Shown here piece after piece: positions 1-35,395 of a stretch of 35,395 nt of DNA; the first letter of the stretch is position 1; the number at the start of each line of letters is the position of its first letter. Both the position numbers and the translations under genes were made by a program. This DNA comes from Pseudomonadota bacterium (GTDB lineage: Bacteria > Pseudomonadota > Gammaproteobacteria > Burkholderiales > Rhodocyclaceae). The DNA is taken from positions 1 through 35,395 of the forward strand of contig JAJZSW010000021.1 in the NCBI GenBank assembly GCA_021849505.1, read 5' to 3'. The notes beneath the pieces were generated by a model. That model did no database searches, was not told where the DNA came from, and saw only the letters and a list, made by a program, of their open reading frames with translations.

Positions 1-126
1 CTCGCGCAGCACGTAGCAGACCGGCCGCGCCGGATCGACGCCGACGGACGTGTCCGGATAAATCCGCAGGCGCACCCACAGGTGCAGCAGGCGTCGCGCC
101 AGGTTCAAGATGCCGCCGGAAGCCAT
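1..126 (-). CDS. plsB: Glycerol-3-phosphate 1-O-acyltransferase PlsB, N-terminal fragment
   Basis: Only the first 42 codons lie in the window; the gene runs off the left edge. The ATG is at 126-124 and the frame is open to base 1. The peptide has a basic, leucine-rich start ([17 protein letters not shown]) followed by [14 protein letters not shown]. It matches the PlsB N-terminus, where a (L/V)G(L/V)D-x-(S/A)RP-x-x-YVL segment follows a hydrophobic helix. PlsB is the inner-membrane enzyme that acylates the sn-1 position of glycerol 3-phosphate, the first step of phospholipid synthesis. It is divergent from mutS, with 67 bp between the two start codons. The family call rests on a short stretch recognised from memory, so it is moderately sure. 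Confidence 0.65.
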
Positions 127-139
127 GATTGGCCGCCAG

Positions 140-145
140 TATAAT
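140..145 (+). promoter_or_regulatory. Possible -10 element upstream of mutS
   Basis: A perfect TATAAT stands 48 bp before the chosen mutS start. No convincing -35 hexamer lies 16-18 bp upstream, because that stretch falls in the first codons of the divergent plsB. It is a candidate only. Confidence 0.3.
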
Positions 146-193
146 TCGCCGACCTTCACGAATGCCGCCCCGGCGCGTTTTCTTCCCCACCGC

Positions 194-2818
194 ATGAGCA
201 TAACTTCGCCGCCTTCCGCCGAGGAGCTTGCCCGCCATACGCCGATGATGCAGCAGTACCTGCGGCTCAAGGCGGCGCATCCGGACGTGCTGCTGTTCTA
301 CCGGATGGGGGATTTCTACGAGCTGTTCTATGCCGATGCCGAGCGCGCGGCGCGGCTGCTCGACATCACGCTGACGAAGCGCGGCCAGTCGGCCGGCCAG
401 CCGATTCCGATGGCCGGGGTGCCTTACCACGCCGCCGAGCAGTACCTCGCGCGGCTGGTCAGGCTCGGCGAGTCGGTGGCGATCTGCGAGCAGATCGGCG
501 ATCCGGCCACCAGCAAGGGGCCGGTCGAGCGGCAGGTCGTGCGCATCGTCACGCCCGGCACGCTGACCGACGCCGCGCTGCTCGACGAGCGCAGCGACAG
601 CCTGCTGCTGGCCATGGCGACGGAGCGCCAGCGCGTTGGACTGGCGTGGCTCAATCTCGCGAGCGGCGAACTGCGCCTGCTCGAAACCGCCGCGAGCGCC
701 CTGCCCGCGCAACTCACCCGCCTCAAGCCGGCCGAGATCCTGCTCGGCGAAAACGTCAATCCCGTGCTGCCCGAGCAAAAGTCGGTTCTGGTCAGACGGC
801 CCGACTGGCATTTCGACGCGGCCGGCGCGGAGCAGCTGCTGAGCGCGCATTTCGGCACGCGCGACCTCGCCGCCTTCATTCCCGACACGGAAGATGCCGC
901 GTTGGCGCTTGGCGCCGCCGGCGCATTGCTGCGCTACGCGCAGGCGACGCAGCTGCAGGCGCTCGCGCACGTCACCGGGCTGACGCTGGAGCGCGAATCG
1001 CAGTGGCTGCGGCTCGACGCCGCGACGCGGCGCAACCTCGAACTCACCGAGACGCTGCGCGGCGAGCCCGCGCCCACCCTGCTCTCGCTGCTCGACACTT
1101 GCGCGACGGCGGCCGGCACGCGCTGGCTGCGCCACTGCCTGCACCACCCGCTGACCGACCGCGCGCTGGCTGCGGCACGCCACGGCGCCATCGCGGAACT
1201 GCTCGGCGCAAACAACGACGGCCCGCTCGACCGGCTGACGCATGCGCTCAAAGGCAGCGCCGACGTCGAGCGCATCGGCAGCCGCATCGCGCTCAAGAGC
1301 GCGCGGCCGCGCGAACTGGCCGCGCTGCGCGACACGCTCAAGCAGCTGCCCGAAATCGCCGGGCTGCTAACCGGTTGCGCAGGGCTGCTGCACACCCTGC
1401 GCGACGACCTCGCCATCCCCGTCGACTGCCTCGACCGGCTGGAGCGCACGCTGGCGAGCGAGCCGCCCGCCCTGCTGCGCGACGGCGGCGCGATCGCCCC
1501 TGGCTTCGACGCCGGGCTCGACGAGCTGCGCGGCATCCAGAGCAACTGCGGGGCCTTCCTGATCGAGCTGGAGGCGCGCGAGAAAGAACGCACGCAGATC
1601 CCCAGCCTCAAGGTCGAATACAACAAGGTGCATGGCTTCTACATCGAGGTCACCCATGCCCACGCCGGCAAGGTGCCGGACGACTACCGCCGCCGCCAGA
1701 CGCTGAAGAACGCCGAGCGCTACATCACGCCCGAGCTCAAGGCCTTCGAGGACAAGGCGCTCTCCGCCAACGAGCGTGCGCTGGCGCTGGAAAAGCGCCT
1801 CTACGAAGAACTGCTGGAAGCGCTGACCGCGCACATCGCCGCGCTGCAGCGCATCGCCCGCGCACTGGCGCAGCTCGACGGCCTCTGCGCCTTCGCGACG
1901 GCGGCGCGGCGTTACGACTATTGCCGGCCGGAATTCGTCGAGCATCCCTGCCTCGAGATTCGCGGCGGACGCCATCCGGTGGTCGAGCGTCAGGTGGACT
2001 CATTCATCGCCAACGACCTCGATTTGAACCCGAACCGCCGCATGCTGATCGTCACCGGCCCGAACATGGGCGGCAAGTCGACCTACATGCGCCAGACCGC
2101 GCTGATCGTGCTGCTCGCCCACTGCGGCAGCTTCGTGCCGGCGGCGGCCTGCCGGCTCGGCCCGATCGACGCGATCCATACCCGCATCGGCGCCTCGGAC
2201 GACCTCGCTTCCGGCCGCTCGACCTTCATGGTCGAGATGACCGAGGCGGCGGCGATCCTCAACGGCGCGACCGACAAATCCCTCGTGCTGATGGACGAGA
2301 TCGGGCGCGGCACCTCGACCTTCGACGGCCTCGCGCTGGCCTTCGCGATCGCGCGCCACCTCGTCGAGAAGACGCGCGCCTGGACGCTGTTCGCGACGCA
2401 CTACTTCGAGCTCACCCAGCTCGCCGCGGACCACGCCGAATGCGCGAACGTGCATCTCGGCGCGGTCGAGCACGGCAAGACCGTGGTGTTCATGCACGCC
2501 GTCGAGCCGGGGCCGGCCTCGCAGTCCTACGGCATCCACGTCGCGGCGCTGGCCGGCATCCCGCCCGCGGTGCTGCGCGAGGCGAAGCGCCGCCTCGTCG
2601 AACTGGAGCAGCGCGCCGTCGCCGCCGCGCCGCAGCCCGATCTCTTCAGTGCCGTCCCCCTGTTGGCGCAGGCCGGCGATGCCGTCCTGCCAGCGCCGAC
2701 TTTCGAACCGGAAGAGCATCCGGCTATCGCGGCGCTGCAGACGCTCGACCCGGACGAGCTGAGTCCGCGCGAGGCGCTCGACCGGCTCTACGCGCTCAAG
2801 CGGCTGGCGGACGCCTAG
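194..2818 (+). CDS. mutS: DNA mismatch repair protein MutS
   Basis: MutS recognises mismatches and small loops and recruits MutL in methyl-independent or methyl-directed repair. The product is 874 aa (E. coli 853). The N-terminal mismatch-reading domain carries the Phe-x-Glu wedge as F41-Y42-E43 within GDFYELF. The clamp and lever domains fill the middle. The C-terminal ABC-type ATPase has Walker [10 protein letters not shown] at 622-630 and Walker B LVLMDE with D701-E702, followed by the signature GRGTSTFDG. The frame is open from an ATG at 110, but the family's N-terminus ([19 protein letters not shown]) fits the ATG at 194; no good Shine-Dalgarno marks either. Its last 23 bases overlap the end of the convergent antiporter gene. 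Confidence 0.97.
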
Positions 2819-4037
2819 CCTCGTCCCACTTGTCGCGGTAGGCCTCCAGCCGCGCCTTCGGCAGCGCCTTGCCGACCAGCCATGGCGTGATCAGCGTCGT
2901 CACCACGCCCATCAGCACCAGCGTCGAGAACATGTGCGGACCGATGAAGCCACGCTCGTAGGCGATGCTGGCGACCACGAGCTCCATGACCCCCCGCCCG
3001 TTCAGCATGCCGCCGAGCGCCAGGGATTCGCGCCTGTCCATCTTGAGCAGGCGCCCGCCCCACCAGCCAGCGAGGATCTTGGAAAAGATCGATACGAGCA
3101 ACACCGCCGCGACGAAGCCCCAGTCCTGAATCGCGTCAAAGTCGAACTTGAGGCCGAGATAGGCGAAGAACACCGGCGCCAGGAAGCCGCCCGTCACGGA
3201 ATCGAGCGTGAGCTTGAGTTCGTTGTAACGCGATGCGAGGAAATGGCGCTTGTCGAGCAGTAAGGCGCCAAAAAAAGCGCCGATGACGAAATGGAAACCC
3301 AGCACCTCGCTGACCGAGCCGAACGCCAACACGAACAGCAGGACGATGCCGAACAGCGCCTCCGGACCGAGCCAGCGCACCAGCCGTTCCGGGATCACCT
3401 GGACGGTATAACCTCTCTTCTCCAGCATCGCCAGGCCGCGGTTGAGCATGATCACGAGGGCGGCGAGCGCCAGGAGTTTCGCCAGCGCGGTGCCCGTCGA
3501 CACGCCCACCGCCGCGAAGCTCGGCTGCGGCGGCAGGACGAGCACGACGCCCAGCACGAGCATCGCCGCGACATCGTTGATGATCGCGGTGGAGATCGCA
3601 TAACGTCCGATCGGCGTGTTCAGCAAACCCAGGTTGTCGAGAATCTTCGCCGCCACCGGCAGCGCGGTAATCGAGATGCACAGCCCGAGGAATACCGTGC
3701 GCATCGCATCGAGTTCGAACCAGAGCGCGACGGCAACGCCGGCGAAGAACGGTATGAAAAAACTGAGCAGGGCGACGCGCAAACCGGCCCCTTTCATCGC
3801 GCCAAGGACCTCCTCGAAGCGCATTTCGAGTCCGGCGGCCAGGATCACCAGGAACACAGCCAGCTCCGATATCCCGGTGAGCGATGGCGTTGGCTGGACA
3901 ACATCCAGAACGGCGGGTCCCAGCAAGATGCCGCCGAGCATCTCGCCGATCACGGCAGGCTGATTCAGGCGCGCGAAAACCTGCCCGAGAAGACGCGCCA
4001 CGATGATCAGGATCAGCAGACTGGACAGCAGGGACAT
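2796..4037 (-). CDS. Monovalent cation:proton antiporter, CPA2 (KefB/NapA-like) family
   Basis: This is a 413-aa inner-membrane protein made almost wholly of hydrophobic segments, with the CPA2 landmarks [11 protein letters not shown] (31-41) and [15 protein letters not shown] (58-72). The ion-binding helix reads [12 protein letters not shown], giving Asn154-Asp155 where electrogenic CPA2 members usually have Asp-Asp and electroneutral ones Asn-Asp. There is no C-terminal TrkA-N/RCK domain, so it is the short transporter form rather than full-length KefB/KefC. It presumably exchanges Na+ or K+ for protons across the inner membrane; the ion cannot be read from sequence. It is convergent with mutS (23-bp overlap) and divergent from the first PhnD-like gene. 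No clear ribosome site precedes the ATG. Confidence 0.85.
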
Positions 4038-4058
4038 AGGCGGCCAATTCTAGCCGAG

Positions 4059-4087
4059 GCGACAAGTGTCCCCGACCTGATTACAAT
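4059..4087 (+). promoter_or_regulatory. Predicted sigma-70 promoter for the first PhnD-like gene
   Basis: GCGACA (4059-4064, four of six matches to the -35) is followed after 17 bp by TACAAT (4082-4087). It lies in the 104-bp divergent spacer to the antiporter gene, 54 bp before the ATG. The same GTTACAAT/ATTACAAT word recurs before the second paralogue. Confidence 0.45.
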
Positions 4088-4141
4088 AGCATCGACGGTC
4101 ACCAAGAACCGCACCGTAAACACGGACGCAAGGGGAATGTC

Positions 4142-4969
4142 ATGAGGAAGTTCTTCTGCACGCTGTTGTTTGCCTGCTGGCTGCTGCCCTGCTGGATGGG
4201 CATTGTGCACGCCGCGAACGAACTGGTCTTTGGCGTATATCCCTACCTTTCATCGAGCCAGATTGTCGAGCAGTTCTCCCCGCTCGGCGACCACCTGGCG
4301 CAGGCCCTCGGCAGGCCGGTAAGCCTGCGTTCCGCCCCGGACTTCGAAAGATTCATCGAGCGCACCCGGGCGGAGGAATACGACATCGTCTTTACCGCGC
4401 CGCACATGGGTCGCCTCGCCGAAAAACGCAATGGTTACCAGCCGCTCGCCCAGACCGGCTACGCGATCGTGGTTGTGGTCCTGGCACGCAAGGACGGCCC
4501 CATCAAGAAACTCACCGATCTCAAGGGGCACACGCTGGCCACCGGTGCCAAGCTGTCGATGAGCTACCAGATGGTCGATCGCGAACTGGAGAAACATGGT
4601 CTGACGATCGGCCGGGACGTCAGGTTCGTCAATACCGCGAGCTTTTCCAACGTGCTCGAAGCCCTCGTGCGCAATGAAGCCGATGCCGGCGCGACTGGCA
4701 CCCTGCTGTGGGACAAGACGTCCCCGGACAAACACCAGGTCCTGCACGCCGTCTGGCGCTCGCAACCCGTGCCCGGCTTCCTCGTGCTGGCCCACCCGCG
4801 CATCGGCGCGGCGGCAATCGAGCGCCTGAAGCAGGCCCTCCTCGGCTTCGGCAAGACACCGGCGGGCAAGACCTATTTCGAGAAGACCCAACAACTCGAC
4901 TTCCGCCCGATCGACGCGGCCACACTGAAACGCATCGACCCCTACACCGCCGTGTTCGACAACCCCTGA
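4142..4969 (+). CDS. PhnD-like periplasmic substrate-binding protein, copy 1
   Basis: The product is 275 aa with a signal peptide ending near VHA-ANE at residue 24. The mature part starts NELVFGVYPYL and has the PhnD/phosphate-phosphonate binding-protein layout: an early F-(G)-x-P strand, LRSAPDFERF, EYDIVFTAPHMG in the first lobe, and a hinge region with DLKG and SMSYQ. An AAGGGGA ribosome site precedes the ATG. Family members bind phosphonate, phosphite or other small ligands for ABC import. No permease or ATPase gene is nearby; instead there is a paralogue and a GGDEF-EAL gene downstream, which suggests a sensor role. That role is inference. The ligand is not predictable here. Confidence 0.85.
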   Translation: MRKFFCTLLFACWLLPCWMGIVHAANELVFGVYPYLSSSQIVEQFSPLGDHLAQALGRPVSLRSAPDFERFIERTRAEEYDIVFTAPHMGRLAEKRNGYQPLAQTGYAIVVVVLARKDGPIKKLTDLKGHTLATGAKLSMSYQMVDRELEKHGLTIGRDVRFVNTASFSNVLEALVRNEADAGATGTLLWDKTSPDKHQVLHAVWRSQPVPGFLVLAHPRIGAAAIERLKQALLGFGKTPAGKTYFEKTQQLDFRPIDAATLKRIDPYTAVFDNP

Positions 4970-5040
4970 TCGGTCGCCGAAGCCTTCCGGCTAACGGACG
5001 AGGCAGGCAGGAATTAACGGGCGTTTTCGCGACATGCCGT

Positions 5041-5046
5041 TACAAT
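5041..5046 (+). promoter_or_regulatory. -10-like TACAAT before the second PhnD-like gene
   Basis: GTTACAAT is shared in sequence and rough position (about 50 bp before the ATG) with the promoter of copy 1, as expected if the duplication included its control region. No clear -35 was found at 16-18 bp spacing. The 124-bp gap between the two paralogues holds nothing else I can name. Confidence 0.3.
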
Positions 5047-5093
5047 CGTTCAGGATGGCCGTCGATAACCACCCTCGAACGACAAGAGGAACC

Positions 5094-5918
5094 ATGACGA
5101 AGTCCTGCCTCAAACTGCTGTTCGCCTGCTGGCTACTGCCCTGCTGGACCGGCATGGTCCACGCCGCGAATGAACTGGTGTTCGGCATATACCCCCTGCT
5201 CTCGCCCAGTCAAACCGTCGAGCGGTTCGCCCCGCTCGAGGAACACCTGAGCAAGGCCATCGGCGTTCCAGTCACGCTGCGCTCGGCACCCGACTTCGCC
5301 AAGTTCATCGACCGCACGCGCGCAGGCGAATACGACATCATCTTCACCGCTCCCCATATGGGACGACTCGCGGAAAAACGGGACGGCTACCGGCGCATCG
5401 TCATGACGGGCGATGTCACCGTCGTCACCCTGGCACGCAAGGACGGTCCGGTGCAAGCGCTGGCCGACCTGAAGGGCCGTACGCTGGCGGTCGGTTCCAG
5501 GCTGTCGATGAGCTACCAGATCGTCAATCATGCCCTTCGCAAGCACGGCCTGGCCATCGAGCGCGACGTCAGGTTCATCGATCCGGCCAGTTTCTCCAAC
5601 GTTATCGAGGCAATCATGCGCGGCGAGGCCGATGCCGGGGCCACCATCAGCCAGCTGTGGGATGCCGCGACGCCCGAGCAACGCGAGGCCCTGCGGGAGA
5701 TCTACCGGGAGGAGCCGACGCCCGGCTTCCTGATTCTTGCCCACTCCCGTCTTCCCTCCGGGATCCTCAAAAAACTCAAACTGGCGTTCCTCGATTTCAA
5801 GAACACCGAGGCCGGCAAGGCTTACTTCAAGAAAACCCAGCAGGTCGATTTCCGGCCGCTCGACGCCGAAACCATGAAACGCATCGATCCCTACAGCGCC
5901 GTGTTCGACAACCCCTGA
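5094..5918 (+). CDS. PhnD-like periplasmic substrate-binding protein, copy 2
   Basis: This is a 274-aa paralogue of the preceding gene. The two align end to end with a one-residue gap, and by eye well over half the residues are identical. The shared parts include the signal segment LFACWLLPCW, the TAPHMGRLAEKR motif, LSMSYQ and the C-terminal RIDPY-x-AVFDNP. The signal peptide should be cut after VHA (residue 24). The start at 5094 has AGAGGA just upstream; an in-frame ATG at 5034 would add a non-signal extension and was rejected. It ends 10 bp before the GGDEF-EAL gene, so the two are probably cotranscribed and may form a binding-protein/receptor pair. Confidence 0.85.
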   Translation: MTKSCLKLLFACWLLPCWTGMVHAANELVFGIYPLLSPSQTVERFAPLEEHLSKAIGVPVTLRSAPDFAKFIDRTRAGEYDIIFTAPHMGRLAEKRDGYRRIVMTGDVTVVTLARKDGPVQALADLKGRTLAVGSRLSMSYQIVNHALRKHGLAIERDVRFIDPASFSNVIEAIMRGEADAGATISQLWDAATPEQREALREIYREEPTPGFLILAHSRLPSGILKKLKLAFLDFKNTEAGKAYFKKTQQVDFRPLDAETMKRIDPYSAVFDNP

Positions 5919-5928
5919 CCCGTACCCT

Positions 5929-7986
5929 ATGCCCGTCAATCCCTCCGCGGCGATTCCCTGGCACCGGTCGATCCGCTTCCGGCTGGCCGCCGCCGCCATC
6001 GTCGTCCAGATCCTGATGCTCGGCCTGCTGCTCGCCAACAGCTACCGGCTGGTCACCGAGGCGCTCGAAACCCAGACCCGGGTACGCCTCGACGCGCTGA
6101 CGCCACTGCTCGACGCCGCACTGGCCGGCCGGGTTTTCCAGCGCGACCACAGCGAGATCGCGGCAATCCTGCACCAACTGGTCGGCGAACGCCCGACCGA
6201 TCTGAAATACATCGTCGTTTTCGACCCGCGGGGTGAAGTCCTCGGCGCGGCCGGCAGCGTCCCCTCCGAGCCACGCAAAGACCTCGACGTGCTGGCGACG
6301 CTCGCCGACCTCACCTACGACACGCAAATCCAGCTCACCCTGCCGGGCAACCTGCAGGTCGGCACGGTGCAATTCGGTCTCTCGCTGGCCGAACTCGCCT
6401 CGCTGCGCGGCAACGTGCTGAGACAAAGCCTCGTCATCGTCGGCATGGCAATCGTGCTTTCCATGCTGCTGCTGATTTCCATCGGTTACCTGCTCACGCG
6501 CAACATCGCCAGCCTGGTGGCCGCCACGCATCGCGTCACGCAGGGCGACTTTTCCACTTCGATCGCCATCCAGGGCAAGGACGAAATCGGCGCGCTGGCC
6601 GACAACTTCAACCAGATGGCAGCTGCGCTCGCCCGGGATGTCGCCGACCGCAACCGTTACGAGCATGAACTGGAGTTCCTGGCGCACCACGATCCGCTGA
6701 CCCAGCTGCCCAACCGCGTACTCCTCGCCGACCGCCTGCAGCAGGCGATCGCCCAGACGCAGCGGGCGGAGTGCCTGCTGGCGATCGCCTACCTCGACCT
6801 CGACGGCTTCAAGGAGATCAACGACAGTCACGACCACAAGACGGGCGATCAACTGCTGGTGATGGTGGCGCAACGCCTCAAGGAACACATCCGCGCCGCC
6901 GATACCGTCTGCCGCCTGGGCGGCGACGAGTTCGTGCTCCTCCTCGGCGACCTCAACGAGATCGGGGAATGCATCCGCACCATCGAGCGCCTGCTCGGCG
7001 CGCTGGCCATGCCCTACCCGCTCGCTCCGCAGCCGCTCCTCATCACTGCCAGCATCGGCCTGACGATCTACCCTTTCGATGATGCCGATGCCGATACCCT
7101 GATGCGCCATGCCGACCAGGCGATGTACATCGCCAAGCAGAGCGGCCGCAATCGCTACCATCTCTTCGATGCCGAGCAGGACCGTCAGGTACAGGCACGG
7201 CACAGCAACCTGGCCCGCCTCGAAGCCGCCCTGCGCGACAACGAGTTCGTGCTCCACTACCAGCCCAAGGTGGACATGCGCAGCGGCAAGGTGGTCGGTG
7301 CCGAGGCCCTGATCCGCTGGCAGCATCCGGAGGAAGGCCTGCTGCCGCCGAGCCGCTTCCTGGCGGAGATAGAGAACAGCGATCTCGCCATCCCGCTGGG
7401 CGAATGGGTGATCGCCACGGCCCTGGCCCAGATGGCACGCTGGCAGGCGGCCGGACTCAAGCTTGCGATCAGCGTCAATATCTCCCCGCGCCACCTGCAA
7501 GTGCGGAACTTTCCGGAGCGTCTGGGCGAACTGCTGCACCAGCATGCCCACCTGCCGCCCGCCTCGCTCGAACTGGAAGTGGTCGAATCGGCCGCCCTCG
7601 AGGACGTGGTGCGCGTCGCGGAAATCATCGATGCCTGCCACGCGCTGGGGGTCGGCTTCGCGCTGGACGACTTCGGCACCGGCTACTCGTCGCTCTCCTA
7701 CTTCAAGCGCCTGCGCATCGATGTGCTCAAGATCGACCAGAGCTTCGTGCGCGACCTGCTGACCGACGACGAGGATCATGCCATCGTCGAAGGCGTGATC
7801 AGCCTGACGCGCACCTTCAAGCGGCAGGTGATCGCGGAAGGGGTCGAAAGCGCCGAGATCGGGGTCGCCCTGCTCCAACTCGGCTGCTCGCTCGCGCAGG
7901 GCTACGGCATCGCCAGGCCGATGCCGGCGGCCGACCTGCCCCACTGGATCGCCCACTGGCAACCCTACCCGCAGTGGCGCAGCTAG
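5929..7986 (+). CDS. Membrane GGDEF-EAL protein with periplasmic sensor and HAMP domain
   Basis: The product is 685 aa. TM1 is about 16-38, followed by a periplasmic region of about 125 residues, TM2 (about 166-190) and a HAMP linker (190-243). The GGDEF domain (about 250-415) has intact GGDEF at 331-335 and the inhibitory I-site RxxD at 322-325, exactly five residues before it. The EAL domain (about 430-675) has E459-A460-L461, N517, DDFGTG (580-585), K601 and E637, so both catalytic centres look competent. It should make and/or degrade cyclic di-GMP at the inner membrane under control of a periplasmic signal. The gene lies 10 bp after a PhnD-like gene, recalling the NspS-MbaA pair of Vibrio cholerae, in which a binding protein controls a GGDEF-EAL receptor. 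The output direction cannot be judged from sequence. Confidence 0.92.
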   Translation: MPVNPSAAIPWHRSIRFRLAAAAIVVQILMLGLLLANSYRLVTEALETQTRVRLDALTPLLDAALAGRVFQRDHSEIAAILHQLVGERPTDLKYIVVFDPRGEVLGAAGSVPSEPRKDLDVLATLADLTYDTQIQLTLPGNLQVGTVQFGLSLAELASLRGNVLRQSLVIVGMAIVLSMLLLISIGYLLTRNIASLVAATHRVTQGDFSTSIAIQGKDEIGALADNFNQMAAALARDVADRNRYEHELEFLAHHDPLTQLPNRVLLADRLQQAIAQTQRAECLLAIAYLDLDGFKEINDSHDHKTGDQLLVMVAQRLKEHIRAADTVCRLGGDEFVLLLGDLNEIGECIRTIERLLGALAMPYPLAPQPLLITASIGLTIYPFDDADADTLMRHADQAMYIAKQSGRNRYHLFDAEQDRQVQARHSNLARLEAALRDNEFVLHYQPKVDMRSGKVVGAEALIRWQHPEEGLLPPSRFLAEIENSDLAIPLGEWVIATALAQMARWQAAGLKLAISVNISPRHLQVRNFPERLGELLHQHAHLPPASLELEVVESAALEDVVRVAEIIDACHALGVGFALDDFGTGYSSLSYFKRLRIDVLKIDQSFVRDLLTDDEDHAIVEGVISLTRTFKRQVIAEGVESAEIGVALLQLGCSLAQGYGIARPMPAADLPHWIAHWQPYPQWRS

Positions 7987-8011
7987 AAAGTCGGCGCTGG
8001 CGGGACGGCAC
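7986..8011 (-). repeat. Dispersed 26-bp repeat, copy A (3' flank of zapE)
   Basis: Read on the minus strand this is GTGCCGTCCCGCC followed by AGCGCCGACTTTC. It fills the whole 24-bp gap between the convergent GGDEF-EAL and zapE genes. Near-identical copies lie at 17143-17168, 31440-31465 and 34738-34763, always in the sense of the neighbouring or host gene. An adjoining CGGCAC/GTGCCG hairpin (8006-8021) has no T-run on either side, so it is at best a weak terminator. Confidence 0.7.
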
Positions 8012-9144
8012 TACGGTGCCGGCGCATGCGTCTCGTAGCGCCGGTGGGCGCTGGCCAAGTAGTCGTGCGAGCGCATTTCGACCAGCCGCGACACGGTGCG
8101 CGCAAACTCCGTCGCCTGCGGACCGTTGACGTAGAGTTCCTCGGCCGGTACCGCCGCGGCAATCACCAGCTTGACGCGATGGTCGTAGCAGACATCGACC
8201 AGCCAGGTGAAGCGGCGCGCCTCGTTGGCCATCTCCGGCCCCATGCGCGGCACGCCGGAAACGATGAACGTGTGGAAGCGGTGTGCGAGGTCGAGATAGT
8301 CGTTCTGCGAGCGCGGGCCGCCGCACAGCGCCGCGAAGTCGAACCAGGCGACCCCCGGGGCTCGATGGACGACCGCAATCTCCCGGCCGAGCACCGCCAG
8401 CGGGCGCCCATGGCCCGCGCCATGCACCAGCTGCGCGAAGGTGCGCATCAGCAGGGTTTCCGGATCGCCGTCCGCGGGCAGCAGGTAGACCGGCGCCTGC
8501 TCGAGCGCGCGCAGCCGGTAATCGATGCCGGCATCGATCCTGATGACATCGAGTTTGTCGTTCAATAGCGCAATGGTCGGCAGCAGGCGTTCGCGCTGCA
8601 GGCCGTCGGGATAGAGGCCGGCGGGCGGATAGTTGGAGGTGATGCAGAACACCACGCCCGCGTCGAACAGCGCCTGCATCAGGCGCGCGAGGATCATCGC
8701 GTCGGCGATGTCGGACACGTGGAATTCGTCGAAGCACATCAGGCGCGTTTCCTGGGCGACCTGCCCGGCGACCTTCGCCAGCGGATCCTGTTCGTGTTTC
8801 ATCCGCTTCAGGCGTTCGTGGATCTCGCGCATGAAGGCGTGGAAATGCACGCGCCGCTTGCGCCGGTAAGGCAGCGCATCGAAGAAGCAATCCATCAGGA
8901 AGCTCTTGCCGCGGCCGACGCCACCCCAGAACCAGACGCCCTTCGGCAGCTCGGGATGCACCAGCAGCTTGCGCAGCCGGGTGCGCCGGGCCACCTTGAA
9001 GGCGATCAGCTCGTCATGGAAGCGCTGGAGGCGCGCGGCCGCCGCCTGTTGCGCCGGGTCGGCCTCGATGCCGCGCGCAGCGAGAGCGGCGTCGAAAGCC
9101 CGGATCATGCCGTCCCGGTGAGCTTCGAGCATTTTATTCATCAT
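8011..9144 (-). CDS. zapE: Cell division protein ZapE (AFG1-family ATPase)
   Basis: The product is 377 aa, the usual length for ZapE/YhcM. It is a P-loop ATPase with Walker A GGVGRGKS (74-81) after the family signature PKGVWFWG, and Walker B LMCFDEF with D139-E140, followed by VSDIADAMIL. SNYPP and the C-terminal YLDLAHRFH and FARTVSRLVEM segments also fit AFG1/ZapE. ZapE is a peripheral ATPase that acts at the Z-ring during late division, and mitochondrial AFG1 relatives act in protein quality control. It is last in the minus-strand run, 64 bp after korB. In many betaproteobacteria it directly follows lpdA, so the Kor genes appear to separate them here (recalled synteny). Confidence 0.93.
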   Translation of the reverse strand: MMNKMLEAHRDGMIRAFDAALAARGIEADPAQQAAAARLQRFHDELIAFKVARRTRLRKLLVHPELPKGVWFWGGVGRGKSFLMDCFFDALPYRRKRRVHFHAFMREIHERLKRMKHEQDPLAKVAGQVAQETRLMCFDEFHVSDIADAMILARLMQALFDAGVVFCITSNYPPAGLYPDGLQRERLLPTIALLNDKLDVIRIDAGIDYRLRALEQAPVYLLPADGDPETLLMRTFAQLVHGAGHGRPLAVLGREIAVVHRAPGVAWFDFAALCGGPRSQNDYLDLAHRFHTFIVSGVPRMGPEMANEARRFTWLVDVCYDHRVKLVIAAAVPAEELYVNGPQATEFARTVSRLVEMRSHDYLASAHRRYETHAPAP

Positions 9145-9208
9145 TGCTTGGCCTGGCTCGCGGCGAGCGCCGCCACACCGAGGCGGGACGACCGTCCGCT
9201 ATCCGGAT

Positions 9209-10108
9209 TCAGCGCAGCTTGCGGCCGCGCCCCCCACGCAAGCCGCGTTTCTCACCGCCGGCCTTTTCCACCAGCGCATCGAGGGCGTCATCGAGCGTTG
9301 GCCGTTGCTCGCGGTAATAGAGGCCGACGGCCGGGGCCTGTTCGTTCTTCATCGCTTCCCCCATCGCCGCCAGCTTGTCGGCCGGATCGTGTGTCGCCGG
9401 CAGGGGGTGCACTTGCATCCCGAGATTGACGTAGGTGCGGTGCGTCTTGTCGAAGGTGACGCAGGGCGACAGGATGTGCAGGTAGGAAAAGCCGCGATGT
9501 TCCAGCGCCTGCCTGACCATCGAGCGCAGGTGCTCCGGATCGCCTGCATAGGACTGGCCGACCCAGCTCGCGCCATAAGACAACAGCATCAAGAGGGGAT
9601 TGAGCGGGCGATCGGGATTTGCGTAAGGCGAGGTGGGGGTCTTGAAGCCGATCGCCGAGGTCGGCGACGTCTGGCCCTTGGTCAGGCCGTAGATGCCGTT
9701 GTCGAACAAGAGATAGGTGATGTCGAGGTTGCGGCGTGCCGCATGCGGCACATGGCCGCCGCCGATGGCGAACCCGTCGCCGTCGCCGCCGACCGCGACG
9801 ACCGTCAGGGCGGGATTGGCGGTCTTCACGCCCAGTGCCGAGGGCAGTGCCCGGCCATGCAGCGTGTGAATGCCATAGGTATTGATGAAGAACGGGAAGC
9901 GGGAAGAACAGCCGATGCCGGAGACCATCACTGCGTTTTCGTTGGGAATCCCGAGCTCGCACAGGGCCGTGGCGACGGCCTCGACAATCGAGAAGTAGCC
10001 GCAGCCCGGACACCAGGTCGGCAATGCCTTAGAGCGATAGTCGAGGCGACCGCTGTCCTCGACTTCCTTGAGCTTGTCCTCCAGATAGACCGGCCGAATC
10101 TCACCCAT
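9209..10108 (-). CDS. korB: 2-oxoglutarate:ferredoxin oxidoreductase, beta subunit
   Basis: The product is 299 aa. The thiamine-diphosphate motif is GGDGDG (107-112) ending in LLFDNGIYGLTKGQ. Four conserved cysteines suited to one [4Fe-4S] cluster are C33 and C36 (WCPGCGY), C67 (GIGCSS) and C215 (SPCVTF), as in KorB-type subunits. With KorA it oxidises 2-oxoglutarate and CoA to succinyl-CoA and CO2, giving low-potential electrons. An AGGAGAGG ribosome site fixes the ATG at 10108; an in-frame TTG at 10123 would lie in that site and was rejected. The start is 11 bp after the korA stop. PorB-like enzymes for other 2-oxoacids are the alternative, but the TCA setting favours 2-oxoglutarate. Confidence 0.92.
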   Translation of the reverse strand: MGEIRPVYLEDKLKEVEDSGRLDYRSKALPTWCPGCGYFSIVEAVATALCELGIPNENAVMVSGIGCSSRFPFFINTYGIHTLHGRALPSALGVKTANPALTVVAVGGDGDGFAIGGGHVPHAARRNLDITYLLFDNGIYGLTKGQTSPTSAIGFKTPTSPYANPDRPLNPLLMLLSYGASWVGQSYAGDPEHLRSMVRQALEHRGFSYLHILSPCVTFDKTHRTYVNLGMQVHPLPATHDPADKLAAMGEAMKNEQAPAVGLYYREQRPTLDDALDALVEKAGGEKRGLRGGRGRKLR

Positions 10109-10119
10109 TGCACCTCTCC

Positions 10120-11907
10120 TCAAGCGGCTTGCGGTTCGACGACGCGACCCGCCAGGCGACGAATCTCGTCAAGTATTTCCTCGACGCGCATCGGCGCGCA
10201 GGGAATCCGGGTCATGCGCGTGACCGCACGCGGTACCTGCATCTGCAGGATGCCCGCGAACTGTCCCTGGTAATTCACTTCGGGCACCAGCACCTCCTTG
10301 CAATCGGCCAGGAAGGATGTCGCCATCTCGACCGGGAAGGGGGAAATCATCAAGACCTTCAGCGCCGCGCAGCGGATGCCTTCCTCCTGGGCGAGATACA
10401 TCGCTTCGAGGCACTCGCCAAAGCTCGATCCCCAGGCCACGAGGCCGACATCCACCGCACCCGTGTCACCAAAGCGCTTGGCCGGCTCGAACCCGGGATG
10501 GCGCAGGGCCGCCTTGAGCTTCTCGTGGCGCTTGCGGCTCTGGGCCAGATGCATGTCGGGCTGGTCGTTGGGCCGGCCGAGTTCGTTGTGCTCCAGGCCG
10601 GTGGCGACGTGCATGCCGCCGGGCTGGCCGGGAGTCGAACGCGGACTGACGCCGTCGGCCGTGAGCACGTAGCGCTGGAACCCCGCGGCCCCGCCGCGCG
10701 TATCCGCATAGCGGTTGGTATCCGCCTCGAAGGGCGGACGATCCGGGAACGGCACGGTTTCGTAGCGGTTGGACAGATAGAGATCGAGCAGGACGATCAC
10801 CGGCGTCTGGTAGGCCTCGGCCATTTCGAAGGCGCGGCCGGCGCAGCGATAGCAGCCTTCCACGTTGGTCGGGGCGATGACGATGCGCGGCGCATCGCCA
10901 TGGCCGCCGAATACGGCCATGTTCAAATCGGACTGCTCGTGCTTGGTCGGCATGCCGGTCGACGGGCCGCCACGCTGCGAAACGAACACCACGCTGGGCA
11001 CTTCCGCGATCACGCCGAAGCCGAGCATCTCGGCCATCAGGGACAACCCCGGCCCGGAGGTGGCGGTCGCCGCGCGCGCGCCGGCAAAGCCGGCGCCCAG
11101 CGTCGCCGAGATCGCCGCGATCTCGTCCTCGGTCTGCACCAGACGCGCCCCGCGTTTGGGCATTTCGCTGGCGAGACGCTCCATGATCGAGGTGGCCGGG
11201 GTGATCGGATAGCCGAAAAAGGTATCGATACCCGCATCCAGGGCGCCGCGCACGATCGCCGCATTGCCGTTGATCATTTCGAGATGCGCGCCACGCTCCT
11301 GCGCAGGCGGCGGGCCGAACTCGATGTCGTCGAGGCGGAACCAGCGCAAGCCCTCCTCGTACCCTGCCCGCAAGGCGGCTTCGTTCTTTTGCGCGATCTC
11401 GCCCTTGCCCTTGAACTTGCCGGTCAGCGCGCGCAACGCGGGTTCGAGCGGCAGGCGCATCAGCCCGATGATGTAGCCGACAACCACGATGTTGCGCGAA
11501 CGCGCCGCACCAGTGCTTTTCTCAGCCAATTCCCGGATCGGGACATTGTAGGGAACCTGGCCGGGATCGATGTGGGCGCTCAGGTGCGCCCCTTCCGGCA
11601 GCGGATTGACGGAATTGGTCTCGTAGATCACCGCACCCCATTCCCTGGCCTCGCCCACATGAGGAATCGCATGGCTGTCGTCGAGCGAAACCAGGATGTC
11701 GGATTTCTGCTTCAGCGAATAGGCCTGCTCGTCTGAAACGCGCAGGCGGGCGATGCACTTGCCGAAGCCGCGGATTTCCGCGGGATAGAGGTCGAAGCTG
11801 ATGACGCGGTAGCCGATTTCGGCCATGGCACGCCGCAGGATGTCGCCGGCGGCGATCGTGCCATCCCCGGCCGAACCGACAATGGCAATCTGGACGTCGG
11901 TGTTCAT
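10120..11907 (-). CDS. korA: 2-oxoglutarate:ferredoxin oxidoreductase, fused gamma-alpha subunit
   Basis: The product is 595 aa. Residues 1-190 form the gamma-type domain, starting with GSAGDGT (11-17). The alpha domain begins near 210 and has the pyrimidine-binding signature YPITPATS (233-240), followed by QTEDEIAAI and TSGPGLSLMAE. This gamma-alpha fusion is typical of two-subunit KorAB enzymes. A GGAGG site four bases before the ATG at 11907 sets the start; an earlier in-frame codon at 11931 was rejected. A three-part KorABC enzyme reducing NADP+ is known from Azoarcus evansii, where it is linked to the reductant supply for benzoyl-CoA reductase. The flavoproteins upstream make a similar enzyme likely here (inference). 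Confidence 0.92.
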   Translation of the reverse strand: MNTDVQIAIVGSAGDGTIAAGDILRRAMAEIGYRVISFDLYPAEIRGFGKCIARLRVSDEQAYSLKQKSDILVSLDDSHAIPHVGEAREWGAVIYETNSVNPLPEGAHLSAHIDPGQVPYNVPIRELAEKSTGAARSRNIVVVGYIIGLMRLPLEPALRALTGKFKGKGEIAQKNEAALRAGYEEGLRWFRLDDIEFGPPPAQERGAHLEMINGNAAIVRGALDAGIDTFFGYPITPATSIMERLASEMPKRGARLVQTEDEIAAISATLGAGFAGARAATATSGPGLSLMAEMLGFGVIAEVPSVVFVSQRGGPSTGMPTKHEQSDLNMAVFGGHGDAPRIVIAPTNVEGCYRCAGRAFEMAEAYQTPVIVLLDLYLSNRYETVPFPDRPPFEADTNRYADTRGGAAGFQRYVLTADGVSPRSTPGQPGGMHVATGLEHNELGRPNDQPDMHLAQSRKRHEKLKAALRHPGFEPAKRFGDTGAVDVGLVAWGSSFGECLEAMYLAQEEGIRCAALKVLMISPFPVEMATSFLADCKEVLVPEVNYQGQFAGILQMQVPRAVTRMTRIPCAPMRVEEILDEIRRLAGRVVEPQAA

Positions 11908-11920
11908 GGTGCCTCCGCAG

Positions 11921-11987
11921 GGCCGCCCCAAGGGGGCACACGCCCCCCCGTGGGGGGCAGCGAACAGGTTTTACGAGCGTGGGGGGC
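11921..11987 (-). repeat. GC-rich palindromic intergenic element
   Basis: The 82-bp gap between the FAD oxidoreductase and korA holds GCCGCCCCAAGGGGGC and a 7-bp stem GCCCCCC/GGGGGGC with a 3-base loop (11942-11958), then AGCGTGGGGGGCC. I recall this pattern as a common gene-end repeat in Burkholderiales and Rhodocyclales genomes. No T-run follows on the minus strand, so it is not a classic terminator. It may shape mRNA stability between the two genes. Confidence 0.5.
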
Positions 11988-11989
11988 CA

Positions 11990-13030
11990 TTATTGGTACT
12001 CCCAGAACGGGGACAGGATCTTGCCGTCGGCGGTCAGGCGCAGGCTTTCATCATGCTGCGGGGTCCAGGCTTCATTGGCCCCGGTGATGTTGCGGGCCGC
12101 CAGTTCACCCATGGCCCGGACATTCTTCCAGCCGTGATAGAAGCAGTAGCGCCGTACGCTATCGGTCCAGATCTGGCAGTTGTCGCCGGCCGCATAGATG
12201 TTCTCGTGCGTGGTGCGCAGATCCGGCCTGACCAGCAGGCCGCGCTCGATATCCACGCCCGAGCCGATCATGAAATCGAGGATGGGAACGTTGCCGAAGA
12301 ACGGCATCACCACATCGCCATGCAACTCAGAGCCGTCCTTGAAAACCAGTCGGCGCGCCGGCAGGCCTGGCGCACCCTGTGAAACGGCAGCAAGAGAGCC
12401 ACGCTCCTTCGCCTCGATCACCTCGAAACCCATGTTGCGCAGCGCCGCGATGTAGCGGGGACGGTCGGCCTCTGAGACTTCGTGGGGCCAGAAGGTGTAG
12501 TCGTCGGCCAGCAGGGTGACGCGGTGGCGCAACTCGATCAACGTGCGCGCCAGATCGAGTCCGATCGTGTCGCCGCCGAGCATGATGACGTGGCCTCTTT
12601 TCGGCAGGGTTTCGGCGACCTGCACCGCCTCGTGGAATGCCCCAAAACCCAGCAGCAGCGGGCGGTATTCCGACAGTTCCTCGGGCAGATAGGAACGCGC
12701 GCCCGAGGCCACCAGCAGGGTGTCGAAATGGATGGTTTCCTTGTGCTGCAGGGTCAGCGTCTGGTTGATGCTGTCCACCGCGACGACCTTGGTGGCGCGC
12801 CGCAGCGCGATCCGGTTGCGGCGGTAATACTCCGCCGGATAGATGACGAAGCGCCGCCAGTCGCGCTCGCCGCGAAAGACGCGGGGCAGATCGTAGCGGT
12901 TGAAGAAGGGCAGCCGGGATACGGTGACCATCGTGATGCGGCTGTCGGGATCGCGCGCCCGGAGGGTTTCGGCGGCCTGGTTGCCGGCGACGCCGCTGCC
13001 GATGATGACGTGATGACGTGCGTCGCTCAT
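11990..13030 (-). CDS. FAD-dependent NAD(P)/ferredoxin-type oxidoreductase of the Kor gene set
   Basis: The product is 346 aa with the pyridine nucleotide-disulfide reductase fold. The FAD-binding motif is IIGSGVAG (9-16) close to the N-terminus, a second Rossmann motif MLGGDTIGLDLA binds NAD(P), and the late FAD contact is IYAAGDNC. No redox-active CxxxxC pair is visible, which places it nearer to rubredoxin/ferredoxin reductases and NirB-type flavoproteins than to disulfide reductases. GGAGG lies 7 bases before the ATG, and the start overlaps the previous stop by 4 bases (ATGA), so the two are translationally coupled. It probably passes electrons between NAD(P) and the Fe-S proteins of the Kor system. 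The exact acceptor is unknown. Confidence 0.78.
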   Translation of the reverse strand: MSDARHHVIIGSGVAGNQAAETLRARDPDSRITMVTVSRLPFFNRYDLPRVFRGERDWRRFVIYPAEYYRRNRIALRRATKVVAVDSINQTLTLQHKETIHFDTLLVASGARSYLPEELSEYRPLLLGFGAFHEAVQVAETLPKRGHVIMLGGDTIGLDLARTLIELRHRVTLLADDYTFWPHEVSEADRPRYIAALRNMGFEVIEAKERGSLAAVSQGAPGLPARRLVFKDGSELHGDVVMPFFGNVPILDFMIGSGVDIERGLLVRPDLRTTHENIYAAGDNCQIWTDSVRRYCFYHGWKNVRAMGELAARNITGANEAWTPQHDESLRLTADGKILSPFWEYQ

Positions 13031-14841
13031 GGACCGACCTCCACTTCCGTCAGTTCGCAACGCGAAATCGAGATGCACTTCACGGGGCACACGTTGAAAC
13101 ATGCCCCGCAACGAATGCATTCGTTGTTGTCGATCCAGATCGCGCCCACCTTGTTCCACTCCTTGGTTTCGATCAGCTTGCCGTAGCTGCCGTCGGCGCC
13201 GATTTCCACGCCGCCCACGAGCTTGATGCAATTGCGCGGCGCCACTTCGATGCAGGCGCGGCAGTAGACGCAGCGGTCGACGTCGATCTGGTAGCGCAGG
13301 TTGCACAGGTAGCAGCGCTTGGCCTCCTCCCTGGCCAGTTGGCGATCGTAGCCGGTTTCCACTTCGCAGGCCATCGACTGCTTGCGTTCGCCCAGCCCGC
13401 GCGTCGGCATGTGCTGCCGCGGGATGAAATCATCCGCGCGTTCGCGCAGGGGCAGGTCTACCGGTTCGATGCGCACGACCTGCCGCCGGCGCTCGCGCCC
13501 CATCAGCCAGGCATCCATGCGCCGGGCGATTTCGCGGCCATGGCCTACAGCCTGCACGGCGGTCGACGCGCCGCTGACATAATCGCCGGCGGCGAACAGG
13601 CCCTGGTGCGAGGTCATGCCGTCGCTGCCCAGCCGCACGTTCTTCCAGCGATCGACTTCAAGCGGAACGTCGCTGAAGCCGTTGAACGTCTGCTGGCCGA
13701 TCGCGACGATCACGGTGTCGCAGGGCTCGATGAATTCCGAGCCTTCGATCGGTATCGCGATGCGGCGTCCGCTTTCACGCCAGCCGCCGAGGCGGTTTAC
13801 CGCGAATTCGACGCCGGTCAGCTGTCCGCTCGCGTCGACCTGCAGGCCCATCGGTGAGCGCAGCCCCTTGATGCGGATGCCTTCGCGCTTGCATTCGAAG
13901 ATTTCCTCCGGCGCGACGGGAATGTATTCCTCGCCGGTGCGCAGATGGATGGTGACTTCCTCGGCGCCGAGCCGCACCGCCACGCGGGCACAGTCGAGCG
14001 CGGTGAAGCCCGCGCCGAGCACGGCCACGCGCCGGCCCACGGTCTTGTTCACGCCACGGTGCATCTCGACCAGGAAGTCCAGTCCGTATTCGATTCCCTT
14101 GACGTCCTTCAGGTCGGCGTTCTCCCATTCGCCCTTGAGCGGCAGGGGTGCGGGATGCACGCAGCCTGTCGCCAGCAGCACGGCGTCGAACTCGGCCAGC
14201 AGTTTCGAGACCGGAGTCTGGCCGGGAGCGTTGCCCACCGCCACTCCGGTGCGCAACTGGACGCCCAGGCGCAGGACGTTGTGCAGCTCCGTCTGCAACA
14301 GGTCGCGCGGCAGGCGGAATTCGGGAATGCCGTAGCTGAGCATGCCGCCCGGCCTTTCCTCGCGCTCGTACATGACGACGTCGTGGCCGAACAGTGACAG
14401 GTCGTGGGCGGCGGACACGCCTGCCGGACCGGCGCCGACAATGGCGACCCGCTTGCCGGTGGGCGAATAGAGCCGCTCGGTGATGCGATGGCTGGCGTCC
14501 TTCAGGTCCGCCGCGACGCGCTTGAGGTGGCAGATCGCCACCGCCTCGCCATTGCCGGGCCAGCCATGCCGGCATTTCGCCTCGCAGGGACGCGAACAGA
14601 TGCGCCCGAGTACGCCGGGGAGCACATTCGCCTCGCGATTGATCTCGTAGGACGCACCGTACTGCTCCTCGACGATGCTGCGGATGTAGGCCGGAACATT
14701 CGTGCCGGCCGGACAGGCGGTCTGGCAGGGAATGTTCTGCCTGACCCAGCCGAGATCGCGCGGATCGTCCGAAACGCAGGCTTCCCTTCGGGAAGCGTCA
14801 CCGGATAGCGCGACTGCCGGTGCCACCACCATCTCGTCCAT
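13027..14841 (-). CDS. GltD-like FAD/Fe-S NAD(P) oxidoreductase, probable KorC-type electron-transfer subunit
   Basis: The product is 604 aa. The N-terminal Fer4_20-type domain has cysteines C39, C43, C82, C86 and C90. The middle is GltD-like, with FAD motif AIVGAGPAG (133-141) and second nucleotide motif AVLGAGFTALDCA (273-285). The C-terminal part has C510/C513 and two ferredoxin-like sites. One of these, C524-x2-C-x2-C530, continues EVAPRNC, so Ala replaces the usual fourth Cys and C538 follows. The other is complete (C575, C578, C581, C585). The size and domains fit the flavin subunit that links Kor to NADP+ in Azoarcus evansii (recalled). GGAGG sits just before the ATG at 14841. A stand-alone glutamate-synthase small subunit is unlikely, as no gltB is present. 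Confidence 0.8.
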   Translation of the reverse strand: MDEMVVAPAVALSGDASRREACVSDDPRDLGWVRQNIPCQTACPAGTNVPAYIRSIVEEQYGASYEINREANVLPGVLGRICSRPCEAKCRHGWPGNGEAVAICHLKRVAADLKDASHRITERLYSPTGKRVAIVGAGPAGVSAAHDLSLFGHDVVMYEREERPGGMLSYGIPEFRLPRDLLQTELHNVLRLGVQLRTGVAVGNAPGQTPVSKLLAEFDAVLLATGCVHPAPLPLKGEWENADLKDVKGIEYGLDFLVEMHRGVNKTVGRRVAVLGAGFTALDCARVAVRLGAEEVTIHLRTGEEYIPVAPEEIFECKREGIRIKGLRSPMGLQVDASGQLTGVEFAVNRLGGWRESGRRIAIPIEGSEFIEPCDTVIVAIGQQTFNGFSDVPLEVDRWKNVRLGSDGMTSHQGLFAAGDYVSGASTAVQAVGHGREIARRMDAWLMGRERRRQVVRIEPVDLPLRERADDFIPRQHMPTRGLGERKQSMACEVETGYDRQLAREEAKRCYLCNLRYQIDVDRCVYCRACIEVAPRNCIKLVGGVEIGADGSYGKLIETKEWNKVGAIWIDNNECIRCGACFNVCPVKCISISRCELTEVEVGP

Positions 14842-14876
14842 ACCTCCTCCAAATGCAGCGCAACAAGGAAGTGTGC

Positions 14877-14918
14877 ATTCAACCCAAACTCGGCGCACCC
14901 GCTATTGCGTTAGGTCAA
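14877..14918 (-). promoter_or_regulatory. Candidate FNR-type promoter of the Kor gene set
   Basis: TTGCGTTAGGTCAA (14905-14918) matches the FNR/Anr dyad TTGAT-N4-ATCAA at seven of ten positions. On the minus strand a -10-like TTGAAT lies at 14882-14877. A start near 14870 would place the dyad centre at about -41.5, the class II activator position. It lies in the 99-bp gap between lpdA and the KorC-like gene. Both elements are imperfect. Confidence 0.35.
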
Positions 14919-14940
14919 CACTCGGCATCCGCGTGCGTCC

Positions 14941-16383
14941 TCAGAAATGCAGGGGCCGCTTGTCCACCGCCAGTGCCGCTTCGTGCATGACTTCCGACAG
15001 CGTCGGATGGGCGTGGCAGATGCGCGCGATGTCTTCCGACACGGCCCCGAACTCCAGCGCCGTGACCGCTTCGGCGATCAGTTCGGAAGCATTCGCGCCG
15101 ATGACATGCACACCAAGAACACGGTCGGTTCTAGCGCAGGCCAGCATCTTGACGAAACCGGTCGTGTCGCCCTGCCCCAGCGCGCGGCCGTTGGCTGCGA
15201 AGGGGATCTGGCCGGCACGGTATTCGACCCCCTCGTTCTTGAGCTGCACCTCGGTCTTGCCGACCCAGGCGATTTCCGGGTGCGTGTAGATGACCCAGGG
15301 AATCGCGTCGTAATTGACGTGGCCGGCCTGACCGGCGATCAATTCGGCGACCATCACGCCTTCCTCCATGCCCTTGTGGGCCAGCATCGGGCCACGGATG
15401 ACGTCGCCGACCGCCCAGACGTTCTCGAGGCTGGTCTGGCAGTGGTCATTGACCTCGATGCAGCCGCGCCCGTCCAGCTTGAGGCCGACGTTCTCGGCAC
15501 CCAACCCGGCCGTGTTCGGCACGCGGCCGACCGAAACGATCAGCTTGTCGCATTCGAGCGCCATGACTGCATCGCCCATTTCGTAGTCGATCCTGATGCC
15601 CTTCTTGCCTTGCTTGACGCTGTTGATCCTGACGCCCAGATTGATCTTGAGCCCCTGCTTGTTGGTGAAGGTTTTCCACGCCTCCTTGGCGACGGCCGGA
15701 TCGGCGGCGGCGAGGAAGTCGGGCATGGCTTCGAGGATGGTGACATCCGCGCCGAGCCGCTTCCACACCGAACCGAGCTCGAGGCCGATGACGCCGGCCC
15801 CGATCACGCCAAGGCGGGCCGGCACGGCGCCGAGCGACAGCGCGCCGACGTTGTCGCAGATCGACTCGTTATCGACCGGAATGCCATCGAGATGACGCGG
15901 GCTGGAACCCGTGGCGACGATCACATGCTTCGCATCGACTACCTCGGTACCGCCATCCTTGGCGACGACGGCAATCTGCCAAAGTTCGTTCTCGCGGCCG
16001 ACGAAGCTGCCGCGTCCCGGCAGCAAGGTGACCTTGTTCTTCTTGAACAGGCCCTTGATGCCCTGCGTCAGCTGCGTGACGATGTTGTCCTTGCGGCGGA
16101 TCATCGTGCCGACGTCCATCTTCACATTCTCGGCCGTGATGCCATGCATGACGAAGGCGTGATTGGCCTCGTCGTACAGTTCCGAAGAACGCAACAGGGC
16201 TTTCGAGGGAATGCAGCCGACGTTGAGGCAGGTACCGCCCAAACGGATCTCGCCTTTTGGATCGGCGTATGACTCGGACTCGATGCAGGCGGTGGAGAAA
16301 CCCAGCTGCGCGGCGCGGATCGCCGCCACGTAGCCGCCGGGACCGGCGCCGATCACGACGACATCGAATTGCTTGTTGGCCAT
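14941..16383 (-). CDS. lpdA: Dihydrolipoyl dehydrogenase (E3)
   Basis: The product is 480 aa. The FAD motif [12 protein letters not shown] is at the N-terminus, the redox disulfide C52/C57 lies in [13 protein letters not shown], and the second Rossmann motif is [12 protein letters not shown]. The C-terminal dimer interface has the catalytic His-Glu pair in HAHPTLSE (457-464). It reoxidises dihydrolipoamide on the E2 subunit and reduces NAD+. The gene follows sucB after 12 bp, so it serves the 2-oxoglutarate dehydrogenase complex, although E3 may be shared with other 2-oxoacid or glycine-cleavage complexes. Confidence 0.97.
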
Positions 16384-16395
16384 TTCCAGTTCTCC

Positions 16396-17646
16396 TTAAA
16401 CGTCGAGCAGCAGACGGGCCGGGTCTTCCAGCGCTTCCTTCATCGTCACCAGGCCGAGCACCGCCTCGCGGCCGTCGATGATGCGGTGGTCGTAGGACAT
16501 GGCAAGGTAGTTGATCGGGCGGATGACGATCTGGCCGTTCTCGACCACCGGGCGCTCCTTGGTGGCATGGATGCCGAGAATGGCGGACTGCGGCGGGTTG
16601 ATGATCGGCGTCGACAGCATCGACCCGAACACGCCGCCGTTGGAGATGGAGAAGGTGCCGCCGGTCAGCTCTTCGAGCGAGAGCTTGCCATCCTTGGCCT
16701 TCTGGCCGAATTCGGCGATCTTCTTCTCGATCTGGGCCAGCGACAGCTGGTCGGCATCGCGCAGGATCGGCACGACCAGGCCGCGCGGCGAGCCGACGGC
16801 GATGCCGATGTCGAAATAGCCGTGATAGACGATGTCGTTGCCATCCACCGAGGCGTTGATGATGGGGAACTTCTTCAGCGCCGCGACCGCGGCCTTGACG
16901 AAGAAGGACATGAAGCCGAGGCGCACGCCATGCTCCTTCTCGAACTTCTCGGCGTATTTCTTGCGCAGTTCCATCACCGGGGCCATGTTCACCTCGTTGA
17001 AGGTGGTCAGGATGGCGTTGGTGGACTGCGATTGCAGCAGCCGTTCCGCCACGCGGGCGCGCAGGCGCGACATGGGTACGCGCTGCTCGGTGCGTTCGGC
17101 GACGATGGCATCGGCATTGATGACGTTCGGCTGGGGCAGCGCAGAAGTCGGCGCTGACGGGACGGCACCCGGAACGCTGACAGTGGGCGCAGCCGGCTTG
17201 GGCGGAGCCGCAGTGCCGAGTACATCCGCCTTGGTGACGCGACCGCCGGGGCCGGTGCCCTGCACGGCGGCGGCTTCGATGCCTTTCTCGGCGAGCGCCT
17301 TGCGCGCGGCGGGGCCGACGCCCGCAGGCGCTGGAGCGGCCTTCGCTGCCGCCGCTGCAGCTGCCGCGGGGGCGGCCTTGGCGGCGGGCGCCGCTGCGCT
17401 CGCTTGCGCTTCGGTATCGATTCTGGCGATCAGCTCGCCGGAAGCGACCGAATCGCCGTTGCCTTTGAGAACCTCGACGAGCATGCCCGATTCGGGCGCC
17501 GGTAGCTCGAGCACGACCTTGTCGGTCTCGATGTCGATCAGGTTTTCGTCGCGGGTCACGGCATCCCCGACGTTCTTGTGCCAGCTCACCAGGGTCGCTT
17601 CGGCGACGGATTCCGAGAGTTGCGGTACTTTCACTTCGATCAGCAT
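16396..17646 (-). CDS. sucB: Dihydrolipoyllysine succinyltransferase (E2 of 2-oxoglutarate dehydrogenase)
   Basis: The product is 416 aa. A single N-terminal lipoyl domain carries the lipoylated Lys43 in ETDKVVLE. An Ala/Pro-rich linker leads to the E3/E1-binding domain ([13 protein letters not shown] to [11 protein letters not shown]), a second linker follows, and the catalytic domain ends with SYDHRIIDG (His387, Asp391). It transfers the succinyl group from E1 to CoA and forms the core of the complex. The start is the ATG at 17646, with GGAG eight bases upstream; an in-frame GTG at 17655 overlaps that site. The second linker contains a copy of a dispersed 26-bp repeat read in frame as GAVPSAPTS. 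The gene starts 21 bp after sucA ends. Confidence 0.96.
17143..17168 (-). repeat. Dispersed 26-bp repeat, copy B, inside the sucB linker
   Basis: In the sucB sense this reads GTGCCGTCCCGTC followed by AGCGCCGACTTCT. It differs from copy A at one base within the first 23. It encodes part of the flexible linker between the subunit-binding and catalytic domains, where added residues are tolerated. Confidence 0.65.
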
Positions 17647-17667
17647 GTTATTCACTCCGTTTGGGGT

Positions 17668-20496
17668 TTATTTGAGGGTGCCCAGCGCGGTTGCGACGAT
17701 TTTCTTCTGCTGTTCGGCATGCACGGCGGCGCTGCCGACCGCCGGCGACGCCGAGGCGGGCCGCGAGGCGACATGCAGGCTCTGGCCCTTCCTGACCAGC
17801 TCGACAAGCCGATGATGCTTGGCATACCAGGCGCCCTGGTTTTCCGGCTCTTCCTGACACCAGACCAGCTCTTTCATGTGCGGGAACTTCTTGAGTTCTT
17901 CGGCCAGGCGGCGATCGTCCATCGGATACAGCTGTGGCGTGCGCAGGATCGCGATGTGGTCGAGCTGCTGTTCCCGCCGCGCGTTGCGCAGGTCGTAATA
18001 GACCTTGCCCGCGCAGAGCAGGACGCGCGTCACTTTCTTCGGGTCGAGCGGATCGGTCTCGCCGAAGACGGTCTGGAAGGTCCCTTCGGTCAGGTCCTCC
18101 AGGCTGGAGGCGGCATCCTTGCTGCGCAGCAGGGATTTCGGGGTAAACACCACCAGTGGTTTTCTTTGCTTGCGCAGCATCTGGCGACGCAGCAGATGGA
18201 ACATCTGGGCCGCCGAGGTCGGCATGCACACTTCCCAGTTGAAATCGGCCGACAGTTGCATGTAGCGCTCGATGCGCGCCGAGGAGTGTTCCGGCCCCTG
18301 CCCTTCGTAGCCGTGCGGCAACAGCAGCACCAGGCCGCAGGAGCGGCCCCATTTCGCCTCGCCGGACGCGAGGAACTGGTCGATCACCACTTGCGCGCCG
18401 TTGGCGAAATCGCCGAACTGCGCTTCCCAGATCACCAGTTCGTTGGGCGTGGCAGTGGCGTAACCGTAGTCGAAACCAAGCACCGCTTCTTCGGAGAGGA
18501 CCGAGTCCCAGCACTGGAAACGCGGCTGACCGGGAAACAGGTTGGCGAGCGGCTGATAGACGCCCTCGTCCCACTTCGTACGCTGCTGGTCGTGCCACGC
18601 GGCATGGCGATGGAAGAAGGTGCCGCGGTTGGCATCCTCGCCGGAAATGCGGATGCCGTAGCCCGCCGCCAGCAAGGTAGCGTAGGCCAGGTTTTCGGCC
18701 ATGCCCCAATCCACCGGCAGCTTGCCCTCGATCATCAGGCGCCGGTCGTCGATGACCTTCTGCACGCGGGGATGCAGGGTGAAACCGGACGGAATATCGG
18801 TCAGATGGCGGCCGAGGCGCTGCAACTCGGCGAGCGGCACCCGGGTATCGCAGGTCTCGGTGTAGCGCGCGCCGACATACGGACTCCAGTCCACGGCAGC
18901 GGCGCTCTTGAAATTGGTAATGACCGGATCGGCGAGGTGTTTGCCCTGATCCATGGCGGCGCGGTAATCCCGGATCATCTGCTCGTCATCGCCGGCAGCG
19001 ATGACGCCCTGGCCGATGAGCTTCTCGGCATAGAGCTTGCGTGTCCCCGGATGCGCGGCAACCTTCTTGTACATCAGCGGCTGGGTGACCATCGGCTCGT
19101 CGGCCTCGTTGTGGCCGAGTTTGCGGAAGCAGACGATGTCGACGACGACATCCTTCCGGAATTCCTGGCGGAACTCAAGCGCCAGCTGGGTGACGAAGGC
19201 GACCGCTTCCGGGTCGTCGCCGTTCACATGGAAGATCGGCGCCTCGACCATCTTGAAGATGTCGGTGCAATAGATCGAGGAACGCAGGTCGCGCGGATCG
19301 GAGGTGGTGAAGCCGATCTGGTTGTTGACGACGATATGCACCGTGCCGCCCGTGCCGTAGCCGCGCGTTTGCGAAAAATTGAGCATTTCCTGATTGACGC
19401 CCTGCCCGGCCACGGCGGCGTCGCCGTGAATCAGCACCGGCAGCACCTCGTTCATTCCCGCTGCGCCGCGACGCACCTGGCGGGCATACACCGAGCCGGC
19501 GACCACGGGGTTGACGATTTCGAGGTGCGATGGATTGAAGGCCAGCGTCAGGTGCACCGGTCCGCCCGGCGTGGCGACGTCCGAGGAGTAGCCCATGTGG
19601 TATTTCACGTCGCCGGCGATCAGGTCGGATTTCTTCTTGCCCTCGAACTCGGCAAACAACATGCCCGGCTGCTTGCCCAGGGTATTCACCAGCACATTGA
19701 GGCGCCCGCGGTGGGCCATGCCGATGACGATTTCCTTGACGCCCAGCGTGCCCGCGGTCCTGATCAACTGGTCCATCGCCAGGATCATGGCTTCGCCGCC
19801 TTCGAGGGAGAAACGCTTCTGGCCGACATAGCGGGTGTGCAGGTAGCGCTCGAGCGTCTCGGCCGCGGTGATGGCGGTCAGAAAACGTTTCTTGTCCGCA
19901 TCGGGGTAGCGCGGCGTGGTGCGGACCGGCTCGAAACGGGCCTGGATCCAGCGCTTCTGCTGAACATCGGACAGGTACATGTATTCGGCGCCGATGTGAC
20001 CGCAATAGCGCAGGCGCAGGGCTTCGAGGATTTCGCGCAGCGTCGCTTCCTCGACCCCGATGTCGAACGAACCGGTCCGGAATGTCGACGACAGGTCGGC
20101 CTCGGTAAAACCATAGTAGGAAGGTTCGAGTTCTTCCACCTCGGGGCGCGGATGGCGCTTCAGCGGATCGAGCTGCGCCCAGCGGTTGCCCAGGAAGCGA
20201 TAGGCATTGATCAGCTGCAGGACTTTGGTCTGCTTTTCATTCGTGGCGTTGCTCTTTGATGCGGCACGCAGGCTGCCTTCCCTGGCGCGCTGGGCAAACG
20301 AATTGAGGACCGGGGCATGGGCGACGTCGGGACCGTTGTAGGCGCCGACGCCGGGCAGGTTGGCGAGTTTTTCGAAGTAGTCGCGCCAGGCCGGATCGAT
20401 GGCCGAGGGGTTGGCAAGAAACGCCTCGTAGAGCTCTTCGACATACGGTGCGTTCGAACCGAAAAGATACGAGTTCGACAACATTTGTTTCATCAT
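17668..20496 (-). CDS. sucA: 2-oxoglutarate dehydrogenase E1 component
   Basis: The product is 942 aa (E. coli 933). It decarboxylates 2-oxoglutarate with thiamine diphosphate and passes the succinyl group to lipoyl-E2. The N-terminal complex-binding segment is SYLFGSNAPYVEELYEAFL. Active-site histidines lie in MAHRGRLN (His262) and YHMG (His300). The thiamine-diphosphate/Mg motif runs from GDAAVAGQG (358-366) to NNQIG (391-395). An AGAGGTG site precedes the ATG at 20496. It heads sucA-sucB-lpdA and is separated from gltA upstream by a terminator hairpin, so it needs read-through or a promoter of its own in the 69-bp gap; none is obvious there. Confidence 0.97.
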   Translation of the reverse strand: MMKQMLSNSYLFGSNAPYVEELYEAFLANPSAIDPAWRDYFEKLANLPGVGAYNGPDVAHAPVLNSFAQRAREGSLRAASKSNATNEKQTKVLQLINAYRFLGNRWAQLDPLKRHPRPEVEELEPSYYGFTEADLSSTFRTGSFDIGVEEATLREILEALRLRYCGHIGAEYMYLSDVQQKRWIQARFEPVRTTPRYPDADKKRFLTAITAAETLERYLHTRYVGQKRFSLEGGEAMILAMDQLIRTAGTLGVKEIVIGMAHRGRLNVLVNTLGKQPGMLFAEFEGKKKSDLIAGDVKYHMGYSSDVATPGGPVHLTLAFNPSHLEIVNPVVAGSVYARQVRRGAAGMNEVLPVLIHGDAAVAGQGVNQEMLNFSQTRGYGTGGTVHIVVNNQIGFTTSDPRDLRSSIYCTDIFKMVEAPIFHVNGDDPEAVAFVTQLALEFRQEFRKDVVVDIVCFRKLGHNEADEPMVTQPLMYKKVAAHPGTRKLYAEKLIGQGVIAAGDDEQMIRDYRAAMDQGKHLADPVITNFKSAAAVDWSPYVGARYTETCDTRVPLAELQRLGRHLTDIPSGFTLHPRVQKVIDDRRLMIEGKLPVDWGMAENLAYATLLAAGYGIRISGEDANRGTFFHRHAAWHDQQRTKWDEGVYQPLANLFPGQPRFQCWDSVLSEEAVLGFDYGYATATPNELVIWEAQFGDFANGAQVVIDQFLASGEAKWGRSCGLVLLLPHGYEGQGPEHSSARIERYMQLSADFNWEVCMPTSAAQMFHLLRRQMLRKQRKPLVVFTPKSLLRSKDAASSLEDLTEGTFQTVFGETDPLDPKKVTRVLLCAGKVYYDLRNARREQQLDHIAILRTPQLYPMDDRRLAEELKKFPHMKELVWCQEEPENQGAWYAKHHRLVELVRKGQSLHVASRPASASPAVGSAAVHAEQQKKIVATALGTLK

Positions 20497-20525
20497 GCCA
20501 TCACCTCTGTTTATGGGTATAGATG

Positions 20526-20556
20526 AAAAAAAGGGGCCTCCTCCACGAAACCCCTT
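20526..20556 (-). terminator. Intrinsic terminator after gltA
   Basis: On the minus strand AAGGGG (20556-20551 reads AAGGGG) pairs with CCCCTT (20536-20531), with a 14-base loop, followed by a run of seven T (20532-20526). It starts 9 bases after the gltA stop. The stem is only six pairs, so termination may be partial and could set the ratio of sdh/gltA to sucAB transcript. Confidence 0.7.
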
Positions 20557-20565
20557 GCCGACGAA

Positions 20566-21855
20566 TCAACGCGCGCTCATGTCCGGCACGTTGCGCATGG
20601 GGGCGCCGGTGAACAGCTGGCGCGGACGGCCGATCTTCTGCTCGGGATCGCCGATCATTTCCGACCACTGGGCGATCCAGCCGATAGTGCGGGCCATCGC
20701 GAAGATGCCCGTGAACAGGTTGGTCGGGATGCCCAGCGCGCTCTGCACGATGCCGGAATAGAAGTCGACGTTCGGATAGAGCTTCTTCTCGACGAAGTAG
20801 TCGTCCTCGAGGGCGATGCGCTCGAGCTCGAGGGCCAGCTTGAACAGCGGGTCGTCGTGCAGGCCCAGCTCGTTCAGGACTTCGTGGCAGGTTTCGCGCA
20901 TCAGCTTGGCGCGCGGGTCGAAGTTCTTGTACACGCGGTGGCCGAAGCCCATCAGGCGGAAGGAGTCGTTCTTGTCCTTGGCGCGCTTGATGTACTCGGG
21001 GACGCGCGAGACGTCGCCGATTTCCTCGAGCATCTTCAGGCAGGCTTCGTTGGCGCCGCCGTGCGCCGGGCCCCACAGGCAGGCGATGCCGGCCGCGATG
21101 CAGGCATAGGGGTTGGCGCCGGACGAACTCGACAGACGCACTGTCGAGGTGGAGGCGTTCTGCTCGTGGTCGGCATGCAGGATGAGGATGCGGTCGAGCG
21201 CGCGGGACAGCACCGGATTCGGCTTGAACTCCTCGCAGGGCGTGCCGAACATCATGTACAGGAAATTCGTCGCGTAGTCGTAGTCGTTCTTCGGATACAT
21301 GAACGGCAGGCCGTTGTTGTAGCGATAGGCCATCGCCGTGATCGTCGGCATCTTGGCGATCAGGCGGATCGTCGCAACCAGACGGCTCGCCGGATCGTTG
21401 ATGTTGAGCGAATCGTGATAGAAGGCCGACAGGCCGCCAACGACGCCGACCAGCACCGCCATCGGGTGCGCATCGCGGCGAAAGCCGTTGTAGAAGCGCG
21501 TCAGCTGGTCATGCACCATGGTGTGGCGCTGCACCTTGCCGACCCAGTCATCGTACTGGGCCTGGTTCGGCAGCTCGCCGTCCTTGAGCAGGTAACAGAC
21601 TTCCATGAAGTTGCACTTCTCGGCGAGCTGTTCGATCGGGTAGCCGCGGTACAGCAACTCGCCCTTGTCGCCGTCGATGTAGGTGATCGAGGACTTGCAG
21701 GCCGCCGTGGACATGAAGCCCGGGTCGTAGGTGAAAGCGCCGGTCTGTGCATACAACTTGGAAATGTCGATCACGTCGGGACCGATGGTACCTGCATAGA
21801 CCGGAAATTCGGTGGTCTTGCCGTTGTAGGTCAGGGTTGCGGTGCGTTGCGTCAT
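20566..21855 (-). CDS. gltA: Citrate synthase, type II
   Basis: The product is 429 aa (E. coli 427). It condenses acetyl-CoA and oxaloacetate to citrate. The catalytic triad aligns with the E. coli enzyme: His265 in [11 protein letters not shown], His306 in [14 protein letters not shown] and Asp364 in NVDFYSG. The length and N-terminal domain ([18 protein letters not shown]) mark the hexameric, NADH-sensitive gram-negative type. The start is the ATG at 21855 with GGGAGA upstream; a longer open frame to 21948 overlaps sdhE and was rejected. It follows sdhE after 28 bp and ends the sdh operon at an intrinsic terminator. Confidence 0.97.
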
Positions 21856-21883
21856 TACAGTCTCCCGTAGAGATATTCGAAAA

Positions 21884-22153
21884 TCAGTTGCCGGCCGGCT
21901 GCCGCAGCAGAGCGACCATGTCCTGCACGGTCGGATCGTCGCTGGCACAACGGCCGCTCAGCAGGTCCCACAAATCGTGGTCTTCCAGTGCCAGCAGGCG
22001 TTCGAGCTGCGCGGCCTGCCTCTCCCCCAGGATGTCCGGTTGCCGCTGCCAGAAGCGCTGCAGTACCAGATCGAGTTCGAGCAGCGCCCGCCGGCTATGC
22101 CAGCGCAACTTTTCCGTGCGGACGCGTCCTGTTTCAGTCATCGGTTCGTTCAT
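21884..22153 (-). CDS. sdhE: FAD assembly factor SdhE (YgfY/CptB family)
   Basis: The product is 89 aa, an all-helical protein of the SdhE/SDHAF2 family that promotes covalent flavinylation of SdhA. The conserved N-terminal block [19 protein letters not shown] is present, and so is the C-terminal DLWDLLSG. The RGxxE motif reads R22-Ala23-L-L-E26: Ala stands where Gly is usual. The gene sits 3 bp after sdhB and before gltA, the standard betaproteobacterial place. No clear ribosome site was seen, so translation probably depends on coupling to sdhB. Confidence 0.88.
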
Positions 22154-22156
22154 GCA

Positions 22157-22873
22157 TCAGATGGCACGTTTGACCATCATGTCCTTGATCTTGCCGATCG
22201 CCTTGGTGGGATTGAGCCCCTTCGGGCAGACATCGACGCAGTTCATGATGGTGTGGCAGCGGAACAGGCGGTACGGGTCTTCGAGGTTGTCGAGGCGCTC
22301 GTTGGTCGCCTGGTCGCGCGTGTCGGCGATGAAGCGGTAGGCCGCCAGCAGGCCGGCCGGGCCGACGAACTTGTCCGGGTTCCACCAGAACGACGGGCAG
22401 GAGGTCGAGCAGCAGGCGCACAGGATGCACTCGTAGAGGCCATTGAGTTCCTCGCGGTCCTCTGGCGACTGCAGGCGCTCGCGCTCCGGCGGCGGATCGT
22501 TGTTGATCAGGTAGGGCTTGATCGAGTGGTACTGCTTGAAGAACTGCGTCATATCCACGATCAGGTCGCGAATGACCGGCAGCCCGGGCAGCGGGCGCAA
22601 CACGATCGGCTTGCCGTCCGGGAAGCTGGCAAGGTCGGCCAGGCAGGCAAGTCCATTGCGGCCGTTGATGTTGAGCGCGTCGGAACCGCAGACGCCTTCG
22701 CGACAGGAGCGACGAAAGGCGATGGAGTCATCGACGGCCTTGAGCTTGACCATGGCATCGAGCAGCTTGCGGTCGGTCGCATCGACATCGACCGCGATGT
22801 CCTGCATGTAGGGCTTCTGATCCTGGTCCGGATCGTAGCGGTAGATCTTGAACTGAAGGGTACGTGTCGTCAT
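22157..22873 (-). CDS. sdhB: Succinate dehydrogenase iron-sulfur subunit
   Basis: The product is 238 aa (E. coli 238). It carries electrons from FAD in SdhA to the quinone site through three clusters. The [2Fe-2S] ligands are C57, C62, Asp65 and C77 in the CREGVCGSD-to-C77 block; Asp at the third place is also found in E. coli. The [4Fe-4S] motif is CILCACCSTSCP and the [3Fe-4S] motif is CHTIMNCVDVCPKG. The ATG at 22873 is preferred; an in-frame GTG at 22897 lies within sdhA. It starts 13 bp after the sdhA stop. Confidence 0.97.
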   Translation of the reverse strand: MTTRTLQFKIYRYDPDQDQKPYMQDIAVDVDATDRKLLDAMVKLKAVDDSIAFRRSCREGVCGSDALNINGRNGLACLADLASFPDGKPIVLRPLPGLPVIRDLIVDMTQFFKQYHSIKPYLINNDPPPERERLQSPEDREELNGLYECILCACCSTSCPSFWWNPDKFVGPAGLLAAYRFIADTRDQATNERLDNLEDPYRLFRCHTIMNCVDVCPKGLNPTKAIGKIKDMMVKRAI

Positions 22874-22886
22874 GATTGCCGCTCTT

Positions 22887-24680
22887 TCAATAGGCACGCT
22901 TCTTCAGCGCGATGGTTTCGACCGACATGGGCCGCAGGGTGACGGATTTGTAATCCAGGCGATTGCCATCCTTGTACCAGAGCGTGTGCTTGAGCCAGTT
23001 CGTGTCGTCGCGGCCGTTCGGATGCTCGGGCGTATCCGGCGCATCGTCGCGCACGTGGGCGCCGCGGCTTTCCTTGCGCGCTTCGGCCGAGACCATCGTC
23101 GCCACCGCCACCTCGATCAGGTTGTCGAGTTCGAGCGCCTCGATGCGCGCGGTGTTGAAGACCTTGGACTTGTCCTTGATCTCGGTGCGTTGCACGTCCT
23201 TTTGCACCGCCAGGATCTTCTGCACCCCATCCTTGAGCAGGTCGGCAAAGCGGAATACGCCGGCGTGCTTCTGCATCGTGCGCTGCATTTCGAGTCGCGT
23301 CTCATGAACATTGGCCCCGCCCTTCTGGGTGTCGAGACGGTTCAGGCGCGCCAGGGTGGCTGCGAAGGCGTCTTCCGGCAAAGGCTTGTGCGCCTTGGGT
23401 GAATTCTTCAACTGCTCGACCGCCGTTTCACCGGCCGACTTGCCGAACACCAGCAGGTCGAGCAGCGAGTTGGTGCCGAGGCGGTTGGCGCCATGCACCG
23501 AGGCGCAGGCGCACTCGCCGGCGGCATAGAAGCCCGGCACGATTTCGTTCTGCGAGCGCTTGCCGGGCACGACGACCTGGCCGAGATAGTTGGTCGGAAT
23601 GCCGCCCATCTGGTAGTGGCAGGTCGGCACGACCGGAATCGGCTCCTTGAGGGCATCGACGCCGGCAAACTGCAGGGCGATCTCGTGGATGCCGGGCAGC
23701 CGCTTCATGATCGTCTCGGGCGGCAGGTGCGTGATGTCGAGCAGGACGAAATCCCTGTTCGGCCCGCAGCCGCGGCCTTCGTTGATTTCGGTGACCATCG
23801 CGCGCGACACCACGTCGCGCGAAGCGAGGTCCTTGGCATTGGGTGCATAGCGCTCCATGAAGCGTTCGCCGGCGCTGTTGCGCAGGATGCCGCCCTCGCC
23901 GCGCACGCCCTCGGTGATCAGCACGCCCGCGCCGGCAACGCCGGTCGGGTGGAATTGCCAGAACTCCATGTCCTCGAGCGGGATGCCGGCGCGCGCCGCG
24001 ATGCCGACACCATCCCCGGTGTTGATGAATGCGTTGGTCGAGCTGTAATAGATGCGCCCCGCGCCGCCGGTCGCGAAAATGGTGGCTTTCGCATGGAAGG
24101 CATGGATCTCGCCGGTCTCCATTTCCATTGCGGTCACGCCGAGTACCTCGCCTTCGGCATCGCGGATCAGGTCGAGCGCCATCCACTCGACGAAGAACTG
24201 GGTGTTCACCTTGACGTTGCGCTGGTACATCGCGTGCAGCATCGCATGGCCGGTGCGGTCGGCCGCGGCGCAGGAACGGCGCACCGGCTTCTCGCCAAAG
24301 TTCGACATGTGGCCGCCAAACGGGCGCTGGTAGATGCGGCCGTTGTCGAGGCGGTCGAAAGGCATCCCGTAGTGCTCGAGCTCGATGACGCATTCGTTGG
24401 CCTTGCGGCACATGAACTCGATCGCGTCCTGGTCGCCGAGCCAGTCGGAACCCTTGACGGTGTCGTACATGTGCCAGTGCCAGTGATCCTCCTCGGAGTT
24501 GCCCAGCGAGGCGGCGACACCACCCTGCGCGGCGACGGTATGCGAGCGTGTCGGGAACACCTTGGTCAGCACGGCGGTCTTGAGGCCGGCCTCGGACAGC
24601 TGGATGGCGGCGCGCAGGCCGGCACCGCCGGCGCCGACGATGACCGCATCGAATTTGCGGACGGTAACTTTATGGCTCAT
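22887..24680 (-). CDS. sdhA: Succinate dehydrogenase flavoprotein subunit
   Basis: The product is 597 aa, the usual length. It oxidises succinate to fumarate. The FAD-binding motif is [13 protein letters not shown] and the covalent flavin attachment residue is His47 in [10 protein letters not shown]. Later conserved parts include [18 protein letters not shown] and the capping/active-site segment [18 protein letters not shown]. The C-terminus has the [12 protein letters not shown] block shared by SdhA and FrdA. Its partner membrane anchors (sdhC, sdhD) are those of the aerobic succinate:quinone type, which favours succinate dehydrogenase over fumarate reductase. It starts 7 bp after sdhD. Confidence 0.97.
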
Positions 24681-24687
24681 GTTGCGC

Positions 24688-25035
24688 TCACAGCCTCCAG
24701 ATGATTTGTGCCGCCCAACCGGCGCAGCCGATCAGGGCCAGCAGGGTCAGGACGTGCAATGCGAGCTTGATGCCGGCAGGCTGGACGTAATCCATCCAGA
24801 TGTCGCGCACCCCGACCCAGGCATGCCAGCACAAGCTGACGATGAACACGAAAGTGGCGAAACGCATCAAGCCACCCGACATGAACTCGTGCCAGCTTGC
24901 GTAATTTGCTCCGGCGCCCTGCCGCAATGCGATCGCGACGACGAGGGTATAGATAACCATCACGACGCCTGTAACACGCTGGGCCAGCCAGTCGATCAAG
25001 CCATAATGGGCACCGACGATCTTGCGATTCACCAT
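24688..25035 (-). CDS. sdhD: Succinate dehydrogenase membrane anchor subunit SdhD
   Basis: The product is 115 aa with three transmembrane helices (about 17-37, 58-78 and 89-112). His71 in [11 protein letters not shown] is the likely haem b ligand and Tyr83 after Asp82 the quinone-site residue; both fall at the same numbers as in E. coli SdhD. It anchors SdhAB to the inner membrane with SdhC. The start overlaps the sdhC stop by 7 bases (ATGGTGA), a sign of translational coupling. Confidence 0.93.
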
Positions 25036-25412
25036 AGCTTCGCCCCCAGAATCAGTGTCATGGGCAAGCTGACGGCCAGCACCATCTTGGCCGAGTTGCT
25101 CGCCTGTGCCTTATCGACGCCGACATGAATGTCGATCAGCAGGATGCGGATCCCCATGCAAAAGTGATGGAGGAACGCCCACAGGAGGCCGATCAACAAC
25201 AGTTTGGCCAGCGGGTGCGAAACGATCGCCTGCAGGCTTTCAAAGGATTCCCGAGAGCCGAGAGAAAGCTCAAGCAACCAGATCAGGAACGGAAGCATCA
25301 AAAATAGACCAAAGCCGCTAATGCGATGCAATATCGACGCAAAACCTGCGATGGGTAGCTTTATCTGAAATAAATTCAGATACTTGGGGCGTTTACGGAC
25401 AACTCTATCCAT
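25029..25412 (-). CDS. sdhC: Succinate dehydrogenase cytochrome b556 subunit SdhC
   Basis: The product is 127 aa with three transmembrane helices (about 33-50, 66-88 and 105-125). The N-terminus RPKYLNLFQIKLP and SILHRISG (Ser26, Arg30, quinone-site candidates) fit the betaproteobacterial SdhC form. His82 or His83 in FLHHFCMGIR is the second haem ligand. It is the first gene of the sdhCDAB-sdhE-gltA unit and starts 71 bp after the GntR gene. Confidence 0.93.
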   Translation of the reverse strand: MDRVVRKRPKYLNLFQIKLPIAGFASILHRISGFGLFLMLPFLIWLLELSLGSRESFESLQAIVSHPLAKLLLIGLLWAFLHHFCMGIRILLIDIHVGVDKAQASNSAKMVLAVSLPMTLILGAKLW

Positions 25413-25430
25413 GGCTTGACCTCAGATTAT

Positions 25431-25472
25431 TTGCTGCATGGCAATATTACTACTTGGATACAGATCTGGCAC
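25431..25472 (-). promoter_or_regulatory. Predicted sdh promoter with a dyad over the start site
   Basis: On the minus strand GTGCCA (25472-25467) and TAATAT (25449-25444) are spaced by 17 bp, each matching four of six consensus bases. The dyad TTGCTGCATGGCAA (25431-25444) with TTGC/GCAA arms is centred near the expected +1, where a bound CRP/FNR-type or other dimeric regulator would repress. The local sequence is AT-rich compared with its surroundings. Confidence 0.4.
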
Positions 25473-25483
25473 GCCGGAACCGC

Positions 25484-26224
25484 TTAACTCAACTCGTTCA
25501 AATAGCAGTGTGTTTCAGTCGAGTATAGGCCACGCCGCCATTCGACGGGACGATCACCGTAGGTGAAACTGGTGCGCTCGACCGACAGCAGCGGACTGCC
25601 TTCGGGGACATGCAACAGTTCGGCGCTGGTGCGATCCGCCGCAATCGCGCGCAAGCGCTCCTCGGCACGGATCATGCGGACGCCGAACTTCGCCTCGAAC
25701 AGGCTGTAGAGGGATACCTGCGACTCCTTGAGCACTTCCAGCGTGAGTCCGGCGAATATTTCGCCGGGCAGATAGATTTCGTCGACGACCACGGGCTTGT
25801 TCGAAAACTCGAGCAGGCGGCGCACGATGATGATCGGATCGCCCGCCTTGATGCCGAGCACGCGACCGGCCTCGGGCCCTGCCTTGGCGCGCCAGCACTC
25901 CAGCGGAACGCTCCTGGCCTGCTCGCTGCCACCGGCGATCGGCACGAGACGCAGAAAACGGTAGAAGGCGCGCGGATCGCTGTGACTGGCGACAAAAGTG
26001 CCCTTCCCCTGACGGCGCACCAGCAGGTTTTCCGCAGCCATTTCGTCGATGGCCTTGCGCACCGTGCCCTGGCTGACGTTGAAGCGGCTCGCGAGTTCTA
26101 TCTCGCTCGGAATCACCTCGCCCGGACCCCATTCGCGGTTCTCGAGCGCCTGCAGGATGAGACCCTTGATCTGGCGATAAAGGGGGCTGAACGTGGGAGA
26201 ATCAGCGGGTGTCTGCTGCATCAT
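25484..26224 (-). CDS. GntR-family transcriptional regulator (HutC/UTRA type)
   Basis: The product is 246 aa from the double ATG at 26224. A winged helix-turn-helix (about 14-79) contains PSEIELASRFNVSQGTVRKA and the wing RRQGKGTFVA. A UTRA ligand domain (about 90-240) ends in FTYGDRPVEWRRGLYSTE. It lies between the sdh operon and the divergent mdh gene, an arrangement I recall in other betaproteobacteria, so it probably adjusts TCA genes to a small carboxylate or sugar-like ligand; the effector is unknown. No good ribosome site marks any of the in-frame starts (26317, 26242, 26224); the shortest fits family length. Confidence 0.85.
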   Translation of the reverse strand: MMQQTPADSPTFSPLYRQIKGLILQALENREWGPGEVIPSEIELASRFNVSQGTVRKAIDEMAAENLLVRRQGKGTFVASHSDPRAFYRFLRLVPIAGGSEQARSVPLECWRAKAGPEAGRVLGIKAGDPIIIVRRLLEFSNKPVVVDEIYLPGEIFAGLTLEVLKESQVSLYSLFEAKFGVRMIRAEERLRAIAADRTSAELLHVPEGSPLLSVERTSFTYGDRPVEWRRGLYSTETHCYLNELS

Positions 26225-26260
26225 GGAAACGCATTGAACCATAAAAATATCGCGACGTCC

Positions 26261-26292
26261 ATACAATAACATATGTCTTATATATGTTGTAT
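26261..26292. promoter_or_regulatory. Inverted-repeat operator between the GntR gene and mdh
   Basis: Left arm ATACAATAACATAT (26261-26274) and right arm ATATGTTGTAT (26282-26292) are inverted copies except for two extra bases (TA) on the left. The element ends 8 bp before the mdh -35. On the minus strand it overlaps a GTGTCA ... TATAAG pair that could start the regulator's own transcript. It is a good candidate for GntR binding and autoregulation. Confidence 0.6.
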
Positions 26293-26300
26293 GATAGATA

Positions 26301-26330
26301 TTGACACAGCGCAGCAATGCATCCTATGAT
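26301..26330 (+). promoter_or_regulatory. Sigma-70 promoter of the mdh operon
   Basis: A perfect -35 TTGACA (26301-26306) is followed after 18 bp by TATGAT (26325-26330, five of six). The predicted leader is about 45 bases. It is the best sigma-70 match in the window. Confidence 0.72.
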
Positions 26331-26383
26331 TTTCAGGTTTCAACCGGTCCGTTCTTCCGCAACCAATCTCTAAGGAGTTCCCC

Positions 26384-27373
26384 ATGGCCAAAGCCCCCGT
26401 CCGAGTCGCCGTCACCGGCGCCGCCGGTCAAATCGGTTACGCACTGCTGTTCCGCATCGCCAGCGGCGAAATGCTCGGCAAGGATCAGCCCGTCATTCTG
26501 CAGATGCTCGAACTGCCGGTCGAGAAGGCGCAGAAGGCGCTCAAGGGCGTGATGATGGAACTCGAGGATTGCGCCTTCCCGCTGCTCGCCGACATGATCG
26601 GCACCGACGATCCCAAGGTGGCCTTCAAGGATGCGCAACAAGCGCTGCTGGTCGGCGCCAAGCCACGCGGACCGGGCATGGAGCGCAAGGACCTGCTGCT
26701 CGAGAACGCCAAGATCTTCATCGAACAGGGCAAGGCCATCGACGCCGTGGCCGCCCGCGACCTGAAGCTCATCGTGGTTGGCAATCCGGCCAACACCAAC
26801 GCGCTGATCGCCATGAACACCGCGAAGAGCCTGCCGCAGTCCGCGTTCACCTCGATGATGCGCCTCGACCACAATCGCGCCATTTCGCAGCTGGCCACCC
26901 GCACCCGGTCGAACCTCACCGACATCGAGAAGATGGTCGTCTGGGGCAATCACTCGCCGACGATGTACCCGGACATCCGCTTCGCGACCATCGGCGGCAA
27001 GGCCGCACCGGGGCTGGTCAATGACGACGCCTGGTACAAGAACGAGTACATCCCGAAGGTCGGCAAGCGCGGCGCGGCGATCATCGAGGCGCGCGGCCTC
27101 TCCTCCGCCGCCTCGGCCGCCAACGCCGCCATCGACCACATGCGCGACTGGAACCTCGGCACCAACGGTAAGTGGGTCACGATGGGCGTCGTCTCCGACG
27201 GGTCGTATGGAATTCCGGAAGGCATGATCTACGGGATGCCCTGCACCTGCGCCAACGGCAAGTGGGAAATCGTCAAGGGGCTCGAAATCGACGCGTTCTC
27301 GCGCCAGAAGATGGACGCCACGCTCAAGGAACTGCAGGAAGAGCGCGACGGCGTCAAGGACCTGTTCGCCTGA
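26384..27373 (+). CDS. mdh: Malate dehydrogenase, type 2
   Basis: The product is 329 aa. It interconverts malate and oxaloacetate with NAD+. The nucleotide motif is TGAAGQIGY (11-19). The substrate loop has Arg95 and Arg101 ([10 protein letters not shown]), with Asn134, Asp162 in MRLDHNRA, Arg165 and catalytic His190 in [11 protein letters not shown]. These are features of the cytosolic/chloroplast-like type 2 enzyme common in betaproteobacteria, not of the E. coli type. An AGGAG site precedes the ATG. It leads the plus-strand unit mdh-citE-like-DUF3617-acnB. Confidence 0.97.
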
Positions 27374-27376
27374 ACG

Positions 27377-28378
27377 GTGACAGCAGCACTTCATCCCTCC
27401 GAAGTGCTGTACGCAGGCGGCCGGCCGTTCCCCGCGCTGGCCGCCTGCGAGCATTACGCCGGCAATGAAAAACTCATTCGCAAGGCACTCGCACTGCAGC
27501 AGTCGCTCGGCCTGATCTTCGACATCACCGCCGACTGCGAGGATGGCGCGCCCGCCGGCCGCGAGCACGAGCATGCGGCCATGGTCGCCGCCCTCATCAA
27601 CTCCGGTGAGAACCGTTTCAACCGCCTCGGCGCACGCATCCACGACGCACGCCATCCCGCCTGGCGCGACGAACTCGATATCCTGATCAGCCGAGCTGGC
27701 CAGCGGCTCGCCTATCTGGTCTTGCCCAAGCCGGAATCCCTCGCCGACGTGCACACACAGATCGCCGCATTGGCGGAAGCCAGGCTGCACAATGGCATCC
27801 AGCGCGCCATCCCGGTGCATGTGCTGATCGAGACGCCCGGCGCCTTGCACGCTGCCTGGCCGATCGCCGCCCTGCCCGAGGTCGAATCGCTCGATTTCGG
27901 CCTGATGGATTTCGTCAGCGCCCATCATGGCGCCATTCCGGCCAGCGCGATGCGCTCGCCCGGCCAGTTCGACCATCCGCTGATCGCCCGCGCCAAGTGC
28001 GAGATCGCCGCCGCCGCGCTCGGCAACGGCATCGTGCCGACGCACAACGTCACCACCGAATTCCGCGACCCCGCCGTCGTCGCCGCGGATGCCCACCGTG
28101 CCCGGCAGGAGTTCGGCTACCTGCGCATGTGGAGCATCCACCCGAACCAGATCGAACCGATCGTCGCGGCGATGCGTCCAAGTTTCGATGAAACTGCCGA
28201 AGCCTGCGCGATACTCACCGCCGCTGCGGCCGCCGCCTGGGGGCCGATCCAGATCGACGGCCGCCTGCATGATCGTGCCTCCTACCGCTACTACTGGGAA
28301 CTGCTGCAGCGCGCCCACGCCACCGGCGTGGCCCTGCCCGCAGCGGCCGCCCCGTTCTTCACCGTCCTGCCCGCCTGA
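27377..28378 (+). CDS. HpcH/HpaI aldolase / citrate lyase beta (CitE-like) family protein
   Basis: The product is 333 aa with a TIM-barrel CitE-like sequence. Conserved acidic and substrate residues are present: CEDGAP (54-59), Arg87 in GARIHD, LPKPES (116-121), Glu152 in IETPGA and Asp178 in GLMDF, the last two being the Mg2+ ligands of the family. WSIHPNQIEPI near the C-terminus is also typical. No citD, citF or ligase genes are present, so it is not part of a citrate lyase. Relatives act on malyl-CoA, citramalyl-CoA or similar esters. The GTG start lies 3 bp after the mdh stop, so it is probably translated by coupling. The substrate is not known. Confidence 0.85.
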   Translation: MTAALHPSEVLYAGGRPFPALAACEHYAGNEKLIRKALALQQSLGLIFDITADCEDGAPAGREHEHAAMVAALINSGENRFNRLGARIHDARHPAWRDELDILISRAGQRLAYLVLPKPESLADVHTQIAALAEARLHNGIQRAIPVHVLIETPGALHAAWPIAALPEVESLDFGLMDFVSAHHGAIPASAMRSPGQFDHPLIARAKCEIAAAALGNGIVPTHNVTTEFRDPAVVAADAHRARQEFGYLRMWSIHPNQIEPIVAAMRPSFDETAEACAILTAAAAAAWGPIQIDGRLHDRASYRYYWELLQRAHATGVALPAAAAPFFTVLPA

Positions 28379-28389
28379 AAGGAATTGCC

Positions 28390-28800
28390 ATGAAACGTCT
28401 GCTCGCCGCGTTCGTCTGCGCCAGCCTCGCCCCTCTCGGCTACGCCCAGGAAATGTCCCCGGGACTCTGGGAACTCACCACCGAAATGAAGATGCAGGGC
28501 ATGGCCATGCCGCCCAGCAAATTCACGCACTGCTATACCGCGAAGGACATTGCGTCCGGCAAGCAGTACGGCATGGACGAAAAGAGCAAGTGCACCATCA
28601 ACAACATGAAGAATGCGGGCGGCAACATCAGCTATGACATGGTCTGCGCTGCCGATGGCAGCAAGATGACCGGGACGGTCAAGGGCACGATGTCCGCCAC
28701 CGCCTTCGCCTTCGAACAGAAACTGCGCATGACGCCCGACCAGGGCATGGGCGAAATGCATTCATTCATAAAAGGCCGCCGCCTCGGCGACTGCAAGTAA
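28390..28800 (+). CDS. DUF3617 family exported protein
   Basis: The product is 136 aa with a signal peptide of about 19 residues (ending GYA-QE). The mature protein starts with the DUF3617 feature PGLWELTTEMKM and has a Cys-rich pattern (HCYTAKD, KCTINNM, MVCAADG, final DC) that suggests two disulfides in the periplasm. The function of the family is not established. It starts 11 bp after the CitE-like gene and lies 30 bp before acnB, so it is likely cotranscribed with TCA genes. An AAAGGAA site precedes the ATG. Confidence 0.8.
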   Translation: MKRLLAAFVCASLAPLGYAQEMSPGLWELTTEMKMQGMAMPPSKFTHCYTAKDIASGKQYGMDEKSKCTINNMKNAGGNISYDMVCAADGSKMTGTVKGTMSATAFAFEQKLRMTPDQGMGEMHSFIKGRRLGDCK

Positions 28801-28830
28801 TCCACCTTCCCCCGACAGAAAGGAAACCCC

Positions 28831-31428
28831 ATGCTCGAAGCCTACCGCGCCCATGTCGCCGAACGTGCCGCCCTCGGCATTCCGCCCCTGCCGCTGACCA
28901 AGCAGCAGACCCAGCAGCTGGTCGAACTGCTGCTGAACCCACCCAAGGGTGAAGAAGCCTTCCTCGTCGACCTGATCACCCATCGCGTACCAGCCGGCGT
29001 GGATGATGCCGCCGAGGTCAAGGCGAAGTTCCTCGCGAAAGTCGGCGCCGGCGAGACGGCATGCCCGCTGATCTCGCGCGCCAAGGCGACCGAACTGCTC
29101 GGCACCATGCTCGGCGGCTACAATGTCAAGCCGCTGATCGACCTGCTCGACGATGCTGAAGTCGGCACCGTCGCTGCCGCTGGCCTGAAAAAAACCCTGC
29201 TGATGTTCGATGCCTTCCACGATGTCGCCGACAAGGCCAAGGCAGGCAGCGCGAATGCCAAGGCCGTGATGCAGTCGTGGGCGGATGCCGAGTGGTTCAC
29301 CGCCCGCCCTGAAGTGCCGCAAGCCCTCAAGGTCACGATCTTCAAGGTCACCGGCGAAACCAACACCGACGACCTGTCACCCGCCCCGGATGCGTGGAGC
29401 CGCCCCGACATTCCGCTGCACGCGCTCGCCATGCTGAAGAACCCGCGTCCCGGCATCGAGGCCGACAAGGCCGGCGAACGCGGCCCGATCAAGCAACTCG
29501 ACGCCCTCAAGGCCAGGGGCAACCTCGTCGCCTATGTAGGCGACGTGGTCGGCACCGGTTCCTCGCGCAAGTCCGCGACCAACTCGGTGCTGTGGTTCAC
29601 CGGCGAAGACATCCCCTTCGTGCCGAACAAGCGTTTCGGCGGCGTCTGCCTCGGCAGCAAGATCGCGCCGATCTTCTACAACACCATGGAAGACGCCGGC
29701 GCGCTGCCGATCGAACTCGACGTCAATCAGATGGCCATGGGCGACGAAGTCGAACTGCGTCCCTACGAAGGCAAGGCGCTGAAGAACGGTGCCGTCATCG
29801 CCGAGTTCAAGGTCAAGTCCGATGTCATCTTCGACGAAGTGCGCGCCGGCGGCCGCATCAACCTGATCATCGGCCGCGGCCTCACTGCCAAGGCGCGCGA
29901 ATTCCTCGGCCTGCCGGTCTCCACCCTCTTCCGCCTGCCCAAGAATCCCGCCGATTCGGGCAAGGGCTTCTCGCTCGCCCAGAAGATGGTTGGCCGCGCC
30001 TGCGGATTGCCGGAACTCAATGGACAACAGCGGGGCATCCGTCCGGGCACCTACTGCGAACCGAAGATGACTTCGGTCGGCTCGCAGGACACCACCGGCC
30101 CGATGACGCGCGACGAACTCAAGGATCTCGCCTGCCTCGGCTTCTCCGCCGACCTCGTCATGCAGTCCTTCTGCCACACCGCCGCCTATCCGAAGCTGGT
30201 CGACGTCAAGACCCACCGCACGCTGCCGAGCTTCATCACCGCGCGCGGCGGCATCTCGCTCAAGCCCGGCGACGGCGTGATCCACTCCTGGCTGAACCGC
30301 TTCCTGCTGCCCGACACGGTCGGCACCGGCGGCGACTCACACACGCGCTTCCCGATCGGCATCTCCTTCCCGGCCGGCTCCGGCCTCGTCGCCTTCGCCG
30401 CCGCCACCGGCGTCATGCCGCTCGACATGCCCGAGTCCGTGCTGGTGCGTTTCAAGGGCACGCTGCAGCCTGGCATCACCCTGCGCGACATGGTCAACGC
30501 AATACCCTACCAAGCGATCAAGCAGGGCCTGCTGACCGTCGAGAAGCAGGGCAAGAAGAACGTCTTCAACGGCCGCATCCTCGAGATCGAGGGCCTCCCC
30601 GACCTCAAGGTCGAACAGGCCTTCGAGTTGACCGACGCCTCCGCCGAACGCTCCGCCGCCGGCTGCTCGGTGCGGCTGAACAAGGAGCCCATCGTCGAGT
30701 ACCTGCGCTCGAACATTACGCTGATGAAGTGGATGATCGCCGAAGGCTACGAGGACAAGCGTACCCTCGCCCGCCGCATCAAGGCCATGGAAGACTGGAT
30801 CGCCAATGGCACCCTGCTCCAGCCCGATGCCGACGCCGAGTACGCCGCGGTGATCGAGATCGACATGAACGAGATCAAGGAACCGCTGCTCGCCTGCCCC
30901 AACGACCCGGACGACATCAAGCCGCTGTCCGCGGTCCAGGGCGACAAGATCGACGAAGTCTTCATCGGCTCGTGCATGACCAACATCGGCCACTTCCGCG
31001 CCGCCGGCAAGATCCTCGACGGCAAGAGCGACATCCCGACGCGCCTGTGGATCGCCCCGCCGACCAAGATGGACGCGATGATGCTCAACGAGGAAGGCTA
31101 CTACTCGGTGCTCGGCAAGTCGGGCGCGCGCATGGAAATGCCCGGCTGCTCGCTGTGCATGGGCAACCAGGCGCAGATCAGGAAGGGCAGCACGGCGGTG
31201 TCGACCTCGACGCGCAACTTCCCCAACCGCCTCGGCATCGACACGCGCGTCTATCTGAGCTCGGCGGAACTCGCCGCGGTGTGCGCGCTGATGGGCAAGC
31301 TCCCGACCGTCGCGGAATACCTGGCGCAGGTAAAGACGCTCGAGTCGAAGTCGACCGACGTCTACCGCTACATGAACTTCGACCAGATTCCCGAGTTCAG
31401 GGAAGTCGCGGATACGGTTTCGGCATAA
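28831..31428 (+). CDS. acnB: Bifunctional aconitate hydratase 2 / 2-methylisocitrate dehydratase
   Basis: The product is 865 aa (E. coli 865). It isomerises citrate to isocitrate and can act in the methylcitrate cycle. The AcnB order is seen: an N-terminal HEAT-like domain (1-160), the swivel domain next (about 165-380), then the three catalytic domains. The [4Fe-4S] ligands are C715 ([10 protein letters not shown]) and C773/C776 (GCSLCMGN), close to C710, C769 and C772 of E. coli. AAGGAA precedes the ATG. The last codons ([18 protein letters not shown]) are repeated twice downstream in degenerate form. Confidence 0.98.
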
Positions 31429-31439
31429 CCGGTATCCAG

Positions 31440-31465
31440 GTGCCGTCCCGCCGGCGCCGACTTTT
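31440..31465 (+). repeat. Dispersed 26-bp repeat, copy C (3' flank of acnB)
   Basis: The sequence is GTGCCGTCCCGCC followed by GGCGCCGACTTTT, 11 bases after the acnB stop. GGTGCC just at its start can pair with GGCGCC inside it, followed by ACTTTT, so this copy may itself fold as a small terminator. Confidence 0.7.
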
Positions 31466-31466
31466 C

Positions 31467-31497
31467 AAGCGGCCCCGCCCGCAAGGCGGGGCCGCTT
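31467..31497 (+). terminator. Terminator hairpin after acnB
   Basis: A perfect 13-bp stem AAGCGGCCCCGCC/GGCGGGGCCGCTT with a 5-base loop is followed by GTCTTTG. The T-run is weak, but the stem is very strong. It lies 38 bases after the acnB stop. Confidence 0.75.
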
Positions 31498-31600
31498 GTC
31501 TTTGTCGTGAGCCGGCCATTGCCTGGGCTTCCATCAACCGCTTTCCCTGAAGGGGCGATAAGATTGGGCTGGTCATCAGAACGGTAGCCGATAATGTGCC

Positions 31601-33454
31601 ATGAGAGATAAGCACTTCTACGACTTCCTGCACCGGCAGATCCCGGTGCTCATCGTTCTGTCGCTTTTCCCTGGACTGGGTTATCTCTTCCTCGGCTGGC
31701 TCAACGGCATCTTCGTTCCGGCCTTCATCTGGTACCTGCTGGTGATCGCGGTTTCGCTGTGGGGTTATCGCCTTTACCGGGGCCTTGACTTCGATACGAT
31801 GAGCGAGGGCCGGCGCGATCGCTGGTATCGGCAGTACTCGTGGTTCTTCTACGCATTTTTCACTTTGTGGACGCTGATCTTCCTGCTCTACGTCGGGCAG
31901 GACGCCTACAAGCTCCACTACATCGCCATCTTCACCGAAATTGGCGCCTCGGTGGTCGCCTCCTCCCTGCTGGCATCCGACCGCCGCCTCTACCGGCCGA
32001 CCATCTTCATCCTGATGGTGCCGCTGATCGTCTACTTCTTCTTGATCGGCGAATGGTATGGCTATGTCCTCACCGCCTTTGCCTGCACCCTGACCTGGGT
32101 ATTGCTCTACGCCGCGCGGAGCAGTCACGACCTGCTGATGAAGGCCTACCACCAGGCCACGCACGACGGCCTCACCTCCCTCTACAACCGGCACTATTTC
32201 GTCGAGCACCTGCAGAAGCGGATGAACTCGCTGGGTGAAAGCAGCGAGTTCTCCTACCTGCTGCTCATCGACCTCGACCACTTCAAGACCGTCAACGACT
32301 CGCTGGGACACGACGTCGGCGATCGACTCCTGCAGGACGTCGTCACGCGGCTACAGCAGCAGTTGCCCGCCGGCGACGTGCTCGCCCGTCTCGGCGGCGA
32401 CGAGTTCATCATCACGGGGGGCGACTTCGGCGACCGGGCAGCCTGCGAGCGCGCCGCCCTGGAACTTGCGGAAAACCTCATCGCCCGGCTCAAGGAGGCC
32501 TATGTCGTCGACAGTCACCATCTGTACATCAGCGCCAGCATCGGCGTGAGCATCATCAGCGGTCGCGGCGCCAACGCCGGCACCTTCATCAAGGAAGCCG
32601 ACATCGCGATGTACGAGGTCAAGGCGAAGGGGCGCGACGGCGTCTTCATGTTCAACGAGGAGATGTCCGCCCGCGTCGAGAGCCGGCTGGAAACCGAACG
32701 CCTGCTCCACTTCGCCCTCGGCAACGATGAAATCACCCTGCACTTCCAGCCGCAGCTGGACCGCACCGGGCGTATCGTCGGCGTCGAAGCGCTGGCACGC
32801 TGGAACAATGCGACGCTTGGTGCGGTTTCGCCCGCGCAATTCATCCCCATCGCCGAGCAGACGGGCCTGATCGTCGAACTCGGAAACCACATCCTCGAGA
32901 CCGGGTTCAGGACGTTGCGCGCATGGCACGACGCGGGCATCGAACTGGACCAGTTCTCGATCAACATCAGCATGCGGCAGTTCACCCATCTCGATTTCGA
33001 GGCACAGGTCGCGGCACTGGCCCAGCGCTATCTCGACGCCGGATTGCGTCGCAAGTTGACCTTCGAGATTACCGAATCGATCGTGGCCGAGGACATCAAT
33101 CGCGTCATCCTGGTGATGAACCGCTTGAAAGCAGTGGGCATCCGTTTCTCCATGGACGATTTCGGTACCGGCTATTCGTCCCTCAGCTACCTGAACCGGC
33201 TCCCGCTCGACGAGCTCAAGATCGATCGTGCCTTCGTCTCCGCGCTCGGCCACCAAGAAGAGGGGCGGACGATGGTCGCCACCATTGTCAATATGTCAAC
33301 CGCTCTCAAGCTGAAGATCGTCGCCGAAGGCGTGGAAACCGCCGAGCAGTTCGACTTCCTAGTCGCGCATGGCTGCCAGGTTTTCCAGGGCTACTACTTC
33401 TCGCAGCCGCTGACGAGCGAGCAATTCCTCACCTACTACCGCCAGCGGCAATGA
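31601..33454 (+). CDS. Membrane GGDEF-EAL protein with a multi-helix N-terminal domain
   Basis: The product is 617 aa. Residues 1-172 hold about six hydrophobic helices (near 14-34, 38-58, 81-98, 107-124, 133-150 and 152-171), a membrane sensor of MASE-like type without large loops. The GGDEF domain has GGDEF at 265-269, but the I-site position reads PAGD (256-259), so feedback inhibition through Arg is absent. The EAL domain has E396-A397-L398, NIS (454-456), DDFGTG (519-524) and K540, and looks active. It probably controls local cyclic di-GMP at the membrane. There is no ribosome site before the ATG. It lies between two copies of the acnB tail and ends with an ATGA overlap onto a small tail-like frame. 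Confidence 0.9.
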   Translation: MRDKHFYDFLHRQIPVLIVLSLFPGLGYLFLGWLNGIFVPAFIWYLLVIAVSLWGYRLYRGLDFDTMSEGRRDRWYRQYSWFFYAFFTLWTLIFLLYVGQDAYKLHYIAIFTEIGASVVASSLLASDRRLYRPTIFILMVPLIVYFFLIGEWYGYVLTAFACTLTWVLLYAARSSHDLLMKAYHQATHDGLTSLYNRHYFVEHLQKRMNSLGESSEFSYLLLIDLDHFKTVNDSLGHDVGDRLLQDVVTRLQQQLPAGDVLARLGGDEFIITGGDFGDRAACERAALELAENLIARLKEAYVVDSHHLYISASIGVSIISGRGANAGTFIKEADIAMYEVKAKGRDGVFMFNEEMSARVESRLETERLLHFALGNDEITLHFQPQLDRTGRIVGVEALARWNNATLGAVSPAQFIPIAEQTGLIVELGNHILETGFRTLRAWHDAGIELDQFSINISMRQFTHLDFEAQVAALAQRYLDAGLRRKLTFEITESIVAEDINRVILVMNRLKAVGIRFSMDDFGTGYSSLSYLNRLPLDELKIDRAFVSALGHQEEGRTMVATIVNMSTALKLKIVAEGVETAEQFDFLVAHGCQVFQGYYFSQPLTSEQFLTYYRQRQ

Positions 33455-33561
33455 GCAGCCGCTACATGAACCTCAACCAGATCGGCGCGTTTCAAGAGGT
33501 GGCGGATACAGGTGTGTTGCTTTTTACCCAGGTAGGCGGCGTGCCCAAGACTGCCTCATGA
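33451..33561 (+). pseudogene. acnB 3'-tail-like fragment (copy 2), 36-codon open frame
   Basis: The ATG overlaps the stop of the GGDEF-EAL gene (ATGA). The 36-residue frame contains SRYMNLNQIGAFQEVADT, which matches the AcnB C-terminus [18 protein letters not shown] at most positions. Bases 33459-33514 align with 31365 onward, but diverge more than copy 3. The rest (GVLLFTQV) recalls the longer tail of enterobacterial AcnB. It is more likely a remnant of an acnB-related 3' end than a working gene. It overlaps the end of the convergent PEP-CTERM gene by 6 bases. Confidence 0.6.
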
Positions 33562-34437
33562 AGTGCTCGCCCCACCTTTCCCGCAAGGTCGCTTCAGCGA
33601 GGTAGCGCGCAAGGCTGCCAAGGCAGCCAACACCAGGAACACAGTCTCGGGCTCGGGAATACGCCGCAGCGTTGCGAAATAGTCCACGGCGATTCCGCCC
33701 GGTGCATAGTCCTTGAGGAACCACTGGGTGACGCCGGATGTATCGTATGCGTAGGTATTGAGATCCTTGCCCGAGACATCGCGATCCGAGTCGGTGATCT
33801 GGAGGTTGCCCTGGTCGTCATAGCCCTGGAAGGTCACCGCATGGTAGATGTCACTGCTGTGGATGACGATCCCGACTTCGTAGGCGCTGGCGAGGAAGTC
33901 GGCCGCTTCGTCGAAGGGCGCGCTCGGCCAGGCTTGTGCCGTGGTGCCATCCCGGTTCGTACCGTAATAGACCCCGTAGTACAACACCTCGAACGTTGCT
34001 TCGTGGGGCCTGTTTCCCAAGTACCAGTTCAAGGCCTCGTGCTGCCACCCGCCGTATTGCCAGCCGCCCGCGTGGTACGGCATTGTCATATTGTAGACCA
34101 TGTCCCAGTAGATGTTCTGCGCTTGGCCACCCGCCAATCCGGCGCTGGCCAGCATGTTTGCCGCAGAGGCGATCCAGCAGGACAAATCCTTGGCGGAACG
34201 GGGTTTCGCCCAACTGGCGACGATAGCGTCGGCGAAGTTTTCGGTCTTGTCCCAATGACCATCGTCATCTGTATCGTCCCAATAATTCCAGCCCCAGTCG
34301 CCATACGTGTTCAATTTGTCGGCATCCGTCCAAGTGGGATTCAAGTAGTTGCCGACGAGGGGCACGGCCGATACAGGAGTCATCCAGGCCATCAAAGCCC
34401 CAAGTAGCGCACCGGCAAGTTTGGAATTTGCGCGCAT
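33556..34437 (-). CDS. Exported IdeS-like cysteine peptidase with PEP-CTERM anchor
   Basis: The product is 293 aa. A signal peptide (1-24, ending VSA) is followed by a Trp/Asp-rich stretch with DTDDDGHWD. Cys87 lies in DLSCWIASAANML, His199 in YHAVTFQGYD and Asp216/Asp218 in ITDSDRD. This order and these motifs resemble the IdeS/Mac cysteine endopeptidases (recalled: Cys in CWA-x-x-x-SNML, His in H-x-(L/V)-x-(V/L)-WG, Asp in TDSD). The C-terminus is a PEP-CTERM signal: PEPETVFL (261-268), a hydrophobic helix and the basic cluster LKR, the substrate of exosortase. It is thus probably surface-attached or released with exopolysaccharide. AGGAG seven bases before the ATG fixes the start. The gene is visibly less GC-rich than its neighbours. 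Confidence 0.75.
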   Translation of the reverse strand: MRANSKLAGALLGALMAWMTPVSAVPLVGNYLNPTWTDADKLNTYGDWGWNYWDDTDDDGHWDKTENFADAIVASWAKPRSAKDLSCWIASAANMLASAGLAGGQAQNIYWDMVYNMTMPYHAGGWQYGGWQHEALNWYLGNRPHEATFEVLYYGVYYGTNRDGTTAQAWPSAPFDEAADFLASAYEVGIVIHSSDIYHAVTFQGYDDQGNLQITDSDRDVSGKDLNTYAYDTSGVTQWFLKDYAPGGIAVDYFATLRRIPEPETVFLVLAALAALRATSLKRPCGKGGASTS

Positions 34438-34471
34438 GACTGGACTCCTATTTGACAGGATGGGAATCTCA

Positions 34472-34487
34472 AGCATCACGCGTACCA
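34472..34487 (-). promoter_or_regulatory. Sigma-54 promoter of the PEP-CTERM gene
   Basis: The minus strand reads TGGTACGCGTGATGCT, which keeps the invariant GG-N10-GC and differs from TGGCACG-N4-TTGC(A/T) at two bases. It lies 35 bp before the ATG, leaving a leader of about 24 bases. PEP-CTERM genes of floc-forming betaproteobacteria are known to depend on sigma-54 with the PrsK/PrsR system. Confidence 0.65.
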
Positions 34488-34660
34488 AAGTCATCGACCC
34501 GACCCGTACGCTACGAACAATGCTCACGGATACAAACGGTTATCGGGCACGGGCGCAGCGTCAGCAACCCGTTGCGGGTTCTAGCCCCGGGTGGACGCGG
34601 GTCAGATGTAATAAAACCCGACATGACATAATGGGTTTCGCGGGCCCGCGACGGCGATCT
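34488..34660. other. Non-coding stretch with palindromes upstream of the PEP-CTERM gene
   Basis: No gene is seen here. It contains a 6-bp stem AACCCG/CGGGTT with a TTG loop (34566-34580), a wider AAACCC/GGGTTT pair (34614-34638) and a perfect 12-base palindrome CGCGGGCCCGCG (34639-34650). They lie 80-180 bp upstream of the sigma-54 site, where enhancer-binding proteins act, or they may be leftovers of a recombination end. Confidence 0.4.
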
Positions 34661-34737
34661 ACGCTAAATGAACTTCGACCAGATTCCCGTTTCCAAAAGG
34701 AAGTCGTGGATACGGTTGCGGCGTAATCGGCATGGCG

Positions 34738-34763
34738 GTGCCGTCCCGCCAGGGCCGACTTTT
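34738..34763 (+). repeat. Dispersed 26-bp repeat, copy D
   Basis: The sequence is GTGCCGTCCCGCC followed by AGGGCCGACTTTT, 11 bases after the stop of the displaced acnB tail. It differs from copy C at two positions. Confidence 0.7.
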
Positions 34764-34764
34764 C

Positions 34765-34795
34765 AAACGGCCCCGCCCCAAGGCGGGGTCGTTTT
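34765..34795 (+). terminator. Terminator hairpin beside the MetE-like gene
   Basis: A stem of 13 pairs, AAACGGCCCCGCC/GGCGGGGTCGTTT with one G-T pair and a 4-base CCAA loop, is followed by T. It mirrors the acnB terminator. On the minus strand it also lies 15 bases after the MetE-like stop, but no T-run follows there. Confidence 0.65.
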
Positions 34796-34809
34796 CCTGG
34801 CTGAGTCGG

Positions 34810-35395
34810 TCAGGCCCAGCCGAGTTCGGCGCGCACGATGGCGGCGCCCGCCGCGAGCGCTTGCAGCTTGCCACGGGCGACGGCGCGCGGCAGCGGCACC
34901 ATGCCGCAGTTGGTGCAGCCGATCAGGCGGTGCGGCTTCACCCACTGCAGAGCCTTGCGCAGCGTGGCCGCGACTTCCTCGGGCGTTTCGATGCGGTTCG
35001 TGGCGACGTCGATGGCGCCAACCATGACCTCCTTGCCGTCGAGCAGCCCGATCAGTTCCATCGGCACGTGCGAGTTCTGGCATTCGAGGCTGACCTGGTT
35101 GATGGCGCTCTTGGCGAGCAGCGGAAAAGTTTGCTCGTACTGCCGCCATTCGGCGCCGAGTCCTTCCTTCCACTTGATGTTGGCCTCGATGCCGTAGCCG
35201 TAGCAGATGTGCGTGGCGGTCTTGCAGGGCAGGTTCGCTGCCGCGCGCTCGAGCGTCTTGATGCCCCAGTCGCGCACTTCGTCGAAGAAGACGTTAAAGG
35301 CCGGCTCGTCGAACTGCACGATATCGACGCCGGCCGCCGCCAGTTCATGGGCTTCCTGATTGAGGATCTCGGCAAAGGCCCAGGCCAGCTTCTCG
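34810..35395 (-). CDS. MetE-like methionine synthase (catalytic-domain type), C-terminal part
   Basis: The last 194 codons are present; the 5' end is beyond the right edge. The sequence has FDEPAFNVFF and the zinc-site pattern of cobalamin-independent methionine synthase: His and Cys in THICYGYG, Glu in QVSLECQNSH and Cys in IGCTNCGMVPLP. The spacing and short C-terminus fit stand-alone MetE catalytic-domain proteins ('core-MetE', which include MesD-like enzymes) that methylate homocysteine with a donor other than the usual triglutamyl folate. Full-length MetE cannot be excluded, as the N-terminus is not seen. It is convergent with the displaced acnB tail. Confidence 0.75.
   Translation of the reverse strand, partial: EKLAWAFAEILNQEAHELAAAGVDIVQFDEPAFNVFFDEVRDWGIKTLERAAANLPCKTATHICYGYGIEANIKWKEGLGAEWRQYEQTFPLLAKSAINQVSLECQNSHVPMELIGLLDGKEVMVGAIDVATNRIETPEEVAATLRKALQWVKPHRLIGCTNCGMVPLPRAVARGKLQALAAGAAIVRAELGWA

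Follow-up and report, generated by a model that had tools for sequence, protein, structure and literature searches.

The 3' end of acnB as a probable attachment site for mobile DNA in the Rhodocyclaceae: comparative sequence evidence

Results

Organization of the acnB locus

The window, that is, the whole stretch of 35,395 nucleotides analysed here, carries near its right end an intact acnB gene (28831..31428, forward strand) encoding a protein of 865 amino acids, the 3' end of which is the proposed attachment site. The last part of the gene, tail copy 1 (31366..31428), runs from the core CGCTACATGAACTT through the acnB stop codon. It is followed on the same strand by a 26-bp dispersed motif (31440..31465) and a putative hairpin-type terminator (31466..31510). 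Next comes a first cargo gene (cargo 1, 31601..33454, forward strand), whose 617-aa product matches the Pfam GGDEF and EAL domains, as the preliminary description of this DNA had proposed. Its stop codon lies only 5 bases ahead of a second copy of the core. This middle tail (copy 2, 33459..33514, forward strand) comprises the core and about 50 further bases of the coding part only; stop codon, motif and terminator are all absent. A second cargo gene (cargo 2, 33556..34527, reverse strand) potentially encodes a secreted-type protein of 323 amino acids. The name "IdeS-like" given to it earlier was not borne out, the best Pfam match being Peptidase_C39_2 (E 0.058), followed by a weak PEP-CTERM match (E 0.38), and no sequence relative was found in the PDB at E<=1. 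A single-sequence structure model of this protein was useless (mean pLDDT 37.7). Tail copy 3 (34662..34726, forward strand), interpreted below as the displaced original end of acnB, is frame-damaged and has its stop codon at 34724-34726. It is also followed by the 26-bp motif (34738..34763) and a putative hairpin-type terminator (34764..34800), both on the forward strand. The window ends in a presumed metE-like gene (34810..35395, reverse strand), truncated by the contig end and 95% identical at the protein level to its counterpart in G004, a member of the same genus.

When the window was compared with itself, only the tails appeared as repeats. Copy 1 (31361-31497) and copy 3 (34658-34794) are 84% identical over 139 aligned columns (E 5e-36), the match spanning the stop codon, the dispersed motif and the hairpin; this gapped alignment puts the left edge of copy 3 about 4 bases further left. 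The middle tail is more diverged, with 39 of 51 positions identical between 31365-31415 and 33459-33509 (E 5e-5). In 300 dinucleotide shuffles for each copy, the best chance match was 29/51 for the middle tail, none reaching 39, and 40/80 for the metE-side copy, against 69 observed. Both the recurrence of the acnB tail beside the metE-like gene and the third tail at 33459, noticed earlier by inspection, thus stand well above chance. Within its own genome, matches to the coding part of the tail were confined to this contig (40 scored candidates; 478 at first look). Relatives of acnB were matched in all 61 genomes searched, partial and paralogue matches included.

The 26-bp repeat had been described as part of the duplicated segment. 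It is indeed present after copies 1 and 3, but it also matched 38 other places in the same genome (among 40 scored candidates) and is therefore a dispersed motif, whose presence alone does not indicate duplication. Its sequence, GCCGTCCCGCCAGCGCCGACTT(TT), is non-palindromic and occurs 436 times in this genome with at most 2 mismatches. Within the window it is found at 31440-31465, 34738-34763 and 2681-2702 on the forward strand and at 7986-8011, 17143-17168 and 29037-29062 on the reverse strand. Counts ranged from 123 to 623 in 18 of 19 members of the genus, the exception being G006 with none, and reached 359 in G019 and 583 in G026; the other 40 genomes had 0 to 4 copies, and the reversed control gave 0 in all 61. 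Among 42 copies in 209 kb of loci from the genus, 17 lie within long reading frames, on both strands. From these sequence properties the motif looks like a DNA uptake sequence; no such sequence for this bacterial group was found in the literature searched.

The uninterrupted acnB-metE junction and its surroundings

In G004, the metE-like gene directly follows acnB, across a gap of 81 bp that holds the same motif and a hairpin. In the window, 83 bp separate the stop codon of copy 3 from the end of metE. Since this gap matches the uninterrupted one of G004, copy 3 marks the former end of acnB, and the interval between copies 1 and 3 has been inserted. A relative with a single tail and no cargo, which the preliminary description had suggested looking for, thus exists. 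Among the loci compared, the adjacency of acnB and metE was seen only in G004 and the window.

Fifteen acnB loci were compared, 13 from the window's genus and 2 from other genera. Every locus (15/15) had kept one or both of the two upstream neighbour genes, a gene that we take to be citE-like being present in 14 and one that is presumably DUF3617-like in 11. Downstream of acnB, most genes were unique to one locus or common to two or three, as judged from mechanical reading frames and some short contigs. The 3' end of acnB is the border where variability in gene content begins. The acnB genes of the window and G018 are about 95% identical, but only 73-88% so in their final 180 bases; such profiles were set aside as a weak indication of end replacement, because most pairs within the genus drop there.

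Repeated acnB cores in the family

A 24-base core region (at most 3 mismatches) was matched in 337 of 395 genomes of the family, its reversed control giving one match each in two of the 395. Two or more same-strand copies within 41 kb on one contig were found in at least 12 of the 395 (G000, the window's own genome, and G015, G120, G402, G365, G345, G405, G181, G206, G303, G284 and G084), a lower bound given that the 24-base pattern misses diverged tails. These close copies are 1.0 to 40 kb apart. Together with the conserved upstream and variable downstream genes, they bear out the earlier suggestion that the site is a hot spot. Nineteen multi-copy genomes were followed up, and 9 of them, in which the copies were widely separated or did not share a contig, were excluded from the close pairs; G371 is one of the nine, yet is counted below through its integrase. 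The close pairs likewise leave out five genomes (G082, G167, G188, G215 and G325) in which a single forward match was accompanied by a single reverse one.

Other remains of acnB were met, among others in G012, G013 and G010 of the window's genus. In G012 (L043, about 600-1325) and G013 (L054, 202-1046), only the last acnB codons, the stop codon and the motif remain, behind a small gene common to both; G013 also retains the terminator (91% over 91 bp). In G015 (L100, 481-1000), a piece of acnB that has suffered an internal deletion adjoins a GGDEF-EAL relative; behind it come the motif and sequence that recurs, at 85% over 229 bp, after the other displaced tail of that genome. The acnB of G010 (L042, 548-690) ends in an element-type C-terminus followed by arm-like remnants, a hairpin and then an opposite-strand GGDEF-EAL relative; no second acnB tail was found there, and its end is perhaps the scar of a lost element. 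Some genomes carry long second pieces of acnB; that of G405, for example, has a reading frame of 564 aa.

A clade of tyrosine integrases beside the acnB tails

A Pfam search for integrases in 13 genomes found, among the matches listed, tyrosine recombinases beside the tails of G345, where the gene sits inside the 40-kb interval between tails, and of G371, whose contig belongs to Thauera sp. 28. The two proteins are 60% identical. With the G371 integrase as query, 8 of the 395 family genomes were matched at E<=1e-60. Six of these, the query among them, form a clade of proteins of 317-322 aa; the other five share 58-61% identity with the query, and the lowest pair is at 57%. An acnB-tail repeat lies to the right of the integrase gene in 6/6 clade genomes, at about 60 bp in G168, G149, G184 and G026, 3.6 kb in G371 and 22 kb in G345; the acnB genes of G371, G184 and G026 lie on a separate contig. 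Adding the five clade genomes other than G345, which is in both lists, to the 12 with close copies gives 17 of 395 family genomes with a displaced tail bearing the core.

The two integrases outside the clade (42% and 38%) have no core on their own strand within the fetched stretch. The window's genome has no clade integrase at E<=1e-60, and a tblastn search of the window with 12 integrases gave chance-level matches only (best E 0.14); for this clade, the earlier remark that no integrase is present therefore holds. No relative was found on plasmids at E<=1e-40, and the 48 relatives in phage records were all below 60% identity, the best at 39%. Among 399 genomes of the order, a search at E<=1e-75 gave one 42% relative (G470), with no acnB core nearby. 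It lies directly before the start of a gene that we take to be mutS-like (L102, 1501-2700), and a relative of about 40% identity in G405 (contig C2) lies before a presumably arsC-like start. Judging by these positions, several housekeeping genes seem to serve as sites for integrases of the wider family.

Attachment sites and a phage attP

On the attR sides of the six clade elements, the core is preceded by TCTTAGAC or TCTTAGGC repeats, and these sides end in an A/T-rich stretch. To the right of the acnB stop codon, GTCTAAGA is found in G345 and G371 and close variants of it in G168 and G149, with a hairpin following; no arm of this type was visible there in G026. The identity between attL and attR is only 14 bases long in G168 and G026, which would therefore place the crossover within CGCTACATGAACTT.

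The phage contig IMGVR_UViG_3300001605_000906 encodes an integrase 64% identical to that of G371. In one piece it carries a single core with arms on both sides, a complete acnB-like C-terminus, a stop codon, an arm and a hairpin, all lying between a helicase gene and tail-protein genes. By its sequence, this is an attP that brings along both a terminator and a replacement end for acnB. It was the one attP among three integrase loci in IMG/VR, the other contigs stopping at the integrase stop codon or lacking a core within 3 kb. An exact search of IMG/VR for the acnB core had given 0 matches because the phage copies differ in sequence; the search by integrase did find them.

Taken together, the integrase clade, the attP, the attL and attR sites, the islands and the insert-free relative G004 make a well supported case that the 3' end of acnB acts as an attachment site in this family. 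The suggestion that elements enter there and bring a replacement end is thus upheld at the level of the family.

Cargo at the acnB end

Defence-type, toxin-antitoxin, phage or mobilization genes were found in or at the element in 8 of 16 other genomes with displaced tails (G120, G181 and G371 lying outside the scan). The 40-kb element of G345 encodes a DNA methyltransferase and an MzaC-like helicase, gave further hits with defence models, and resembles a defence island. The 14-kb element of G168 has genes for a TrwC relaxase, a TrwB-type coupling protein and type I restriction, and is likely mobilizable. Further products are a replication-initiator match and a PIN protein (G149), a phage polymerase and helicase (G184), a partial match to TmtA models as well as a DUF3368 protein (G405), a ParE toxin (G206), a PIN protein (G284), an HD-domain protein (G015) and peptidase and cell-wall-hydrolase domains (G402). 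Scanning the cargo of G365 and G084 gave no Pfam match. In G303 (L069, 666-8947), three acnB tails stand in a row; the first interval contains SIR2-like and ATPase genes, and the second a complete HEC-01A/B candidate defence pair.

Relatives of cargo 1 (81-85%) were found in 4 of 36 other genomes searched. One adjoins acnB on the opposite strand (G010), one lies 6.2 kb downstream of it (G008), where the next gene is 67% identical to the HD cargo gene of G015, and one adjoins the decayed acnB fragment of G015; the fourth, in another family (G050), has no core nearby. For cargo 2, no relative was found at E<=1e-12 in 296 other family genomes. Of the idea that the site gathers c-di-GMP and surface genes, the recurrence of c-di-GMP genes in the window's genus stands, but the cargo of the family is wider.

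Left edges of the displaced tails

By one common rule, the displaced copies of the window extend 1 and 0 bases to the left of the core, and those of G015 and G120 extend 2 each; the gapped alignment, which carries copy 3 about 4 bases further, counts against so close an agreement. The integrase elements give 0 in G345, G371, G168 and G149 and 5 in G026 (G184 not included). Nine displaced copies in eight other genomes reach 19 to 655 bases left of the core: G181 (19), G303 copy 3 (21), G402 (66), G206 (180), G284 (197), G365 (256), G084 (258), G303 copy 2 (263) and G405 (655). These far-left copies, with the short ends of G012 and G013 and the deleted fragment of G015, indicate that another process also acts here.

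The window shares with the clade elements its left edge at CGCTACATGAACTT and the arrangement of a replacement end upstream and a displaced end downstream. It has no integrase gene, and no exact arm octamer (TCTTAGAC or GTCTAAGA) was found between 31301 and 34900, exact matches only being sought. The stop codon of the GGDEF-EAL gene, 5 bases from core copy 2, leaves no room for arms there, and the 3' sequence shared by copies 1 and 3 does not resemble what the integrase elements have at attL.

Discussion

The following model is proposed. The last 20 or so codons of acnB would be the attB of this bacterial family. Tyrosine integrases of one clade, encoded by a phage and by small phage-like elements as well as by a mobilizable element and a defence-type island, would recombine attP with acnB inside CGCTACATGAACTT. 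The attP would supply a new acnB C-terminus, stop codon and terminator, so that acnB stays whole while its former end is displaced to the downstream side. In the window, at least two insertions may have taken place: copy 3, beside metE, would be the original end, copy 2 the border of two inserts and copy 1 the end that acnB now uses, the inserts having been reduced to one cargo gene each and any integrase having been lost. Site-specific insertion followed by decay is the best account of the window, with a probability of roughly 0.55. The clade integrases presumably catalyze insertion in the family, and the inserts of the window may have arrived by that route before decaying. For the window itself, the one feature pointing to this route is the left edge matching that of the integrase elements; the missing integrase and exact arms and the chromosomal look of the motif and terminator at copies 1 and 3 speak against entry of this kind.

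These last features fit another origin, less probable but the main and a serious rival, and one that the preliminary description had itself named as an alternative, namely that DNA from a related strain, comprising an acnB 3' end and a neighbouring gene, recombined homologously into acnB and displaced the resident end. Transformation, transduction or a single crossover of a circle could have brought it in, with no site-specific enzyme acting on the window. The displaced fragments with 19-655 extra bases in eight other genomes are what such imports could leave, and the deleted fragment next to the GGDEF-EAL relative in G015, the short ends of G012 and G013, the GGDEF-EAL relatives near acnB in G008 and G010 and the resemblance of the dispersed motif to an uptake sequence point the same way. 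However, the copies of the window, G015 and G120 start at most 2 bases from the edge of the integrase elements, which arbitrary joints would not favour.

Serial duplication of acnB followed by deletion, with no foreign DNA, could be imagined from the long second acnB pieces elsewhere, such as that of G405, but is very improbable, since the cargo was not copied from neighbouring genes and G004 has acnB-metE without it. An assembly error or chimera, conceivable in a genome of 161 contigs where the window is one whole contig, can practically be dismissed, as the tail copies are diverged rather than identical and similar far above shuffles, and like structures occur in the few-contig genomes G365 (1), G168 (2) and G405 (4).

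More speculatively, and with little weight given to it, the acnB 3' end might be a platform for cassettes, in which one- or two-gene units are stacked, each bounded by a tail, and acnB-specific integrases encoded by phages and islands would act in trans to move them. Such units, equally conjectural, would include c-di-GMP enzymes, defence pairs such as HEC-01 and toxin-antitoxin genes.

Known systems offer partial parallels to site-specific insertion at acnB. In E. coli, phage 21 enters at the 3' end of icd. Prophage e14 also inserts at the icd 3' end, where it supplies the last codons and leaves a duplicate end at its far side (PMC6379469). As there, the 3' end of a citric-acid-cycle gene would be the attachment site, with codons supplied by the element and a duplicate end left behind. 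An attP encoding the gene end together with a tyrosine integrase, as in elements of the e14-icd kind, was found in relatives and not in the window; the gene and the bacterial family also differ, as does the window's stack of gene ends, which lacks an integrase and holds a single cargo gene per interval. Minimal mobile elements of Neisseria are strain-specific whole-gene cassettes located at one place between two conserved genes, with no integrase (PMC3898611). They resemble the acnB locus in placing differing whole-gene cassettes at one position without an integrase, whereas the acnB site is conserved on its left, metE being shared only with G004 among the loci compared, and partial gene ends remain as repeats. 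In integron cassette arrays, the repeated site is attC. One- or two-gene units between repeated sites, such as the HEC-01A/B pair between two tails in G303, recall these arrays, but the repeat here is the coding end of acnB instead of attC, and the cargo lies in both orientations.

The acnB gene serves as a phylogeny or typing gene (PMC4235733, PMC5385486, PMC10107160), and no report of it as an attachment site was found in the literature searched, a search that lay mostly outside subscription journals. It thus appears to be an unreported chromosomal attachment site, a gene of central metabolism whose C-terminus would be swapped by mobile DNA, identified here together with the attP and the clade of integrases that act at this site. 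Variation in the acnB C-terminus may be partly explained by such swapped ends. The acnB attB and attP may also provide a site pair for integration tools. For this family, Thauera included, the site offers a fixed address at which to seek defence systems and phage cargo, and the displaced tails may be read as scars of past insertions.
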